DNA of 64,000 nt from Kordiimonas aquimaris (GTDB lineage: Bacteria; Pseudomonadota; Alphaproteobacteria; Sphingomonadales; Kordiimonadaceae): positions 64,501-128,500 of the forward strand of contig NZ_JAOBPO010000002.1 of assembly GCF_025574485.1 (NCBI RefSeq), read 5' to 3'. The notes beneath the pieces are model-generated. The model was given only the letters and a program-made list of their open reading frames with translations, ran no database searches and was not told the origin of the DNA. Positions within the stretch are counted from its first letter, which is position 1. Each line of letters starts with the position of its first letter. The position numbers were made by a program, and so were the translations under genes. Below, in pieces: positions 1 through 64,000 of the stretch.

Positions 1-1042
1 AGAAGACACGCCTGCGACTATCGATGCGTACGAAAAAATTCTGACTTTCCGCGAATCTATTCCTGTCGCTCAGGAAATGGCCGTAACGTATGGTCTTGGT
101 CAGTTGTACTTCAGTATCGAAGACTATGATAAGGCTGTTAAGTACATCACTGATTGGGAAAATGCAGTAGACCCATCTCTCATTGGTGTCAGTCAACTTT
201 CATTCATTGCGACTTTGCATTATCAGAAAGCTGATTTTCCAAAAGTAATCGACTACATCTATAAAGCGATTGCGCAGGCAGAATCTCTCGATACTGTTGA
301 GGTGAAGGAAAACTGGTATAACTTGGCGCTATCTGCGCACTGGGAACTAGAACAATTCACCAAAGTGCGTGATGTACTTGAAATTTTGCTGATCCGTTGG
401 CCAAACCCAACTTACTGGACACAGCTTGCAGGCGTTTACCAAACATTAGATGAAGAGCAAACGTCCTATTCGTTGACGGAAGCGGCTTACAAGCAAGGCT
501 TCCTTGATGAGAAACCTTTGCAGATTGTGAACGTTGCTCAGATTCAGCGTGCGCGTTCGGCTCCGATCAAATGTGCATGGGTTATTGACCGCGCTTTGAA
601 GGAAGAGCTGGTTGAGAATAATGCTGAAAACCAACGCTTGCTTGGTGAGTGCTATCTTCAGGCAACTGAATTCCAGAAAGCACTTGCACCGCTCTCTATT
701 GCGGCGCGCGAAGAAAGTGACGGCAACCTTTGGCTTCAAATCGGACAGGTGCAGATGCAGCTTGACCGGTATGATGATGCAGTTAAGTCTTTCGATAATA
801 TGAGTGAAGCATATGAATCTGATAAAGACAGTGATCAAAAGCTAGTTGCCAAGAAACTGCTTTCTGGTGTGATGATGAAAGGTCAAGCTCTTACCGAACT
901 TAAACGGTTTAAAGAAGCTAAAGATGCTTTCCGTCGCGCCAGTCGTTTGGCAAAAGAAGATAGTGAGCGTCGTGCAGTTGCAAACTGGCGTAAATATCTG
1001 ACGGCTGAAGAGCAGCGGGAGCAGCTTTTAACTGGTCGCTAA
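1..1042 (+). CDS. Tetratricopeptide-repeat protein, C-terminal part (5' end outside window)
   Basis: The reading frame is open from base 2, so the true start lies upstream and at least 346 residues are visible. Repeated helix pairs of TPR type can be seen, for example around Gly-Gln-Leu-Tyr...Asp-Tyr-Asp-Lys-Ala near the start and the units ending Phe-Gln-Lys-Ala, Tyr-Asp-Asp-Ala and Phe-Lys-Glu-Ala near the end. There is no membrane segment in the visible part. TPR proteins of this style are known to accompany ExbB/ExbD/TonB energy-transduction operons in marine proteobacteria, and a tonB gene lies 1.25 kb downstream, but the upstream neighbours cannot be seen, so this link is an inference. 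TPR proteins are scaffolds; no enzymatic role is suggested. A strong terminator follows. Confidence 0.8.
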   Translation, partial: EDTPATIDAYEKILTFRESIPVAQEMAVTYGLGQLYFSIEDYDKAVKYITDWENAVDPSLIGVSQLSFIATLHYQKADFPKVIDYIYKAIAQAESLDTVEVKENWYNLALSAHWELEQFTKVRDVLEILLIRWPNPTYWTQLAGVYQTLDEEQTSYSLTEAAYKQGFLDEKPLQIVNVAQIQRARSAPIKCAWVIDRALKEELVENNAENQRLLGECYLQATEFQKALAPLSIAAREESDGNLWLQIGQVQMQLDRYDDAVKSFDNMSEAYESDKDSDQKLVAKKLLSGVMMKGQALTELKRFKEAKDAFRRASRLAKEDSERRAVANWRKYLTAEEQREQLLTGR

Positions 1043-1086
1043 AAATAATTGATAAAGATGTGTTTACGCACTTTTGAAATGATCAT

Positions 1087-1120
1087 AAAGGCATCAACAT
1101 TGTTGGTGCCTTTTTCTTTT
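1087..1120 (+). terminator. Rho-independent terminator of the TPR gene
   Basis: A 12-bp stem (AAAGGCATCAAC pairing with GTTGGTGCCTTT, one G-T pair) with loop ATT is followed by a T-rich run. It lies 45 bases after the stop codon of the TPR gene. Confidence 0.85.
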
Positions 1121-1153
1121 GAATGATAATTGGGCTGTTGATAAGCTGTTCTC

Positions 1154-1465
1154 ATGATTTTAGCCGTATATATTGCAGTTATACTTGCACTTGGTGTTCT
1201 TGTGATGATGCGCCGCGAAATTACCAATGGCTTTTTCAGATGGCGTGATTATTTCCTCACCGCACCGCTTTTGTATATCTCTGCTTTGATATTGCTATGG
1301 CTGGATAGTTTTGTAGCGACATTGACTCCCCCATCGTTTTGGATAATTAGCATACCTTTGAGGGCGTTGATTGGGTTTGGTATACTTGTTGTTGTCTGGG
1401 GAGGTACCTTGACAGCTGGCGCTCTTATTTTACGTCTGTTGGCTAAGCCTTTTCAGCACACATAG
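1154..1465 (+). CDS. Small integral membrane protein, unknown function
   Basis: A 103-residue, strongly hydrophobic protein with about three membrane segments: residues 2-19, roughly 33-55, and 67-97. The short loop after the first segment is basic (Met-Arg-Arg-Glu), which suggests a cytoplasmic loop by the positive-inside rule. I do not recognise a family. The gene sits alone between a terminator upstream and a secreted-protein gene downstream on the same strand. There is no convincing Shine-Dalgarno sequence before this ATG, so the start is uncertain, although the first hydrophobic helix begins right at it. Confidence 0.55.
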   Translation: MILAVYIAVILALGVLVMMRREITNGFFRWRDYFLTAPLLYISALILLWLDSFVATLTPPSFWIISIPLRALIGFGILVVVWGGTLTAGALILRLLAKPFQHT

Positions 1466-1527
1466 CACTATGTTTGTAACGCTGGAACATCGCGCTACCT
1501 CTATTATGAACATATAGGGGAATTATC

Positions 1528-2130
1528 ATGAAGTTTTTTGCGATAGCGATTGCTACATCAATTGTTGCAGCACACTTATCTGCGTCTGCGCAAGATCAGA
1601 ATACAGCTGCAAAAGCCAAGAGCGCAGCTGAACGTTTGAATACCATGACAGCAGCAGAGAAAATCAAGCTGAATAAAACACCTATTAAAGCAGGTGTGTA
1701 CCCTGCACCTGAAGCCCCTCATTACGGTCCAGCCTATGGTTCTATTGTTTTTGTCGATACGGATATGAAGGACACGATTGGCGGTACGCTGACGATGAAG
1801 CCTGCCGTTGATGCAAAAGGCAACCGTGTTAACGAAGCTGATGAAGGCATCACGACCTACATGGTTCATTGGGGACTTGAAGTGGGCGCTCCCGGTGTTG
1901 CAGATGATAAGGGCAACGGAGACCTCGGCGGAGACTGTATGGGGTTTCGTGACACGGGCCATGTAGTGGCTATGCCTGCCAGTGAAGTAGGGAATGTCAT
2001 GCAATGGGAAATCCCGCAAGGAACAGTTGTACCTGAGGGTGCAGTGTATTTTGTTGGACACACGTTGTATGGAAAAATACATAACCTCGGCAAATGCACG
2101 CAAACGCAGATCAACAATATCATTCGATGA
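1528..2130 (+). CDS. Secreted protein of unknown family
   Basis: A 200-residue protein with a clear signal peptide (Lys-Phe-Phe then an Ala/Ile-rich core, cleavage likely after Ala-Ser-Ala near residue 21). The start is well supported by GGGGA seven bases ahead. The mature part begins with a helical Ala/Lys-rich stretch, then a Pro/Tyr-rich segment and a C-terminal domain of about 130 residues. That domain holds a conserved-looking core with His-Trp-Gly, Gly-Asp-Leu-Gly-Gly-Asp-Cys-Met and Thr-Gly-His-Val-Val, and a second Cys near the C-terminus that could pair with the first. I do not recognise the fold. It is presumably periplasmic or extracellular. It has no operon partner on either side. 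Confidence 0.75.
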   Translation: MKFFAIAIATSIVAAHLSASAQDQNTAAKAKSAAERLNTMTAAEKIKLNKTPIKAGVYPAPEAPHYGPAYGSIVFVDTDMKDTIGGTLTMKPAVDAKGNRVNEADEGITTYMVHWGLEVGAPGVADDKGNGDLGGDCMGFRDTGHVVAMPASEVGNVMQWEIPQGTVVPEGAVYFVGHTLYGKIHNLGKCTQTQINNIIR

Positions 2131-2225
2131 TTGAACCTATTTTAACTCAGAGCCTCATATCAATACATGCGACGGCTACTTACATCTGAGCGTGAGGTAG
2201 TACATGTGATTCAAATCCCTATTTT

Positions 2226-2278
2226 GTTATAATATAACTTTTAATGATCGATCATTCCTGATATTGTTACTATATAAC
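2226..2278 (+). promoter_or_regulatory. Palindrome cluster in the tonB promoter region
   Basis: Three palindromes lie just before tonB. GTTA-N5-TAAC occurs twice, at 2226-2238 (a perfect 13-mer containing TATAAT) and at 2266-2278. A perfect 14-bp palindrome, AATGATCGATCATT, lies midway at 2243-2256. The two GTTA-N5-TAAC centres are 40 bp apart, about four helical turns. The TATAAT inside the first copy could serve as a -10 element, but no good -35 is visible. This looks like an operator pair for a dimeric repressor; the protein is not identified. Confidence 0.5.
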
Positions 2279-2294
2279 AAAACGGAGATGAGCG

Positions 2295-2912
2295 ATGAAG
2301 ACACATAGATTGTACGCTGCTGGACCGCTTGCCTTAGGTGTTACGTTTGCTTTGTTTTTAGCTATGGATGCATTGGTCGGTTCAAATGAAGAGTTAAACC
2401 TCAACGAAACATCGCCGCATCGCTTCATTGATTATGTACAAGTGGAGACGCCGATTTCTCCCAAGCCAATTGATCGTGAACTGGTTAAACCTCCCGAGGT
2501 AGAGCCAATCGTTGATCCTGACGTTCCCGATATTAATTCTGACGGCCCAGACGATATCTTTGCTATAGCCCCACCGCGACGTGGTGGAGAATATAAACCT
2601 GACCTGGATTTCTTTGATGGGCTATCGTCCGATGGTGAGTTAATACCCATTGTGCGTGTTAGCCCGGCTTATCCAACACGCGCTGCTGAACGCGGTATAG
2701 AAGGGTATGTTGTCGTTGAACTAACCGTTGCTGCTGACGGAACTGTTGCAGAAGATAGCGTCATTGTTGTTGAGGCAGCGCCAAAAGGGTACTTTGAGCG
2801 AGAAGCGATTAAAGCAGCGCGTAAGTTCAAATATAAACCCAAGGTGATCGATGGTGTTGCACAACCCGTGGCGGGCGTGCGCTACAGCTTTAGTTTTAAC
2901 TTGTCGAATTAA
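2295..2912 (+). CDS. tonB: Energy transducer TonB
   Basis: A 205-residue protein with the TonB layout: a short cytoplasmic start, one membrane helix (about residues 9-28), a Pro/Glu/Asp-rich periplasmic linker (residues 50-105) and a C-terminal TonB domain. The C-terminal domain shows Tyr-Pro-x-x-Ala near residue 125, Gly-Tyr-Val-Val-Val-Glu and a final beta strand region with Tyr-Ser-Phe. TonB couples the proton motive force, through ExbB/ExbD, to outer-membrane receptors such as those at 44.1 kb and 63.7 kb here. The start has GGAG nine bases upstream. It is monocistronic, with palindromes in the promoter region and a strong terminator after it; no exbB or exbD is adjacent in the window. 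Confidence 0.9.
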   Translation: MKTHRLYAAGPLALGVTFALFLAMDALVGSNEELNLNETSPHRFIDYVQVETPISPKPIDRELVKPPEVEPIVDPDVPDINSDGPDDIFAIAPPRRGGEYKPDLDFFDGLSSDGELIPIVRVSPAYPTRAAERGIEGYVVVELTVAADGTVAEDSVIVVEAAPKGYFEREAIKAARKFKYKPKVIDGVAQPVAGVRYSFSFNLSN

Positions 2913-2914
2913 GA

Positions 2915-2941
2915 AAAAGGCGTGTCGATGACACGCCTTTT
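2915..2941. terminator. Bidirectional terminator between tonB and the serine hydrolase
   Basis: A perfect 12-bp inverted repeat (AAAAGGCGTGTC with GACACGCCTTTT, loop GAT) begins two bases after the tonB stop and lies 24 bases from the end of the convergent gene. A/T runs flank both sides, so it can serve both strands. Confidence 0.85.
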
Positions 2942-2964
2942 GAGTTCTCTATAGCACGATTATA

Positions 2965-4239
2965 TTAATCAGCACCTACTGCGTTATAGATATTGTCCCG
3001 CAACTCTTTACGCAGTGGGTAGATGCCAGATGGTAAAATATTAGTCATGAAAATCGCCACAACATCATTGGTCGGGTCAATCCAGAAAATCGTGTTGGCA
3101 AGGCCGCCCCAATGGTATTCACCGAGTTCACTTTTGCCGTTTACTTTCGATGTGTCGATAACAACGCCGAAACCAAGACCGAAACCAAGGCCTTGTGTGC
3201 CATTGGCAATACCATTCAGGTTGTCGGGCAAGTGATCACGGCGCATCATCTCTACAGTATCTTCTTTCAGAAAGCGTGTTCCTTCATAAACGCCGCCATT
3301 TGCAATCATTTGTGCAAATTTGAAATAATCAAGCGTGGTAGAAACCAGCCCACCACCACCTGAAGGCGACTTAGGCATTACCGTAAGGTCAGAATAGAAA
3401 GGCCCGCGATACGGTGCCATTTTCTTCTCTTTTTCATCTGGCGCATAAAGCTCGACAAAACGGTCAACCTGATCAGGGCGTACGACAAATCCTGTATCAA
3501 CCATGTTTAGTGGTTTGAAAATGCGTTCCTCGAAAAAGGCAGGTAGAGACTGGCCTGATAACACTTCGATTAGGCGGCCTTGCACATCAACAGACAATGA
3601 ATAAACCCATGCGTCACCTGGTTGATAAAGCAACGGTACGTTAGCTAACCTGTCTACCAATTCCTCGAGAGTTGCGTTTGGATCCAGCACACCTGCTTTC
3701 AGGTATGCCTGATCTACCGGTGTGTTACCAAAAACGCCGTAAGTAAGGCCGGATGTGTGACGCATCAAATCAAGAATTGTCGCATCGCGCTCAACAGGAA
3801 CAGTCTTAAGGGATTCGTCTTCGTTAACGCCTGAGAAAACGCGTTGATTTTTAAAAGATGGGATATACTTGGAAACAGGGTCATTCAGGTCAAACTTCCC
3901 TTCTTCCCACAACATCATTAATGCCGCTGTTGTTATTGGCTTGGTCATGGAGTGGATGCGGAAAATTGCGTCTTCGGTCATCTCGCTGCCAGCAGCTTTA
4001 TCGATATGACCGTAGGTTTCCAAGTGGGCAATTTTACCACCACGGGCAACAAGCGTTGTCGCGCCGATAAGGCGCCCGCTGTTAATGTACCCTTGAATGT
4101 GTGACGTTAAAGACGTCAGTTTCTTTTCAGATAGTCCCGCGTCCGCTGCAGATGTGATCTCTGTCGCAAATGCATTTACCGAAACAGTTGCAATGCTCAA
4201 CGCCAGTGCACCGGCAAAAATAAATTTAAATAATCGCAT
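2965..4239 (-). CDS. Secreted serine hydrolase, class C beta-lactamase/esterase family
   Basis: A 424-residue protein with a signal peptide (residues 1-25, ending Ala-Phe-Ala). The catalytic Ser-x-x-Lys is Ser-Met-Thr-Lys at residues 97-100, the Tyr-x-Ser-type second motif is Tyr-Ser-Leu-Ser near residue 213, and a His-Trp-Gly-Gly near residue 378 stands in the place of the Lys-Thr-Gly box. This pattern is typical of the family that includes EstB-like esterases and DD-peptidase relatives, so ester or amide hydrolysis in the periplasm is more likely than beta-lactam resistance. It is convergent with tonB, shares its terminator, and appears monocistronic. Confidence 0.85.
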   Translation of the reverse strand: MRLFKFIFAGALALSIATVSVNAFATEITSAADAGLSEKKLTSLTSHIQGYINSGRLIGATTLVARGGKIAHLETYGHIDKAAGSEMTEDAIFRIHSMTKPITTAALMMLWEEGKFDLNDPVSKYIPSFKNQRVFSGVNEDESLKTVPVERDATILDLMRHTSGLTYGVFGNTPVDQAYLKAGVLDPNATLEELVDRLANVPLLYQPGDAWVYSLSVDVQGRLIEVLSGQSLPAFFEERIFKPLNMVDTGFVVRPDQVDRFVELYAPDEKEKKMAPYRGPFYSDLTVMPKSPSGGGGLVSTTLDYFKFAQMIANGGVYEGTRFLKEDTVEMMRRDHLPDNLNGIANGTQGLGFGLGFGVVIDTSKVNGKSELGEYHWGGLANTIFWIDPTNDVVAIFMTNILPSGIYPLRKELRDNIYNAVGAD

Positions 4240-4509
4240 TATATACTCTCCCTAGCATAGCAAGTAGCGCGGATATGTGTCGTGTCAAAGCCGAACATAT
4301 GTTTTGACCGTGCGTGGTACGAAGCCATTTTTGAAACATAAGGTAATTATGATGCAGGTGTTATGAATAGTTTGTGAACATGGCCTTCATAAACTATAGG
4401 AATTATTCGGCTCGATATTGACAAAGATACCATGACAGTAGTTGCGAATGAGCGCCCGGATGCGTATTCTTTCGTCCAATTAATCCGGCCTGTCGGGTCA
4501 TACAGTTTT

Positions 4510-4514
4510 AGGAG
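4510..4514 (+). promoter_or_regulatory. Shine-Dalgarno site fixing the gabD-like start
   Basis: AGGAG lies seven bases before the ATG at 4522. This favours that start over an in-frame ATG 90 bases upstream, whose extra 30 residues would have no counterpart in the aldehyde dehydrogenase family. Confidence 0.7.
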
Positions 4515-4521
4515 TATCACT

Positions 4522-5946
4522 ATGGCATTCAGTCTTCTTTCAGCATACGAAAACTCTGCTGGTAGCATTACTGTCCAAAACCCGGCCACTGGTGCCGCGG
4601 TTATGACTATACGGGAATATAGCGCGGGTGATGTGGAAGCCATTGTAAAGAAGGCGCAAGCATCGTTGCCTGCATGGTCCAAACGTACAGGCAAAGATCG
4701 TGCGGCAGTTTTGAAACGCTGGAATGATCTTATTCTTGAAAATCAGGAAGAATTGGCACAAATCATCACTGCGGAATGTGGTAAACCCCTGGCGGAAGCC
4801 CGCGGAGAGGTCGCTTACGGTGCCTCATTTGTTGAATGGTTTGCTGAAGAAGGCAAGCGTGCCTACGGCGACGTTATCCCAACGCATAATCCAGCGTCGC
4901 GTATTGTCGTTATGAAGCAGCCTATTGGCGTTGTGGCGGCTATTACACCTTGGAATTTCCCTGTGGCAATGATTACACGCAAAGTGGCTCCAGCGCTTGC
5001 TGCTGGGTGCCCCATGATCGTGAAGCCTGCCGAAGCAACCCCGCTTTCTGCTTTGGCAATTGAGGAGCTGGCGCGCCGTGCAGGTATTCCGGATGATGTC
5101 TTTCGCATTGTTACGACCTCGAGTCCACGTGAAGTTGGTGAAGTGCTAACAACCCACCCTCTGATCAAGAAAATTTCCTTCACGGGCTCTACTGCTGTGG
5201 GCAAAATTCTGATGAGACAGTCAGCGGATACAGTTAAAAAAGTGAGTATGGAACTGGGTGGTAATGCGCCGTTTATTGTGTTTGATGACGCTGACCTTGA
5301 TGCAGCAGTTGAAGGTGCTTTGATTTCTAAATATCGAAATGCGGGCCAAACATGCGTATGTGCTAATCGTTTCTATATTCAAGATGGGATTTATGATGCT
5401 TTTATCACCCGTTTTGCTGAGCGTGTCGCATCGCTGCGTGTTGGTGATGGTAGTGAAAATGGTACAGATGTTGGCCCACTGATTAATGCTGCAGCGGTCG
5501 AGAAAGTAAATGCGCTTGTTAAATCTGCCGTGACAGATGGTGCACGAACGGTTCTTGGTGGTACACCTGATGCGCGTGGGGGTAATTTTTATGCACCAAC
5601 ACTATTGGCTGATATTACGCCGGATATGGACATAGCGCGCGCTGAAATCTTTGGCCCTGTTGCTACAGTTTTCCGCTTCACTTCCGAAGATGATGTTGTT
5701 GCACAGGCTAATGACACACCATACGGATTGGCGGCATACTTTTATGCGCGCGACCTTGGTCGTGTTTGGCGTGTGGCTGAAGCGCTCGAGTACGGTATGG
5801 TGGGTATTAACGAAGGTATTTTATCAACAGAAGTCGCGCCCTTTGGTGGCATCAAAGAATCTGGCGTTGGCCGCGAAGGCTCGCGCTACGGTATCGATGA
5901 ATATATGGAGATGAAATATTGCCTGTTCGGTGGGCTCGGGAACTAA
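4522..5946 (+). CDS. gabD: NAD(P)-dependent succinate-semialdehyde dehydrogenase-type aldehyde dehydrogenase
   Basis: A 474-residue aldehyde dehydrogenase of normal length. Visible family marks are Thr-Pro-Trp-Asn-Phe-Pro in the cofactor region, Phe-Thr-Gly-Ser-Thr, the general-base motif Glu-Leu-Gly-Gly-Asn, the catalytic Cys in Gly-Gln-Thr-Cys (residue 278), and Glu-Ile-Phe-Gly-Pro. The N-terminal stretch with Glu-Cys-Gly-Lys-Pro and Tyr-Gly-Ala-Ser-Phe-Val-Glu-Trp-Phe is characteristic of GabD enzymes, which oxidise succinate semialdehyde to succinate. There is no GABA transaminase nearby, so the physiological substrate is not proved. The gene is monocistronic and its end overlaps the convergent patatin gene by four bases. 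Confidence 0.85.
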   Translation: MAFSLLSAYENSAGSITVQNPATGAAVMTIREYSAGDVEAIVKKAQASLPAWSKRTGKDRAAVLKRWNDLILENQEELAQIITAECGKPLAEARGEVAYGASFVEWFAEEGKRAYGDVIPTHNPASRIVVMKQPIGVVAAITPWNFPVAMITRKVAPALAAGCPMIVKPAEATPLSALAIEELARRAGIPDDVFRIVTTSSPREVGEVLTTHPLIKKISFTGSTAVGKILMRQSADTVKKVSMELGGNAPFIVFDDADLDAAVEGALISKYRNAGQTCVCANRFYIQDGIYDAFITRFAERVASLRVGDGSENGTDVGPLINAAAVEKVNALVKSAVTDGARTVLGGTPDARGGNFYAPTLLADITPDMDIARAEIFGPVATVFRFTSEDDVVAQANDTPYGLAAYFYARDLGRVWRVAEALEYGMVGINEGILSTEVAPFGGIKESGVGREGSRYGIDEYMEMKYCLFGGLGN

Positions 5947-8291
5947 AGTTTAAAATCGTTTCTTAGTCGTTCAAGCAGTTCTTCACTGTGGTGTGTATGG
6001 TTGGCTTCTGTCTCAATGATAGAAGCCACCAGCTTTTTACGGATGTCGGCAACATCTATTTTGCCAAGTACAGCATCAGGGCCTGCAGCATCTAATACAA
6101 AATCAACAAGGCGGTTTGCTGCATGAACGCGCCCCCAGATATAATCGTTCTCACGCGCTTTGCGGCTAAAGAAGGCACCAAAGTTAAATAGCTGTGTACC
6201 CATCAATGCATTGCCTTGTGATTGGCCTGTAGTGTCCGTGAAGTCAAGCGGGCTGATACGGTCCACCCGCACTTCATCCAGTTCGTGTAAATCGTTCTTC
6301 GCAGTCATGGGCAAGGTTAGCACATCATAAAACGCAAATCCGACATATGCGCGGAACAAAGCTACCTGAATTTCTTTATCTCCGATGCTGCTGATTGATT
6401 TTGCAAGCGCTTCATCTTCAACATAATCAATATCTTCAAGACCCATTTCACGACTTATGTTGTTCATCAGGTCTTCGATTGGGGCGTCCCATGTGATGTC
6501 TTTGTAGAAAACTGGTTGCCACCGCGCACGATACAGCGCGATACTTTTATATACACGTGCTTTGATATCTTTCAGTATAGGACTGATCTCGGTATTACGG
6601 TTTAGCTTCGCTTGAAGGTTAATTTGTTTAATCAGAAAGCGTAAACGGCGAACGCGGTAATCCACATCAAACTGCCTGAAAAATGGAATTGCATTTCTAT
6701 CGCCGGGATCGTGGCCGCCAAAATATTGTTGCGATGCGGCCCAGCCGGTTAAAACACCATAGACGGACGTTTTGCCTTCATCATTCGAGGTGTTTTTGCG
6801 GGCTAGTATGATGCAATCACATAAGCTTTGCATAACTTGAACGCCCTTGGCTTCAATGTAGCTACCATAGCCAAAGCCAGCTTGCGCATGCGCCTCTTCG
6901 TGTGCCCGTTCACGCCAACTGGAAAGCATGGCGGTTGATATCTCACGGCCTCTTTCGATAACGATGATCTTGTCTACGAGAGCTGTAACATCGCGGTCTA
7001 CTCGTTTCATAACCGCTTCAAACCGCCGCGTTTCTTTGTTTTGTGCTTCAATAGCTTTCAGGTCTTCAAGAATAGGTTCATTGCGAGGAATATCTGCTAA
7101 TGCGGATAGTATCGTCTTGAAAAATCCCGGTAAGGGTTTCTGTTCAATAGTATCTTCAGTGGGCGTCTCTGTTGCGGTTTCATCAGGGCGGGGGTCAACA
7201 AAAACGATACGCCGATCAACCTCGCGGTGAGCTGCACGGTCCTGAATTGTTTCAATGGCGTCTGCAAAAGGTTTGTTATTTGTAACACCGCCATCAATGA
7301 AGCACATATCATTTACGTCATCGTTGTTACTATCCAAATTAGCAAAATTCTTGTCATGGAAAGTTTGTTCAAATGGCCATGTAGTATTGGTTTGCTTCAA
7401 ATAATCTTTTAGATCATTGAGGCGTACAGGAGGAAAGGCACCCGGGAAGCTTGAGGTTGCGCGTGCCGCAAAGCCAAGGCCAGGTATATTACCGTCGCCG
7501 AAATCGGAATGCGCAACGTCTATAGATGGTCTGCGGTGACTAAAGGTTAAGCTGACCTTGTGTTGTTGCTCCGATATGCTTTTAGGGTCGTGCAGAGTGA
7601 CGGTGTGTTGTTCACCGTAAAAGTTTGTAAGGCTGACAAAAAGATCAAGCTGGTGGCCAACGGGCATAAGGCTGTGTTTTGGGTTTGCTACACCCATGTT
7701 GCGGTTTGCATCCAACATCCATTCCAGCATACGCTCACCGGAAAACGGTGGTTGAAACCACCGGGATCGCAAAAAGCGAGAAAGCTTGCGCTTTGCTTCT
7801 GCGGTGGGTTCTTCACCTTGCCAGATGCGGTCACCAAGTGCCCAAATCAGAGGATGCATATAGAGTTTCGACCATTTATCAGCAAGTGTTTCTTGCTCCA
7901 TAAGTTCTTCAATGTCGCCCAGTTCTAACCACATTTTCCGGAGCGGTGAAAAATCGAGATCATAAGCAAGAGCGCGGGCAAGGAAGATACCGTTGATGCC
8001 ACCAGCAGAAGCGCCGGAAACGACATCAACAATGACACGTAAATCAACGGTTTCTCCAATGGCTTTCAATAGGTCAAAATAATGATGTTCAGTATCGCAG
8101 TCATAAATACGGTCAGGTGCAGCGTTGGCATAACATGAGGCAGGGTTTGCTTTATCGGATGCGTTAAGTCCGTGAAACACTTTGGACGCACGAACCAGTT
8201 TTAAGATTTCGTGAGAGACACCGTTCATGTAAACAGCCAGCGATGCGCCGCCAAAACAAACGAGTGCTAATCTCAGTTCCAACTCACGCAT
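5943..8291 (-). CDS. Large patatin-like phospholipase
   Basis: A 782-residue cytosolic protein with an N-terminal patatin domain. The nucleophile motif is Gly-Ala-Ser-Ala-Gly near residues 93-97, and the Asp of the catalytic dyad is in Ile-Asp-Gly-Gly-Val about residue 330. An oxyanion-type Gly-rich segment (Cys-Phe-Gly-Gly-Ala-Ser) is at residues 12-17. The region after residue 400 is alpha-helical and matches the long C-terminal part seen in bacterial patatins with a DUF3376-type extension. I chose the ATG at 8291 because AGAAGG lies nine bases upstream; a GTG at 8315 is in frame but poorly supported. Patatins release fatty acids from phospholipids. The gene is convergent with gabD and overlaps it. 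Confidence 0.8.
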   Translation of the reverse strand: MRELELRLALVCFGGASLAVYMNGVSHEILKLVRASKVFHGLNASDKANPASCYANAAPDRIYDCDTEHHYFDLLKAIGETVDLRVIVDVVSGASAGGINGIFLARALAYDLDFSPLRKMWLELGDIEELMEQETLADKWSKLYMHPLIWALGDRIWQGEEPTAEAKRKLSRFLRSRWFQPPFSGERMLEWMLDANRNMGVANPKHSLMPVGHQLDLFVSLTNFYGEQHTVTLHDPKSISEQQHKVSLTFSHRRPSIDVAHSDFGDGNIPGLGFAARATSSFPGAFPPVRLNDLKDYLKQTNTTWPFEQTFHDKNFANLDSNNDDVNDMCFIDGGVTNNKPFADAIETIQDRAAHREVDRRIVFVDPRPDETATETPTEDTIEQKPLPGFFKTILSALADIPRNEPILEDLKAIEAQNKETRRFEAVMKRVDRDVTALVDKIIVIERGREISTAMLSSWRERAHEEAHAQAGFGYGSYIEAKGVQVMQSLCDCIILARKNTSNDEGKTSVYGVLTGWAASQQYFGGHDPGDRNAIPFFRQFDVDYRVRRLRFLIKQINLQAKLNRNTEISPILKDIKARVYKSIALYRARWQPVFYKDITWDAPIEDLMNNISREMGLEDIDYVEDEALAKSISSIGDKEIQVALFRAYVGFAFYDVLTLPMTAKNDLHELDEVRVDRISPLDFTDTTGQSQGNALMGTQLFNFGAFFSRKARENDYIWGRVHAANRLVDFVLDAAGPDAVLGKIDVADIRKKLVASIIETEANHTHHSEELLERLRNDFKL

Positions 8292-8375
8292 ACAAGCGTA
8301 CCTTCTCAACACCACCTAAATTAGATGAATTAACATGCCGTAGTAGAAGTGAAAGCCCAAGTTATTTTTGCCGCA

Positions 8376-8933
8376 TTAAGGCGAAGTGTAACGCATAAAG
8401 AGCATGCACTGCTGTCCTTGTGTGCGTTCATCCAGTATCTCGAAACCAGCAACATCAGGTTTCGGGTCATCGCTCGCTATTTCGCAAACAATCACATTGT
8501 CGTCTGCTATCCAGTCGTTTGATGCAAGCCTATTAAGGGTTGGCTCCACAAGGTTTTGACGGTATGGCGGGTCCATAAATATAATATTGCACGGCGAGGC
8601 CGTTAGCCCAATTTGCATTGCGCTGTCTCGCCGGATGTCTGCGTTCGCAGAAACACCGAGTGTCTTAATATTAGTGTTCAGGCAATCAAGCGATGCCCGC
8701 GCGTTTTCAACAAAAGTTACATGTTCCGCACCGCGGGAAAGTGCTTCAAGTCCCAATGCGCCTGTGCCTGCAAAAATATCAGCGACAATCGCGCCGTCTA
8801 TGTCAGGATACCGGGTATGGGATAGCATTGAAAACAAACGTTCCCGCATGCGGTCTGTCGTTGGACGTACGTTATTGCCGGTTGGAACCTGAAGGCGGCG
8901 TCCACGGTGTTTGCCTGCAATGATACGTGTCAT
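8376..8933 (-). CDS. rsmD: 16S rRNA (guanine(966)-N(2))-methyltransferase RsmD
   Basis: A 185-residue Rossmann-fold methyltransferase of the usual RsmD length. It has the N-terminal Arg-Ile-Ile-Ala-Gly-x-x-Arg-Gly signature, the conserved Arg-Pro-Thr-x-Asp-x-x-Arg-Glu segment, SAM-binding Asp-x-Phe-Ala-Gly-Thr-Gly near residue 54, and the catalytic Asp-Pro-Pro-Tyr near residue 121. It methylates G966 in the small ribosomal subunit. Its ATG overlaps the stop of the upstream pseudouridine synthase gene in an ATGA arrangement, so translation of the two is probably coupled; both concern rRNA modification. Confidence 0.95.
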   Translation of the reverse strand: MTRIIAGKHRGRRLQVPTGNNVRPTTDRMRERLFSMLSHTRYPDIDGAIVADIFAGTGALGLEALSRGAEHVTFVENARASLDCLNTNIKTLGVSANADIRRDSAMQIGLTASPCNIIFMDPPYRQNLVEPTLNRLASNDWIADDNVIVCEIASDDPKPDVAGFEILDERTQGQQCMLFMRYTSP

Positions 8934-10024
8934 GGCTTGCGTGGGTTTGATTTTGAGCGCCTTTGGGCCGAAGGGCTTTGGTGTTTAACTGACAGCGTAC
9001 CTGAACGACCGCGTGCACTTTTTGTTTCACTGCGCGTGGAATTTTTAGCTTCTGTATTACCGCTAAACCCTTTTTTGCGACGGCTGGCCCCGGGCTTGTT
9101 GCCTGCAGGCTTTTTAGCTTTTGCCCACTTTGACGAATCTTGTTTTGTTGATGGCGCAGCTATGCTGCCTGAGGCGCTTTCAAAAAAGTCACTCATGGCG
9201 TCACGTAATTGCTTATTGTTTATTTGTGCAGACATGCCTGTTTGTAGTGTGCCAAGTGAAAATGGCCCGTAATGAGTGCGAATAAGGCGATTAACTGTTA
9301 GTCCAAGATGTTCCATCACCTTTCTGACTTCGCGGTTTTTTCCTTCACGAATTGCAACATTAAGCCATGTATTGGCGGAAGAAAGAGATGCTTCACCGTC
9401 TTCCTGTTTACTGCGCTTTACAGTTTCAAGTTGCGCATCAACCTCGCCGTAATGAATGCCGTCGATCGTGATGCCGTTTTTTAGTCGGTCTAGGCTTGCG
9501 GGATTAACGCGGCCATACACACGAACCCTGTATCTGCGAACAAGGGCATTGGCGGGAAGTTCCATCCAGCGCGCCAGTGCACCGTCATTTGTTAACAACA
9601 AAAGACCTTCAGTGTTCATATCGAGTCGCCCAACAGAGATCACGCGCCCCATGTGACTTGGCAATTTGTCGAAAACGGTTGGGCGCCCTTCAGGGTCATT
9701 ATGCGTTGTCAGCGTGCCTTTGACTTTGTGCAATTTCCAGACACGTGTTTCAGCAGCACGAGCAACAACTTCACCGTCAACGCGGATACCTTGTAGGCTT
9801 TTCACTAGAAAAGCAGGGCTTTCCAGTGTTTTGCCATCAACAGATATACGGCCATCTGCAATCATACGCTCAATTTCCCGGCGCGAGGCAATACCAGCGC
9901 GAGCCAGTGCTTTGGCTATACGCTCACCTTTGTCAATGCTATCAGCGTCTACTGTTTCTGGGTTATCAGTATCTGAAGCTTTATCTTCTGAATTTTTTAT
10001 AGTATCTGTCATGTCGCGCACCAT
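8930..10024 (-). CDS. rluB: rRNA pseudouridine synthase, RluB/RluE/RluF family
   Basis: A protein of about 364 residues. After an acidic, disordered N-terminus comes an S4 RNA-binding domain (Arg-Ile-Ala-Lys-Ala-Leu-Ala-Arg-Ala-Gly-Ile-Ala-Ser-Arg-Arg) and then the synthase domain with the catalytic Gly-Arg-Leu-Asp motif followed by Thr-Glu-Gly-Leu-Leu-Leu-Leu-Thr-Asn-Asp. The last 90 residues are a very basic Lys/Arg/Ser-rich tail, common in alphaproteobacterial RluB proteins and likely to bind rRNA. The start could be ATG 10024 or ATG 10012; neither has a strong ribosome site. It is divergent from tadA and overlaps rsmD. The family converts a uridine in 23S rRNA to pseudouridine. Confidence 0.9.
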   Translation of the reverse strand: MVRDMTDTIKNSEDKASDTDNPETVDADSIDKGERIAKALARAGIASRREIERMIADGRISVDGKTLESPAFLVKSLQGIRVDGEVVARAAETRVWKLHKVKGTLTTHNDPEGRPTVFDKLPSHMGRVISVGRLDMNTEGLLLLTNDGALARWMELPANALVRRYRVRVYGRVNPASLDRLKNGITIDGIHYGEVDAQLETVKRSKQEDGEASLSSANTWLNVAIREGKNREVRKVMEHLGLTVNRLIRTHYGPFSLGTLQTGMSAQINNKQLRDAMSDFFESASGSIAAPSTKQDSSKWAKAKKPAGNKPGASRRKKGFSGNTEAKNSTRSETKSARGRSGTLSVKHQSPSAQRRSKSNPRKP

Positions 10025-10102
10025 AAGCGTGCGCTGCTCGGGAAACAAGTGAATAGCAACAGGAAGCTTGGCGCGTGCGCCGATATAAAGAAAGCTGCCA
10101 AG

Positions 10103-10555
10103 ATGATTGACGATTTCCCATTTATGCGTGCAGCGCTTGAAGAAGCCCGCTTGGCCTCAGCCCGCGGTGAAGTTCCTATAGGCGCTGTTGTCGTGAACGC
10201 ACGTGGCCGCATTATATCTGCTGCCGGCAACAATGTAATTGGCCCGAAAGACCCCACTGGGCATGCGGAAATAATTGCGATTCGCAAAGCGGCAGACATC
10301 ATGGACTCTGAACGGCTGGACGGCTGTGATATCTATGTGACGCTTGAACCTTGCGCCATGTGTGCACAGGCAATTGCTTTTGCGCGTATCAACCGCGTTT
10401 ACTTTGGTGCTGAAGACCCAAAGGGTGGCGGCGTGACTGTTGGTGCACGAATCTTTGAGCAACCAACCACCCACCACAAACCGGAAGTATATGGTGGTAT
10501 CCTGGAAGTTGAAGCTGCGCAGTTGCTTAGAGACTTTTTCAAACAACGGCGTTAG
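10103..10555 (+). CDS. tadA: tRNA adenosine(34) deaminase TadA
   Basis: A cytidine-deaminase-fold enzyme of about 150 residues with the zinc and proton-shuttle motif His-Ala-Glu followed by Pro-Cys-Ala-Met-Cys, both complete. Arg-Gly-Glu-Val-Pro-Ile-Gly-Ala-Val near the start is the usual TadA N-terminal signature. It converts A34 to inosine in tRNA-Arg(ACG). I take ATG 10103 as the start because homologues begin a few residues before the Ala-Leu-Glu-Glu-Ala helix; ATG 10124 is an alternative, and an upstream GTG at 10049 would add 18 residues unlike the family. It is divergent from the rluB-rsmD pair, an arrangement I recall from other alphaproteobacteria. Confidence 0.92.
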   Translation: MIDDFPFMRAALEEARLASARGEVPIGAVVVNARGRIISAAGNNVIGPKDPTGHAEIIAIRKAADIMDSERLDGCDIYVTLEPCAMCAQAIAFARINRVYFGAEDPKGGGVTVGARIFEQPTTHHKPEVYGGILEVEAAQLLRDFFKQRR

Positions 10556-10564
10556 TATTCTTCT

Positions 10565-11884
10565 ATGGATGAAGGACTGATACTAAAAATTGAAAGTTAT
10601 ATGATTGAAATCTGGACATGGTTTCAAACTAACTTTCTTGAGCCAGAGCGCCTTGTTGAGCTAGCTGTTATTGCTGTTGCGATACTAGCCTCCAATATTG
10701 CCTGTAAATGGTTGCACCAAAGTATTTTGCGTGTGGTTGGTGACCATCCGCTCGTACAAAAAGCAGACCGGCGCTTCCTGCTGCCGGCACTTACTGCGTC
10801 TATCTCCATCATTCTTATTTTTGCGGCTAGGCTTTTACTTGAGCCGGTGATGGCGACATATCTACTGAATATTACAGCCAGTTTGTTAACCGCATGGCTC
10901 GTCATTCGCCTTGCGGTAGGTATGATCGCAAACCGTGAACTTGCCCGCATGATTGCGGTCGCTGCATGGACCTTTGCTGCTTTAAATATTATGGGTTTAC
11001 TTGACCCGATCAGTACCGTGTTAGGAGATGCCACATTACCTCTTGGTGAGGTTGAAATCAGTGTGCTTGATATCCTTACGGGCATCGTGAGTTTTGCATT
11101 TTTGATGTGGTTGGCATTCGCGACATCGGGTTTGCTGGAGCGCCGCATTAAATCTGTCACCAGTATGCCGCCAAGCATCCGCGAACTGCTCAGTAAAATC
11201 GGCAAAATCATGCTGGTGTCTATCGCATTCCTTATTTCATTGAATGCTACAGGTATCGACCTGACAGCTCTTGCGGTATTTGGTGGTGCGCTTGGTGTTG
11301 GTATCGGGTTTGGTCTGCAGAAAGTGGTTGGTAACTTTATATCCGGCATTATTCTTCTGGTAGACCGCTCTATTAAGCCCGGTGATGTAATCGAAACCGC
11401 TGGTACATATGGCACTATAAACAGATTGGCCGCACGTTATACCTCTGTCATTACGCGTGACGGTACTGAATTTCTAATCCCCAACGAAGACATGATCACT
11501 CAGCCTGTGGTTAACTGGTCGCACTCAAACCGTTTGGTGCGCCGCAGGATACCAGTGCAGGTTGCTTATACCACTGACATTCGCCAAGCGATGGAATTGA
11601 TGAACGAAGCTGCTGGAGATAGTGACCGCGTTCTGAAAGTACCAGAGCCTCGTACTTTGGTGAAGGAGTTCGGCGAAAGTGGTGTTGATTTGGAACTACG
11701 TATGTGGATCGATGACCCGCAAAACGGCGTTTCCAACATCGCAAGCGAAGTGATGGTTGGCATATGGGATAAGTTCCATGAGCACGATATCGAATTCCCT
11801 TATCCAACCCGCGTTGTGCATGTCAAAAGAGACAATGCACAAACGACAAAAGGAGAGGAGCCTGAGGAAATAGATGGCTTCTGA
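10565..11884 (+). CDS. MscS-family mechanosensitive ion channel
   Basis: A 439-residue inner-membrane protein with about five membrane helices in the first 220 residues. The pore-lining helix region around residues 230-265 is rich in Gly and Ala (Phe-Gly-Gly-Ala-Leu-Gly-Val-Gly-Ile-Gly-Phe-Gly-Leu-Gln), which is the MscS signature. It is followed by the beta domain with Asp-Arg-Ser-Ile-Lys-Pro-Gly-Asp and Ile-Pro-Asn-Glu-Asp, then the C-terminal cytoplasmic vestibule. Such channels open on membrane stretch during osmotic downshock. The gene starts ten bases after tadA and may be co-transcribed with it; no strong Shine-Dalgarno is visible. Confidence 0.9.
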   Translation: MDEGLILKIESYMIEIWTWFQTNFLEPERLVELAVIAVAILASNIACKWLHQSILRVVGDHPLVQKADRRFLLPALTASISIILIFAARLLLEPVMATYLLNITASLLTAWLVIRLAVGMIANRELARMIAVAAWTFAALNIMGLLDPISTVLGDATLPLGEVEISVLDILTGIVSFAFLMWLAFATSGLLERRIKSVTSMPPSIRELLSKIGKIMLVSIAFLISLNATGIDLTALAVFGGALGVGIGFGLQKVVGNFISGIILLVDRSIKPGDVIETAGTYGTINRLAARYTSVITRDGTEFLIPNEDMITQPVVNWSHSNRLVRRRIPVQVAYTTDIRQAMELMNEAAGDSDRVLKVPEPRTLVKEFGESGVDLELRMWIDDPQNGVSNIASEVMVGIWDKFHEHDIEFPYPTRVVHVKRDNAQTTKGEEPEEIDGF

Positions 11885-11915
11885 TTAGATATCAATCAAA
11901 TGAGGGGAGAGAGAT

Positions 11916-12332
11916 ATGTCTATTGGTAAATATATTCTAAGCGTGATTGTGGCTTATATCGCATATGCTGTGTTGTATATTGTTCTTACAATGTTTGTGT
12001 TTGGTGATTTGTTTATGGCGAACGCAGACATGATGCGACCGCAGGATGATCCGATGGCGATGTATGCATATGCGGGCCACTTGCTTCAAACCTGTGTTGT
12101 CGTGGCTTTGTTCAACATGGCTGTGGGTAGCACGGATGTAATGAAAGGTGCAAAATTTGGCGCGCTTATTGGTGGTTATCTTGCCGCAACTGATATGACA
12201 TTCTATTTCGGAATGAAAATGTCAACCGCACCGCTTGGTGTTTCTATCATCATCCATCTTGTCGTTGGTGCATTGATCGGTGTGCTTTTGGCCAAGTTAT
12301 ATGGCATTGGCAATAAGGTTGCAGCTGACTGA
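11916..12332 (+). CDS. Small integral membrane protein, unknown function
   Basis: A 138-residue hydrophobic protein with four predicted membrane segments (about residues 5-28, 48-68, 78-100 and 105-128). The start is well supported by GGGGAGAGAG just upstream. I cannot assign a family. The gene follows the MscS gene by 31 bases on the same strand and may share its transcript, which would place it in an envelope or osmotic context by association only. It ends seven bases before the convergent aminotransferase gene. Confidence 0.6.
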   Translation: MSIGKYILSVIVAYIAYAVLYIVLTMFVFGDLFMANADMMRPQDDPMAMYAYAGHLLQTCVVVALFNMAVGSTDVMKGAKFGALIGGYLAATDMTFYFGMKMSTAPLGVSIIIHLVVGALIGVLLAKLYGIGNKVAAD

Positions 12333-12339
12333 TCCGTTC

Positions 12340-13188
12340 CTAGTTATCAGTATAATCAAAGTAAGCGTCTAAAAGGCGTTTGGCGACGGGGCCGGGGGTG
12401 CCGTCGCTTATTTTTTTGTCGTCAAGCTTAACGATTGGCATAGTGCAGTTGGTTGAACTGGTGAAAAACATTTCATCAGCCTCTTTTGCCTCTGTTACTG
12501 AAAAAGCGCGTTCTTCAATTGTAATGTCTAGTTCTGAAGCGATTTCCTTGATACGGGCAAGAGTGATGCCTGAAAGGATATTGTCGCTAGTGGAACGCGT
12601 GATCAAGTGCCCGGCTTTTACAATCCACATGTTGGTGCTGCTACCCTCTGTGACAAAGCCTTCTTTGTCGACAAGCACAGCTTCAAATGCACCTTCTTCA
12701 CGTGCAGCTTGTTTGGCAAGAATGTTGGGCAAAAGCGCAGTGCTTTTAATATCACATCGCCCCCATCGAATATCAGGCTGCGTTGAAGCAGCAACGCCGG
12801 ACGCCGCTCTTTGCCTAACAGCATCGAAGTTAAGGCGGCGGCATGTTACAATAAGTGCCGGTTTGGCATAATCTGGAAAACCATGGTCACGCGTTGCAAC
12901 GCCGCGCGTAACCTGAACATAAATGAAACCATCTCGAATACGATTTCGGCGCATTACTTCATTGAAGATAATTGCCATTGGGCGGCGGCCCATAGGCGAG
13001 ATAATTGCGAGTTCATCCATCGAGCGCCACAAGCGATCAAGATGTGCTTCCAGGTCAATCAACTTATTGTACCTGATTGAGATACCTTCATAAACGCCAT
13101 CAGCAAATTGATAACCACGATCATTGATGTGCACATATGCATTGGCTGTTGAAACATATGAGCCATTAACATAAGCGATACGAGCCAT
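12340..13188 (-). CDS. Class IV aminotransferase, D-amino acid transaminase-like
   Basis: A 282-residue fold-type IV PLP enzyme of normal length. The N-terminal Tyr-Val-Asn-Gly...Ala-Tyr-Val-His-Ile-Asn-Asp-Arg-Gly-Tyr-Gln-Phe-Ala-Asp-Gly-Val-Tyr-Glu block is typical of D-alanine transaminases. The PLP lysine is probably in Asp-Ile-Lys-Ser near residue 144, and Val-Thr-Glu-Gly-Ser-Ser-Thr-Asn is the phosphate-binding part. It interconverts D-amino acids and 2-oxo acids, which could feed peptidoglycan precursors. A branched-chain aminotransferase or 4-amino-4-deoxychorismate lyase is less likely. It lies ten bases behind the MFS gene on the same strand, so the two form a likely operon. Confidence 0.85.
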   Translation of the reverse strand: MARIAYVNGSYVSTANAYVHINDRGYQFADGVYEGISIRYNKLIDLEAHLDRLWRSMDELAIISPMGRRPMAIIFNEVMRRNRIRDGFIYVQVTRGVATRDHGFPDYAKPALIVTCRRLNFDAVRQRAASGVAASTQPDIRWGRCDIKSTALLPNILAKQAAREEGAFEAVLVDKEGFVTEGSSTNMWIVKAGHLITRSTSDNILSGITLARIKEIASELDITIEERAFSVTEAKEADEMFFTSSTNCTMPIVKLDDKKISDGTPGPVAKRLLDAYFDYTDN

Positions 13189-13198
13189 AAGGTTACCT

Positions 13199-14416
13199 TT
13201 AAGTGGGCAGTTGATTGTGGTCAGTCACCTTGATGGGAGCAATAAAAACCATCAGGGCGAGTGCAAATAATTCCATTAGAATAATGGCAATTGTAAGAGC
13301 AATAAGGCCGTGCGGGATGAACGGTGCAATAGCGGCAGTTCCGAGCGCTGTCGTTAGCGTAATAAACAGGATAATTAGCGCAGATCCGCGATCGTCGTCA
13401 CCGCCCGCTGCGGTTAATGCGCGCACGAAACCTGGGCCACCTCGAATGCCTAACCCTACATTTAACAGCCAGAATAATAGTTTCAAATCGGTTGGATCAT
13501 TCCTGCCGATAAGTGCGTATGTCAACAAACCGATACTGCCGAGAACGGCAATTACCGTGCCCGCCATAATCACGCGTTCTACACCAAACCATTTAACAAA
13601 ATGACCAGCAAAATTAGAAACAATGATGAAAGATGATACGCCGACAATCTGCATCAGAATAAAGTCGTCAATTGTACCACCCATTGTCTGCACGATAACG
13701 GCAGGCACTGTGAAAACGAACACAAGCAGACCGCCGAGGACAAAGCCGTGACTAAGTGCATATCTTAGATATGTGCTATTTTTAAAAAGGGCGCTGTAGC
13801 TTCCTTTGGTGTCAGTAGTTTTAGTGCCAATGCTGGGTAGCATTTTGGGGCGCAACAACATCATACTGCATAAAACGGCGCACAAGATAGCTGTTATCCA
13901 GAAGGATGCTGTCCAGTCATATGCACTGAAAAGCCAAGCACCTAAAATAGGCGCTAACCCTGGTGTTAAAGACTCGATACTACCCATTGCAGCAATAGCC
14001 CTGATGCTACCAAGCTCGGAAAATAGACTGCGGATCAAGCCTGGCGCCAGAACGGCTGCCCCACTTGCTGCAGCACCTTGAAACAGCCTGACAATGATCA
14101 ACATTTCAATGCTGTCTGCATATGTTGCTAGCGCTGACAATGCGGCAAACGTTGCAAGCGAACCAATAAACAAGCGCCGCCGTCCAATGTGGGCAGCCAA
14201 ACTGCCAAAAACAAGTAAACCAAGCGAGCTGCCTGCCACATAAAGTGCGAGTACAAGCTGCGCAGTTGCCGTGTCAGTATCAAAAATTGCAGGCAAGGAC
14301 GGCACAGCGGGCAATACCAGATCAATGCCAGCAAGTCCGAGGACTGTGCCAGCTATGATAAGTGCGCAAGCAATAACTGCTTGTGTTTTTGATATTGCTG
14401 AATCGTTACTCACCAT
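13199..14416 (-). CDS. MFS transporter, Bcr/CflA drug-efflux type
   Basis: A 405-residue transporter with twelve membrane segments. The N-terminal half shows Asp-Leu-Val-Leu-Pro-Ala-Val-Pro in helix 1, a Gly-Arg-Arg-Arg-Leu cytoplasmic loop after helix 2 (the MFS loop motif) and Ile-Val-Arg-Leu-Phe-Gln-Gly-Ala-Ala-Ala in helix 4. These are typical of the DHA1 group with Bcr and CmlA, which export drugs or metabolites with proton antiport. Together with the downstream aminotransferase, export of an amino-acid-derived compound is possible, but that is only inference. Confidence 0.85.
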   Translation of the reverse strand: MVSNDSAISKTQAVIACALIIAGTVLGLAGIDLVLPAVPSLPAIFDTDTATAQLVLALYVAGSSLGLLVFGSLAAHIGRRRLFIGSLATFAALSALATYADSIEMLIIVRLFQGAAASGAAVLAPGLIRSLFSELGSIRAIAAMGSIESLTPGLAPILGAWLFSAYDWTASFWITAILCAVLCSMMLLRPKMLPSIGTKTTDTKGSYSALFKNSTYLRYALSHGFVLGGLLVFVFTVPAVIVQTMGGTIDDFILMQIVGVSSFIIVSNFAGHFVKWFGVERVIMAGTVIAVLGSIGLLTYALIGRNDPTDLKLLFWLLNVGLGIRGGPGFVRALTAAGGDDDRGSALIILFITLTTALGTAAIAPFIPHGLIALTIAIILMELFALALMVFIAPIKVTDHNQLPT

Positions 14417-14468
14417 TGCCTCTCACACTTTTAGCGGGGAGACTTGGATTTATACTAATAGTGCTGAA

Positions 14469-15182
14469 CTATAAAGAATTGTTTGTTGTTTCTGATTGGT
14501 ACGCATTTACTTGCTGCAATAGCCACAAGCCAGTTAGCAATCGCAAGCCTATCTGTATAGGGCCGTATAGCCAAGTGTACCAGAAGCCTATGAGCGGAGA
14601 AACAGCAGTAAGGCCTGCATAATAGCTAGCAAAAGCAAGTAGGCTTGCAATGCCGATTGACAGTGTCACTAAACCTATCGTGCGTTCTATTGGCTTCTCA
14701 GATAGGAAAGCAATACCCATCAAGATTGAACCGGTGCCGAATCCAAAAAGTAAAACGAAGTATTGGCTATCACTAAGGCCGCGCAGGCCCATGATCATAG
14801 TGCGCCACAACTCCTTGTCAGCACCCGTTGATGCCAAATATGCAGGGCGCCACATTTGATTGAGTGCGTCTATTAGATAAGCCTGCTGGCTCATTTCTGT
14901 CATTGCCCATACAGCTAAATAAAAAATACCAATACCAACCAGTGCAGGTGACCGTTTGAGTAAAATCGTTGCGGCTGCAAGTGCGGCGATAAAGGCAAAT
15001 TGAGGATGAAAAAACAAAATCCACTTTTTATATAGGTGCATGCTGTTTTGGTGAAGTTGTTGTACAGCGTCAAAATCCGGCGCATTCGAAGCGTCTGGGC
15101 CATATATCAAGATAGTTGTTGTTAAGGCTGACAGTACCGAGCATATGGCACCAATTCTTAAGAGTGGCTTGTTTGTTGACAT
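14469..15182 (-). CDS. Integral membrane protein, unknown function
   Basis: A protein of 237 residues when started at the ATG at 15182, which has a GGGGAG sequence four bases upstream; an ATG at 15212 would add ten residues without a ribosome site. About six to seven membrane segments are visible, with a long outside loop after the first (residues 28-52) and another around residue 110 holding Asn-Gln-Met-Trp-Arg-Pro. I do not recognise a family with confidence; it resembles generic DUF4386-type membrane proteins in layout only. It is upstream of the MFS gene on the same strand with a gap of 52 bases. Confidence 0.65.
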   Translation of the reverse strand: MSTNKPLLRIGAICSVLSALTTTILIYGPDASNAPDFDAVQQLHQNSMHLYKKWILFFHPQFAFIAALAAATILLKRSPALVGIGIFYLAVWAMTEMSQQAYLIDALNQMWRPAYLASTGADKELWRTMIMGLRGLSDSQYFVLLFGFGTGSILMGIAFLSEKPIERTIGLVTLSIGIASLLAFASYYAGLTAVSPLIGFWYTWLYGPIQIGLRLLTGLWLLQQVNAYQSETTNNSL

Positions 15183-15465
15183 GTTGCTCCCCCAGGCTGA
15201 ACCACTATGCATGGTAATATTGCGTTTTAACGATGCATTCTTGTTGTTGACAAGTGGGCTTGCGCTTACAGGTTCACCGTGTGCGATTAATGGTTGGCTG
15301 TGGTTGGTTTTTCAATGACCCCAACGCGGAACTTGTTTGGAAAAGCGGATGTGAAGGTTCAGGAATTGGTATATTGGAGCCACTTTTATTAGCTTGAATC
15401 CTTTCTGGACTTGGTTGATGTCCTTCTCTAACGTCTTCACAAACTGACAAAGCACAGGCGAGGGT

Positions 15466-17376
15466 ATGATGATAAAAAATAATGTTGGTACATGTGTACA
15501 CGGTATGAGCCATTGGCTAACAAGAGTGCTCTCAGGGGTCGCAGTCGGCGCTGTTGCTATTTCTTGCGCTTCAATAGCGCAAAACGAAAGCAGTAACGCG
15601 CCCGTTTCCTACGAAATTTCATTCGACAACGCAGCCCACCATGAAGCCGAAATAACTGTTACTTATCGTGATTTAGGGCAAGCAATTGGCAATGACCCAT
15701 TAGAAGTTAGAATGTCTCGGTCCAGCCCTGGGCGGTATGCAATCCACGAGTTTGCGAAAAATGTTTATGCAGTCAAAGCAGAAGATGATGAAGGCAATCC
15801 GCTCACAATCAAACGGAGCGATCCATATAGCTGGCATATTTCTGGCCATAATGGTGGCACTGTTAAGCTAACCTATACGCTATATGGTGATAGGGCGGAC
15901 GGTACGTATTCGCAGATTGATCTGACACACGCCCATCTCAATATGCCTGCAACGTTTATGTGGGCAAAAGGTTTGGAAAACCAAGCCATTGACGTTCGCT
16001 TTAATCCTGTGGACACATCGTGGAAAGTGGCAACACAATTGCGTCCAACCAACAATCCGTATGTTTTTGAAGCACCAAATCTTCAGTATTTTATGGATAG
16101 CCCGACCGAATTGAGCGACTTTGATTTGCGTGAATGGCAAGTGGAGGACGGCGATGGCACAATGTATACCATGCGCCTTGCTGTGCACCATGATGGTACG
16201 CGAGAAGATGTAGATACTTACCTTGAGAAGGCCAAAGCGGTGGTTGCAGAGCAGATCAAGCTTTTTGGCGATGTGCCTAATTTTGACTATGGCACCTATA
16301 CATTTATTGCTGACTATTTGTCGTATGTTAACGGCGATGGTATGGAGCACAGGAATTCAACAATTCTAACAAATTCAAGAGCATTGCATGACGCTAAATT
16401 TAGCCAGCTTGGTACGCTGTCACACGAGTTCATTCATGCATGGAATGTCGAACGACTACGCCCACACGAGTTGGAGCCGTTTAACTTTGAAACAACAAAC
16501 CCAACGCCCAGCCTTTGGTTGGCAGAGGGCTTTACCTCATATTACGGCCCGTTAACAATCAGGCGTGCTGGTGAGGCAACTGTCAGTGAATATATCTCGG
16601 ACTTGTCACGCCAGTTAAGTTGGATTGTTAACTCTGCTGGGCGGCAGTATGCAAGCCCACAGGAAATGAGTTTGCGTGCTGCTTTCGTTGATGCCGCGAC
16701 CTCAATTGATCCAACAAATAATCGTAATATTTTCACATCGTACTATCCTTATGGAGCCATAATCGGCCTCGCGCTTGATCTTGAAATTAGAAGCCGATTT
16801 GAGGGGAAAACCTTAGATGATGTTATGCGTCAGCTTTGGAAAACCAATGGCAAATCTGAGGTGCCTTATGCGCCTGACGCCTTGATTGGCGCGGTTGTTG
16901 ATGTGACTGGCGATCAATCGTTTGCCGAGACCTTTTTTAATGAGAGTGTCAAAGGTTCTAGTCTGCCAGATTTTGCCCCTCTTTTCGAACAAGCTGGTGT
17001 AGTGCTGCGGCTTAAAAATGAAGGAGAGGCGTACGTCACACCGGGGCGCTTGGATGATGAAGCTAAAATCAGGAATAATACGGTTGTTGGCACACCTTTC
17101 TATGATGCGGGCCTCGAACGTGGTGACAAGCTGATCAAACTTGGTAATCGTTTGATTGAAAATCAGGATGACTTGAAAAAGGCTGTTGCACGTTACAAGC
17201 CAGGTATGACGGTGAAGGTTACGTATCTGCAAAGAGGGCAGGTCAAAACGGCTGATTTAACCTTTATCCAAGACCCAGCCATAGAGCTGGTGACGTTTGA
17301 GAGCTTGGACAGAAAAGTTAGCGATCAACAGCAACGATTTCGAGATTCCTGGATTGGAGAAGATACGCAGGAATAA
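15466..17376 (+). CDS. Secreted M61-family aminopeptidase with PDZ domain
   Basis: A 636-residue protein. Residues 1-42 form a signal peptide. The N-terminal beta domain (to about residue 200) is the usual M61 part. The gluzincin site is His-Glu-Phe-Ile-His at residues 320-324, followed by Ala-Trp-Asn, with the third zinc ligand in Leu-Ala-Glu-Gly-Phe near residue 354. A PDZ domain lies at about residues 520-600 (Gly-Leu-Glu-Arg-Gly-Asp-Lys-Leu-Ile-Lys-Leu-Gly). M61 enzymes (glycyl aminopeptidase family) trim N-terminal residues from peptides in the periplasm or outside. GAGGGT lies directly before the ATG pair at 15466/15469. Monocistronic. Confidence 0.9.
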   Translation: MMIKNNVGTCVHGMSHWLTRVLSGVAVGAVAISCASIAQNESSNAPVSYEISFDNAAHHEAEITVTYRDLGQAIGNDPLEVRMSRSSPGRYAIHEFAKNVYAVKAEDDEGNPLTIKRSDPYSWHISGHNGGTVKLTYTLYGDRADGTYSQIDLTHAHLNMPATFMWAKGLENQAIDVRFNPVDTSWKVATQLRPTNNPYVFEAPNLQYFMDSPTELSDFDLREWQVEDGDGTMYTMRLAVHHDGTREDVDTYLEKAKAVVAEQIKLFGDVPNFDYGTYTFIADYLSYVNGDGMEHRNSTILTNSRALHDAKFSQLGTLSHEFIHAWNVERLRPHELEPFNFETTNPTPSLWLAEGFTSYYGPLTIRRAGEATVSEYISDLSRQLSWIVNSAGRQYASPQEMSLRAAFVDAATSIDPTNNRNIFTSYYPYGAIIGLALDLEIRSRFEGKTLDDVMRQLWKTNGKSEVPYAPDALIGAVVDVTGDQSFAETFFNESVKGSSLPDFAPLFEQAGVVLRLKNEGEAYVTPGRLDDEAKIRNNTVVGTPFYDAGLERGDKLIKLGNRLIENQDDLKKAVARYKPGMTVKVTYLQRGQVKTADLTFIQDPAIELVTFESLDRKVSDQQQRFRDSWIGEDTQE

Positions 17377-17449
17377 GGTTCATGGCTTTTACTTTTGCCA
17401 GCACCTGCTTATGAAAAAACCTGAATTATCTGTATATTTTTCTGTGTAA

Positions 17450-18367
17450 TTAACTTTCGGCGGCTGCTTGTTTCTCAACGATGCAGTCGTGAAATTTATT
17501 TACAAACTCAATGACCGTTTCCGGAGCTTCTACTTGTGGGTAGTGGCCAATTTCCGGTAAGCGTGCCAGCTTTGCTTTAGGCACCAGTTTAGCAAACCCG
17601 TCTGCGGCATGGGCACCGGATACGGGGTCAGCTAATCCATTGATAAGCATCATTGGTAGTTTGGCGTCTTTCAAGGCGCTAACCCAGCGCACAGCATGTT
17701 CGCGGCGCTCTGCCATGTAACGGATGCGGCGCGCCATAGCGCCGCGACCGTTAGCGCCAATAATCGCAGGCCAGAATTCGTCTAGAAATGCACCTGTTGG
17801 TCGTGTGTTTTTACCAAAAACCTCGGCAAAGCCAGCAAGCATCTTTTTTGCAGGTGTTATACGCGAAAACAAAGGTCCAAGCGGCCCTGCCAACAATGTT
17901 TGTACTGGTCGTGGCCGGTGCAAGTCAGGAATCATGCCACCATTCAATAGAACAACGCTGAGTATCTTGAATGATAGATTGCTTTCGTTATGACGGGCGA
18001 GTAATTCCTGAACAACTGTGTCGCCAACATCGTGCGCAATGATATGTGTTGCGCTAACGCCCCGATGTTGCATCAACGCTTCAAGCATGTCAGCCTGATC
18101 CATAATCGAGCATGGTTTCTTCTGCGCATTCAATGACATGCCATAATCAAGCAAGTCAGGTAATATCATGTGAAAGCGTTTAAGGAATGCGCCCGCAATC
18201 CAGCACCAGTCCCATGATGCTGTTGGAAATCCATGCAGCATCAGAAGCGGCTCCCCTTCACCGCCACGTTGATAAAAAACGTGATGGTTGCGCCACTCAA
18301 AATATTTACCGCATTGGGTCCATTTCTCAAAAGAGATCGGTGCGGGCTGCATCATTGGTTGGTCCAT
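17450..18367 (-). CDS. Alpha/beta hydrolase, epoxide hydrolase/haloalkane dehalogenase type
   Basis: A 305-residue cytosolic hydrolase. His-Gly-Phe-Pro-Thr-Ala-Ser-Trp-Asp-Trp near residue 46 forms the oxyanion loop. The nucleophile elbow reads Ala-His-Asp-Val-Gly-Asp near residue 115, so the nucleophile is Asp, not Ser. This is the pattern of epoxide hydrolases and haloalkane dehalogenases. The catalytic His is in Ile-Gly-His-Tyr-Pro near residue 274. Substrate unknown. The start at 18367 lacks a strong ribosome site; ATG codons at residues 5 and 6 are alternatives. A candidate operator lies just upstream. Confidence 0.8.
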   Translation of the reverse strand: MDQPMMQPAPISFEKWTQCGKYFEWRNHHVFYQRGGEGEPLLMLHGFPTASWDWCWIAGAFLKRFHMILPDLLDYGMSLNAQKKPCSIMDQADMLEALMQHRGVSATHIIAHDVGDTVVQELLARHNESNLSFKILSVVLLNGGMIPDLHRPRPVQTLLAGPLGPLFSRITPAKKMLAGFAEVFGKNTRPTGAFLDEFWPAIIGANGRGAMARRIRYMAERREHAVRWVSALKDAKLPMMLINGLADPVSGAHAADGFAKLVPKAKLARLPEIGHYPQVEAPETVIEFVNKFHDCIVEKQAAAES

Positions 18368-18688
18368 TACTCACATGTTTTGCGGTATGCAAAACGTTAT
18401 TTGGTCAGGCACAATAATGTGCCATGACTATGAACTAGTGCGGGTTTGCATGTGCGGCAAATAAACTGTGATAAATACATGTCATACGATACCTTTGAAT
18501 ACATGATATCACATGCTTGTGAGCAGTTTGTATTCCGTGCGACCACTAGAGTATTGAGTACCTGATCTTGTACACTTTTTCGTGCGTTCATTACCGCTAA
18601 TGCATCCATTGCTTGCCCAAGCTTCTATTGTTCCATAACACAGAGTCGGGTTTGGAATTATCACAGTAAATTGGGGTTATAGGTAATC
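18368..18688. other. Intergenic region between divergent hydrolase and thrC
   Basis: This 321-base gap holds the two inverted repeats near the hydrolase end and a short direct repeat AATACATG at 18474-18481 and 18498-18505. A 70-codon open frame on the minus strand (18397-18609) has no ribosome site and no recognisable features, so I do not count it. I see no tRNA, terminator or riboswitch. Confidence 0.5.
18377..18395. promoter_or_regulatory. Inverted repeat upstream of the alpha/beta hydrolase
   Basis: GTTTTGC-N5-GCAAAAC is a perfect 7+7 inverted repeat beginning ten bases before the hydrolase start. Its size suits a dimeric TetR- or LacI-type regulator. A second inverted repeat, GGCACA-N4-TGTGCC, lies at 18408-18423. 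No regulator gene is adjacent. Confidence 0.35.
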
Positions 18689-19918
18689 GTGTCAGAAAAT
18701 TTTGTTACACACTTGGAGTGTGGATTAACGGGCGAAGCTGATTATGAAGCAGGTGTTGTACATGGACTGTCTCGTGCAGGACGACCGCTTTTGGTGCGTT
18801 ATAATCTTGATGGCGTTAAGGCTGCTACAAGCCGTGATGAAGTGTGGGCCCGCCCGGGCGGCTTTTGGAAATGGCGTGAATTACTGCCTGTAAAAAGGGG
18901 CGAAAATATCGTCAGCCTCGGCGAAGATGATACGCCGCTTCTAACGTGTTCAAAGTTAGCAGCCAATCGCCAGATTACTGGTGAAATTATTATCAAGGAT
19001 GAAGGACGCTTGCCAACCGGTAGTTTCAAGGCGCGCGGACTTGCGCTTGCAGTTGCCATGGCGAAAGAGCTTGGTCTGACAAAACTTGCGATGCCAACAA
19101 ACGGCAATGCGGGCGCCGCTATGTCAGCTTATGCTACAAGTTGCGGTATTGAGAGTTACATCTTTGCGCCTGATGATACGCCAGAAGCAAACCTTAGCGA
19201 AATACAGCTAATGGGCGGCAAGATATGGCGCGTTAATGGCTTGATTAATGATTGCGGCAAGATCGTTGGCGATGGCAAAGAAAAGATGGGTTGGTTCGAT
19301 CTATCGACCTTGAAAGAACCTTATCGTATTGAAGGCAAAAAAACGATGGGGCTAGAGCTAGCTGCCCAGCTTGGATGGCAAGTGCCTGATGTAATCTTTT
19401 ATCCTACCGGCGGTGGTACTGGCTTGATCGGGATGTGGAAAGCATTTGACGAGATGGAGCAATTGGGCTGGATCGGCTCTAAAAGGCCGCGCATGGTTGC
19501 TGTACAAGCAACCGGTTGTGCACCAATTGTTAAGGCATATGAAGAGGGTGCAAAACATGCTGAGCTTTGGCAAAACGCACATACATATGCAGCAGGTATA
19601 CGTGTGCCTGTCGCTGTAGGTGATTTCCTGATTTTGAATGCCGTGCGTGACAGTGGTGGTTTCGCTATTGCTGTTGACGATGATGCTATTGAAGATGCAC
19701 GACAAGAGATTGGTACCGTAGAAGGCATTATGGTTTGCCCTGAAGGCGCAGCAACTTATGCAGCATATCTGGCGGCTCTTGATGATGGGCGTGTAAAGAA
19801 GGACGAACAGGTTATGCTCTTTAACTGTGGTAACGGCATTAAATATGAAATGCCACTAGCTACTGCTTCGCTGGATATCACAAATCCAGTTGATTACAGC
19901 GCCATTGCAAATGCTTAG
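18689..19918 (+). CDS. thrC: Threonine synthase
   Basis: A 409-residue fold-type II PLP enzyme. The PLP lysine is in Pro-Thr-Gly-Ser-Phe-Lys-Ala-Arg near residue 113, Thr-Asn-Gly-Asn-Ala-Gly is the substrate/cofactor loop, and Pro-Thr-Gly-Gly-Gly-Thr-Gly near residue 240 binds the phosphate. The N-terminal Leu-Glu-Cys-Gly-Leu-Thr-Gly region is the zinc-ribbon-like start of the shorter threonine synthase class. The reaction is O-phosphohomoserine to threonine. Translation seems to begin at GTG with AGG five bases ahead. It stands alone, away from hom and thrB. A threonine-synthase-like enzyme with another substrate cannot be excluded. Confidence 0.85.
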   Translation: MSENFVTHLECGLTGEADYEAGVVHGLSRAGRPLLVRYNLDGVKAATSRDEVWARPGGFWKWRELLPVKRGENIVSLGEDDTPLLTCSKLAANRQITGEIIIKDEGRLPTGSFKARGLALAVAMAKELGLTKLAMPTNGNAGAAMSAYATSCGIESYIFAPDDTPEANLSEIQLMGGKIWRVNGLINDCGKIVGDGKEKMGWFDLSTLKEPYRIEGKKTMGLELAAQLGWQVPDVIFYPTGGGTGLIGMWKAFDEMEQLGWIGSKRPRMVAVQATGCAPIVKAYEEGAKHAELWQNAHTYAAGIRVPVAVGDFLILNAVRDSGGFAIAVDDDAIEDARQEIGTVEGIMVCPEGAATYAAYLAALDDGRVKKDEQVMLFNCGNGIKYEMPLATASLDITNPVDYSAIANA

Positions 19919-19999
19919 ACCATTTTGCCGATAGTCAACAGCATACGAATCCATAGACTTGTTTGATGATAAACAAGGGGTTAGTGTTGAATAAATTAA

Positions 20000-20021
20000 C
20001 TTGATGCTAACTGGCATCAAG
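20000..20021 (+). promoter_or_regulatory. Hairpin next to the ribosome site of the M14 peptidase gene
   Basis: CTTGATGC and GCATCAAG form a perfect 8-bp stem with loop TAACTG. The stem ends four bases before the strong Shine-Dalgarno GGGAGGGG. It could be an operator or could influence initiation; it has no U-run and is not a terminator. Confidence 0.35.
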
Positions 20022-20035
20022 ACAGGGAGGGGATC

Positions 20036-22690
20036 ATGACAATTTTACCGAAACAACAATCATTAACGCGCCGCTTGAGGGCAGTAGTGACGTGTGCTGC
20101 TGCAATGTCAGTGATGTGGGCAACGGCTAATAGCGTAACAGCTGAACCGCTGGATTATTATCTGGTTGACGGTGTTACATACGATCAATCGGTTTTGAAG
20201 CCTGATGATGTTATCGGCCACGGCATTGGTGCGCAGCCTGTTCGTCATGACCTTATGGTTGATTATATCCGCAAACTGGGCGGTGCCAGTAACCGCATGC
20301 AAGTGGAAACAATTGGTTACAGCCACGAACGTCGCCCAATATTGTTCATAACGGTTAGTGCGCCTGAGAATCTTGCTCGTATCGATGAGATTAAAGCCAA
20401 TCATGTCCTGCGGACGGACCCTGCCCGTGCAGACGAGGCTTCAGATGACCTGCCTGTTGTGACGTGGCTTAACTACGGTGTACACGGCGCAGAGGCCAGT
20501 GGTATGGATGCTGCCTTACCAACACTGTATCATCTGGCTGCTGCTAATGATGCAGACACAGTCGAGCAGCTCAAGAACAGTGTAATTGTTATAACGGCAA
20601 TCTTTAATCCTGACGGGCACTCAAGGCGTGCAGCATGGGTGACACAGTATGGTTCAGACGTGCGTGCCACAGATCCAAACCATGAAATCCACAACCAGTT
20701 CTGGCCCGGTGCACGCACCAATCATTATTGGTTTGACTTGAACCGTCAGTGGCTTTTGCAAACACAACCTGAAAGCCGCGCATGGCTGACAAAATGGCAC
20801 GAGTGGTGTCCGCAGGTGTCTGCAGACTTCCACGAAATGGGGCCAAACAGCACCTATTATTTCCACCCGGGTGTGCCAACACGTAAATACCCGTTGGTCC
20901 CAAATGAAGCGCGTGAATTGCTGGTAGAAATTGCAGATTTCCACAAGGAGTTTTTCGATAGCGAAGGCAAATTATACTTCAACGAAGAAGGCTTCGATAA
21001 CTTTTATGTTGGTAAGGGGTCCACCTATCCACAGATCAATGGTTCTGTCGGAATCTTGTTTGAGGCGGGCGCACAAATGGGTATCGCGCGTGAAAGCGAC
21101 CAGGGCCTTAAAACATATGCTAACAATGTGCGTAATCATTTCCGCACAAGCTTGAGCACCATCCGCGGTGCAGCTGAAATGCGCTTGAAGTTACACGCTT
21201 TCCAGCGTGATTTTTACCGCGAAGCAGCCACCCTTGCGCGTGAAGATGACGTGAAAGGATATGTGTTCCGGGTGCCTGAGGACCCAACACGCCTTAACAA
21301 GTTTCTTGACCTGATGGCGCGTCACCGTGTGGTCGTTAACCGTGTTTCATCACCTATTCGCGTTGACGGTAAAACATACGGTGAAGAGAGTTACGGCGTG
21401 AACCTTAACCAGACGCAGTACCGTATGGCGAAGGCTGCATTCGGCCGCATTACAGAATTTCCTGACAAGGTTTTTTATGATGTATCTGGTTGGACACTGC
21501 CTCTTGCTTACGGACTTGAATATGACGAGGTAACAACAAGTATGCGCGGTAAACTAGGCGATGTGGCAACAGCCAGCTTTGCCTCCGCGCCGCAGCCTGA
21601 TGTTGCACCTTATGCATATGTATTCCGTTGGTCGGACTATTATGCTCCGCGTGCATTGAACCGGATTTTGCAAGCAGGCATGATGGCGCGTGTTGCCAAA
21701 GAGCCAATTCAACTGCAAACCACAAAAGGTGTTGTTTCGCTTGAGCGCGGGGCCATCATTGTGCAACGCGAACTGCAAACTGTTGCGCAGTCAGACATCG
21801 ACACGATGATGCAAACAATTGCAAGAGAAGACGGTGTAACAGTTCACGCTGCAACATCGGGCAGTACACTGAATGTGGGTGCAGAGCTTGGTGGCCGTAA
21901 TTCTGTTACTGACCTGAAAGCACCAAAGATACTGCTCATTACAGGCCCTGGCATGAATATGTATGATGCAGGCGAGGTGTGGCATCAGCTGGATCACCGG
22001 ATGAACATTCCAGTGACACTTGTGCGCAGAGATCGTCTTGGCCGCGTTAACCTGAGCGATTACACGCACATGATCATGGTTGGTGGTTTTGGCGGTGTTA
22101 GTCTCGATAAAACCATGACAAAGAAGGTTGAAGGCTGGGTACGGGCAGGTGGTGCTTTTGTTGCGCACAGGCAAGGTGCGCAGTGGGCTGCGCGCAGTTT
22201 GTTCGCCAGCAAAGACAAAAAGAAGCGTGACAAAAAAGACCAAACAAACGAGCGCCTTTCTTATGAAGTTAAAGGCCAGAAAGATGCAGAGCATGTTATT
22301 GGTGGTGCGCTTTACGAGAGTGACCTTGATATAACGCATCCGCTTGGTTTTGGTTATATACGCCGCAATGTGACAACCAACCGCAACACCAGCTTTACGT
22401 TGCCTGCACCGAAAGACCCTTACGCGAAGGTTGCGGTTTATACCGATACACCGTTGTTATCTGGTTATTCGTCACCAAAACGGATTGATGAGATTAAAGG
22501 CACGCCGATGCTGACTGCTGAGCGTAAAGGCCGCGGTGCTGTTATTCTGTTCGCGGATAACCCGAACTTCCGTGCAACATATCTGGGCGCAGAAAAAATG
22601 TTTCTGAACGCGATCTTCTTCTCGGGTGCGTTTGATCGCGCGCGCAGTAGCGATGACGCAGAAGCATTTGCCCATGAGCATGAAGAATAA
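20036..22690 (+). CDS. Secreted M14-family zinc carboxypeptidase
   Basis: An 884-residue protein with a signal peptide (residues 1-37). The M14 zinc ligands are His150 and Glu153 (His-Gly-Ala-Glu) and His266 (Asp-Phe-His-Glu-Met-Gly). Asn-Pro-Asp-Gly-His-Ser-Arg-Arg and Asp-Leu-Asn-Arg lie between, as expected. The peptidase domain ends about residue 390. The remaining 490 residues include a glutamine-amidotransferase-like/Rossmann segment (about 620-720, Leu-Leu-Ile-Thr-Gly-Pro-Gly), as in large bacterial M14 proteins, and an odd Lys/Asp-rich loop near residue 725. It probably releases C-terminal residues from peptides outside the cytoplasm. A strong terminator follows, so it is monocistronic. 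Confidence 0.88.
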   Translation: MTILPKQQSLTRRLRAVVTCAAAMSVMWATANSVTAEPLDYYLVDGVTYDQSVLKPDDVIGHGIGAQPVRHDLMVDYIRKLGGASNRMQVETIGYSHERRPILFITVSAPENLARIDEIKANHVLRTDPARADEASDDLPVVTWLNYGVHGAEASGMDAALPTLYHLAAANDADTVEQLKNSVIVITAIFNPDGHSRRAAWVTQYGSDVRATDPNHEIHNQFWPGARTNHYWFDLNRQWLLQTQPESRAWLTKWHEWCPQVSADFHEMGPNSTYYFHPGVPTRKYPLVPNEARELLVEIADFHKEFFDSEGKLYFNEEGFDNFYVGKGSTYPQINGSVGILFEAGAQMGIARESDQGLKTYANNVRNHFRTSLSTIRGAAEMRLKLHAFQRDFYREAATLAREDDVKGYVFRVPEDPTRLNKFLDLMARHRVVVNRVSSPIRVDGKTYGEESYGVNLNQTQYRMAKAAFGRITEFPDKVFYDVSGWTLPLAYGLEYDEVTTSMRGKLGDVATASFASAPQPDVAPYAYVFRWSDYYAPRALNRILQAGMMARVAKEPIQLQTTKGVVSLERGAIIVQRELQTVAQSDIDTMMQTIAREDGVTVHAATSGSTLNVGAELGGRNSVTDLKAPKILLITGPGMNMYDAGEVWHQLDHRMNIPVTLVRRDRLGRVNLSDYTHMIMVGGFGGVSLDKTMTKKVEGWVRAGGAFVAHRQGAQWAARSLFASKDKKKRDKKDQTNERLSYEVKGQKDAEHVIGGALYESDLDITHPLGFGYIRRNVTTNRNTSFTLPAPKDPYAKVAVYTDTPLLSGYSSPKRIDEIKGTPMLTAERKGRGAVILFADNPNFRATYLGAEKMFLNAIFFSGAFDRARSSDDAEAFAHEHEE

Positions 22691-22705
22691 TCGTCATATA
22701 ATACA

Positions 22706-22743
22706 GCTGCCGGGCTATGTGCCCGGCGGCAAATTTCTTTTTC
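22706..22743 (+). terminator. Rho-independent terminator after the M14 peptidase gene
   Basis: A 10-bp GC-rich stem (GCTGCCGGGC with GCCCGGCGGC, one G-T pair, loop TATGT) begins 16 bases after the stop codon and is followed by AAATTTCTTTTT. Confidence 0.9.
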
Positions 22744-22850
22744 CTGAGCTTTCATCATCCTTCTGATTTGTCCAATAATGAACACTTAGTGTGCGATTGT
22801 GTACATTTGGATGAAGTCATATGCTCATTTGAAACATTAACCATTTGATA

Positions 22851-22868
22851 TTAAATAATAATATTTAA
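22851..22868. promoter_or_regulatory. AT-rich inverted repeat and possible promoter before the permease gene
   Basis: TTAAATA-N4-TATTTAA is a perfect 7+7 inverted repeat. It overlaps a possible -10 (TTAAAT, 22851-22856) placed 16 bases after TTGAAA (22829-22834). A TTAACCAT element, like a CtrA half-site, lies in the spacer. These assignments are tentative. Confidence 0.3.
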
Positions 22869-22933
22869 AACGCAGCTTGGCGCAAAAGTTGCTGGAGTGT
22901 AGATGTAATAACCACTTGGAGGCAGGTGACACT

Positions 22934-25399
22934 ATGCTGAGGAGCTATTTTATCATTGCAGTGCGGCATTTGTTGCGCAACCGGTTGTACTCGTTAATCA
23001 ATATTATGGGGCTTGCTATTGGTGTGGCTGCCTGCCTGCTGATCTTCTTGTTTGTGCGGTATGAGACCAGCTATGATAAGTGGATGCCAAACGCCGAAAA
23101 CATCTACCGCGTTAATTACAAACAAAATATGAAGGCAGGTGAAGACCTTGTCTGCAGTTGCGCGCCAGGGAAGGCCAAGTTTGCATTTGAGCAATACTTT
23201 CCAAAAGAAGTTGAAGAGGCAACACGCTTCTATTCGTGGCGGCGCATTTTAACGCTAGGGGAACGGTCCTTCAGACAGAGTGTATATTCCGCAGATGTTA
23301 ACTTTTTCAACGTTTTTGAGGTAGACTTCGTTGAAGGAGACAGAGAGACTGCGTTAAGTAAATTGACTAACATTGTTATTTCTGAGCGAATTGCAATTAA
23401 GTATTTTGGGAGCCAATCGCCACTCGGTGAAGTACTGACATATACGAATTCAGGTTTAGAACGTTCCTACAAGATTGCAGGCGTCTTTAAAGACTTTCCT
23501 GAAAACAGCCAGTTTAATTTTGAAATTATTGCACCGCTCGATATGTCTCTAGAAGATGATGCCATCGGTGTTGGGCAAAATTGGTCAATATTCTGGGGTT
23601 GGCTTTATCTGAAGCTCAAGGATGGAGCTGATCTGAACGCTGTATCTCATAACTTATCCGCACTAGTTGAAAACCATGCACCAGCAATTGATGAACGGCA
23701 ATCAAGTGAAACCTTTGAGCTTAGTCTAACTAATGTGCGTGATGTTCATCTATATACAGAACATCTTGTGGCAAGTCGCGTGTCGCCGCCTAAGCCAATT
23801 GGCAGCATTGAACAAGTTTATGCATTTAGCGCTCTGGCAATAATGATTTTGTTGATTGCTTGTATCAATTTTATGAATTTATCTACGGCACGTGCCTTAC
23901 GTCGGGCTAAAGAGGTTGGTCTTAGAAAAATTGTTGGAGCAAGTCACACGCAATTAATACGGCAATTTCTTGGTGAAAGCATAATGGTGACAGCTATTGG
24001 TGTGCTGATAGCTTTCGTTCTTGTGGATGTGACTTTGCCAAGCCTTAATGAATTAATGGGACTTTCGCTGGCGATTAACTATACGAGCGATCCTGTTTTG
24101 GTTGTTGTGAGTATAGGGTTGCTTGGTTTTATAGGTGTGTTTGCGGGACTGTACCCTGCATTTTACCTATCAGCATTCCGGCCAATTGCAACATTGGGTG
24201 GAGAGAATTCCAGCAATGGCGCAGCAACAGATAAATTGCGCGCAGGTCTTACCGTATTCCAGTTTACTGTCTCAATTACGTTGATCATCGCAACCGCAGT
24301 TGTATATGCACAAAACATATATGGTTTGAATAAAGACCTAGGCTTTTCTAAAGAAAATAAACTGATTGTAAGACGTTTAGGTGATGTGTTCTCTGCAGAT
24401 CAGAAAAAAGTATTTGCAGCTGAAGTTGAACGTTTATCAAGCGTTGATAAAGTTAGTTTGTCGCTACAAATTCCGACCGATATTATCGAGTATGTTTTAC
24501 CGTTTAACGCAAATGGTATCGGTAGTGTTGAAGAAGTGCGCTTGATGCCGCAAACGATTGATGCCAATTTCTTCAATTTATATGATATAATGATTATTGC
24601 TGGGCGCGATTTTGATGCAGATCGCGAGCAAGATCGATTTAGAGAAGACATACCGGATGGTTTGCCGCAGCCATTAACGTCTATTATCATAAACGAATCT
24701 GCGGTACGCTTGTTTGGGTTTGCTTCACCGGAAGCCGCAATTGGCCAAGTTATTAGCGATGAATATGGCCTTATGGATGTTATCGGCGTAGTTTCAGACT
24801 ATCATTTCCAGTCTTTAAAGGAGCCATTTACACCTCATATTTATTGGAATGATAACAATTTCTGGTCGCTAACTATCGGATATGACGAAAACACAGATAC
24901 TGTTGCATTACAGCGTGACGTAGAACACATATGGAGAAACCTTGTTCCTTATGTGCCTATAGATAGTGAGTTTTTAACGGACAAAATCGCCCGCCAATAT
25001 ACCGGTGAAATCAAACAATCCAAAATGCTGGTAGTGTTTTCTATTCTCGCCATTGTCATTGCGTGTCTTGGTTTATACGGCCTTGCGGCGTTCACCGCAG
25101 AACGGCGCACGAAGGAGATTGCCATTCGCAAGGTGCACGGTGCCGATGTATGGGATGTAGTGAAGATGCTGCTTTTACAGTTCTCAAAGCCAGTGCTGAT
25201 CTCTAATCTGATTGCATGGCCCATTGCATGGTATTTCATGACCGATTATCTGAATGGGTTCACTTTCCGTATTGACCTGAATCCTGTTTATTTTATTAGC
25301 ACAGGTGTTATTGCGCTGCTCATTGCGTGGGTTACGACAACGCATCATGCCTTGAAGGTGGCACGCACCAGCCCTGCGGTTGTGTTAAAAGGGGAATGA
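22934..25399 (+). CDS. ABC transporter permease, MacB/FtsX family
   Basis: An 821-residue protein with a membrane helix at about residues 20-42, a periplasmic MacB-type domain (about 50-285), three helices near residues 295-420, a second periplasmic domain, and three helices at the C-terminus. Duplicated FtsX domains carry the marks Arg-Arg-Ala-Lys-Glu-Val-Gly-Leu-Arg-Lys-Ile-Val-Gly-Ala and Glu-Arg-Arg-Thr-Lys-Glu-Ile-Ala-Ile-Arg-Lys-Val-His-Gly-Ala. Such permeases work with a MacB/LolD-type ATPase, but none is adjacent. I start at ATG 22934, which follows GGAGG and AGG; an upstream ATG at 22877 adds 19 hydrophilic residues not expected in the family. Substrate unknown (peptides or lipids are typical). 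Confidence 0.88.
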   Translation: MLRSYFIIAVRHLLRNRLYSLINIMGLAIGVAACLLIFLFVRYETSYDKWMPNAENIYRVNYKQNMKAGEDLVCSCAPGKAKFAFEQYFPKEVEEATRFYSWRRILTLGERSFRQSVYSADVNFFNVFEVDFVEGDRETALSKLTNIVISERIAIKYFGSQSPLGEVLTYTNSGLERSYKIAGVFKDFPENSQFNFEIIAPLDMSLEDDAIGVGQNWSIFWGWLYLKLKDGADLNAVSHNLSALVENHAPAIDERQSSETFELSLTNVRDVHLYTEHLVASRVSPPKPIGSIEQVYAFSALAIMILLIACINFMNLSTARALRRAKEVGLRKIVGASHTQLIRQFLGESIMVTAIGVLIAFVLVDVTLPSLNELMGLSLAINYTSDPVLVVVSIGLLGFIGVFAGLYPAFYLSAFRPIATLGGENSSNGAATDKLRAGLTVFQFTVSITLIIATAVVYAQNIYGLNKDLGFSKENKLIVRRLGDVFSADQKKVFAAEVERLSSVDKVSLSLQIPTDIIEYVLPFNANGIGSVEEVRLMPQTIDANFFNLYDIMIIAGRDFDADREQDRFREDIPDGLPQPLTSIIINESAVRLFGFASPEAAIGQVISDEYGLMDVIGVVSDYHFQSLKEPFTPHIYWNDNNFWSLTIGYDENTDTVALQRDVEHIWRNLVPYVPIDSEFLTDKIARQYTGEIKQSKMLVVFSILAIVIACLGLYGLAAFTAERRTKEIAIRKVHGADVWDVVKMLLLQFSKPVLISNLIAWPIAWYFMTDYLNGFTFRIDLNPVYFISTGVIALLIAWVTTTHHALKVARTSPAVVLKGE

Positions 25400-25469
25400 T
25401 AAAAGTGAGGCCGATGCTTTGCGGTGAATAGCTCTTTTTGCATCAGTTATCGAATCAAAATAGTTACGA

Positions 25470-26228
25470 TTAGTCTACGCGGCTTAATCCTGGTAACGCG
25501 TATATTTTTTTAAAATCGCCACGATTAATAGAGTTTCTTATTGCAACGCTAAGAGCTGGTATTTTTTCACGGTGACGTTTGTGCACCAAATGAAAAAATT
25601 TCATTTTCTCCCATACAGTTACCCTCATATCCGATTTCGCATCGCCTAGCTCTTCTAGTATCAAGCTTGCGCGGACTGAGTCTGTTGCAAAAATCTTAAT
25701 ACGCTTGCGCAATAAAAGATCGCTAATTGGAATCCCTGCAGGCATTTCTTTTGTTACGGCACCAGTTAGTGGCAGGTGCTTTTCCAGCCAACGATAGCCA
25801 CTCTGATAGGCAACGCTGCGCCCTTGCAGAGCTGCAATTTCTCCATCAAATGAATCGTCTTTCATGGAAAGCAAGACGGCATCCAGCTGAAATAGTGGCA
25901 CAGGCACTGCAATTAATGACGAATTGAAGTCCCGAGGATAGTCTTCCATTCGCAGCCAATCAGCATCTAGTTGATTGTTTGCCAACATTATTTCAATTCG
26001 TTTTGATGGCAGTGCCACAGACGTTGCGCAGAAACCGGCTTCTTCATAAAATCGAGCAGCAAGGTTTTCAAAAAGCGGGTAAAAAATACTCAGGCTGTCA
26101 TCCGCCCCCAAACGCATGCATTGCGGGTCTGGTTTCTCTGCTTTGGTAGCCTGAGCAGAGGACAGCTGGGGAAAGCTGACTGTAAGTAAGCCCATGAACA
26201 ACCAACAAATGCTTTTTCTAGCATTCAT
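25470..26228 (-). CDS. Periplasmic solute-binding-like protein (PBP type 2 fold)
   Basis: A 252-residue protein with a signal peptide ending Ser-Ser-Ala-Gln-Ala near residue 28. The mature part resembles extracellular solute-binding family 3 proteins in size and pattern: Leu-Gly-Ala-Asp-Asp near the start, Leu-Gln-Gly-Arg-Ser-Val-Ala-Tyr-Gln-Ser-Gly-Tyr near residue 135 (the hinge region), and Ile-Phe-Ala-Thr-Asp-Ser near residue 180. One Cys pair (about residues 37 and 68) may form a disulfide. No permease or ATPase is adjacent, so it may be a stand-alone sensor or binding protein. It follows the LysR gene by 48 bases on the same strand. Confidence 0.65.
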   Translation of the reverse strand: MNARKSICWLFMGLLTVSFPQLSSAQATKAEKPDPQCMRLGADDSLSIFYPLFENLAARFYEEAGFCATSVALPSKRIEIMLANNQLDADWLRMEDYPRDFNSSLIAVPVPLFQLDAVLLSMKDDSFDGEIAALQGRSVAYQSGYRWLEKHLPLTGAVTKEMPAGIPISDLLLRKRIKIFATDSVRASLILEELGDAKSDMRVTVWEKMKFFHLVHKRHREKIPALSVAIRNSINRGDFKKIYALPGLSRVD

Positions 26229-26276
26229 ATATACGGCTTAGCATTGTTGTTGTGCGCAGGTTGTTCATACTTGTGT

Positions 26277-27194
26277 TTACGTCGTTATTTCTGCATCGGT
26301 TTTTTCAACTTCTTCCCACATCCATTCAATGAAGTCTTGAACGCGTTCGCTCTTTAGTTTTTCTTTCGGGCAAACGATGTGATGGGCGAAGTTGATAGGC
26401 ACTTCTTCACCAAAAGGTTTTATCAAACGCCCCGCCTTCAGGTCCTCTGCTGCAATAGCAGAACGTGCCAGCGCAATACCGCGCCCTGCCACAGCTGCTT
26501 CAATAGCAAGCGCGTGTGTGTTAAAATGTAATGCGGGCATGCCGTCCGGCACTTTTACACCGGCAGCTTTAAGCCACATGGCCCAATTCATTGAGCTTTG
26601 ATCTTCAACGGTGCTGTCGTCGTGGATGAGTGTGTGTTCAACTACCGCGCAGGGTGTTGCCGCTTCACCTTCAAGTAATGTCGGCGCGCACACTGGGAAA
26701 ATTGTTTCACGGAGGATTTCTTCCGAGTGCAAACCTTCGTAATCACCGAGCCCGTACCGTATGGCAATGTCCATATCGTCAGCCTGAAAGTCGGTTACTT
26801 GCATGGTTGCGCTGATTTTCACAATGGCATCAGGCCGGCGTAGATAGTAGCTGGCCAAGCGTGGCACCAGCCACTTGCTGGCAAACGAAGGAGACACACT
26901 TACCTTCAAAACATTGGAAGACTTCGAATCAGTTAAGATATCAACCGCGGCTTCCAATCGCTCAAAGCCCTCCTTTAAGGGTAGCAGTGAAAGCTGGGCG
27001 GCTTCTGTTAAAATAAGAGCACGATTGGTACGGCGAAATAATTCTACGCCCAAAAAGTCTTCGAGTGAACGAATTTGTTGACTGATTGCGGCAGGTGTAA
27101 CCGAGAGGTCATCTGCTGCTAACTTGAAACTCATGTGCCGTGCAGCAGCGTCGAACGCACGCAAGGCATTAAGGGGAAGTAAGGATCGTTTCAT
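26277..27194 (-). CDS. LysR-family transcriptional regulator, GcvA-like
   Basis: A 305-residue regulator of normal length. The N-terminal winged helix-turn-helix reads Pro-Leu-Asn-Ala-Leu-Arg-Ala-Phe-Asp-Ala-Ala-Ala-Arg at residues 7-19 and Val-Thr-Pro-Ala-Ala-Ile-Ser-Gln-Gln-Ile, which is the GcvA/AmpR subgroup pattern. The rest is a substrate-binding domain. Its target is unknown. It lies between the sulfur operon (upstream) and the solute-binding protein gene (downstream), all on the minus strand. It is not recognisably a CysB protein, so control of the sulfur operon is not implied. Confidence 0.88.
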   Translation of the reverse strand: MKRSLLPLNALRAFDAAARHMSFKLAADDLSVTPAAISQQIRSLEDFLGVELFRRTNRALILTEAAQLSLLPLKEGFERLEAAVDILTDSKSSNVLKVSVSPSFASKWLVPRLASYYLRRPDAIVKISATMQVTDFQADDMDIAIRYGLGDYEGLHSEEILRETIFPVCAPTLLEGEAATPCAVVEHTLIHDDSTVEDQSSMNWAMWLKAAGVKVPDGMPALHFNTHALAIEAAVAGRGIALARSAIAAEDLKAGRLIKPFGEEVPINFAHHIVCPKEKLKSERVQDFIEWMWEEVEKTDAEITT

Positions 27195-27341
27195 GGTGTG
27201 AGTGGCCCTCTAATGATTCCAATCGTCAAATAGGCGATAAGAAAAACTAATCTAAAGCCAACATAACCGGTTCATCATTCCGCGCCAAGTCCTCAAGTTA
27301 TGGATTGGTCTTCTAGAAAGAAAAATAACTTAATTGTTACA

Positions 27342-28094
27342 TTAGCTATCTGACAGAACTTTGTTGTTCTCGGACAAAGTCAGGTGAATGCCGCACTCGG
27401 TTTTGGTTTGGCCGCGCCAACGTCCTGCACGTTCACTTTCGCCTTCTTTGATAGGGTCTGTACAAGGCATGCAGCCAATGGAAGCAAAACCCTGTGCAAC
27501 AAGTGGGTGTTGTGGCAATCCGTGTTTCTCCCGGTATGCGGCAACATCATCTTTATTCCAAAAGGCAAGCGGGTTAACTTTTACACGGCCATCAGATGCC
27601 TCGAAATGAGGCAACAATGAACGCACACCGCCCTGAAAGCGCTTTCTACCAGATGCCCAGCCTTCAAAACCCTGCAGGGCATTATCGAGCGGCACAACTT
27701 TGCGGATGTAACAACAGGCGTTTGTGTCAGTGGTCCACAGGCCACCTTTTGGATCCTTGGCGTTTAAGTCATTCACATCAGGTGTGAGTGTGCGAACATC
27801 GTTAAGGCCTAATTCATTGATTAATCGGTCACGGTACCGTTTTGTTTCACCGAACAATTTACCAGTATCCAGGAACAGTACCGGAATGTCTTTTGATACC
27901 TTTGCCGCAATGTGAAGCAGAACGGCTGACTCGGATCCAAAAGAGGACACGAGTGCAAACCGACGGCCAAAATATTTCAGCGCGCCATCAATCACCTCTT
28001 CAGGTGAAGAGCTGGCGTAACGTGCATCGAGGTAATCGACAGCCGTTAATGCGTCGAAGTAATCGGCGTGCTGTATGGCGGCAGCTGCTGTCAC
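27342..28094 (-). CDS. cysH: Assimilatory adenylyl-sulfate (APS) reductase
   Basis: A 250-residue reductase. Ser-Ser-Phe-Gly-Ser-Glu-Ser-Ala-Val-Leu-Leu-His is the nucleotide-binding loop, and Leu-Asp-Thr-Gly-Lys-Leu-Phe follows. Cys-Cys at Asn-Ala-Cys-Cys and Cys-x-x-Cys at Gly-Cys-Met-Pro-Cys are the four [4Fe-4S] ligands that mark the APS-type rather than the PAPS-type enzyme. The active-site Cys is in Glu-Cys-Gly-Ile-His near the C-terminus. It reduces APS to sulfite with thioredoxin. Its ATG overlaps the stop of the DUF934 gene by four bases, so it is the last gene of the sulfate/siroheme operon. Confidence 0.93.
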   Translation of the reverse strand: MTAAAAIQHADYFDALTAVDYLDARYASSSPEEVIDGALKYFGRRFALVSSFGSESAVLLHIAAKVSKDIPVLFLDTGKLFGETKRYRDRLINELGLNDVRTLTPDVNDLNAKDPKGGLWTTDTNACCYIRKVVPLDNALQGFEGWASGRKRFQGGVRSLLPHFEASDGRVKVNPLAFWNKDDVAAYREKHGLPQHPLVAQGFASIGCMPCTDPIKEGESERAGRWRGQTKTECGIHLTLSENNKVLSDS

Positions 28095-28645
28095 GATGCC
28101 TTCCTTTGCCCTTCTTTGGCAGTATCGGCGGCATCAGTATTGTCATCGTTTTTTGCCGAGTGCCGCACATGCGCAACAGAGCGCTGCCCGAGGCCAATAG
28201 CATCCGTCTGATAGTATGAAGGAAAACGTTTCAATGCTGTTTCAAATGCGGTTTTACGTTCTTCGGTGGCTTCAACACTGTCAAAACCGGCACGCATAAG
28301 AAACTGTGCTTGGTCGGGGATGATATTGCCAACAGCGCGTATTTCGCCTTTGAAGCCATAATCCTTGCGCAGGCGGACAGCCAGAGAGAAACCCCGCCCA
28401 TCACCGAACGCCGGGAAATCAATTGCAACAAACGAGATTTTATTCGCGAATGGCTCTAGGGCGCTGAAGGTCGTTTCCGTGCCCACAAGAACACCAACAC
28501 GCCCGACTGTTTGAAAAAAAGCTTCGCTTTCTTCAGCCAGGCGGTCGAATGGAACCAACACAACTTCGCCTTCAGCAGGTGAAGTGTCTGAAGCAAGTTC
28601 AGTATACTGTGTGGGCTGGATGCCTGTTAAATTAACGAGCGCCAT
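28091..28645 (-). CDS. DUF934 protein of the sulfite reductase operon
   Basis: A 184-residue soluble protein of the DUF934 family, recognised from its central Asp-Phe-Pro-Ala-Phe-Gly-Asp-Gly-Arg-Gly-Phe-Ser motif, the following Leu-Arg-x-x-Tyr-Gly-Phe-x-Gly-Glu-Ile-Arg, and its place between cysI and cysH. The family is known to co-occur with sulfite reductase; its biochemical role is not settled. I choose the ATG at 28645 because a perfect AAGGAGG lies six bases upstream. This start lies inside the end of cysI (14-base overlap), and the stop overlaps the cysH start. Confidence 0.88.
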   Translation of the reverse strand: MALVNLTGIQPTQYTELASDTSPAEGEVVLVPFDRLAEESEAFFQTVGRVGVLVGTETTFSALEPFANKISFVAIDFPAFGDGRGFSLAVRLRKDYGFKGEIRAVGNIIPDQAQFLMRAGFDSVEATEERKTAFETALKRFPSYYQTDAIGLGQRSVAHVRHSAKNDDNTDAADTAKEGQRKAS

Positions 28646-30287
28646 ATACCGCCTCCTTAAATACGTCTGCGCCAAGCCTCCGGTAAGCTGGCAAGAATTC
28701 TTCACCGTCTTCACGTTCACCGAGATAAACAGCAACTACTTTTTCGATCGCATCAATGATGCCGCCTTCGTCAAACCCAGGGCCGAGAATAGCAGCTTTG
28801 GATGCGTCTTCTGCGCCTGAACCACCGAGCAGCAGTTGATAGTTTTCCTCGCCTTTACGGTCCACGCCTAAAATACCAATATGGCCTGCATGGTGGTGAC
28901 CACAGGAGTTGATGCAGCCAGATATTTTGATCTTTAATGGGCCAATATCCATCAGGCGTTTGACGTCATCAAAGCGTTCAGTCAGCTTTTGAGCTAGAGG
29001 AATTGAACGCGCATTTGCCAGTGAGCAATAGTCCAAGCCTGGGCATGCGATGATGTCGGTTAGTAAGCCAGCATTTGCACTACCAAGGCCAGCGGCATCA
29101 AGCGCCTCCCACAAAGCAGGCAAGTCTTTCTTGGCCACGTGTGGCAGAATGAGGTTTTGCTCGTGACTGACGCGCACTTCACTGAGGCTGTATTTGTCAG
29201 CAAGATCAGCGACCAAATCCATCTGCGCGTCTGTCGCATCGCCCGGAATACCGCCATGTGGTTTCAGCGAAATAGTAACGTGAACATGACCAGGCACTTT
29301 GTGCGCGCCCGTATTGTTGCTTACCCATGCTTTAAAGAGGAAGTTTTTGTCTGCAAATGCATTCACGGTCGGAACATCATTGTCCAGAACAGGTAGAGGC
29401 GGCGGTGTGAAGAATGCTTTGATACGCGCCACTTCTTCTTCTGGTACATCAAGTGGTTGATCTTTGATCTTTGCCCACTCTGCTTCAACCTGGCGCGCAT
29501 ATTCATCGGCGCCCATTGCGTCGACCAGAATTTTGATACGTGCTTTATATTTATTATCGCGGCGGCCTTGTTCGTTATAAACGCGCAACATTGCTTCCAG
29601 GTAGCTCAATAAGTCACTGACGGGAAGAAAGTCGCGAATAACTTTGCCGATAACTGGTGTGCGGCCCATGCCGCCACCAGCTAGCACTTCAAAGCCAATC
29701 TCACCAGTATCGGATTGTTTAACAACCAGCCCGATATCGTGCCATTTTACGGCGGCACGGTCTTCGTCAGCGCCTGTAATGGCGATTTTGAATTTACGTG
29801 GCAAGAATGAAAACTCAGGATGGAACGTGGACCATTGGCGGATTAATTCAGCGTATGGACGCGGATCAAGCACTTCGTCAGCAGCTGCGCCGGCAAACTG
29901 GTCTGTTGTTGTATTGCGAATGCAATTGCCAGATGTTTGGATGGCGTGCATTTCAACATCTGCTAGCTCCTGCAGAATGTCAGGTGTTTCGGACAGTTTG
30001 GGCCAGTTATATTGTACGTTCTGGCGTGTGGTGAAGTGCGCATATCCTTTATCATAGCGACGGGCGATATGAGCAAGGCGGCGCATTTGATTTGATGACA
30101 ATGTGCCGTAAGGAATAGCAACGCGCAGCATGTAAGCGTGTAGTTGCAAATAAAGGCCGTTCATCAAACGAAGTGGGCGAAATTCTTCTTCGGTCAGTTC
30201 GCCTTTCATGCGGCGCTCTACCTGATCGCGGAACTCTTCAACGCGTGCATTAACAATGGCATGGTCGTATGTATCATAAGCGTACAT
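28632..30287 (-). CDS. cysI: Nitrite/sulfite reductase, siroheme and [4Fe-4S] enzyme
   Basis: A 551-residue single-polypeptide reductase with the duplicated ferredoxin-like and siroheme domains. Thr-Thr-Arg-Gln-Asn-Val-Gln near residue 95 and Thr-Ser-Gly-Asn-Cys-Ile-Arg-Asn near residue 127 are substrate-pocket elements. The cluster ligands are Cys-Pro-Gly-Leu-Asp-Tyr-Cys and Asn-Ser-Cys-Gly-His-His near residues 420-465. It reduces sulfite to sulfide; the neighbours (cysH, cysG, DUF934) argue for sulfite rather than nitrite. It starts two bases after the DUF2849 gene and overlaps the DUF934 gene. Confidence 0.93.
   Translation of the reverse strand: MYAYDTYDHAIVNARVEEFRDQVERRMKGELTEEEFRPLRLMNGLYLQLHAYMLRVAIPYGTLSSNQMRRLAHIARRYDKGYAHFTTRQNVQYNWPKLSETPDILQELADVEMHAIQTSGNCIRNTTTDQFAGAAADEVLDPRPYAELIRQWSTFHPEFSFLPRKFKIAITGADEDRAAVKWHDIGLVVKQSDTGEIGFEVLAGGGMGRTPVIGKVIRDFLPVSDLLSYLEAMLRVYNEQGRRDNKYKARIKILVDAMGADEYARQVEAEWAKIKDQPLDVPEEEVARIKAFFTPPPLPVLDNDVPTVNAFADKNFLFKAWVSNNTGAHKVPGHVHVTISLKPHGGIPGDATDAQMDLVADLADKYSLSEVRVSHEQNLILPHVAKKDLPALWEALDAAGLGSANAGLLTDIIACPGLDYCSLANARSIPLAQKLTERFDDVKRLMDIGPLKIKISGCINSCGHHHAGHIGILGVDRKGEENYQLLLGGSGAEDASKAAILGPGFDEGGIIDAIEKVVAVYLGEREDGEEFLPAYRRLGADVFKEAVYGAR
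28651..28657 (-). promoter_or_regulatory. Shine-Dalgarno site within the end of cysI
   Basis: On the minus strand AAGGAGG precedes the DUF934 start by six bases. It lies inside the cysI coding region and fixes the start of the downstream gene. Confidence 0.75.
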
Positions 30288-30289
30288 GG

Positions 30290-30613
30290 TTATTGCTCCC
30301 AGTTTGGAGATACTTGATAACCAAGATCAAGCCGGACACTTGGGCCCTTGGCTTGCATGGCAAATTTCATATGAGCAGGTGCAAGGTTGTTGCCTTCGGT
30401 ATCGGCTGCAATAGCAGTTACGCTGACAACAAGGTTTGCATCTTCGGCGCCGTGTGCAAGCACAGCGAGCGCTTCCACTTCTTCATCTGTCTGACCCACT
30501 GCCGCATCTGCTGCTACCTTGGTCCACTCACCGTTTGCAGTGAGAAATACAGCGCGTCCGTCATCAAGACGGTTCGCGATAAACATTTGAGGCCCTGCTG
30601 GTTTTTTAGCCAT
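30290..30613 (-). CDS. DUF2849 small protein of the sulfur operon
   Basis: A 107-residue soluble protein. The start Phe-Ile-Ala-Asn-Arg-Leu-Asp-Asp-Gly-Arg-Ala-Val-Phe-Leu and the end Arg-Leu-Asp-Leu-Gly-Tyr-Gln-Val match what I know of the DUF2849 family, which sits between cysG and cysI in many alphaproteobacteria. It has no Cys and only one His, so it is unlikely to be a redox or metal protein by itself; a role as a regulator or assembly partner of sulfite reductase is inference. Spacing is 11 bases from cysG and 2 bases to cysI. Confidence 0.8.
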   Translation of the reverse strand: MAKKPAGPQMFIANRLDDGRAVFLTANGEWTKVAADAAVGQTDEEVEALAVLAHGAEDANLVVSVTAIAADTEGNNLAPAHMKFAMQAKGPSVRLDLGYQVSPNWEQ

Positions 30614-30624
30614 GGGAAAATCCT

Positions 30625-32043
30625 TTAAGCGCTCACTGCTTGCAGCAGTGGTTCATATTCATTTAAATTCAGGTCGCGGGCGCACTGCACCACATCACCT
30701 ATCAATAATAATGCCGGGCTCTTCACCGCATTTTCCGAGACGACATCAGGGAGGGTTTCGAGCGTTCCATAAAAACGACGTTCGTTGGCACGTGTACCAT
30801 TTTCAACGACAGCAACAGGTGTGTTTGATGCAACACCTTCGCCTATTAAGCCGGCTGAGATGCGCGGCGCACCTTTTACACCCATATAAATAGCGAGCGT
30901 TTGACCTTCGCCGGATAGGCGTGCCCAGTCTTTGAAAGCGCCGTCCTGCAAGTGGCCTGTTACCAGCGTGAGGCTTGATGAGTGGGCACGGTCAGTCATG
31001 GGAATTTGTGCGCTGGCCGCAATACCTTGAAAGGCGCTAATGCCAGGAACGATTTCAACGTGGATGTCCTCTTTGCGTAGTGCATCAAGCTCTTCGCCTG
31101 CGCGAGCAAACAATAAGGGGTCACCACCTTTTAATCTTACAACGCGACGCCCAGCCAATGCTTCACGGATGAGAATTTCATGGATGCCTTCCTGGCCAAC
31201 ACCGTGTTCACCTTCGCGCTTGCCAACAAAGATAAGATCGGCATCACGCCGTGCGAGGGAGAGAACATCGCGGCTAACGAGACGGTCATAAACAATAACG
31301 TCTGCCTGCTGTAGCGCACGATGTGCTTTGATGGTCAATAGGTCAGGATCACCTGGCCCAGCACCGACAAGCTGAACTTGACCCACTGTTGCGCCGACGC
31401 GGTGGTTGCGAGCTGCCTCAACAACCAGTTTTTCGACGTCATTCTGGTTCATATCTGCATATGTGCCTGCGTTATCATACAGGCGATCCCAAAACAGGCG
31501 ACGACGGGTGCCGTCCGGTATTAGTGTTTTAATTCTGCCGCGCACGTTACCCGCTGCAGCAGCAAGTACGCCGAGCGAAGGAGGAAGCAAGCGCTCGAGG
31601 CTACTACGCAGGCGGCGCACAAATACAGGTGCAACACCGCCAGACGAGAAAGCCACTTGCAGCGGGCCACGTGCAAACTGTGCGGGGGTTATGAAGTTAC
31701 TTTTTGCAGGTTTATCGATTACGTTAACGGACATCTTGCGTGTTGTAGCAAGGCGGAGCACACGCTCTTCCGTTATGTCATCTTCAACGCCAATATAAAC
31801 GAGAGTTTTGTCATTGAGGTCATCATTCGTAAAGGGGCGGTCTTGAACAGATAACGCAGCATTACCGGTGATGTCATCGGTTAAGCCGGCAGCGGAAGCG
31901 GCTTCCTGTGTGCCGTGTCCTACCAATGTGATGCGTATACCCGTGTTGAGAAACAACGCAACCTTCGCCATCGCCGCGGATGTTGCGCCAACAATCAGGA
32001 TATGATGTTTTTCTGCCGTAAGAAAAACGGGAATATGTGTCAT
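30625..32043 (-). CDS. cysG: Siroheme synthase (fused CysG)
   Basis: A 472-residue fusion. The N-terminal half is a precorrin-2 dehydrogenase/ferrochelatase domain; the C-terminal half (from about residue 218) is uroporphyrinogen-III C-methyltransferase with Val-Gly-Ala-Gly-Pro-Gly-Asp-Pro-Asp-Leu-Leu-Thr, Val-Tyr-Asp-Arg-Leu-Val and Leu-Lys-Gly-Gly-Asp-Pro. It supplies siroheme to the downstream sulfite reductase. The NAD-binding glycine loop, usually Gly-Gly-Gly, reads Val-Gly-Ala-Thr-Ser-Ala-Ala near residues 18-24, so the dehydrogenase step may be altered. First gene of the operon, preceded by a structured leader. Confidence 0.9.
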   Translation of the reverse strand: MTHIPVFLTAEKHHILIVGATSAAMAKVALFLNTGIRITLVGHGTQEAASAAGLTDDITGNAALSVQDRPFTNDDLNDKTLVYIGVEDDITEERVLRLATTRKMSVNVIDKPAKSNFITPAQFARGPLQVAFSSGGVAPVFVRRLRSSLERLLPPSLGVLAAAAGNVRGRIKTLIPDGTRRRLFWDRLYDNAGTYADMNQNDVEKLVVEAARNHRVGATVGQVQLVGAGPGDPDLLTIKAHRALQQADVIVYDRLVSRDVLSLARRDADLIFVGKREGEHGVGQEGIHEILIREALAGRRVVRLKGGDPLLFARAGEELDALRKEDIHVEIVPGISAFQGIAASAQIPMTDRAHSSSLTLVTGHLQDGAFKDWARLSGEGQTLAIYMGVKGAPRISAGLIGEGVASNTPVAVVENGTRANERRFYGTLETLPDVVSENAVKSPALLLIGDVVQCARDLNLNEYEPLLQAVSA

Positions 32044-32059
32044 GGCCCTCTACTCCTTC

Positions 32060-32101
32060 GTGCGCTTTCATTGGGCGCACTGTTTCCACCAACAGGAAAC
32101 A
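32060..32101 (-). ncRNA. Structured 5' leader of the cysG operon (candidate cis-regulatory RNA)
   Basis: Read on the minus strand, TGTTTCC...GGAAACA (7-bp stem, loop TGTTGGT, 32081-32101) is followed with no gap by GTGCGC...GCGCAC (6-bp stem, loop CCAATGAAA, 32060-32080). One base later comes the ribosome site AAGGAG (32053-32058). TTGG in the first loop is complementary to CCAA in the second, allowing a loop-loop contact. There is no U-run, so any control would be at translation start. I match it to no known riboswitch class. Confidence 0.45.
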
Positions 32102-32452
32102 ATCCAACGCTGTCTTACCTATGAGGTGGAATGCAATTCTACAAGTGAGAAGATATTAGGCTATAAAGTAGAAAAATTTTCCTCAAATGATCACACAATA
32201 ACGTGAAAGAGAAATTTAATTCTAATTTAGGTGAGCGATTGTAACTATGTGTTTCTTCGGGTTAAGTTTAATGGAACGCTGTACCACTGGTTTGATCGTC
32301 TGCGAAAATATGACTTATACAGATTATTATGTGATGGGTTTATATAAGCTTATGCTCGATTGAACGGAGCACACTATTGTTCAGGCGCGAGAAACAGTGC
32401 ATAGTTTTATGGCACAGTATCTAGCATGTGTTGCAATAGATTAAGGCCTGAG
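32102..32452. other. Intergenic region between the sulfur operon and the glycosyltransferase gene
   Basis: About 350 bases of AT-rich sequence between divergent genes. It should hold both promoters, but I see no confident -35/-10 pair. No terminator, tRNA or significant small ORF is visible. Confidence 0.4.
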
Positions 32453-33502
32453 ATGCGATTACCCTGGAGACTCGAAAACCAAGTAAATAAGATTGACCTT
32501 GCTGCAAGATACGCTGTCGCTAGATTGTTAACCCCAAGAAAAAAGAGAGAAGTCTCTATTCAGTTTGTTTGTGGTTTTCATGGACAAACAGGGGGGCCGG
32601 AAGCTGTTGCATCTATCGCCAATATGCTGTCAGCACAATATGATGTCTCTTTTCAACTTGGCGCTACCAGCAATTTTAATCGCTGGCTCTCCAGGTCTGT
32701 GAAGCGAAGCCGGCACATTAATATGGATGCAGACCTCTATATTTGTGACCGCGCGACAGATGAAGGAATATTAAAAAAAATAGCTTCTTCTGAAAAGCCA
32801 ATTATTGCGACAATTCACGGCCTGCCTTTTTCTTTACATGCTTTAAGTGAAGATAGAGCTTTTAACATATTCAAGTATGCACAGTATTCTCACTTTGTAT
32901 CGAAGTTTCAGGAAAGCCAATATGCTTCTCACAAAGCTGAATCGACAAGCTTCGTAATTTCAAATCCTTGTATCAATTTATATCAAAACGATTGGTCTGA
33001 ACGGACTTATACATCATCAGTTGGTATGGTTGGTTATTTCAACAGGGCGGGGAAAAATATTGTTGGTAACTTGGCAGCCGTTGGTGGTTCTGAGGCTAAA
33101 GAGATACTTGTCTGGGGTAATTGCGATGTTCAATCAAAAGATAAGCGGGTTAAATTCAAAGGCTTCAGCGGCAATCAAAAAAGGATTTTTAACTCGTTTG
33201 ATGTTTTCATATCGCTAAGTAAGGATGAAACTTTTGGTTTGTCTGTTGCTCAGGCTCTGAGTGCTGGCAAAGAATGTGTGTTGTCTAATATACCCGCACA
33301 TGTTGCCTTTTCCGAATGTCCCGGCGTTACGATTGTTGATACTGATGATTATGATGCAGCCTCCACTGCATTAAATGCCGCTTTACATAGAAAAGCAGAG
33401 AATCGACAGGTTATTCATAACTTTTGGGCTGAACGTTTTTCTAGCGATGTCATTGCTGATTTGTGGTGTCGTAAAATTCGGGCAGTAAAAGAAAAACTGT
33501 AA
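32453..33502 (+). CDS. Glycosyltransferase, GT-B fold (family 4-like)
   Basis: A protein of about 349 residues. The C-terminal domain carries Ser-Lys-Asp-Glu-Thr-Phe-Gly-Leu-Ser-Val-Ala-Gln-Ala-Leu-Ser-Ala-Gly near residue 260, the donor-sugar-binding segment of GT4 enzymes, with Gln in place of the second conserved Glu. The N-terminal domain shows His-Gly-Gln-Thr-Gly-Gly-Pro-Glu near residue 45 and Ile-His-Gly-Leu-Pro near residue 125. I prefer ATG 32453 because TAAGG lies six bases ahead; ATG 32426 is an alternative. It stands alone, outside any polysaccharide cluster, and its codon use looks more AT-rich than its neighbours, so transfer is possible. Confidence 0.75.
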   Translation: MRLPWRLENQVNKIDLAARYAVARLLTPRKKREVSIQFVCGFHGQTGGPEAVASIANMLSAQYDVSFQLGATSNFNRWLSRSVKRSRHINMDADLYICDRATDEGILKKIASSEKPIIATIHGLPFSLHALSEDRAFNIFKYAQYSHFVSKFQESQYASHKAESTSFVISNPCINLYQNDWSERTYTSSVGMVGYFNRAGKNIVGNLAAVGGSEAKEILVWGNCDVQSKDKRVKFKGFSGNQKRIFNSFDVFISLSKDETFGLSVAQALSAGKECVLSNIPAHVAFSECPGVTIVDTDDYDAASTALNAALHRKAENRQVIHNFWAERFSSDVIADLWCRKIRAVKEKL

Positions 33503-33554
33503 AACTATTACTGTGGAACAATTTGGTTTTATTCACGAGGCACAATTGTTGGGC

Positions 33555-33585
33555 TTGACATGATACATATGCATACCTATATGTA
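33555..33585 (+). promoter_or_regulatory. Promoter with overlapping operator before the XRE unit
   Basis: TTGACA (33555-33560) and TATATG (33578-33583) are separated by 17 bases, a good sigma-70 spacing. TACATAT-N8-ATATGTA, a perfect 7+7 inverted repeat at 33564-33585, covers the spacer and the -10. A repressor bound there would block the promoter; the XRE protein encoded downstream is the obvious candidate. Confidence 0.6.
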
Positions 33586-33651
33586 ACCTCAAGGTATCAA
33601 AGTGGCAATTAAACGTGTCATGCTGATATGTTTGATTAATAGGGTGATGTA

Positions 33652-34137
33652 ATGTTTCATAGTGATGAGTCTCACGCTCAACTTTACGATAAATTCCTAA
33701 ATCGCATTGCGTTAGGTTTGTTAATCGTTGCCTTTAGCCTTGGCGTTGACTGCATGCGTTATTTTGTAGAACTTGAGGTCGGTGAAGCTTTGCGCTATGT
33801 GCGCAGGGGTATGACAGTTCTGCTTTTTATCGTAGTGTTGCCTACTTTTATTAAAGTGATGATGCTTCGTTTTAAAAACAGAACCGCTTGCCAAGAGCCT
33901 GAGAGTTTCATTGTTGATATATACAAAAATGCCAGTGTCCATGGTTTTACTGCAACAATGTTGATGTTGCTCACGGCGCAGGTGATTGTGGGACCTGACG
34001 TGGGCGTATTGCCAACCGAATTTTTTATTAAAGTAATATTAGGTGGTGGATTTCTGGCTGTTGCCATTTCATTTTTTGTTCAGCAACGCGGATCAGATGA
34101 TGATGAATCCGAGTGCGACAATATAGAAATGCAATAG
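33652..34137 (+). CDS. Membrane protein co-encoded with an XRE regulator
   Basis: A 161-residue protein with four predicted membrane helices (about residues 18-36, 52-72, 95-113 and 124-142) and an acidic C-terminal tail (Asp-Asp-Asp-Glu-Ser-Glu). No family is recognised. The stop codon is one base before the start of the XRE gene, so the two are surely co-transcribed. Membrane protein/XRE pairs of this build are common in bacteria, where the regulator controls its own operon and the membrane partner may sense or modify the envelope; that role is inference here. Confidence 0.65.
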   Translation: MFHSDESHAQLYDKFLNRIALGLLIVAFSLGVDCMRYFVELEVGEALRYVRRGMTVLLFIVVLPTFIKVMMLRFKNRTACQEPESFIVDIYKNASVHGFTATMLMLLTAQVIVGPDVGVLPTEFFIKVILGGGFLAVAISFFVQQRGSDDDESECDNIEMQ

Positions 34138-34138
34138 A

Positions 34139-34348
34139 ATGAGCGGTGCCTTGGATAACCGAATTCGTGTGTTTCGTGCAGAACATCGCCTTAGCCAAAG
34201 TGAGCTTGCCGATGCCATAGGTGTTTCCCGTAAAACAATCAGCACTATAGAAGTAGGGCGGTTTACGCCGTCTACAGTTATTGCGCTAAAGTTGGCGCGT
34301 TATTTTAACGTGCCTGTAGAAGAAATTTTTTCGCTAAGCGAGAAATAA
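34139..34348 (+). CDS. XRE-family helix-turn-helix regulator
   Basis: A 69-residue protein made almost only of a Cro/C1 helix-turn-helix: Leu-Ser-Gln-Ser-Glu-Leu-Ala-Asp-Ala-Ile-Gly-Val-Ser-Arg-Lys-Thr-Ile-Ser at residues 18-35, followed by Ile-Glu-Val-Gly-Arg-Phe-Thr-Pro-Ser. The short C-terminal helix is Leu-Ala-Arg-Tyr-Phe-Asn-Val-Pro-Val-Glu-Glu-Ile-Phe. This compact form is typical of YgzD/YozG-type regulators that sit in an operon with small membrane proteins. It likely binds the inverted repeat over the operon promoter at 33564-33585 (inference). Confidence 0.88.
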   Translation: MSGALDNRIRVFRAEHRLSQSELADAIGVSRKTISTIEVGRFTPSTVIALKLARYFNVPVEEIFSLSEK

Positions 34349-34408
34349 AACGAGGCAAAATGCCCGAGTAACGACAGAAAAGGCCTTTGAGCCAAAAGGA
34401 GAAGAGAT

Positions 34409-34654
34409 ATGAACAACGTTGAGAATGGAAAAGTGAGAAATCGAAACACTGCCGGACACGCATTGATCTGGGCGGCTTTGATGATTGCGTCAGCGCTCGT
34501 AATCAAAGACGAGAAAGCTGCCAGTAGTATGCTTTTTCTCTTGTTTGCTGGATGGACAGGAACAGTGGTTATGAATGGTGGTTTCAGGCAAGCTATGGCA
34601 TGTGAAGCTGCACTTTTTCGCAGAATTCTTGGGCGTGATACTTCTGCAAAGTAA
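34409..34654 (+). CDS. Small membrane protein downstream of the XRE regulator
   Basis: An 81-residue protein with two hydrophobic segments (about residues 17-32 and 38-55) between polar ends. The start is firmly supported by AAAAGGAGAAGAG just upstream. No family recognised. It lies 60 bases after the XRE gene and ends before a strong terminator, so it is the last gene of the three-gene unit. Confidence 0.6.
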   Translation: MNNVENGKVRNRNTAGHALIWAALMIASALVIKDEKAASSMLFLLFAGWTGTVVMNGGFRQAMACEAALFRRILGRDTSAK

Positions 34655-34696
34655 ATGGCAACGCCGTAATAGGTTAACAATACCTCACTAACTAAA

Positions 34697-34725
34697 AGGG
34701 CGGCTTATGCCGCCCTGTTTTTCTT
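34697..34725 (+). terminator. Terminator of the XRE unit
   Basis: AGGGCGGC and GCCGCCCT form a perfect 8-bp GC-rich stem with loop TTAT, followed by GTTTTTTCTTT. It lies 42 bases after the last small gene. Confidence 0.88.
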
Positions 34726-34733
34726 TGTCTGAC

Positions 34734-36140
34734 CTATCCTGCGATGGCTTTCAGTAGCACATACCAGTGCGCGAGGTTGTCATAGAAAGTTTGCACCAAA
34801 ATGCGTTCGTTAAGGCCATGTGCATTAGTGTCGTTTGGTTTTGAGTACCCGCCGTTTACACCGTAACTTGGAATGCCAGCGGCTCTGAAGTGCATACCGT
34901 CCGTACCGCCGGATGACATAGACGGAATAATCTCGAGGCCCGGGAATTTATTATCTACAGCCTTCTGTAAGGCGACAAGAACATCCTCACGCAGCGGCGA
35001 AGGGTCTGTTTCCGTTGGGTCTGATATCATGTTGAAAATAACGCCATCATTGCCGACAACCTCTTTGAGGGTAGCCTCGGTTGCTGCGACACCCACACCT
35101 GGGAAAATGCGGCAGTTAACAGTAGCAGTTGCTGATTGCGGCAATGCGTTTTCTGCGTGCCCGCCGCGTAGCATTGTTGCGACGCATGTCGTGCCCGTTG
35201 TGCCAACATATGATGGGTTTGAACGCAGTGTCTTGATCGCCCATGCATCAGTTGGGTCGTTAGCAAATTGCACCATGGCCTTGCCAGTATCACCGGGTGT
35301 TTTTGCACCTGTCCCGCGGAAGTATGTACGCGTTAATTCATTATAACGCACAGGAAATTTGTGATCTTGAATTTTCGCCAGTGCTGCAGCCAGTTCATAA
35401 ATAGCATTGTCATCACGCGGGCGACTTGAGTGGCCACCAGAATTGTTAACTGTCAACTCCCAAGTAGCGTAAGTCTTCTCAGCGGCTTGCATGCTGAAGT
35501 TCGCAGGTGTGCCGCCGTTTGTTGGCAGTGTTGCGCCGCCTGCATCAGCATTGAGTACAAATTCGCTATCTGTCAGATTGCGGAATTCATTAACAAGCGC
35601 ACGTGTTGACAACATGCCCGTTTCTTCATCGCCAGAAAATGCGATGATTAGATCACGGTTCGGTACCCAGCCTTCAGCTTTTAGGCGCAAGAAGTTTGCT
35701 GTGACAGCTGTCATGCCGAGCTTGTCGTCAGCCGTGCCACGACCAAAGAAATAACCATCTTCCTGTATCAGTGTGAAGGGGTCACGGACCCAATCTCTAG
35801 GGTCTGCTTCAACCACATCCATATGAGCAGAGATGCTAACCGGTTTTTTGCCTGACGAACCATCGCCGTGGTAGCGTACGATAAGGCCAGCTGTGCCGCC
35901 CGTTTCGAAAACATGAATATCTTCTTTGGCAAATCCACCTTTTTCAAATTCGCCAGCCAAATAGCGCGCAAGCTTGGGCGTTTCGCCGTGGTTTGCTGTG
36001 GACTTCATTTCGACAGCAGTTTTGTATATCTCAAATGCTTTTGCGCCGAACGGCATGTCTGGATTTGCGTCTTCGGCACCAATTTGTGGTGCAACAAGCA
36101 GCGCAACAACGGCTGCGCTGGTTATGATTTTTTTGAACAT
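34734..36140 (-). CDS. Secreted M20/M25/M40-family metallopeptidase
   Basis: A 468-residue protein with a signal peptide (cleavage near Gly-Ala-Glu, about residue 22). The di-zinc site is visible: Ser-Ala-His-Met-Asp-Val near residue 108, Gly-Arg-Gly-Thr-Ala-Asp-Asp-Lys near residue 139, and Asp-Glu-Glu-Thr-Gly near residue 171, then a dimerisation domain (Gly-Gly-His-Ser-Ser-Arg-Pro) and a distal His near Asn-Ala-His-Gly-Leu-Asn-Glu. Such enzymes hydrolyse dipeptides or acylated amino acids. It lies 59 bases after the MBL gene on the same strand and may be the last gene of the marR unit. Confidence 0.88.
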   Translation of the reverse strand: MFKKIITSAAVVALLVAPQIGAEDANPDMPFGAKAFEIYKTAVEMKSTANHGETPKLARYLAGEFEKGGFAKEDIHVFETGGTAGLIVRYHGDGSSGKKPVSISAHMDVVEADPRDWVRDPFTLIQEDGYFFGRGTADDKLGMTAVTANFLRLKAEGWVPNRDLIIAFSGDEETGMLSTRALVNEFRNLTDSEFVLNADAGGATLPTNGGTPANFSMQAAEKTYATWELTVNNSGGHSSRPRDDNAIYELAAALAKIQDHKFPVRYNELTRTYFRGTGAKTPGDTGKAMVQFANDPTDAWAIKTLRSNPSYVGTTGTTCVATMLRGGHAENALPQSATATVNCRIFPGVGVAATEATLKEVVGNDGVIFNMISDPTETDPSPLREDVLVALQKAVDNKFPGLEIIPSMSSGGTDGMHFRAAGIPSYGVNGGYSKPNDTNAHGLNERILVQTFYDNLAHWYVLLKAIAG

Positions 36141-36199
36141 TATCTACCCCTCTGATTTCTTTGCCGAGACTGTAGCGTGCTCACCCTCAAGCGCAAATG

Positions 36200-37141
36200 T
36201 TAATTTGCGCACCAGTCAGGTGGTGTTTTACCTTGTGGATTTTCAGGGATAGGGAACAGGGTGAAATTGTCGTAAACTTCAACCCGCGGCAATGACAGCA
36301 TCTTGTTTGTGCCAGCCTGAACTTGCGTAATAACGGAAGAAGGTAGCTCAATTAGACGCTCATTACTGCGTTTGCTGTCACCACTGTTATATGATTTGCC
36401 AGGTGTTTGTGACAATTCAATGTGCGCACCCATAACCCAGCTTATGTTACGTGTAGCAGCGAAATCTGCAACACGGTCAATAGATGCTTTGTATTCTTGT
36501 ACATTGTTACACCTGAAATACAGACGCCCTGGATAGATGACATCACCACTGAACAACAAGCGAGTGTCTCGGTCAAAGACCATCACATGGCTATCTTGGT
36601 GGCCAGGGGTGGGTATTATATCAACAGTGCGGTTGCCGAGATCATATTGCCCAATATCTTTGGGCCAGCTTCCCACACCAAAAAATGCGGCGATTGCTTC
36701 AGGCTCTTTACCAACGACCTTTGTGTTTGGGCGGTCCTGAAACTGATCATCTGCTGCAACATGGTCGCCGTGAGCGTGCGAATGCATCACGGTTAGTGCG
36801 ATTGGTTTTCCGTTTTCTTTTTCACGGGCAGTAATCTGTGCATCGATGAAAGCACGAAGATCGATGCCTCCTGCACCAGTGTCGATTAGCAGCGCCTTTT
36901 CGGTGCCGAAAAGCAAATACATGAAGGGTGCTTCAAAATTGGTTTTCAACGACTGCCTAATAACAAATGTGTTGGCATCATATGATTGCATTTGTAGTGG
37001 AGGTTCGTTGTTGTTGATGCCAGCATTCCAGCGTTCAGCAAATATGGTTGATGTTTCACCGTCTTCGTATGAGGCGTTTGCGCAAGCATTTAAGCTTGCT
37101 CCTGCAAAGATTATTAATGATAGCTGTCGTAGCGTTTTCAT
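36200..37141 (-). CDS. Exported metallo-beta-lactamase-fold hydrolase
   Basis: A 313-residue protein with an export signal. Leu-Asn-Ala-Cys at residues 17-20 resembles a lipobox, but the Asn is unusual, so lipidation is uncertain. The metal motif is His-Ser-His-Ala-His-Gly-Asp-His near residues 107-114, a later His is in Pro-Gly-His-Gln-Asp-Ser, and Asp in Phe-Ser-Gly-Asp-Val bridges the metals. The substrate is unknown; such proteins include lactonases, sulfatases and quorum-quenching enzymes. It follows marR by 16 bases, so MarR probably controls it. Confidence 0.83.
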   Translation of the reverse strand: MKTLRQLSLIIFAGASLNACANASYEDGETSTIFAERWNAGINNNEPPLQMQSYDANTFVIRQSLKTNFEAPFMYLLFGTEKALLIDTGAGGIDLRAFIDAQITAREKENGKPIALTVMHSHAHGDHVAADDQFQDRPNTKVVGKEPEAIAAFFGVGSWPKDIGQYDLGNRTVDIIPTPGHQDSHVMVFDRDTRLLFSGDVIYPGRLYFRCNNVQEYKASIDRVADFAATRNISWVMGAHIELSQTPGKSYNSGDSKRSNERLIELPSSVITQVQAGTNKMLSLPRVEVYDNFTLFPIPENPQGKTPPDWCAN

Positions 37142-37157
37142 GGGTTTTCCTTTTTGT

Positions 37158-37643
37158 TTATTGTTTTTTCAGGTCATTTATTCTGGAAAGCAGTGATTTT
37201 TTCTTCAGCGCATTCATGGCGCGCATAGCGATGGTGGAGAGATTAATATCTATCTCATTGTACAAGTGTTCAAATGCGAGCGCAGCCTCAGCAAGGCGCT
37301 TGTCCAAGGTGTTAAATTCATGGTTGCCCTTAACGGTGAGTGCGATTATTTTACGTCTCCCGTCTTTCGGGTCGTCGAGCCTTTGCAGAAGGTCGAGACT
37401 GATCAGTAACTCAATGCGCTGCGTTACAAGCTGATGCGGTTGGTTCAGCTCCTTCGCAATGTCCGCAGCAGATATCTTCTCGCGTTCACCAATAAGTAAC
37501 ACTGTTGAAACGGCACGTGGTGGCAGTGTTAGGCCTGCGTCTTCCAATAATGCGACACCTTGGTCATTGATCAGGTCGGTAAGGCGCGTCATCTGGTTGG
37601 CTGCGAAAGCACCACTGCGCGGATGTGTATCAACATAAGTCAT
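37158..37643 (-). CDS. MarR-family transcriptional regulator
   Basis: A 161-residue regulator of normal length with the winged-helix core: Ile-Ser-Ala-Ala-Asp-Ile-Ala-Lys-Glu-Leu-Asn-Gln-Pro-His-Gln-Leu-Val-Thr near residues 57-74, and the wing Asp-Asp-Pro-Lys-Asp-Gly-Arg-Arg-Lys near residue 91. MarR dimers bind palindromic operators and are released by small aromatic ligands or oxidation. A perfect 34-bp palindrome lies 10 bases before its start, so autoregulation is very likely. It heads a unit with the MBL hydrolase and perhaps the M20 peptidase. Confidence 0.9.
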   Translation of the reverse strand: MTYVDTHPRSGAFAANQMTRLTDLINDQGVALLEDAGLTLPPRAVSTVLLIGEREKISAADIAKELNQPHQLVTQRIELLISLDLLQRLDDPKDGRRKIIALTVKGNHEFNTLDKRLAEAALAFEHLYNEIDINLSTIAMRAMNALKKKSLLSRINDLKKQ

Positions 37644-37653
37644 GCATTTTGCC

Positions 37654-37687
37654 TTTATACAATTAATTGTACAATTAATTGTATAAA
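37654..37687. promoter_or_regulatory. Perfect 34-bp palindrome, MarR operator
   Basis: Two head-to-tail copies of the 12-bp palindrome ACAATTAATTGT abut at 37659-37670 and 37671-37682. The flanks TTTAT and ATAAA extend the symmetry to a perfect 34 bp. The site lies 10 bases before the marR ATG. A TTGACA (minus strand, 37699-37694) sits six bases further upstream, so a bound repressor would cover the promoter. Two dimers could bind side by side. Confidence 0.75.
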
Positions 37688-37753
37688 TATATTTGTCAAG
37701 CTAACATTGACTTTTAACCGTTAGATTCTTCCATGTTGAATTACAGGGCGAGA

Positions 37754-39874
37754 CTAATTGCTGAGTTTTCGAAGGGCATACACCGCTTGAAGCGCGTCTG
37801 TGTAGGCACGTTGCTTCAGGTTTGCTGCTGCCGAATGCCCGCCTTCTGTATTTTCATAATAAATGACCGGGTTATCAAATTCCATCAGTCGCGCAGTCAT
37901 CTTGCGTGCATGGCCCGGATGCACACGGTCATCTTTAGTAGAAGTGTATATGAACATTTCAGGGTAGGCAGTGTCTGCGTTCATGTTTTGATAAGGAGAA
38001 TAAGCGCGGATGTATGCGCGCTCCACGGCATCGTCCGGGTCACCGTATTCACCCATCCAGGACGCGCCGGCAAGCAGTGTATGGTAACGCATCATGTCGA
38101 GGAGGGGCACCGCGCATATTACAGCATTAAACAAGTCAGGCCTCTGTGTCACTACAGCACCTACAAGCAAGCCACCATTTGACCCGCCGCGAATGCCGAG
38201 GTTTTTAGGTTTGGTTAAGCCGCTGTCAATAAGGTTTTCTGCGACCGCAATGAAGTCACCAAATGCTTTTTGCCGGTTTTCCTTAAGCGCAGCCTGATGC
38301 CATGCGGGTCCAAATTCGCCGCCACCTCTGATGTTCGCCACCACATATGCACCGCCATTTTCAAGCCATAACTTGGAAAAACCGGTTAAGTAATTTGGGG
38401 TTAATGAAATTTCAAAACCGCCATATCCATAGAGCATTGTTGGTGTTGTGCCGTTCATATCTGTGTTGGTTTTTCGGACCACGAAGTAAGGTATTTGCGT
38501 ACCATCTTTACTAGTAGCGAATTTCTGTTCGGTCATCAGTCCTTCCGCCTCAAATCGGGCAGGGAGAGATTGTACAGGCATAGGGGCGCTATCGCGCTCA
38601 GTTACATAAAGTGTATCTGGTTGTATGAAGCTTTCATAATTGAAGAATGCAGCGTCAGACCATTCGTCTGCACTAATAATGCTTAGCGCACCGTTGGTTG
38701 GCATATTCAGGTCTGAAACATCCCAGCCTGTGTTGGAAGGTTTTGCGGCTAGTAGTTTGCCTGCAACGTTATCAAGCACGCTAATAAAAACCCTGTCTTT
38801 TCCTATTTTGACGGACTCAATCGCGCTGGTTTCATCTGGCTCGTACAGGATGTTTAAGCTTGAGGCTGGAAATCCAGAAACGGCATCAACAATATTTACA
38901 GAAACGAGTGAGCCTGCTGCTACTGATTTATCACCGATGGTCCAGGCCTTCCGTGCAATGAAAACAACATCGTTGTAGAAAAAGCCTTGAAAGCTAATGT
39001 CACGAGGCAAATTAAGTTTTTGCATTTCTTCATTTTCAATATCCAACACGTGTATAACTTCAGTAAAGAAATCAGGCGCTTGAACAACGCCAATGTAGGT
39101 ACCGTCATTACGGTGGCTGGCAAATGGAAAGCTGCCTACATCTTCCTGATTACCTTCATGTACAAGTCTTGCCGATGAGAGAGGGCGCCCGCGTTTCCAT
39201 ATCTTTACTTGATTGGCATACCCTGAAGTTGTCATTGTCTCGGCACCATAATCAGTACCAATAAGCACTGTATTTCGGTCTATCCAAACCACTTCCTGTT
39301 TGGCTTCAGGTGTTTCAAACCCGCCAGCAACAAAGCGCTTCATTACAGCGTCATATTCTCGCGTAACAACAGCGTCGCCGCCACCACGTGAAAGCTCCAC
39401 CAAACAATTTCCAAAATCAGGGCCGAGGCATTTTCGGCCTTTTAAAACCCAGTTTTCACCTTCGTCTTTAGCAACTTGGTCAAGGTCCATGATTGTGATC
39501 CAGCGGGGCTCACCAGACCGGTATGACTTTAATGATGCACGCCGCCATATGCCGCGAATATTTTCGTCGTCCTGCCAGAAATTGTGAACTGAACCGCCGA
39601 GTAATTGACCATATGCAATTTTATCTTTGGCATTATAGTCGCGCAGAGCGCTTGTTTGCAGGGCATTAAAACGCTCATCGCCTTCAAGTAACTGCGTTGA
39701 ATGCTTGTTGCGGACCTCAACCCATGCCAGCGCGTCTTCGCCTTCAACTTCTTCCAGCCAGATATAGGGATCATTGTCTTGTGCTTTTGCCATAGGGGTA
39801 ACCAATGTTGATAAAGTGATTGCCGTGCCGAGTGTGCATGCAAGAAGAGGGTTGTTTCTAAGGGCGACTGTCAT
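37754..39874 (-). CDS. Secreted prolyl oligopeptidase (S9A)
   Basis: A 706-residue protein with a signal peptide (cleavage after Ala-Lys-Ala, about residue 31). The N-terminal beta-propeller (about residues 100-430) starts after Asp-Pro-Tyr-Ile-Trp-Leu-Glu. The catalytic Ser is in Gly-Gly-Ser-Asn-Gly-Gly near residue 559, the Asp in Asp-Asp-Arg-Val-His-Pro near residue 645, and the His in Gly-Gly-His-Ser near residue 681. It cleaves short peptides after proline. The gene is monocistronic or loosely linked to gloB 62 bases upstream. Confidence 0.9.
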   Translation of the reverse strand: MTVALRNNPLLACTLGTAITLSTLVTPMAKAQDNDPYIWLEEVEGEDALAWVEVRNKHSTQLLEGDERFNALQTSALRDYNAKDKIAYGQLLGGSVHNFWQDDENIRGIWRRASLKSYRSGEPRWITIMDLDQVAKDEGENWVLKGRKCLGPDFGNCLVELSRGGGDAVVTREYDAVMKRFVAGGFETPEAKQEVVWIDRNTVLIGTDYGAETMTTSGYANQVKIWKRGRPLSSARLVHEGNQEDVGSFPFASHRNDGTYIGVVQAPDFFTEVIHVLDIENEEMQKLNLPRDISFQGFFYNDVVFIARKAWTIGDKSVAAGSLVSVNIVDAVSGFPASSLNILYEPDETSAIESVKIGKDRVFISVLDNVAGKLLAAKPSNTGWDVSDLNMPTNGALSIISADEWSDAAFFNYESFIQPDTLYVTERDSAPMPVQSLPARFEAEGLMTEQKFATSKDGTQIPYFVVRKTNTDMNGTTPTMLYGYGGFEISLTPNYLTGFSKLWLENGGAYVVANIRGGGEFGPAWHQAALKENRQKAFGDFIAVAENLIDSGLTKPKNLGIRGGSNGGLLVGAVVTQRPDLFNAVICAVPLLDMMRYHTLLAGASWMGEYGDPDDAVERAYIRAYSPYQNMNADTAYPEMFIYTSTKDDRVHPGHARKMTARLMEFDNPVIYYENTEGGHSAAANLKQRAYTDALQAVYALRKLSN

Positions 39875-39936
39875 TGATAAATCTCCTTCTTGCAGATGTA
39901 ATAAATGCGTATCTATGCTAAGCGATACAGGTACCT

Positions 39937-40713
39937 TTAGAAGCTGTCTTTTCGTGCACGAATGTCAGCAAAAACTGCTGGAATCGGTGCGCCAATTAAA
40001 CCGACGGTTTCCTGAATGCTCTCGCTCATTGGGCGCAGAAACGGGTTGGTTGCTTTTTCAAGGCCAATTGTTGTCGGTACGGTTGGTTTGCCAGCGGCGC
40101 GCATAGCTTCCACGTCCTGCATGCGCTGTGTTAAGGCTGTGTTTTGAGGGTCAACCGTTAACGCAAACTTGCCATTGGAAAGCGTATATTCATGCGCACA
40201 ATACACCTGTGTTTCATCAGGCAACTGCATAAGTTTTGACAGTGATCCCCACATATCTTCAGGCGTGCCTTCAAACAAGCGTCCACAGCCCATTGCAAAT
40301 AGTGTGTCGCCGCAAAATAGCGCCTGTTCGCTGCTGAAATGATATGCAATATGTCCGGTGGTGTGGCCAGGGACGAAAATAACGTCAGCAGCAACATCCC
40401 CCAAATGAACCTTGTCGCCTTCACCGACGGCGATATCAATGCCGGGGATGCGGTCGCGGTCGGCTGCGGGGCCGATAATTTTGAGGTTAAAGCGTTCTTT
40501 CAGTGCCACATTGGCCCCTACATGATCCCAGTGGTGATGGGTGTTGAAAATGTGAGTGGGTTGCCATCCACGCGCATCAAGCGCTTCAACGGTTTCGTCT
40601 TCCAGCGCAGGATCAATGATTGCCGTTTCTCCAGACACCGGGTCATGGATAAGAAACAGGTAATTATCCTGCAAAACAGGAATTTGCGCAATTTTCAGTG
40701 ATTGTGTACTCAT
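39937..40713 (-). CDS. gloB: Hydroxyacylglutathione hydrolase (glyoxalase II)
   Basis: A 258-residue protein of the usual glyoxalase II length. The metal motif is Thr-His-His-His-Trp-Asp-His near residues 57-63. Pro-Gly-His-Thr-Thr-Gly-His and Cys-Gly-Asp-Thr-Leu-Phe-Ala-Met-Gly-Cys-Gly-Arg follow, and the C-terminal part has His-Glu-Tyr-Thr and Asn-Pro-Phe-Leu-Arg, which are GloB signatures. It hydrolyses S-D-lactoylglutathione to glutathione and D-lactate. It lies 114 bases downstream of a D-lactate/glycolate-type dehydrogenase on the same strand, a pairing that makes metabolic sense: detoxify methylglyoxal, then oxidise the D-lactate. Confidence 0.92.
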   Translation of the reverse strand: MSTQSLKIAQIPVLQDNYLFLIHDPVSGETAIIDPALEDETVEALDARGWQPTHIFNTHHHWDHVGANVALKERFNLKIIGPAADRDRIPGIDIAVGEGDKVHLGDVAADVIFVPGHTTGHIAYHFSSEQALFCGDTLFAMGCGRLFEGTPEDMWGSLSKLMQLPDETQVYCAHEYTLSNGKFALTVDPQNTALTQRMQDVEAMRAAGKPTVPTTIGLEKATNPFLRPMSESIQETVGLIGAPIPAVFADIRARKDSF

Positions 40714-40827
40714 AATATCCCCTAAGTCAGAACCATTATAGCTAGTGCTACTGTGGTGGGCGAGTCAGAAAAATTAAATGAAATTTATGTTTAGATGAAA
40801 ACTGTACCGTATGCAGAGGGCGTGTGC

Positions 40828-42198
40828 TTAGGGTGTAAATATTTTACCCGGATTCATAATGCCTTTGGGGTCAAGTGCTGTTTTGATACTGCGCATAAGG
40901 GGCAGGGTATCTGCCTTTTCCCACTCAAGAAATTTTTGTTTACCGATACCAATGCCGTGCTCGCCTGTCGCGGTGCCGTCCATATTAATGGCCCGGCGCA
41001 TCATGCGGGCATTCAGATCGTCGGCCAGTTGCATATCGATAGGGTTTTCCGGGTCTACTAGAATAATAGAATGGAAATTGCCATCCCCAACATGACCGAG
41101 CATTGTTGCTGTCACACCAGCCTCTTCTAAATCTATTCTGGTTTCTTCCATACAAGCGGCAAGGTTCGATATGGGGACGCAGGCATCGGTTGTTACAACA
41201 TGTTTGCCCGGCGCCATTGCTTTGGTCGCATAATAAAGTTGATGGCGCGCATGCCATAGTTTGTTGATATCTTCTTGAGCGCTGGCAAAAGTAATATCAC
41301 TGCCGCCAAATTCGCCAGCAATGTCACGGAAAGATGCAATTTGTTCACTAACAGACACTTTAGCACCCGTGAACTCCAGAAATAATGTGGGTTGCTCTGC
41401 GTAGCCAAGTTTGCTGTATGCGTTCACTGCTTTCATGGAGAAGGTGTCCATTAGCTCAATCCGCGAGATGGGCAACCCCATTTGAATGCTGGTAATTGCT
41501 GTATCCACTGCATCTTTCACCGAGCGGAAAGAACAAATGCCAGCGCTGATAGTTTCAGGTATGCCGTAAACTTTAAGGCTGGCTTCTGTGACAATGCCCA
41601 GCGTTCCTTCAGCGCCTATAAACATATGTGTCAGATCATATCCCGCCGCTGATTTGCGCGCACGTGTACCGGTTTCCACAATATCACCTGCAGCGGTCAC
41701 AACCTGCAAAGACAACACCTGTTCACGCATGGTGCCGTATCGCACAGCATTTGTCCCTGATGCCCGGGTTGAAATCATGCCGCCGATTGTGCAATTGGCG
41801 CCGGGGTCAACTGGCATGAAAACGCCATCGCTCCTGATGTAATCATTCAGAGCCTTGCGGGTAATGCCGGTCTGGACGCGTACATCAAGGTCAGCGCTGT
41901 TCACTGATAAAACTTGATTCATCTCGGTCATATCAATGGATAGGCCGCCTTTGACCGCGAGCACATGTCCCTCAAGCGATGTACCGGCACCAAATGGAAT
42001 AACCGGCATATCGTGTGCCGCACATATCTTAACCGCTTGCGCTACGGCTTCTGTGGTGTGCGGGTATAATACGGCGTCAGGCAGACGCGGCGCGTGGGAG
42101 CTTTCGTCCTGACCATGTGCTTGGCGCGCTGCATCACTAGTTATAATGCGTTCGCCGAAATAAGCTCTTAGCGCGTTTATAGCAGCTACATAGGCCAT
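40828..42198 (-). CDS. FAD-linked D-lactate/glycolate-type dehydrogenase
   Basis: A 456-residue flavoprotein. The FAD-binding PCMH domain shows Ile-Pro-Phe-Gly-Ala-Gly-Thr-Ser-Leu-Glu-Gly-His near residue 70 and Asp-Pro-Gly-Ala-Asn-Cys-Thr-Ile-Gly-Gly-Met near residue 131. The C-terminal domain ends with Gly-Glu-His-Gly-Ile-Gly-Ile-Gly-Lys-Gln-Lys, the substrate-site block of the DLD/GlcD family. D-lactate is the most likely substrate because gloB follows, with electrons passed to the respiratory chain or a cytochrome; glycolate or D-2-hydroxyglutarate remain possible. Confidence 0.88.
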   Translation of the reverse strand: MAYVAAINALRAYFGERIITSDAARQAHGQDESSHAPRLPDAVLYPHTTEAVAQAVKICAAHDMPVIPFGAGTSLEGHVLAVKGGLSIDMTEMNQVLSVNSADLDVRVQTGITRKALNDYIRSDGVFMPVDPGANCTIGGMISTRASGTNAVRYGTMREQVLSLQVVTAAGDIVETGTRARKSAAGYDLTHMFIGAEGTLGIVTEASLKVYGIPETISAGICSFRSVKDAVDTAITSIQMGLPISRIELMDTFSMKAVNAYSKLGYAEQPTLFLEFTGAKVSVSEQIASFRDIAGEFGGSDITFASAQEDINKLWHARHQLYYATKAMAPGKHVVTTDACVPISNLAACMEETRIDLEEAGVTATMLGHVGDGNFHSIILVDPENPIDMQLADDLNARMMRRAINMDGTATGEHGIGIGKQKFLEWEKADTLPLMRSIKTALDPKGIMNPGKIFTP

Positions 42199-42257
42199 GA
42201 AGTCTCTCCCTGTTATGGTGAGCTTAGCTTGCTGTGATGCTATCGTGAAGGGTGATT

Positions 42258-43133
42258 TTACGGTGCAGGGCTATCGTTTATAGTTGTCAGGCGATCATTG
42301 TAGGCAAGTGTTGACAACCCAATGCCGGAGACTTTCCCATTAATGTTTGCAGCGGCAGTTTGAATGCCAACTACAGTCCACCCAGTTTCCCTTTTCCGTA
42401 AGATTGGACCACCAGAATCGCCCTTAATTGCAATGCAGGTGGTAAAGAGGATATGGCCGCGATTTGCTGTGGCATTGATGCTGCAATCTTCTTCCAGAGA
42501 TAACACATGCGCGCGGTCACCGGGGTAACCGGCAGTTGTGATCTTTTTGTTCACAAGTGTGCTTAATACTTGTTTCGTTGTTTGTGACTTTTCACCAGCG
42601 AGCGGTGTGTTAGCTTCGATCTTGGGAACGGCTAAAAAACCAAGCTCTGAGCCTAGTGGTTTTTCCAGAACCAGTAGCGCCCAATCATGCGGTAGGTTGT
42701 TGCGTGATGCACCTGCCTCGCCATTAAAACGATTACCGTAAATGTAGCGCTTTACTTTTGAATGGCCTTGATATTCGCCTTTGGAATAACCTGCAACAAA
42801 ATGGACGATACCTGGCACCACCATTTTGCGTTCGCCTTTTGAAAACATGCAATGCGCCGCCGTTAGCACAATGTCTTTAGCAATCAATGTGCCGGTGCAA
42901 TGGGCTCGCCCGCCAATATTTACGCGCCCAATCGAGCGCCAAGGGTCTTGCTCACTGTTGACTGAACGTCGATGAAAGCTTGTGACATTGTTTTTAGGGA
43001 AGGCGTTCTTGGGTAAATCTTTGCGAATGTGTTGTGCTGTGGTTGGTGTTGTTACCGATAGAAAAATTATTGAAGCAATGATAATGCTATGTTGCAGGGT
43101 ATTTTGGAGCATAAAATTGAACGCTTTTTTCAT
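42258..43133 (-). CDS. Secreted trypsin-like serine protease (S1)
   Basis: A 291-residue protein with a signal peptide ending Pro-Thr-Thr-Ala-Gln near residue 34. The catalytic triad is visible: His in Leu-Thr-Ala-Ala-His-Cys near residue 93, Asp in His-Asp-Trp-Ala-Leu-Leu near residue 150, and Ser in Lys-Gly-Asp-Ser-Gly-Gly-Pro near residue 241. Cys pairs (around 78/94 and 216/231) could form disulfides. Glutamyl endopeptidase-like (V8) relatives share this build. It is probably a secreted digestive protease. It is 59 bases from the dehydrogenase gene on the same strand; joint transcription is unlikely on functional grounds. Confidence 0.88.
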   Translation of the reverse strand: MKKAFNFMLQNTLQHSIIIASIIFLSVTTPTTAQHIRKDLPKNAFPKNNVTSFHRRSVNSEQDPWRSIGRVNIGGRAHCTGTLIAKDIVLTAAHCMFSKGERKMVVPGIVHFVAGYSKGEYQGHSKVKRYIYGNRFNGEAGASRNNLPHDWALLVLEKPLGSELGFLAVPKIEANTPLAGEKSQTTKQVLSTLVNKKITTAGYPGDRAHVLSLEEDCSINATANRGHILFTTCIAIKGDSGGPILRKRETGWTVVGIQTAAANINGKVSGIGLSTLAYNDRLTTINDSPAP

Positions 43134-43264
43134 TACTGCCGTTTTACCCGATACATACTAATAATTTTGATCTTGATCACACTTCTAAAACATTGTTCGG
43201 CATTTGACTATGCCGTTTCAGTGAAATTTCAAAAATGCTAATTGCTATACGCCCCAGTTAAAAA

Positions 43265-43288
43265 GGCAGATCACATATGTGATCTGCC
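43265..43288 (-). terminator. Perfect 24-bp palindrome reading as a minus-strand terminator
   Basis: GGCAGATCAC and GTGATCTGCC pair perfectly around ATAT. On the minus strand the stem is followed by TTTTTAA, the shape of a rho-independent terminator; on the plus strand there is no T-run. No gene on the minus strand ends here. It could terminate a short unannotated transcript, limit antisense transcription into the protease gene, or be a protein-binding palindrome. Confidence 0.5.
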
Positions 43289-43416
43289 AAGTGTCTAAGA
43301 GGATCGTTAGTAAACCCATTATGGGGTTTGGTTCTTCGCTGTCGTATTAGGAGTATTTGTCGCTTGCTTGATAATAGGCATTGCTAATCGTTGCTTAGAA
43401 GCATTGAGCGGCTAAT

Positions 43417-43424
43417 GGAGGTGA
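43417..43424 (+). promoter_or_regulatory. Consensus Shine-Dalgarno of the 24-codon leader ORF
   Basis: GGAGGTGA, a full-length match to the anti-SD of 16S rRNA, stands seven bases before the ATG at 43432. It is the strongest ribosome site in this locus and argues that the short ORF is translated. Confidence 0.65.
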
Positions 43425-43431
43425 TTTTGCG

Positions 43432-43506
43432 ATGAAATGTTATTTAATAACATTATGCAGTGTTGGAATGCTCTACGTTGCCGTTATAAAACTAAACCAA
43501 GGTTAA
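43432..43506 (+). CDS. Possible 24-residue leader peptide upstream of the receptor locus
   Basis: A short ORF (Met-Lys-Cys-Tyr-Leu-Ile-Thr-Leu start, ending Leu-Asn-Gln-Gly) with a consensus Shine-Dalgarno. The peptide is hydrophobic over most of its length and could span a membrane. It lies 47 bases before the likely start of the His/Cys protein. It may be a leader peptide that couples translation to the next gene, or a tiny membrane protein. The downstream frame is different, and I cannot exclude that it is the intact front of a gene broken by a frameshift. Confidence 0.45.
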   Translation: MKCYLITLCSVGMLYVAVIKLNQG

Positions 43507-43553
43507 CTTGCCGTTCATTGCTTTATTCGCGAAGCAAGGTTATAAGATATTGG

Positions 43554-43877
43554 ATGGGGAAAAGATTACAAAGGATGGATGGGAAGGCGGCGAAGTATTT
43601 GCTATTGTTGGCCTTTTGTGCCTTTATTTTTGCACAAATTTCTCTCGTAAACGCTCATCTTAATCACGATCACCCGATCAATGTTCAAACGAATTGTGAC
43701 ATTTGTCTCGTTAAAGATCGTGTTGACGTATTTGCTGCCTTTTTCCCTCCTAAATTCGTCCCAGTTGTTTCAAATTCATACAAAAAGTTGTTTTTGTGGT
43801 TCCGGATTTTTGAACCTCATCAACCTTTTGTGCCACCGTCGCGTGGCCCCCCAGCATTTAAATCACAACTTCCCTAA
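43554..43877 (+). CDS. His/Cys periplasmic protein, DUF2946-like
   Basis: A protein of about 107 residues. A basic start is followed by a hydrophobic signal or anchor segment (about residues 12-29, ending Val-Asn-Ala). Next comes His-Leu-Asn-His-Asp-His, then Cys-Asp-Ile-Cys about ten residues later, and a C-terminal tail with Pro-Pro-Ser-Arg-Gly-Pro-Pro. This layout (short signal, His cluster, Cys-x-x-Cys, Pro-rich end) matches small DUF2946-type proteins found next to TonB-dependent metal receptors. Metal binding is likely, the metal unknown. ATG 43554 and 43575 are both possible starts; neither has a good ribosome site, so coupling to the leader ORF is plausible. The receptor gene follows. 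Confidence 0.6.
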   Translation: MGKRLQRMDGKAAKYLLLLAFCAFIFAQISLVNAHLNHDHPINVQTNCDICLVKDRVDVFAAFFPPKFVPVVSNSYKKLFLWFRIFEPHQPFVPPSRGPPAFKSQLP

Positions 43878-43887
43878 CCTGATTTGT

Positions 43888-43919
43888 GATCAGCCCAAAA
43901 TTGGACTGATCGGCTGATC
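43888..43919 (+). promoter_or_regulatory. Mutually exclusive hairpins between the His/Cys gene and the receptor gene
   Basis: GATCAGCCC (43888-43896) can pair with GGACTGATC (43903-43911; one mismatch, loop AAAATT), or its first eight bases GATCAGCC can pair perfectly with GGCTGATC (43912-43919). The two folds exclude each other. The element follows the stop codon by ten bases, and the receptor starts 134 bases later. It has no U-run. Confidence 0.4.
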
Positions 43920-44053
43920 TGCGGCTCTATCTTATGGTTAAGCTACTCTTGGAATGCGCGTTGTCGTCATTCTGCTGTACACACCTATGCCCGTTTTGCC
44001 GACTATCAGCGTTATAGAACACGCACTTTTGAGGTGCATGATGAAGAGAAATT

Positions 44054-46192
44054 ATGATGACACCAAAACGGATACTAAGACAGACTTTAATGCTGGCTCT
44101 ATTTAGTAGTACTTTCCTGAGTGCTGGATCTGCACAAAACTCCGATAATACCTCAGATGATGATATTGAAGAGATAATAATAGAGGGAGATCGAAGCTAT
44201 TATCTGAGAAATACAACAGCGGTTGGTAGTCGTTTCCCTGTTTCTGCTCTCGATATTGCTCAATCAATTCAGTTAATACCAGGCGACCTCATACAGTCGC
44301 AGGGAGCCATTCACATATCTGACGCGTTGGCTAACATCTCAAGTGGCTCAACTAACCGTGGCATCATAGGTACCTATAGCCCTTATCGTATTCGCGGTCA
44401 GGATGCGGCCCTTATCGTTAACGGTAACAGGAATCGTTTTTATAGTTTGGAATATGGTTTGCACACCATTGAACGCCTGGAGGTGTTGAAAGGACCAGCT
44501 TCAACCTATTACGGTGTGCAAAGTGCTGGCGGTCTGGGCGGTGTGATTAATCTGGTCACCAAGAAACCAAAGTATGAGTTTGCAGCTGAAGCAGGCATAC
44601 GGGTTAGTGATCAAGGTGCTCGTATAGGCTGGATTGACCTTACTGGGCCGATAGGCGATGGCACTGGTTTTGCTTTTCGATTGCTGTCGGATATTGAACG
44701 GTCAGACACATTTGTGGATAACGGTTTTATTGATCGTGAGGGTGTTGCGGGCTCGATCAAGTATGATGCCGGTAATGCTTTCCGGTTCTTGATCGAAGGC
44801 GACTTTCGAAACCAGCGAACGCCGTTTCATGTCGGACTGCCTTTGCGCGGGACTATTCAATCTTTGGATGATATTAGGCTGCCGCGTTCATTTGATATCG
44901 GTGAACCGGATCTGCCCGATTCAGATTTTGCCAATGGCAATGGACACCGATATAACAATCGCATGATCACGTTCACACCTGAACTGGATCTAAATGAAGA
45001 CTGGATGCTGAGAGGTACTGTTAGGTATCAAACCCGAGACATTGTGGAGAATTTTGCTTTTCCGCTTGGTTTGCGAGAAGACAACCGGACACTGGGTCGT
45101 CTTTTGTGGATTTATCCAGAAAATGATGATGAGGTTTTTGGGGTTTTGGACCTTTTAGGTAGCTTCATGCTAGGCGGTTTGGAACACAAGGTAGTCTTTG
45201 GAGCGGATTATGGATCCTTTAGAGCAGAGTCAGAAGACTTTGTCTTTGGCAGCCTTGCCCCAATTAACATTGCAAACCCTGTGTATGGCGTGCAGCCGAC
45301 AGATGTCGCATCTATCGGTTTTACCAATTATTACAGTGAACTTGATACCACAGCATTGTATGGAAACGTGTTATTTTCTCTATCCGATAAACTGACCTTG
45401 TCAGCAGGTGTTCGATATGATGACCTGGATCAGGAAACAGACTGTGATGCCTGTGATTTCGCAGAAGCGGATATAGATAGGGTTTCGCCGAGAGTGGGGT
45501 TGACCTTTGACGTCAATGAAGGGGTGGTTTTGTTTGCTGGTTGGGGCGAGGCCATCAGCCCTCAACTGCCGACGGCAGGAGTGAGTCAATATATCCCCGA
45601 AACTTCTGAGCAATTCGAGTTTGGTTTGAAACTGGCTCTGGAGCAGGTCACTGGTACGATTTCGTTCTTCCAACTGGAACGAGATGGCATCTCTTTGAAC
45701 GACCCATTGACATTTTTACCCAATTTTATCGGCGCACAACGAACGCGTGGTGTTGACGCTGACCTTGCCATTCAGGCAACGCCTCAATGGGCAATCTTGG
45801 CCAACTACGCCTACATTGATAACGAAACGACGGCAGATCAGTTTACACCAACCAATGTAGGTAATCGTTTGCCTGGCGTAGCTGTACATTCTGGTCGAGT
45901 TTGGACAAACTACCGTATTGACGAAGGACCGCTGCGTGGTCTGTCGATACAGGGAGCTGTCACCTTTGCCTCAAATCGGGCAGGCGATGTTTCCAATAGT
46001 TATTTTGTTGGTGCTTACACTCTAGTTGATTTGGGTTTGCAATATGAACTTACGGAGACGGTGCTATTGCAGCTTAACGCTAGAAACTTATTAGACAAGC
46101 GATATTTCAATCCTGGTACAGGCTTTAATGAAGGTTTCGTCACACCTGGTGCACCAGCGACTGTACTGGCCTCTATCGCTGTAAATTTCTAG
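44054..46192 (+). CDS. TonB-dependent siderophore-type outer-membrane receptor
   Basis: A 712-residue protein with a signal peptide (residues 1-27). A possible TonB box, Glu-Glu-Ile-Ile-Ile-Glu, comes at residues 36-41. The plug domain follows (about 55-165: Ile-Ser-Asp-Ala-Leu-Ala-Asn, Arg-Ile-Arg-Gly, Glu-Val-Leu-Lys-Gly-Pro-Ala-Ser), then a 22-strand barrel ending Ala-Val-Asn-Phe. The C-terminal Thr-Pro-Gly-Ala-Pro-Ala-Thr-Val-Leu-Ala-Ser pattern is typical of ferric-siderophore receptors. A Cys pair (Cys-Asp-Ala-Cys) is in an outside loop near residue 460. ATG codons at 44054 and 44057 are both possible. It works with TonB; the ligand is unknown. Confidence 0.88.
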   Translation: MMTPKRILRQTLMLALFSSTFLSAGSAQNSDNTSDDDIEEIIIEGDRSYYLRNTTAVGSRFPVSALDIAQSIQLIPGDLIQSQGAIHISDALANISSGSTNRGIIGTYSPYRIRGQDAALIVNGNRNRFYSLEYGLHTIERLEVLKGPASTYYGVQSAGGLGGVINLVTKKPKYEFAAEAGIRVSDQGARIGWIDLTGPIGDGTGFAFRLLSDIERSDTFVDNGFIDREGVAGSIKYDAGNAFRFLIEGDFRNQRTPFHVGLPLRGTIQSLDDIRLPRSFDIGEPDLPDSDFANGNGHRYNNRMITFTPELDLNEDWMLRGTVRYQTRDIVENFAFPLGLREDNRTLGRLLWIYPENDDEVFGVLDLLGSFMLGGLEHKVVFGADYGSFRAESEDFVFGSLAPINIANPVYGVQPTDVASIGFTNYYSELDTTALYGNVLFSLSDKLTLSAGVRYDDLDQETDCDACDFAEADIDRVSPRVGLTFDVNEGVVLFAGWGEAISPQLPTAGVSQYIPETSEQFEFGLKLALEQVTGTISFFQLERDGISLNDPLTFLPNFIGAQRTRGVDADLAIQATPQWAILANYAYIDNETTADQFTPTNVGNRLPGVAVHSGRVWTNYRIDEGPLRGLSIQGAVTFASNRAGDVSNSYFVGAYTLVDLGLQYELTETVLLQLNARNLLDKRYFNPGTGFNEGFVTPGAPATVLASIAVNF

Positions 46193-46197
46193 TACGT

Positions 46198-46235
46198 TCA
46201 AGGAGGAGTGGGAGTTGCGACCTCCCATTCCTTGA
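46198..46235 (+). terminator. Long hairpin after the receptor gene
   Basis: TCAAGGA/TCCTTGA (7 bp) encloses TGGGAG/CTCCCA (6 bp) with a small internal loop. It starts five bases after the stop codon. No U-run follows closely, so it may be a weak terminator or a 3'-end-protecting structure. Confidence 0.4.
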
Positions 46236-46348
46236 TCAAGGCTTGCTAGCCGCGGCCCAAATTTAATTTTTCACATTAGCCGGAGCTAAGTTTTGTAACA
46301 TTAAAACCTTTTATGGTCAGGTACATCTTCAAAAAGGGCCATTAGTAT

Positions 46349-46594
46349 TTATCCCAATCCGCCAACAAAATGATGCTTTGGTTTGATAATGAGAGGGGTA
46401 ATTATAACCTTATGCTTCTTGCATGCAAGGCAAACCAGCATGTGTTCCGTTTCGTCCAGATACATACGTGCATGCGTATCGGTATGTTGCAGCAGATCAG
46501 CAGGTTCTGTGTACCAACCATAATTGCATGCTTTGCATTGCAGTCGAAACCGGTAACCTTCAGTATAGTCACCTAATTGTAAGGCATAGCTCAC
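46349..46594 (-). CDS. Small zinc-ribbon protein translationally coupled to the Y-family polymerase
   Basis: An 81-residue protein beginning at GTG; the GTGA overlaps the polymerase stop codon. It has two Cys-x-x-Cys knuckles, Cys-Lys-Ala-Cys near residue 20 and Cys-Leu-Ala-Cys near residue 56, with His-Thr-Asp-Thr-His between them. This should bind one zinc ion. The C-terminus is basic and hydrophobic (Ile-Ile-Lys-Pro-Lys-His-His). I know no name for it. The four-base overlap and shared SOS box strongly suggest that it acts with the polymerase, for example in DNA or protein contact; this is inference. Confidence 0.65.
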   Translation of the reverse strand: MSYALQLGDYTEGYRFRLQCKACNYGWYTEPADLLQHTDTHARMYLDETEHMLVCLACKKHKVIITPLIIKPKHHFVGGLG

Positions 46595-47838
46595 CAAAAA
46601 TCCTCCATTTCCGGTACGCGCCCAAACGCAATTTTGCCGCCAGCATAACCACCGGGCGGAGGTGTCCATGGCCCCATGCTGACAAGTGTTTTGGCATTGT
46701 TTTTATTAACGGCATCAATGGCCGCACAAACAGAAGACCATTTGCGTCTCATCGGATCATCTTGGTTAAACATATCAAACTGTTGCGCACTGACAGGGCG
46801 TATATGGTATAGTGCGACATTAAGGCGTTTTATCCGCGATGAAGGCGGCAGATCTGCTTTTGCTTTTTGCCAAAGGGTTGTTAATGCTTTAACTGCGGCT
46901 TGATCATCATTGGCGCCGCCAACATGTGTTTCGCCGAACCATCGGTCATCTTTCAGGCGCAACCATAGACCAAAGGTGTTAGCGAGGTATGCTTCACCGC
47001 GCAAACGGCGTGCTGCTTTTATAGTTAAAAGCCTTGCAGCATTAAACGCATTATCAAAGTCTCGCCATTCAGGTGGCAATACGCGGCCATGGCCAAACAT
47101 GGCGCGCTGTGTTTGTTCTGCCTGAACATCATAACCGCGCAGTGCATACCAAAACCGCTCGCCGGTTACATTGCCCCATAAGGCGCGTAATTGCTTTGGT
47201 TGTGTGCGCCACAATGCTTCAACGGTATTGATGTTTGCATCCATTAAACGATTTTTCATTCGGCCACCAATGCCGGGCAGGGCGCTAATGGGCAATGTGA
47301 GTAAGCGGTCAGGTAAATCTTCAGGCCTTAGTATAGTGAGGCCATCGGGTTTATTCATATCAGCTGCGATTTTGGCCAGCTGCAGGTTGGGCGCCATACC
47401 GATTGAGCAGGTTATGTAATCGCCGATGTTCTCTCTGATGCGGCGTTTTATTCGATCGGACAGGGCTTGTGGGTTAGCAATATCTTTTGGTTCCAGGCGG
47501 CAACACATTTCGTCAATGCTGCATATAACATCAATGGGTATTTCCTGTTCTACTAGCAAACATAATTTTCTATGTGCCCGTTCGTAAAGATCTGGTGACT
47601 GTGCAACCAATTCAATGTTTGGACAGGCGCGCCGTGCATCTACAACAGACATGCCGGTTTTAACGCCTTTGAGCTTGGCTCTATGATTTGCGGCTATCAC
47701 ACATGTGCCTGTGTTGGTGTTGAATGGTGTAACACCAATGGGCATGCCGCGCAGGCGCGGGCGTGCCTGTTCTTCGACACCGGCAAAAAAACCGTCAAAG
47801 TCCAGAAATAATCGTTCAATGGTGTCCGGTTTTCTCAT
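46591..47838 (-). CDS. SOS-type Y-family DNA polymerase, DinB-like
   Basis: A 415-residue translesion polymerase. The catalytic carboxylates are present: Asp-Phe-Asp-Gly-Phe-Phe near residue 13 and Ser-Ile-Asp-Glu near residue 107. A helix-hairpin-helix (Leu-Pro-Gly-Ile-Gly) is near residue 188, and a little-finger domain follows. The C-terminus has an unusual Gly-Lys-Ile-Ala-Phe-Gly-Arg-Val-Pro-Glu-Met-Glu-Asp-Phe-Trp tail in place of the common beta-clamp motif of DinB. ATG 47838 is preferred; a TTG at 47853 is in frame. A LexA box lies 35 bases upstream. No imuA or dnaE2 is adjacent. Confidence 0.85.
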   Translation of the reverse strand: MRKPDTIERLFLDFDGFFAGVEEQARPRLRGMPIGVTPFNTNTGTCVIAANHRAKLKGVKTGMSVVDARRACPNIELVAQSPDLYERAHRKLCLLVEQEIPIDVICSIDEMCCRLEPKDIANPQALSDRIKRRIRENIGDYITCSIGMAPNLQLAKIAADMNKPDGLTILRPEDLPDRLLTLPISALPGIGGRMKNRLMDANINTVEALWRTQPKQLRALWGNVTGERFWYALRGYDVQAEQTQRAMFGHGRVLPPEWRDFDNAFNAARLLTIKAARRLRGEAYLANTFGLWLRLKDDRWFGETHVGGANDDQAAVKALTTLWQKAKADLPPSSRIKRLNVALYHIRPVSAQQFDMFNQDDPMRRKWSSVCAAIDAVNKNNAKTLVSMGPWTPPPGGYAGGKIAFGRVPEMEDFW

Positions 47839-47873
47839 TACGTTGCGACTCAATTAATTACATCACGCAATGA

Positions 47874-47888
47874 GAACAAATAGTGAAC
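47874..47888 (-). promoter_or_regulatory. LexA box (GTTC-N7-GTTC) of the Y-family polymerase operon
   Basis: On the minus strand GTTC-ACTATTT-GTTC is an exact match to the alphaproteobacterial LexA operator (GTTC direct repeat, seven-base spacer). It ends 35 bases before the polymerase ATG, in promoter position. It predicts induction by DNA damage and supports the alphaproteobacterial origin of the window. Confidence 0.82.
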
Positions 47889-47937
47889 AATAAGTAAAGC
47901 TGTAACTGATGCAATTACTCTATGCATCAAAGGAAAG

Positions 47938-47955
47938 TAACCGTTTCAACGGTTA
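47938..47955 (-). terminator. Hairpin after hisI
   Basis: TAACCGT and ACGGTTA form a 7-bp stem with a four-base loop, seven bases after the hisI stop. On the minus strand it is followed by CTTTCCTTT, a weak U-rich tract; on the plus strand by TTTTT. It probably terminates the folE-hisI transcript before the LexA-controlled gene. Confidence 0.55.
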
Positions 47956-47962
47956 TTTTTGA

Positions 47963-48382
47963 TTATACCTCTAAGAGTTCTATTGTGCTTTTGTCGCTGA
48001 TTGTTTCGCCGACAGGGATACGGCGATAAAAACAAGTTGGATGTCCCACGTGGCAACATTTCCCGCCTTGCTGTTCAACCACTAGCCACAAGCTGTCCTG
48101 ATCACAGTCAGTACGGAAATCTTTCACAACCTGCAGCTCGCCGGATGTTGCACCTTTGTGCCACAGTTCCTGTCGTGAGCGGCTGTAATAGTGCGCTTCG
48201 CCGGTCTCAATGGTCTTTTCGATCGCTTCCGCGTTCATCCATGCTTGCATCAAGGCCTTGCCAGAGCTGGCGCATGTGGTGAACACCGGTATCAGGCCGC
48301 GTTCATCAAACCTGGGCGCAAACTCAAGTCCGTTTTCAACGGCGTTACGGTCTGAGCGGTTAGCAAACTGAATTTTTGTCAT
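47963..48382 (-). CDS. hisI: Phosphoribosyl-AMP cyclohydrolase
   Basis: A 139-residue enzyme without the HisE domain, as usual in alphaproteobacteria. The conserved blocks are Gly-Leu-Ile-Pro-Val-Phe-Thr-Thr, Met-Gln-Ala-Trp-Met-Asn, [10 protein letters not shown], Leu-Trp-His-Lys-Gly-Ala-Thr-Ser-Gly, and the metal sites Asp-Cys-Asp-Gln-Asp and Cys-Cys-His-Val-Gly-His-Pro-Thr-Cys. It opens the purine ring of phosphoribosyl-AMP in histidine synthesis. I start at ATG 48382, which matches the family N-terminus and follows AAAGG. It lies 90 bases after folE on the same strand. Confidence 0.94.
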
Positions 48383-48472
48383 GATGAAAACCTTTATGGC
48401 TATGCAGCAAAAATAAAGCGGCATACTCATGTGAATATACCGCTTCATCAAGTGTTATATTGAAAGTTCACT

Positions 48473-49102
48473 TTAACCGCGGATCAAATCCCAAAACCGG
48501 CGCTCTTGATCGGCTTCCTTGAATACACCGCGGAACTGGCGTGTGATGGTATACACACCGTCATGTTTCACGCCGCGGCATGTCATGCATTGGTGTGTGG
48601 CGTCCACCACTACGGCAACACCTTTGGGTTTCAGGTGTGTTTCAATGGCATCAGCAATTTGTGCTGTCATGGTTTCCTGCGTTTGCAGGCGGTTTGCAAA
48701 TGCCTCAACGGTGCGTGCCAGCTTGCTAATACCCACGACGCTGCCGTTTGGCATATAGGCAACGTGTGCTGTGCCTTGTACCGGCACCATATGATGCTCG
48801 CAGTGGCTTTCCACTTTTATGCCGCGCAGCACGACCATGTCGTCATAACCGGCTACTTCATCAAAAGTGCGGGCCAGTATTTCTGCGGGATCTTTGGTGT
48901 AACCACTGAAAAATTCTTCGTAGGCTTTGGCAACACGCTTGGGTGTGTCAAGCAAGCCTTCTCTTGTTGGGTCATCGCCTGCCCATCTGATGAGGGTGCG
49001 AACCGCGGCTTCGGCCTCTGCCCTTGTGGGGCTTTTGGCAGCTTCCTGCGGGATTACCTTCAGTTCAGAGCAGTTATCTGCCCTTTCAAGTACGGCATCC
49101 AT
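48473..49102 (-). CDS. folE: GTP cyclohydrolase I
   Basis: A 209-residue enzyme. The zinc site is Cys-Glu-His-His near residues 98-101 together with a Cys in Gln-Cys-Met-Thr-Cys-Arg-Gly near residue 172. Val-Gly-Ile-Ser-Lys-Leu-Ala-Arg and Gln-Thr-Gln-Glu are the family blocks. It makes dihydroneopterin triphosphate for folate or tetrahydrobiopterin. It is followed by hisI and is divergent from an NifU-like gene, a neighbourhood I recall as conserved in alphaproteobacteria. Confidence 0.95.
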
Positions 49103-49380
49103 TCGGATTTCCTTTCTAAATATACTTACACGATTATTAAAGCGTCAGTATATTGATGTTTAAAGTCACTTTATTGTTCCCGTATTTCTCAAATTTATCT
49201 TTCGATCCAGTTTGTCACACACAGGAAACATGTGTTGATATGGTTAGATTAAAGGATTAATCAAGTTTCTTGCAAGCTTGCATGGCCTAACGTTTCTGTT
49301 AGTCGCCTTGTTTTTGCTAGCTAGGTTAATACGTATTACAGGGGCTATTGGATGTTTGGCCGGCGAAGAAAAGTGGCATA

Positions 49381-49803
49381 ATGAGCGAACTGTATAACAA
49401 AGATATCTTGCGGTGGACGACCCGTATTCCGCACCACACGCGTCTTCAACCCGCAGATGTGTCTGTTGTCAAAACCAGCCGTATTTGCGGTAGTCAGCTG
49501 ACACTGGATGTCTGCTTTGCAGATGATCAAATCACCATGTTTGGCCAGCAGGTAAAAGCGTGTGCCTTGGGGCAAGCATCAGCGGCAATTGTCGGGCAAC
49601 ATATCATTGGCCTTACAGCCAGTGAGCTAGCGGATATCAATGTGCGGTTTACTGCAATGGTGGAGACAGGCGTTGCAGATTTCCCTGATAAATGGGCTGA
49701 TCTATCGCTTTTAGCACCAGTGCATGAACACCCTGGCCGGCGTGGCAGCGTAATGCTGCCGTTTGAGTGCCTTGAGGCAGTGTTCAGGCAGGCAACTATC
49801 TGA
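49381..49803 (+). CDS. NifU-like iron-sulfur cluster scaffold
   Basis: A 140-residue protein of the IscU/NifU N-terminal type. Ile-Cys-Gly-Ser-Gln-Leu near residue 36 and Lys-Ala-Cys-Ala-Leu-Gly-Gln-Ala-Ser near residue 60 carry two of the three scaffold Cys. The third (in IscU, His-Cys-Ser-Ile-Leu) is replaced by Arg-Gly-Ser-Val-Met-Leu. I believe several alphaproteobacterial homologues show the same change, so it is probably a subfamily trait. ATG 49381 is the likely start; an upstream frame to 49348 adds eleven atypical residues. It is divergent from folE. Confidence 0.8.
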   Translation: MSELYNKDILRWTTRIPHHTRLQPADVSVVKTSRICGSQLTLDVCFADDQITMFGQQVKACALGQASAAIVGQHIIGLTASELADINVRFTAMVETGVADFPDKWADLSLLAPVHEHPGRRGSVMLPFECLEAVFRQATI

Positions 49804-49916
49804 ATATTGAAGGATCAGGCTTTACCGTGGCTGATTGACTTGACGTGGGTCAAGGTGGTGCGTTTTCCATGCTTGTAATTTGGCTGTTCTAGTCATGTAT
49901 TAGCTGGAGAAATTTC

Positions 49917-50504
49917 ATGCTAAAACGAATAGTAATTCTTCAAGGGCACCCAGATGCGAAACATCAACACCTTTGTCATGCGCTTGAAGCGGCTTACCAA
50001 AGCGGTGCTGAGTCCGCGAGCCTGCATGTTGAATGCTTTAATATCGCGCAGCTCGATTTTCCATTATTGCGATCAGCAGATGACTGGAATAACGGTGAAA
50101 CGCCCCAAACGTTGATAAAGGTGCAAAAAGCGATTTTGGATAGTGATCATATCGTACTTTTTTATCCATTATGGCTTGGAACGATGCCGGCAATGTTGAA
50201 GGCTTTTCTCGAGCAGGTACTGCGTCCAAAGATGGGTAATAAACACGTAAGTGATTTTACACTATGGCGTAAGTTGCTGAAAAACACATCGGCGCGCATT
50301 GTGGTTACGATGGGCATGCCCGCCTTCGTTTATCGTTGGTTTTATCGGTCACACAGCTTGAAGTCTCTTCAGCGCAACATTCTTGCTTTTGTGGGCGTTT
50401 CACCTGTGCGTACAACCCTTATTGGTACGGTAGAATCAATGAAGCCCGATCGTGCCGATAAGTTATTTCAGAAAATGAAAAAACTTGGGAGATTAGGGCG
50501 CTAG
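49917..50504 (+). CDS. NAD(P)H-dependent flavodoxin-fold oxidoreductase
   Basis: A 195-residue protein of the quinone-reductase/KefF type. The start Ile-Val-Ile-Leu-Gln-Gly-His-Pro-Asp is the phosphate-binding loop for FMN or FAD, and Leu-Phe-Tyr-Pro-Leu-Trp-Leu-Gly-Thr-Met-Pro-Ala-Met-Leu-Lys-Ala-Phe near residue 80 is the isoalloxazine-binding block. GGAGA lies six bases before the ATG. It likely reduces quinones or similar electrophiles with NAD(P)H. It appears monocistronic and converges on the hydrolase gene after it. Confidence 0.85.
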   Translation: MLKRIVILQGHPDAKHQHLCHALEAAYQSGAESASLHVECFNIAQLDFPLLRSADDWNNGETPQTLIKVQKAILDSDHIVLFYPLWLGTMPAMLKAFLEQVLRPKMGNKHVSDFTLWRKLLKNTSARIVVTMGMPAFVYRWFYRSHSLKSLQRNILAFVGVSPVRTTLIGTVESMKPDRADKLFQKMKKLGRLGR

Positions 50505-50548
50505 GCTCAATCACAATCGGGTTCATTTGTTTCTTGATTGCTTAAATA

Positions 50549-51307
50549 TTATAGGTATTGGCTTGCCCATGCAGACAATATGCGGGCAACATATGCACCG
50601 TCTGCCGGATTTCTCATTAACAGGTGATCAGCCTTGTCCAGTGAAACAAAGCTTTTAGGGTGTCTCGCTGTTTCATATATTTTACGGGCATGCTCCACAT
50701 CAACAGTGTCATCAATTGGGGAGTGCATCACCAGCAATGGCTTTTTCAAATTTGCAATATGATCTGCAACATTTTGACCGCGGGCATCGTCAATAAATTG
50801 TTGTTTCATGGTGAAAGGCTTGCCTGCCAGCATTACGTTTGCTTCACCATCTGCTTCTATTGTGTTTAGATCACCTTGAAATTGCTTCAGCACATTTGTG
50901 CTGTCGAAGGGCGCACCCATGGTGGCAACTGCCTTTATGTCTGGCACGCGGCCAGCAGCAACAAGTGTTGCTGCACCGCCCAAACTGTGGCCTATCATGA
51001 TTGATGGTGCATCCAGAGTGTCGCGCATGAAGTTGGCTGCCGCCAACAAGTCTTCTACATTTGAAGAAAAATTTGTGTTGGCAAAATCACCGCTGGATAA
51101 CCCTAATCCGGTAAAATCAAACCGGAACAAGGCAATGCCGTCATCAGCCAGTGCGCGCGAAATGCGGTTAATTGCGTTCAGGTCTTTTCCGCATGTAAAG
51201 CAATGTGCAAATAGGGCATAGGCTTCTACGTCACCGTCTGGTCGGTCAAGTCGAGCAGCAAGGTCAAAGCCTTGTGATCCCATGAAGGTTACTTTTTCTG
51301 AGCGCAT
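50549..51307 (-). CDS. Alpha/beta hydrolase (serine nucleophile)
   Basis: A 252-residue cytosolic hydrolase. Phe-Ala-His-Cys-Phe-Thr-Cys-Gly-Lys-Asp near residue 33 is the oxyanion region, Phe-Asp-Phe-Thr-Gly-Leu-Gly follows, and the nucleophile elbow is Gly-His-Ser-Leu-Gly-Gly near residues 104-109. The acid and His residues are Asp in Ser-Pro-Ile-Asp-Asp and His in Ala-Asp-His-Leu-Leu near the C-terminus. The His-Cys-Phe-Thr-Cys-x-Lys-Asp motif is typical of a bacterial subfamily often fused or linked to OsmC-like proteins; no OsmC gene is seen here. Substrate unknown. Confidence 0.82.
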   Translation of the reverse strand: MRSEKVTFMGSQGFDLAARLDRPDGDVEAYALFAHCFTCGKDLNAINRISRALADDGIALFRFDFTGLGLSSGDFANTNFSSNVEDLLAAANFMRDTLDAPSIMIGHSLGGAATLVAAGRVPDIKAVATMGAPFDSTNVLKQFQGDLNTIEADGEANVMLAGKPFTMKQQFIDDARGQNVADHIANLKKPLLVMHSPIDDTVDVEHARKIYETARHPKSFVSLDKADHLLMRNPADGAYVARILSAWASQYL

Positions 51308-51527
51308 TACTTTGTCACATCCCTGATCGTTTTCTACATTACTTCCACCATAACATGGCAGTGAAGATTAGAAAGATAAGCATATCACGAAATGCTCCTT
51401 AAACTGTGATGTGTGAGTATCTTTTACTCTACCAACTGTGATATTTGGTTATTGGTGACTACAGTGCTTTCGCTGTTAGGTTATTTTTTCAACATGTGCC
51501 GTTATTATTAGTCAGGGGATATACATA

Positions 51528-53042
51528 ATGAACATGGACCAGTTGCCGAGCTTTGTCATCGGCGTTCTCGAACTTCTATCTTTCGTTTTTATCTTTGCTG
51601 TGGGGATTGGTATCCTTTGGGCTGCCGTCCTGTATGTACATGACAAAACGCAAACCGAAAGCACGCTCAGGCGCAATTATCCTGTTATTGCGCGTTTCCG
51701 TTATCTATTCGAACATTTAGGTGAATTTTTCCGCCAGTATTTCTTTGCGTTAGATCGTGAGGAAATGCCGTTTAACCGTGCGGAACGTTCATGGGTATAC
51801 CGTGCCGCAAAAAATGTAGATTCGACAGTTGCATTTGGTTCATCGCGAGACCTTAGGCCTGCTGGAACAGTATATTTCGTAAACTGCCCGTTCCCAACAC
51901 TTGATCAGGATGCGACTGAAACGCCAGCAGTTAAGGTCGGCCCATACGCACGTATTCCTTATGAGACAGACTCGATCTTCAATATTTCTGGCATGAGCTA
52001 CGGCGCAATTTCTATTCCTGCTGTGCGTGCACTTTCCATGGGTGCAAAAAAAGCAGGGATATGGATGAACACTGGCGAAGGTGGCTTGTCGCCTTACCAT
52101 CTTGAAGGCGGTGCTGACATCGTGTTCCAAATTGGAACCGGCAAGTTTGGTGTACGGAAGCCTGAGGGCGGATTTGATCCTGAAAAGTTAAAAGCAGTAG
52201 CCGCTCACGAGCAGGTTAAAATGTTTGAGTTAAAGCTGAGCCAGGGCGCAAAGCCGGGTAAGGGTGGCATTCTGCCCGGAGCAAAAGTAACTGAAGAGAT
52301 CGCCACTATCCGCGGCCTTGAGGTTGGCAAAGATGCCATCAGTCCAAACAGGCACCCCGAAGTTAATAGTGTTGAAGACTTGTTGGACATGGTTGACTTT
52401 GTTCGTGAAACAACGGGTAAACCTGTTGGTATGAAGTTTGTGATTGGTGCATATGGTTTCTTGGAAAATATGTGTGTGGCTATCAACAAGCGCGGCATTG
52501 AAAGCGCACCTGATTTCATTACCATTGATAGCGCAGATGGCGGCACTGGCGCTGCGCCTATGAGTTTGATTGATAATATGGGTATGCCAATCCGTGAAAG
52601 CCTGCCTCTTGCTATTGATATATTGGTGGCTCACGGCCTTCGTGACCGTATTAAGGTGTGCGCAAGTGGTAAGATGATCAACCCATCAGAAGTGGCTTGG
52701 GCATATTGTGCAGGGGCTGATTTTGTTAATTCAGCACGCGGATTTATGTTTGCGCTCGGCTGTATTCAGGCATTGCAGTGCAATAAAAATACCTGTCCAA
52801 CAGGTATCACTACCCACAATCCAAAACTGCAATACGGCCTTGACCCCAAGAGCAAATCTGAGCGTATAGCAAGCTATGCAAAAAACATGAAAAAAGAAGT
52901 TGGGATTATTGCCCACAGTTGCGGTGTAGCTGAGCCGCGTTTGCTCAAGCGCTTTCATGCGCGTGTTGTTATGGCGAATGGACGTTCTATGTCTATGGAT
53001 GAGTTGTATCCGACGCCGGAACTGATCAAAGCAGCAGAGTAA
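51528..53042 (+). CDS. FMN-binding glutamate-synthase-like protein with N-terminal membrane helix
   Basis: A 504-residue protein. An N-terminal membrane helix (about residues 11-37) is followed by the FMN-binding barrel of glutamate synthase (GltS_FMN). Gly-Met-Ser-Tyr-Gly-Ala-Ile-Ser, Asn-Thr-Gly-Glu-Gly-Gly, and Asp-Gly-Gly-Thr-Gly-Ala-Ala-Pro are FMN and substrate loops. Cys-Ile-Gln-Ala-Leu-Gln-Cys-Asn-Lys-Asn-Thr-Cys-Pro holds the three [3Fe-4S] ligands. It lacks the glutaminase domain, so it is not a complete glutamate synthase. AGGGG precedes the ATG. It is the first gene of an operon with a TPP enzyme and an aldehyde dehydrogenase. Confidence 0.87.
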   Translation: MNMDQLPSFVIGVLELLSFVFIFAVGIGILWAAVLYVHDKTQTESTLRRNYPVIARFRYLFEHLGEFFRQYFFALDREEMPFNRAERSWVYRAAKNVDSTVAFGSSRDLRPAGTVYFVNCPFPTLDQDATETPAVKVGPYARIPYETDSIFNISGMSYGAISIPAVRALSMGAKKAGIWMNTGEGGLSPYHLEGGADIVFQIGTGKFGVRKPEGGFDPEKLKAVAAHEQVKMFELKLSQGAKPGKGGILPGAKVTEEIATIRGLEVGKDAISPNRHPEVNSVEDLLDMVDFVRETTGKPVGMKFVIGAYGFLENMCVAINKRGIESAPDFITIDSADGGTGAAPMSLIDNMGMPIRESLPLAIDILVAHGLRDRIKVCASGKMINPSEVAWAYCAGADFVNSARGFMFALGCIQALQCNKNTCPTGITTHNPKLQYGLDPKSKSERIASYAKNMKKEVGIIAHSCGVAEPRLLKRFHARVVMANGRSMSMDELYPTPELIKAAE

Positions 53043-53075
53043 ATCCACCAAATTCAAGTATTTTAGGAGACGATT

Positions 53076-54749
53076 ATGACGTCCACAGCCGTAAATGATG
53101 GAAAATCCATGAAAGCATCAGACCTTTTTGTAGCCGCTCTGGAAGCTGAAGGTGTTGAATATATTTTTGCCGTACCCGGTGAAGAAAATCTGGATTTTCT
53201 GGAGTCACTTCGCACATCTTCAATTGAGTTGGTGCTTACACGCCACGAGCAAGGGGCGGGCTTTATGGCCGCCACATACGGTCGGCTGACCGGTAAAGCT
53301 GGTGTGTGTATGGCAACGCTTGGGCCGGGCGCTACAAATTTTGCGACGCCTGCCGCTTATGCTCACTTGGGTGGTATGCCGCTAATTATGATTACGGGCC
53401 AGAAACCCATTAAAAAGTCCAAACAGGGCCAGTTCCAGATCATCGATGTTGTGGGCTTATTTGACCCTATTTGCAAAATGTCCAAGCAAATTGTGCACGG
53501 TAATACAATTCCGTCGCTTGTGCGCGAAGCCTTCCGTGTGGCGGAAGAAGAACGCCCAGGTGCTGTGTTGCTTGAGCTGCCGGAAGATATCGCTGAAGAA
53601 GAAACAAACGCACCAATACTTGAGCCACATGACCGCCACTATGCAGTCGCTGACGATAGGGTGCTTGAAGAAGCGTCGCAGCTTATATGTGCTGCAAAAA
53701 TGCCACTAGTGTTAGTGGGGGCAGGTGCTAACCGCAAACAGGCAAGTATCGCGCTGAGTAAATTCATTGAGCAAACGCAAATACCGTTTTTCAATACCCA
53801 GATGGGTAAGGGCGTTATTGATGAGCGATCTGGGCTGTTTCTTGGTACAGCAGCTCTTTCAGATGGTGATTATGTGCACTGCGCAGTTGAGCGCGCAGAT
53901 TTGATCATTAACGTTGGCCATGACGTAGTTGAAAAACCGCCATTCTTTATGGAAGAAGGCGGTAAACAGGTGATTCATATCAACTATAAATCTGCGCAGG
54001 TTGATCAGGTATATTTCCCGCAAATTGAAGTGGTTGGTGATATTGCCCGCTCTATCACACGTCTTGGTGAAAGGCTCGGCGGTAAAGTTGCGGTTGAAGA
54101 TGAATATTACAGAATGGTGCGCGGCGAAATTGAAGCGCATACATCAGAGCTGTCTGACGATCCACGTTTCCCTATCATCCCGCAGCGCTTTGTGGCTGAT
54201 ACGCGTAAGGTTATGGGCGACCATGATATTATCGCGCTGGATAATGGCGTTTATAAAATCTGGTACGCGCGAAACTATAAGGCTTATGAGCCAAACACGG
54301 TATTGTTGGATAACGCGCTGGCAACAATGGGTGCAGGCCTGCCGTCTGCAATGATGGCTGCAAAACTGTATCCTGAGCGCCGTGTAATGGCGATCTGCGG
54401 TGATGGTGGTTTTATGATGAATAGTCAGGAGCTGGAAACAGCGGTGCGCCAGGGCATGAATTTGGTTGTGACTATCCTGAATGATAATAGCTACGGCATG
54501 ATCCGCTGGAAACAGGCAGACGCTGGCTTTGACGATTGGGGGCTAGAGTTTAACAACCCTGATTTTGTTCAATATGCGAACAGTTACGGTGCAACTGGTC
54601 ACCGTGTTGAGCGCACGGAAGACCTTGTACCAACCTTTGAGGCAGCGTTTAAAGCTGGCGGCGTTCATTTGGTGGAGGTGCCGGTGGACTACAGCGAAAA
54701 CAAACGCGTGCTGCTTGATGAACTTAAAGAAAAGGTTTGCCTGATATGA
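53076..54749 (+). CDS. Acetolactate-synthase-like TPP enzyme
   Basis: A 557-residue ThDP enzyme. The activating Glu is in Arg-His-Glu-Gln-Gly-Ala near residue 60. Gly-Pro-Gly-Ala-Thr-Asn and the central domain Val-Leu-Val-Gly-Ala-Gly-Ala-Asn follow. The C-terminal ThDP/Mg motif is Gly-Asp-Gly-Gly-Phe-Met-Met-Asn...Asn-Asp-Asn-Ser-Tyr. His-Ile-Asn-Tyr-Lys-Ser-Ala-Gln-Val-Asp resembles catabolic AlsS-type enzymes. No regulatory subunit gene (ilvN) is near, which also points away from the anabolic enzyme. It lies 33 bases after the FMN gene, has TAGGAGA upstream, and overlaps the next gene by ATGA. Confidence 0.85.
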   Translation: MTSTAVNDGKSMKASDLFVAALEAEGVEYIFAVPGEENLDFLESLRTSSIELVLTRHEQGAGFMAATYGRLTGKAGVCMATLGPGATNFATPAAYAHLGGMPLIMITGQKPIKKSKQGQFQIIDVVGLFDPICKMSKQIVHGNTIPSLVREAFRVAEEERPGAVLLELPEDIAEEETNAPILEPHDRHYAVADDRVLEEASQLICAAKMPLVLVGAGANRKQASIALSKFIEQTQIPFFNTQMGKGVIDERSGLFLGTAALSDGDYVHCAVERADLIINVGHDVVEKPPFFMEEGGKQVIHINYKSAQVDQVYFPQIEVVGDIARSITRLGERLGGKVAVEDEYYRMVRGEIEAHTSELSDDPRFPIIPQRFVADTRKVMGDHDIIALDNGVYKIWYARNYKAYEPNTVLLDNALATMGAGLPSAMMAAKLYPERRVMAICGDGGFMMNSQELETAVRQGMNLVVTILNDNSYGMIRWKQADAGFDDWGLEFNNPDFVQYANSYGATGHRVERTEDLVPTFEAAFKAGGVHLVEVPVDYSENKRVLLDELKEKVCLI

Positions 54750-56131
54750 CGAAAACACTTGAGGTCGTAAACCCGTTTAGCCTTGAAGTTATCGGTAGTG
54801 TGTCGATGTCATCATGGGATGACGTTGAACCACTACTGGAAACTGCGCATCAGTTACACCGCGCTGGTGAGCCATTGCCAGCTCATCAACGGATTGAAAT
54901 ACTGGAGAAAACTGCGAGCCTGATGCAGGATGATTTCGATGCACTTGCGTATCTTATTGCAGATGAAGGTGGTAAGCCGCTGGTGGATGCACGCGTTGAA
55001 GTGACACGCGCGATTGACGGTGTGCGCTTGTGCGCACATGAAATCGGCCAAACCAAAGGCACTGAAATTCCGATGGACCTAACGGCCGCTGGGGCGGGCC
55101 GCGTGGCGTTTACGCAGCGCGAGCCCATTGGTGTGGTAATTGCTGCCAGCGCATTCAATCACCCTTTAAATTTGATTGTGCATCAGGTTGGCCCCGCGGT
55201 GGCAACTGGCTGCCCAACCATTGTAAAGCCAGCCGGTGATACGCCGTTGTCCGCAAAAAGGTTCGTGGAGATGCTATACAAAGCCGGATTGCCTGAAGAC
55301 TGGTGCCGCTTCATTGCATGCGACAACCAGACGGCTGAAAAATTAATCACGGACGAACGTGTCGCGTTCCTGTCATTCATTGGATCCGCACGTGTTGGCT
55401 GGATGTTAAAATCCAAGCTTGCGCCTGGCACGCGCTGTGCGCTTGAGCACGGCGGTGTTGCACCAGTTATTATCGATGAAAGCGCAGATATTGATGCGAT
55501 GATTCCTTTGCTGGTAAAAGGTGGTTTTTATCATTCCGGCCAAGTGTGCGTGTCGGTGCAACGTGTGTTTGCACCGAAAGGTATGGCCGCAGACATTGCT
55601 GCCCAAATTGCTGCAGCAGCCGAAAAGCTGACTGTTGGCAATGCAACGCGCGATGATGTTGATTGCGGCCCGCTTATCCGCCCTGCCGAAGTTGACCGCG
55701 TGGAAGAGTGGGTTGATGAAGCTGTAGCTGGCGGTGCTGCGCTGATCACCGGCGGCAAACGCTTGGGTGATACAACGTATGCCCCTACCGTACTGCTGAA
55801 CCCGGCCGAAGACGCAAAAGTGACCACATCAGAAGTGTTCGGTCCTGTTGTGTGCGTCTACGAATGTGGTGGTTTGGACAGTGCAGTTACACGTGCAAAC
55901 AGCTTGCCTTATGCATTTCAGGCGTCGGTGTTTACCAAAAACCTGGATACAGCGATGACTGCTATCAAACGGTTGGACGCAACGGCTGTGATGGTCAATG
56001 ACCATACCGCATTCCGTGTGGACTGGATGCCTTTTGCTGGCCGCCGTCATTCTGGTTACAACACTGGCGGTATTGGTTATACCATGCATGACATGACCCA
56101 AGACAAGATGGCTGTTATCAAGATGGGCTAA
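54746..56131 (+). CDS. Aldehyde dehydrogenase of the FMN/TPP operon
   Basis: A 461-residue aldehyde dehydrogenase. Ser-Ala-Phe-Asn-His-Pro takes the place of the usual Pro-Trp-Asn-Phe-Pro, Phe-Ile-Gly-Ser-Ala the Thr-Gly-Ser loop, Glu-His-Gly-Gly the general-base motif, and Gly-Gln-Val-Cys carries the catalytic Cys near residue 271. These changes match the lactaldehyde/phosphonoacetaldehyde/glyceraldehyde-type group rather than GabD. Its ATG overlaps the stop of the TPP enzyme gene, so the two are translated together, presumably in consecutive steps. A TTG at 54737 is in frame but not needed. Confidence 0.85.
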   Translation: MTKTLEVVNPFSLEVIGSVSMSSWDDVEPLLETAHQLHRAGEPLPAHQRIEILEKTASLMQDDFDALAYLIADEGGKPLVDARVEVTRAIDGVRLCAHEIGQTKGTEIPMDLTAAGAGRVAFTQREPIGVVIAASAFNHPLNLIVHQVGPAVATGCPTIVKPAGDTPLSAKRFVEMLYKAGLPEDWCRFIACDNQTAEKLITDERVAFLSFIGSARVGWMLKSKLAPGTRCALEHGGVAPVIIDESADIDAMIPLLVKGGFYHSGQVCVSVQRVFAPKGMAADIAAQIAAAAEKLTVGNATRDDVDCGPLIRPAEVDRVEEWVDEAVAGGAALITGGKRLGDTTYAPTVLLNPAEDAKVTTSEVFGPVVCVYECGGLDSAVTRANSLPYAFQASVFTKNLDTAMTAIKRLDATAVMVNDHTAFRVDWMPFAGRRHSGYNTGGIGYTMHDMTQDKMAVIKMG

Positions 56132-56213
56132 GGCTTTGCCTTGTAAAACAGCCTTCTATTTGCAGCATAATTAATGATAGGCTCCTGAAATATTGAATTT
56201 CAGGAGCCGTACC

Positions 56214-56672
56214 ATGAGTTACGAAAACCTTTACTCCCTCATCAATTTGGCAGTTGTACCAGCATGGTTGCTGTTGATCATTTTGCCAAAATCCGAGATC
56301 ACCAGAAAATTAGTTCATAGCGGCGTTTACCCTGTTGTGTACGGCCTGTTCTATTTTGTGCTTATTGTTCGTTCGATGTTTTTTGGCGTTGCGGCAGAAG
56401 GCGCAAGCATGAGCACACTTGATGGCGTCATGACCATGTTCACGCACCCTAACAGTATGGTGGTTGGCTGGGCGCACTATCTGGTGTTTGACCTGTTTGT
56501 TGGTGCATGGATTAGCCGTGATGCTATTCGGCGCGGCATGAACCACCTTATGGTTATCCCATGTTTGTTTTTCACGTTTATGTTCGGCCCGATTGGTCTG
56601 CTGATGTATGTCATCCTGCGAAAAGTTACCAGCAAAGGTGGTTTAGTGTTGGATGAAGTGGAGCAGACTTAG
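56214..56672 (+). CDS. DUF4281 (ABA4-like) membrane protein
   Basis: A 152-residue membrane protein with four helices. The start Leu-Tyr-Ser-Leu-Ile-Asn-Leu-Ala-Val-Val-Pro-Ala-Trp, the central Phe-Thr-His-Pro-Asn-Ser-Met-Val-Val-Gly-Trp-Ala-His-Tyr-Leu-Val-Phe-Asp-Leu-Phe-Val-Gly, and the end Phe-Met-Phe-Gly-Pro-Ile-Gly-Leu are the family blocks. In plants ABA4 is needed for neoxanthin formation; the role of the bacterial proteins is unclear. AGGAG six bases upstream fixes the ATG at 56214. No carotenoid gene is near. Confidence 0.8.
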   Translation: MSYENLYSLINLAVVPAWLLLIILPKSEITRKLVHSGVYPVVYGLFYFVLIVRSMFFGVAAEGASMSTLDGVMTMFTHPNSMVVGWAHYLVFDLFVGAWISRDAIRRGMNHLMVIPCLFFTFMFGPIGLLMYVILRKVTSKGGLVLDEVEQT

Positions 56673-56839
56673 TTGCGTTCTCTTGGATCACATCATGCGC
56701 ACTTGGTGTTTCCAACCGTTACGGCCAGGACTAAAGCCGTCATGCTGTGCGGCGGCATATAAACTATTTGGCCATTGTACCACTCCCCTTTTCCGCGTTA
56801 TCTTGCCGCCAATTAAGCGACTAACGCGAGGAATGGTTA

Positions 56840-57961
56840 ATGAAAAAGATTGTTTTTACCCTTATGGTTTTGTGTGTCAGCACAGTGTGTGCAACTGCAC
56901 AAACACAATCGGATACACTGTTCGAAGCTGCTAAGAATAATGACACACAGATTATCTCTACTGTGCTGGATAACGGTATGCTGGTCGATACTATTGCTGA
57001 AGATGGGGCAACACCACTTTTCCTTGCGGTTCAAAATCAGTCCTATGATGCAGTAGAGCTGCTTATTCAACGCGGCGCAGATGTTAACTATATCAATCCA
57101 AAGGCAATAGGCGCCACGCCACTGATGATAGCTGCCAGTCGTGCGAACATTGATTTAGCCACATTGCTGTTAGATAACGGTGCTGGGATTGATGTGGTTG
57201 ATGTGAATAACGACCCAGCTATTAACTGGGCGGCGTATTATGGTTACACCGATATGGTGGAGTTTTTGATAAGTCGCGGTGCGCACACAGATATTACCGG
57301 CCACGGAACGCCGAGACAAATTGCGATCCGTCGTGGTCACCAAGACCTTGTTGAATTGTTGTCTGATTATACGCCGACAGATGGTGAACTTGCGTTGGTA
57401 CGTGCCATTGAGGAAGAAGATCTGGAAGCTTTTGAACAAGCATTAGCTGATGGGATTTCGCCGGATAGTCTTGATAAAACAGGCCGTCCGATTATCGGCA
57501 TGGTTGCCAGACTCGGCCTAAGTGACTTTACGCAAGCTTTGATCAATGCGGATGTTGAAGTTGATAAAGCTGACGATATTGGTTTTACACCGTTAATGGA
57601 AGCTGCGCGCGAAGGTCAAGTTGAAACTGCGAGTCTGTTGCTTGCAGCTGGGGCTAATGCCAACCATCGTTCAAAACCGTCTGCTTTGGGGTTCTTGCCT
57701 ATGCATCTTGCCGCCCTCAGTGATAATCGGAGTATGGTGGAGCTGCTGTTGTCGTTTGGTGCAGATGTCGACCCACGCGACCGTAGCAGTTCAACACCGA
57801 TGATGTGGGCGTTAAGCGAAGGCAAGCGTGCAGGTGTTATTGCACTTTTGGCAAATGGTGCTGACCCGTATCTTGAAACTAGTTCTGGTTATTCCTCAGC
57901 GCAGATGATTACATCAATGGAAGATGAAGAGCTGTTGGGTTATTTGAAACCAAAACAGTAG
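56840..57961 (+). CDS. Secreted ankyrin-repeat protein
   Basis: A 373-residue protein with a signal peptide (residues 1-20, ending Cys-Ala-Thr-Ala). The rest is made of ankyrin repeats in two blocks (about residues 25-170 and 185-365), with many Gly-Ala-Asp-x-Asn and Thr-Pro-Leu turns. AGGA lies upstream of the ATG. Ankyrin proteins bind other proteins; in periplasmic bacterial cases, they may protect against oxidative stress or modulate partner enzymes. It has no evident operon partner and converges with the phosphodiesterase gene. Confidence 0.82.
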   Translation: MKKIVFTLMVLCVSTVCATAQTQSDTLFEAAKNNDTQIISTVLDNGMLVDTIAEDGATPLFLAVQNQSYDAVELLIQRGADVNYINPKAIGATPLMIAASRANIDLATLLLDNGAGIDVVDVNNDPAINWAAYYGYTDMVEFLISRGAHTDITGHGTPRQIAIRRGHQDLVELLSDYTPTDGELALVRAIEEEDLEAFEQALADGISPDSLDKTGRPIIGMVARLGLSDFTQALINADVEVDKADDIGFTPLMEAAREGQVETASLLLAAGANANHRSKPSALGFLPMHLAALSDNRSMVELLLSFGADVDPRDRSSSTPMMWALSEGKRAGVIALLANGADPYLETSSGYSSAQMITSMEDEELLGYLKPKQ

Positions 57962-57980
57962 GCTTGAAAAACCAAAGTGT

Positions 57981-59249
57981 TTATTTGCATGACTTTGTCA
58001 TCATATCTTGCACGTTTGCGATATTGCCGTCTGTTTTGGCGGGGGTGATGTCAAGTGCGCAGGCAATGATGCCGTAGACTTCAATGTTGTTGAAAGGCTT
58101 TGTAACCGTGCCCTCTTTGAAGGAAGGGCCTGAAGCAATGAAGGTGGCGCGCATATCCGGATGCAAGTTGTCAAACCCATGAGTGGCCTTTAAAAACGGC
58201 AGGTAGGCGGGTGGAGGTGCCTTGTCCTCGGTGGCATAGACTACCCAACCCGGATCAGCGAGTAACATCAGGTCAGGCTCGCGGTCAGGATGATCAAAAT
58301 GATAATTCTCAGGGAAGGCACCTCGGCGCAGAACTTTAAGGTGTGGGTGTGCGCCGTTTAGTTTCTGGAAGGCATCTTCAATCGCATTCTCGTCACCGTA
58401 CAAGTTCATGAAGGCAAGATAAGCTGCGCCGTATGACCGGTTCCAATCGGGCGTGATAAAGGGCGTGACATCCATAATAGTGTCAAGGTTAATGATCCGC
58501 TCAGGTGAAAGGTCGGTCATGCCGTGGTCTGATACTATGATTATATTGGTGCGTTCATATAGCCCGCGATCTTTCAGGCCTTTGACAAGCCGTCCCATGA
58601 TTTTGTCCATCATTTCTATGGCCTGCAGTTCCTCCGGTGAATTCACATGGTTCTGGTGCGCGGCATCATCAACTGCGGAGAAATAAAGTGTACCGAGCCG
58701 TATATTTTTGCCGTCAGGTAAATCAAGCCATTCCAATACCTGGTCAACGCGCGCTGCATAAACCTTGCTTTTGTGGCTTTTCGTGTATGGATTCCAGTAG
58801 GTTGGCTGAACACCGCCAACCGGTGCTTCAGCACCAAGCCACGTGTTTGTACCTGTTCTCACGCCCTGCTTTTCGGCGGTTACCCAAATGGGTTCGCCGC
58901 CCCACCAGCGGGCGTCTTGAATGTCCCGGCTTCGGTCCATCTCGCGGCCGATTGTGCGATCATAGAAATAGTTAGAGACTATGCCGTGGTTTTTTGGATG
59001 AAGGCCGGTCGCGAGAGAATATAGGTTCACGAATGTCTTTGATGGCATGGCTGGGGTCATGCCTTCTGCCCGAACGCCTCGTGCGGCAAGGGCGCGCATG
59101 TTTGGTGCATTTGCCCGATCAATTGCATCAGCACGTAATCCGTCGATGCCAACCAGAATAACGGTTTGCCTATCTTCTTGTGCATGTATTTGTGTTGAAA
59201 TACTAGCCAGTGACAGCAAAGCAAATAGAACGAGGTGGTTTTTCATCAT
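57981..59249 (-). CDS. Secreted nucleotide pyrophosphatase/phosphodiesterase (NPP family)
   Basis: A protein of about 422 residues with a signal peptide ending Ile-His-Ala-Gln near residue 23. The alkaline-phosphatase-fold site is visible: Gly-Ile-Asp-Gly-Leu-Arg near residue 34, the nucleophile Thr in Met-Pro-Ser-Lys-Thr-Phe near residue 74, Asp-Asp-Ala-Ala-His near residue 201, and Val-Ser-Asp-His-Gly-Met near residue 245, with a final His in Gly-Phe-Asp-Asn-Leu-His-Pro. It likely cleaves phosphodiester or pyrophosphate bonds of extracellular nucleotides or lipids. The start is one of two adjacent ATG codons (59249 or 59246), with GGAC upstream. Confidence 0.87.
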   Translation of the reverse strand: MMKNHLVLFALLSLASISTQIHAQEDRQTVILVGIDGLRADAIDRANAPNMRALAARGVRAEGMTPAMPSKTFVNLYSLATGLHPKNHGIVSNYFYDRTIGREMDRSRDIQDARWWGGEPIWVTAEKQGVRTGTNTWLGAEAPVGGVQPTYWNPYTKSHKSKVYAARVDQVLEWLDLPDGKNIRLGTLYFSAVDDAAHQNHVNSPEELQAIEMMDKIMGRLVKGLKDRGLYERTNIIIVSDHGMTDLSPERIINLDTIMDVTPFITPDWNRSYGAAYLAFMNLYGDENAIEDAFQKLNGAHPHLKVLRRGAFPENYHFDHPDREPDLMLLADPGWVVYATEDKAPPPAYLPFLKATHGFDNLHPDMRATFIASGPSFKEGTVTKPFNNIEVYGIIACALDITPAKTDGNIANVQDMMTKSCK

Positions 59250-59322
59250 CAATGTCCACATTTCAAATGTTTCTGCACAAAGCTATAAACGTATTCTGTG
59301 ACAGAGTGGTTAACGTTTGGCG

Positions 59323-59850
59323 TCACGCTAGGATATGCTGTCTGAATGCGTCAATAAAACCCTGAAGCCGAGCATCATTCTCTGGCTCATGCATGAATGC
59401 CTGAATGTCTTCGGCTGTTCTATCAAGCACATCAAACCTCTCGAAGATGGTGTCAGAATATTGATCAGATACAGTTTTCAGCACCAGAGACAGTGACTTT
59501 AACATATCATCACCGCGGTGCGACCCGTGCAGTAAAGCAATAGGTTTGTTGGCGATTTCTTCGCGTGACACGAGCCAGTCTATCGCATTTTTCAGGCCGC
59601 CAGGAATGGCGTGAACATACTCGGGGCTGCATATGATGACACCGTCTGCCTTGCTGATAAGGTGGCAGAAAGACAATACGGCAGAAGGTGTTTTGTCGCC
59701 TTCGAGGTCAGGCGAGAATATAGGCAATCTGGCCAGATCACTGTATACATGGATCATATCAGGTGGCGGCGTTATTGCAGCGCAGGCTTTCAGCAATGCC
59801 GTGTTTGTAGACGCAGTGCGGGTACTGCCTGATACGGCCAGAAACTTCAT
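59323..59850 (-). CDS. NADPH-dependent FMN reductase
   Basis: A 175-residue flavodoxin-fold protein. Val-Ser-Gly-Ser-Thr-Arg at residues 6-11 is the FMN phosphate loop, and Ile-Ile-Cys-Ser-Pro-Glu-Tyr-Val-His-Ala-Ile-Pro-Gly-Gly-Leu-Lys-Asn-Ala-Ile-Asp-Trp near residue 75 is the flavin-binding block of the NADPH-dependent FMN reductase family (Pfam FMN_red). It reduces FMN, quinones or azo compounds. It lies 27 bases after selO on the same strand and may be the third gene of the nitroreductase-selO transcript, which would group three redox-related genes. Confidence 0.88.
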   Translation of the reverse strand: MKFLAVSGSTRTASTNTALLKACAAITPPPDMIHVYSDLARLPIFSPDLEGDKTPSAVLSFCHLISKADGVIICSPEYVHAIPGGLKNAIDWLVSREEIANKPIALLHGSHRGDDMLKSLSLVLKTVSDQYSDTIFERFDVLDRTAEDIQAFMHEPENDARLQGFIDAFRQHILA

Positions 59851-59877
59851 ATATTAAAACCCAACACTTGATTTACC

Positions 59878-61302
59878 TTAATAACCACGCGGTTGCAGTG
59901 CTGCACCCATTTCGCGGATAGCATCAATTTTCTTGTTCAACGGTTGCCAATCATCGTTGTCTGTTATTGGTGCCCACAGCGCCTCGACTTCTTCGAGCAA
60001 TAATGTCTCAGGCCCATTACCCAAGAAGTATGCGGTATTTAACGCTTGCGGGTTTGACGGGCTATAAGATGCAAGTGTTGTTACTAACCGTTTATAACTT
60101 TCCTTGCAGTAACGATGTGCTTCCGGGCCAATCATTGCTCGTTCAACGCTTACACTGCCGCCGTACCAGTCAAAGAAAAACCGTTCATACGGGAAGTTTT
60201 CTGTGGTCATAAACTCGTTTACAAGTGTTAACAGAGCATCATCTTCTGTGTCGCCTTTGGATTTGATGCCAAGGCGGTTCAAAAGCTTTTCTCTGATTGC
60301 GTTAAGATAGATTTTTGGAAAATCAGCGAGCGCTTGTTTCAGGTCGTTTTCTTCGCATATGTCACCGAATGAACCGCCAAGCTGATATATATTCCAATGC
60401 AGTGCGTCAGGTTGACGACCAAAGGAGTATAGTCCCTGTTCGTCAAAGTATGCGGCTGTGAAAGCGAGATCCATCGTGGGAAGGAAGCGCCAGGGCCCAA
60501 AGTCAAATACTTCGCCAGTAATATTGATATTGTCGGTATTTAAAACGCCGTGAACAAACCCTGCGGCCATCAGTTCTGCGGCTTGCACGGCCACGCGCTG
60601 GTTAACGAGGCTAAGGAACTCAAGGGCTCTGTCTGATGCGTTACCTTTTGGTGTGATGCCGTAATAATGCTTCAGGCAATAATCCACGAGTATGTTCAAG
60701 CGTTCAGTGTCGCTATAAAATGCGTGGCGTTGAAAAGTGCCGATGCGGATATGGCCGTGGTTAAGGCGTACCATGACGGCGGACCGTGTCGGTGATGGCT
60801 CATCGCCGCGGTGCAGGCTTTCACCTGTCTCAATGATAGAAAAAGTTTTGGACGTGTTAACGCCGAGTGCTTCCAGCATTTCAGTTGCCAGAATTTCACG
60901 TACACCGCCTTTTAATGTTAGCCGCCCATCACCTGACCGGCTATATGGCGTGGTGCCGCTGCCTTTAGTGCCAAGGTCCATCAAACGATTTTGGTCGTCG
61001 CGCATCTGGGCAAACAGGAAACCCCGCCCATCACCAATTTCAGGGTTATAGTGTCTAAATTGATGCCCGTGGTATCGCTGCGCGAGCGGTTCAGGCATTG
61101 TGCCCGGCAGTGTTTCAAACCGTCCAAAATGGGCTAACCATTCATCGTCCGATAAACCATCCAGCCCCACAGACTTTGCAGCCTTGTTGTTGCGGTAACG
61201 CAGGATGGTTTTTGGGAAATCAGCGGCTTTTACCGGATCAGCGAAGCCATCACCCAGATCAAGGAAAGTTTGTGCAGGCGTGTATGCTTTACTCAGCAAC
61301 AT
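59878..61302 (-). CDS. selO: Protein adenylyltransferase SelO
   Basis: A 474-residue protein of the YdiU/UPF0061 (SelO) family, near the usual length. The pseudokinase core shows His-Gly-His-Gln-Phe, Gly-Asp-Gly-Arg-Gly-Phe-Leu, Asp-Leu-Gly-Thr-Lys-Gly-Ser-Gly-Thr-Thr-Pro-Tyr-Ser-Arg and Val-Arg-Glu-Ile-Leu, then Asn-Thr-Asp-Asn-Ile and Asp-Phe-Gly-Pro. SelO transfers AMP to Ser, Thr or Tyr of target proteins and helps with redox stress. The C-terminus is Gln-Pro-Arg-Gly-Tyr, without the Cys (or selenocysteine) found at the end of many SelO proteins. The gene overlaps the nitroreductase gene by 14 bases. Confidence 0.92.
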   Translation of the reverse strand: MLLSKAYTPAQTFLDLGDGFADPVKAADFPKTILRYRNNKAAKSVGLDGLSDDEWLAHFGRFETLPGTMPEPLAQRYHGHQFRHYNPEIGDGRGFLFAQMRDDQNRLMDLGTKGSGTTPYSRSGDGRLTLKGGVREILATEMLEALGVNTSKTFSIIETGESLHRGDEPSPTRSAVMVRLNHGHIRIGTFQRHAFYSDTERLNILVDYCLKHYYGITPKGNASDRALEFLSLVNQRVAVQAAELMAAGFVHGVLNTDNINITGEVFDFGPWRFLPTMDLAFTAAYFDEQGLYSFGRQPDALHWNIYQLGGSFGDICEENDLKQALADFPKIYLNAIREKLLNRLGIKSKGDTEDDALLTLVNEFMTTENFPYERFFFDWYGGSVSVERAMIGPEAHRYCKESYKRLVTTLASYSPSNPQALNTAYFLGNGPETLLLEEVEALWAPITDNDDWQPLNKKIDAIREMGAALQPRGY

Positions 61303-61918
61303 CGGCAGGCCACCCCCATATGGTATGATCTTCCGGGTCGGGGCGCGGGCGTTCTTTAGGGTTTTCTGTATGATCGCCGAAGAACATAAAGCCTGCGATT
61401 TTTTCTTTGGGCTTCATTTGAAGCGCTTTAGCTACATACTTGCTGTAGCTTGCCCAGCCGGTAAGCCACTGTGCTGCATACCCAAGCGCTGTGGCAGCAA
61501 TAATCATATTTTGACAAGCCGCGCCTGTTGAGAGCTGCTGTTCCCATTCAGGGATAGGGCGGCTATCGTTAGGAGAATATATCGCAATGATCAGCGCCGG
61601 TGATTGTGTAGCATAGCCGCTCATTTTTTCAGCCACTTTGGGGCTGCTCTCAAACTCGGCAATCATACCATCCTGAATGGCTTTACCGAGCTTGGCGCGC
61701 TCTGGCCCCGTTAGCACAATAAAGCGCCAGGGAGCCAGTTTGCCGTGGTCAGGCACACGCATACCGGCGGCCAAAATCTTTTTTATTGCGTTGTGGTCTG
61801 GCCCCGGGCTTGCCATGTCGCGGGTGCGAACAGACCGGCGCGTCATCAACAAATCATAGGTCGCTGGATTAGGTGTGTTAAAGTCCGGTTCGCTAGTATC
61901 AGATTTGGTCAGTGCCAT
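61289..61918 (-). CDS. Nitroreductase-family flavoprotein
   Basis: A protein of about 209 residues. Met-Thr-Arg-Arg-Ser-Val-Arg near residue 25 and Pro-Asp-His-Gly-Lys-Leu-Ala-Pro-Trp-Arg-Phe near residue 56 are FMN-binding blocks; Ala-Ala-Gln-Trp-Leu-Thr-Gly and Phe-Phe-Gly-Asp-His-Thr follow. This is the YdjA-like short group. It reduces nitro compounds or quinones with NAD(P)H. I prefer ATG 61918, with GAAG nearby; a GTG at 61942 is in frame. The selO start lies inside its 3' end, so the genes are translated together. Confidence 0.87.
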   Translation of the reverse strand: MALTKSDTSEPDFNTPNPATYDLLMTRRSVRTRDMASPGPDHNAIKKILAAGMRVPDHGKLAPWRFIVLTGPERAKLGKAIQDGMIAEFESSPKVAEKMSGYATQSPALIIAIYSPNDSRPIPEWEQQLSTGAACQNMIIAATALGYAAQWLTGWASYSKYVAKALQMKPKEKIAGFMFFGDHTENPKERPRPDPEDHTIWGWPADVAE

Positions 61919-62092
61919 ATGGTCTTCACTTTCGTGTATCACTGTTCAATTTCGTTAGGTTGATTTTTGTTATATTATAGCGCAAACAACTTTTGTTGAT
62001 TTCGAACGGGGACATTTGGTTTTGATCTTACAGTGGTTCCCGCGTATAGCATACACGCAACAGATAGGCCTTCAATGGGTGGGAGAAAAGAC

Positions 62093-63394
62093 ATGATTGC
62101 AAAAATAGTTGGAATGAGTTTGCTGGCAACCAGCATAACCACAGTAGTTGCTGCAGATATGGAAGGTGTTCCGGATGGCACCCCAGCTGATCCTCAAACA
62201 GGCGTTGCATTGCCCGCAGGCTTTAAGGCGACGGTGTTTGCTGAGGGCGTGGGCCCTGTACGGCATATTGTTGCTGCTGAAAACGGTTGGGTATACGGCG
62301 CTTTGTTCCGTAAAAAAGACGTATCAGGCTATGATGTGAATGTTGGTGCTGTGGCTATGCATGATAGTGACGGTGACGGCGTTATTGATAAAACTGAGTA
62401 TTTTGCACCTGATATGCAGGGTACCGGCATCGGCGTATATGATGGTTATCTTTACTATGGGACAGACACAGCAGTGATGCGCTGGCCATTGCCGGCAGGC
62501 GGCGCACCCAAAGGGGATGCAACAATGATCGCTGTTGGTTTCAATAAAGAAACGCAACATGCTACCAAAAACATGACCTTTGATGGCAAAGGTGGGCTGT
62601 ATGTAAATGTTGGCGCACCGTCGAACGCATGTATGCGCGAAATGCGCAAAAAAGGTTCGCCGGGTATGCGTCCATGCCCCATTCTTGAAGAATACGGCGG
62701 CGTATGGAAATTTGATGCCGCAACACCGAACCAGGACCAAATGAAAGACGGGCAACGATACGCAACCGGCATTCGTAACGGTATTGCTCTGTCGTGGAAC
62801 TCGCATGCAGATAGTCTTTATGTTGCACAGCACGGCCGTGATCAGTTGGCCAGCTTCTTCCCTGATATGTTCACAAATGAACAAAGCGCGGAATTACCAT
62901 CGGAAGAATTTCATAAAGTAGCTGAAGGTGCGGACCTTGGTTGGCCTTATAGCTACTATAACCATGAAGTTGGTGAGCGTATGGTGATGCCTGAATACGG
63001 CGGTGACGGGAAAACTGTATCTGATGAAGGACAAAAACCGTTGGTTGGTTTTCCGGGGCACTGGGCACCGAATGGTTTGATGTTCCTGAAAGGCGACGCG
63101 ATGCCTGCAGAGTACCGCAAAGGTGCGTTTATTGCCTTCCATGGTTCATGGAACAGAGCACCGATGCCACAGCAAGGTTACCGTGTTGTTTATGTGCCGC
63201 TTGATGATGATGGCAATGTTGCTGGTGACTGGATTACTTTTGCCAATGGTTTTGCGGGCGATGGCCCGATTGCATCGCCGCGTGATGCCAAGCATCGCCC
63301 GATGGGCCTCGCGGAAGACGCTAGCGGCGCAATGTATATTGCAAGTTCCATGGCAGGTGGGCGTATATGGAAAATAACATATGAAGGCGAATAA
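62093..63394 (+). CDS. Secreted PQQ-dependent sugar dehydrogenase-type protein
   Basis: A 433-residue protein with a signal peptide (residues 1-21). The rest is a six-bladed beta-propeller of the soluble glucose/sorbosone dehydrogenase type: Leu-Pro-Ala-Gly-Phe, Val-Arg-His-Ile-Val-Ala near the start, Lys-Asn-Met-Thr-Phe-Asp-Gly-Lys-Gly, Tyr-Ala-Thr-Gly-Ile-Arg-Asn, Gly-Trp-Pro-Tyr, His-Gly-Ser-Trp-Asn-Arg, and Arg-Pro-Met-Gly-Leu. These match the PQQ-binding propeller family. GGAG eight bases before the ATG supports this start. It likely oxidises sugars in the periplasm and passes electrons to the cytochrome c encoded next. Confidence 0.86.
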   Translation: MIAKIVGMSLLATSITTVVAADMEGVPDGTPADPQTGVALPAGFKATVFAEGVGPVRHIVAAENGWVYGALFRKKDVSGYDVNVGAVAMHDSDGDGVIDKTEYFAPDMQGTGIGVYDGYLYYGTDTAVMRWPLPAGGAPKGDATMIAVGFNKETQHATKNMTFDGKGGLYVNVGAPSNACMREMRKKGSPGMRPCPILEEYGGVWKFDAATPNQDQMKDGQRYATGIRNGIALSWNSHADSLYVAQHGRDQLASFFPDMFTNEQSAELPSEEFHKVAEGADLGWPYSYYNHEVGERMVMPEYGGDGKTVSDEGQKPLVGFPGHWAPNGLMFLKGDAMPAEYRKGAFIAFHGSWNRAPMPQQGYRVVYVPLDDDGNVAGDWITFANGFAGDGPIASPRDAKHRPMGLAEDASGAMYIASSMAGGRIWKITYEGE

Positions 63395-63776
63395 CATTAT
63401 TGCTGCAGCAGCACTGTGTGTTGCTGCAGTTGTCCCCACGTTTGCGCAAGGCACACCAGAAGTACCCGCGGGCAAAGCATTATATGAGGAAAACTGTGCT
63501 GTCTGCCATCAGTTTGATGGTGGCGGTGTGCCATTTATGCAGCCCGAACTAATCGGTAGTCCGCGTGCAAACGGCGCCAAGGGTGGGGTCATAGATATGA
63601 TCTTGTTTGGCAGCGCAGCAGAAGGTGCGGGGCAGGGCGAGTTTTCAAATGAAATGACGTCTTTTGATTATCTAACAAATAAAGAAATAGCGGCGATAGC
63701 GACTTATGTACGGACCAATTTTAAAAACGATGGTGGGCCTGTCAGCGACGCTGATGTCCGGTCACGCCGCAAGTAA
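63381..63776 (+). CDS. Periplasmic cytochrome c, partner of the dehydrogenase
   Basis: A 131-residue protein with a signal peptide (residues 1-22). One heme site, Cys-Ala-Val-Cys-His, is at residues 39-43, and axial Met candidates lie in Pro-Phe-Met-Gln near residue 54 and Glu-Met-Thr near residue 91. The start lies inside the dehydrogenase gene (14-base overlap). It is the natural electron acceptor of the PQQ enzyme and would pass electrons to a terminal oxidase. The end overlaps the start of the TonB receptor gene by tens of bases. Confidence 0.9.
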   Translation: MKANNIIAAAALCVAAVVPTFAQGTPEVPAGKALYEENCAVCHQFDGGGVPFMQPELIGSPRANGAKGGVIDMILFGSAAEGAGQGEFSNEMTSFDYLTNKEIAAIATYVRTNFKNDGGPVSDADVRSRRK

Positions 63777-64000
63777 CGCACAAGATACAAATTCTCCTGA
63801 AGAAATTACTGTTTCCGGTGCGCGGTTACCGGTTGCCGCGATAGGCCAATCTGTTGTGTCCGTTAATTTGAATGAACGTATTGTTCTTCGGCTCGATAGC
63901 TTGCTGGGTTCTGTGCCCGGTGTTGGCTTGTTTCGCCGTGCCAACAGCTTTACAACGCATCCTACAACACAAGGCCTGAGTATGCGCGGTGTTGGTGCAA
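63706..64000 (+). CDS. TonB-dependent receptor, N-terminal part (3' end outside window)
   Basis: About 98 residues are visible before the window ends. A signal peptide (start Met-Tyr-Gly-Pro-Ile-Leu-Lys, ending Ala-Ser-Asn-Ala) is followed by a TonB-box-like Glu-Glu-Ile-Thr-Val-Ser-Gly, then plug-domain features: Leu-Asp-Ser-Leu-Leu-Gly-Ser-Val-Pro-Gly-Val-Gly, Gly-Leu-Ser-Met-Arg-Gly. ATG 63706 gives a good signal peptide; ATG 63730 is an alternative. Both start within the cytochrome gene in another frame, so translation is tightly linked. The ligand may be PQQ itself or a sugar (inference from neighbours). Confidence 0.82.
   Translation, partial: MYGPILKTMVGLSATLMSGHAASNAQDTNSPEEITVSGARLPVAAIGQSVVSVNLNERIVLRLDSLLGSVPGVGLFRRANSFTTHPTTQGLSMRGVGA

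Follow-up and report, generated by a model that had tools for sequence, protein, structure and literature searches.

A Y-family DNA polymerase gene in a Kordiimonas genome stands behind a LexA box and overlaps, at its very end, a small gene with two Cys-x-x-Cys pairs. The locus raises the question of whether the small protein serves the polymerase and what kind of error-prone system the two would then form. Bacteria switch their error-prone polymerases with the help of small partner proteins. Few kinds of these have been described, and the inducible mutagenesis of Alphaproteobacteria is ascribed mainly to imuA-imuB-dnaE2. If the small protein is such a partner, the locus adds one with an apparently unrelated fold, and it does so in the Alphaproteobacteria.

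Organization of the locus

The 64-kb stretch of DNA that was analysed, here called the window, belongs to a genome of 3.8 Mb in 26 contigs. The parts of the locus are as follows.

47874..47888, minus strand: LexA box GTTC-N7-GTTC, GTTCACTATTTGTTC, separated by 35 bases from the ATG at 47838
46591..47853, minus strand: Y-family DNA polymerase, longest ORF, 420 aa from the TTG at 47853
46768..46782, minus strand: internal sliding-clamp motif QFDMF, polymerase residues 358-362 in TTG-start numbering
46672..46743, minus strand: RecA-NT/DUF4113-like stretch, KWSSVCAAIDAVNKNNAKTLVSMG, polymerase residues 371-394, placed by a weak profile alignment
46594..46641, minus strand: conserved C-terminal tail of the polymerase, GGKIAFGRVPEMEDFW, defined from aligned relatives
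46591..46594, minus strand: GTGA overlap of the polymerase stop TGA and the small-gene start GTG, from reading of the ORFs
46349..46594, minus strand: zinc-ribbon-like protein of 81 aa with Cys20, Cys23, Cys55 and Cys58, for which no named family was found
46352..46381, minus strand: conserved C-terminal peptide of the small protein, PKHHFVGGLG, from the alignment, modelled with low confidence

The sequence-only reading had reported an exact GTTC-N7-GTTC box 35 bases before the polymerase, and a GTGA overlap with an 81-residue gene holding two Cys-x-x-Cys pairs. Both are as described: the box at 47874-47888 faces the ATG at 47838, and the pairs are Cys20/23 and Cys55/58. This ATG (MRKP), where many aligned relatives also begin, is the more likely start of the polymerase, in preference to the TTG at 47853. 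At its 3' end the polymerase gene reads TGG TGA, the last codon and the stop, and the GTG within this junction opens the small gene. Upstream of the polymerase there are hisI-like and folE-like ORFs, which were read by eye, and a weak hairpin is located between the hisI-like ORF and the LexA box.

The polymerase and its C-terminus

The polymerase matches the Pfam IMS family (PF00817) with 114.8 bits against a cut-off of 23.2, and IMS_C (PF11799) with 21.4 bits against 20.7. The catalytic carboxylates D18, D114 and E115, which had been called complete, are present in all 113 aligned rows (one identical pair included), that is in 79 of 79 with the small gene and in 34 of 34 without it. The protein is best regarded as a Y-family polymerase that is competent for catalysis and belongs to a divergent subfamily, distinct from both Pol IV and UmuC. 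Its closest named relative among the matches listed, at 81%, is from an uncultured Kordiimonas.

Several known polymerases were considered and rejected. Pol IV (DinB) shares with it the Y-family fold and a clamp-binding motif, but the best NCBIfam Pol IV model gives 150.8 bits against a cut-off of 399, the score lies below the cut-off of every such model listed, and PRK02406 gives 141.6 bits against a cut-off of 256. UmuC gives 63.9 bits against an NCBIfam cut-off of 431, and the neighbouring small protein has no match to UmuD. ImuB was set aside on the intact catalytic residues and on the presence of the imuA-imuB-dnaE2 operon elsewhere in the genome. By PF00817 the genome has four Y-family genes: a Pol IV of its own (468.6 bits, cut-off 256), the polymerase of the pair, ImuB beside imuA, and a 452-aa frame. 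In the operon, the imuA call is at 46.2 bits, below the cut-off of 150, and dnaE2 was recognized by reading of the ORF. None of the exact LexA boxes listed comes within 18 kb of the 452-aa frame (L002, G000:C20:644111-644551).

The order of elements after the little finger is QFDMF (358-362), the RecA-NT-like stretch and the conserved tail. An arrangement of this kind, with first a RecA-NT stretch and then a tail behind the clamp motif, is common to many Y-family groups according to passages of PMC6511836 and PMC12926913. It had been suggested that an unusual C-terminus replaces the clamp motif of this polymerase and that the partner might supply the clamp contact. Neither suggestion is borne out by the alignment. 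All 79 rows that have the small gene share the Q of the motif, and the full pattern of the QxxLF kind is kept in 75 of them (3.5% expected for shuffled sequences); since the motif is internal to the polymerase, the partner need not supply the contact. In the rows without the small gene, the pattern is found in 12 of 34. Clamp binding by the polymerase is a prediction from a motif, and RecA binding is predicted with less assurance: in an hhalign comparison that had no negative control, the columns of residues 371-391 align weakly with the RecA N-terminus (E 0.021, probability 2.3). The tail, GGKI(A/S)(F/Y)xR(I/V)P...DFW, is recognizable as a pattern in 76 of the 79 rows with the small gene. It is not favoured as the docking site of the small protein, because four members of the clade described below that have no small gene, as well as relatives outside the clade, keep related tails.

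Pairing of the two genes across genomes

The joint search for both proteins that had been proposed finds them together almost throughout the closest relatives. In 77 of 80 named loci, which rank highest among at least 549 polymerase matches and to which some genomes contribute two, the small gene is beside the polymerase gene, just downstream of it or fused to it. Of these 77, 67 were found by script, 5 are adjoining genes read by eye (L065, L070, L126, L128 and L086, the last cut by a contig end), 4 are further downstream and 1 is fused. The genes that are further downstream, in L098, L092, L096 and L105, begin 94 to 401 bases beyond the polymerase; in the last three, which are MAGs of Hyphomicrobiales type, about 250-400 bases separate the genes and the insert looks repetitive by eye. 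A GTG start at the offset of the GTGA overlap occurs in 46 of the 66 named loci tallied, a tally in which two rows show a non-start codon through mis-set coordinates. The small gene is missing from the named loci L060, L084 and L114 and from L020. All four keep the polymerase and its tail, and the small gene is therefore not strictly needed.

In the order set (the best 30 of 57 order matches), 15 loci have the small gene. The locus sets are not independent, because several order loci and two class loci appear identical to named ones. The polymerase search gave matches in 30 of 387 class genomes. Three of these are more than 50% identical and have the small gene adjoining in every case, and the other 27, at 33-44% identity, have no strong small-gene match. 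The pair is therefore widespread but sparse. The objection that most homologues might lack the small gene is true of the distant relatives (27 of the 30 class matches) and fails for the clade (77 of the 80 named loci).

In one locus (L117:3013-4494) the polymerase and the zinc protein are fused in frame, with the zinc part replacing the polymerase tail. This is a single record from SZUA-142, a MAG labelled Gammaproteobacteria, and the fusion could be a sequencing or assembly deletion in that one metagenome-assembled genome. In a model of the fusion the linker has a pLDDT of about 32, and the model is silent for or against an interface.

The distribution bears on the possibility that the zinc protein is induced together with the polymerase for a separate SOS job, on damaged or single-stranded DNA or with another repair protein, and is not bound to the polymerase. 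The persistence of the polymerase without the small gene in the four clade members and in the outside relatives is in keeping with such a role. So is the outcome of a start-motif search, which places SRAP-like ORFs, a further SOS component, close to the pair in 13 of the 80 named loci; the operon may thus be a cassette of mixed SOS functions. A free-standing factor would, however, be expected to wander, and the 387 class genomes, in most of which the best 14 candidates were scored, gave no strong small-gene match away from the polymerase. In seven of them, other small Cys proteins that are not near the polymerase do match weakly (E 2e-6 to 7e-4), which suits a separate job; the stop-start overlap that is common in the clade and the record that fuses the two proteins speak against it. 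On balance a separate job is unlikely, although it deserves to be kept in mind.

The LexA box

The box GTTCACTATTTGTTC is the sole exact match to GTTC-N7-GTTC in the window. One match per 64 kb is at the level of chance (shuffled windows have a mean of 1.35), and the significance of the box comes from its position and conservation, not from the single match. GTTC-N7-GTTC is the LexA motif of Alphaproteobacteria, as stated in a portion of PMC3323433. The whole genome has 80 sites of the box pattern against 143 of the reversed control, so that the box pattern is the rarer one.

Of the 77 named loci that have 400 bp upstream of the polymerase match (the other three of the 80 have less), 69 show the box within the nearest 150 bp. 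Six control patterns occur in the same region in 0-2 of the 77, and GTTC-N7-GTTC itself occurs at 235-400 bp upstream in 3 of the 77. A chance origin was rejected on the comparison with the controls, and the sites proved to be conserved upstream of orthologues, not randomly distributed, which was the alternative that the sequence-only reading had named. The box is also present in 26 of the 30 order loci, where it was read by eye, in 27 of 36 class and order loci that form a second set, and in all 23 plasmid and viral loci that have 150 bp upstream. In the second set, 34 of the 36 loci are without the small gene, and 25 of those 34 have the box. Most polymerases outside the clade are thus preceded by a box of this kind although they have no small gene, which counts against a dedicated subunit.

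Exact boxes of the Kordiimonas genome stand also before lexA (175.4 bits, over the cut-off), before the separate Pol IV and before an imuA-like gene, the imuA-imuB-dnaE2 operon having its own LexA box; recA has only near-matches upstream. The pair and its box are conserved, and the imuA-imuB-dnaE2 operon is separate in the genome, which agrees with the earlier proposal of a distinct SOS-type module in which the zinc protein is likely an accessory factor. In L053:1918-3147, a radical SAM gene of the PA0069 family has an exact LexA-type box 41 bases into its longest ORF; the box is perhaps just ahead of the true start of that gene, and may be there by chance.

The small zinc-ribbon-like protein

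Residues D9, C20, C23, C55, F76 and G79 of the 81-aa protein are invariant in 58 sequences, and C58 and G78 are kept in at least 90% of them; L010 and L013 have a degenerate second Cys pair. The scripts that found the small genes required a Cys pair together with F-x-[GA]-G at the end, and the invariance of these residues is for that reason partly built in, which is not so for D9. The mean column identity is 39%, and conserved residues extend beyond those used for finding. An AlphaFold2 model of the protein has a mean pLDDT of 86.3, with block means of at least 90 over residues 11-70. Residues 71-81, which hold FVGG, are of low confidence (block means 54 and 51). A conserved and probably flexible C-terminal end of this kind would be typical of a docking peptide. 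From sequence and model together, the small protein looks like a zinc ribbon and would then bind zinc.

No Pfam or NCBIfam family matches the small protein of the window over the cut-off, and its 43 relatives have scattered weak family matches, the commonest in 11 of the 43 and the best (E 4.7e-05) in 2. Solved structures searched by sequence gave E 0.031 at best. With the model, Foldseek gave nothing at E 0.001 or below (best 0.79), and VIA-align gave weak matches to HypA (Z 4.3, rmsd 2.6, 52 aligned) and to the archaeal MCM (Z 3.4), both too weak to name a relative. YolD is not matched by the small protein of the window among the Pfam families listed (E up to 1), nor by the 43 relatives among the 25 families, out of 30, that are listed for them (E up to 0.1), and UmuD is not matched in Pfam or NCBIfam. 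A role in defence was rejected, as three proteins scanned against PADLOC matched nothing at E 0.01. In PHROGs, the polymerase matches only a DNA polymerase family, and the two small proteins scanned match nothing.

Small Cys proteins in L164, L165, L166 and L167 (frames of 91-97 aa) weakly match the zinc-protein profile (E 2e-6 to 6e-5). Their genomes are without a match to the polymerase, and these proteins are possibly the source family of the zinc protein.

The properties of the small protein leave some room for an anti-mutator, which would control the expression or turnover of the polymerase as an inhibitor, an mRNA-binding regulator or a degradation adaptor. The stop-start overlap would tie the production of one protein to that of the other, and an adaptor might well be a small zinc protein whose C-terminal peptide is conserved but modelled with low confidence. 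No known adaptor or inhibitor is matched, however, among the families listed in Pfam, NCBIfam, PHROGs and PADLOC, and related polymerases outside the clade manage without the small protein. An anti-mutator is accordingly considered improbable.

Origin and selection

A tree was made of 113 polymerases (76 of the 80 named, 15 of the 30 order and 22 of the 29 other class loci) together with the Kordiimonas genome's own Pol IV; the method was a quick one and the branches at the base are long. Two partial, one frame-shifted and one fused named locus were left off. The label for the small gene changes five times on this tree, against a mean of 30 when shuffled. One clade of 83 rows (support 98) contains 79 rows with the small gene together with L020, L060, L084 and L114, which are without it, and four losses of the small gene suffice. 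It is proposed from these data that the small gene was acquired a single time, by the ancestor of a clade that is chiefly alphaproteobacterial. L076, L079 and L081, which are MAGs with the labels Bryobacterales, Nitrospinaceae and Micavibrio, nest among the alphaproteobacterial rows, either by transfer or through binning errors.

The distances of the two proteins are correlated with a Mantel r of 0.85 (0 of 999 permutations, 66 pairs), as would be expected of any linked pair. The dN/dS of the small gene is at most 0.28 in 12 of 12 close pairs and at most 0.10 in 10, the pairs being hand-picked and some having very few changes. That the small ORF is kept merely by linkage and by transfer on plasmids and phages, with no functional tie to the polymerase, is disfavoured to the point of being barely credible: the pair does occur on mobile elements, but the low dN/dS in all 12 pairs, the column identity with conserved residues such as D9 beyond the search motifs, and a tree that needs only four losses all argue against it.

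Relation to known polymerase modules

Two-gene SOS polymerase modules are already known, namely UmuDC, YqjW-YqjX and PolY with ImuB-C. The pair may resemble UmuC-UmuD (E. coli Pol V) in the RecA-NT motif, which parts of PMC6511836 and PMC12926913 describe, and MucAB is a plasmid-borne relative of that system (PMC6495647 and PMC7092418, in part). In the pair, by contrast, the polymerase gene comes first, and the partner is zinc-ribbon-like and has no UmuD match. YqjW-YqjX and UvrX-YolD of B. subtilis consist of an active Y-family polymerase and a small SOS-linked operon partner and are predicted to act with RecA, according to sections of PMC6511836 and PMC12926913. The operon of a polymerase with a small SOS-linked partner is common to them and to the pair; the pair differs in having no YolD match among the Pfam families listed, in its zinc-ribbon-like partner, and in its occurrence mainly in Alphaproteobacteria and not in Firmicutes.

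PolY is found with a standalone ImuB-C, for example as lexA-imuB-C-polY in Geobacter (PMC6511836 and PMC3765255, in part), where an active polymerase is again accompanied by a separate SOS-linked protein, some 80 residues long. The two Cys pairs of the present protein set it apart from the beta-barrel by which ImuB-C is described in a part of PMC12926913. ImuA-ImuB-DnaE2 is likewise an alphaproteobacterial mutagenesis system preceded by a LexA box, and is present in the same genome; ImuB is catalytically dead and acts with DnaE2 (passages of PMC6511836 and PMC12926913), whereas the polymerase of the pair has intact carboxylates and no adjoining dnaE2. An association of a UmuC-like polymerase with SRAP is named in the accessible part of PMC12926913, which names no zinc partner for it; the SRAP-like ORFs near the pair, and SRAP genes in some mobile elements that carry it, recall this association. 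The word 'zinc' occurs only in a reference in the main text of PMC12926913, a 2026 survey of bacterial polymerases, and is absent from the available portion of PMC6511836. A search of the literature over titles and the openings of abstracts, with supplements and closed papers outside its scope, found no paper that names the pair.

Proposed function

The locus probably encodes an SOS-induced two-subunit translesion polymerase with a zinc-ribbon protein as the accessory subunit. A dedicated accessory subunit is the best explanation of the small protein because of the stop-start overlap, the single origin, the strong retention, the shared transfer and the one fusion. A regulator or specificity factor is more likely than a catalytic necessity, because the outside relatives and the four lineages with losses do without the small protein.

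In the proposed mechanism, DNA damage would remove LexA, and the polymerase and the small protein would be co-expressed by translational coupling. The polymerase would dock on the sliding clamp via its internal motif of the QxDLF type and probably on RecA via the RecA-NT-like stretch. The small protein would most likely bind the polymerase, or else RecA or the template DNA beside the polymerase, through its folded ribbon and the conserved C-terminal FVGG[LM][AP] peptide. It would tune when the polymerase is active, as UmuD does for UmuC or YqjX for YqjW, though it is apparently unrelated to either. The chances are evenly balanced that the zinc protein represents an undescribed class of dedicated translesion-polymerase subunit, and that polymerase, zinc subunit, RecA and clamp would make up one more type of bacterial mutasome, which plasmids and prophages would have helped to spread in Alphaproteobacteria. 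The 2026 survey counts 11 types of bacterial mutasome (PMC12926913, in part).

Plasmids, viral contigs and SRAP neighbours

A polymerase relative is present at E 1e-60 in 26 plasmid records. The small gene is present in all seven records that were opened, which are among the eight best of the 26; one of the seven small genes is missing from the incomplete gene table of PLSDB. In 19 of the 26 records, the RefSeq label of the polymerase is 'type VI secretion protein ImpB', a name that may have been inherited from impB/mucB/samB, and this label hides the polymerase from searches. One pair (L175:6001-7547) is on a conjugative plasmid of Aeromonas salmonicida, between an IS91-like element and tet(Y), and retains a LexA box of the alphaproteobacterial type. 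It appears to be a case of cross-class transfer, in which the box may not fit the LexA of the host.

The polymerase occurs on 19 viral contigs, and the small gene is present in all 18 that are not cut within the polymerase. As the pair is carried by both plasmids and viral contigs, inducible mutagenesis may travel with them. The pair adjoins two D12-class methylases and an SRAP gene on one viral contig, and is ahead of lysis-type ORFs, read by eye, on another. On a viral contig represented by L201:2450-4921 the pair is followed by a Cys-containing ORF of 60 aa, with an EsV-1-7 match just under the cut-off, and then by an SRAP gene, possibly as a larger SOS cassette on a prophage. In L069, L072, L087, L094, L095, L117, L118, L123 and L125, an SRAP-like ORF is located upstream on the opposite strand and points away from the polymerase.
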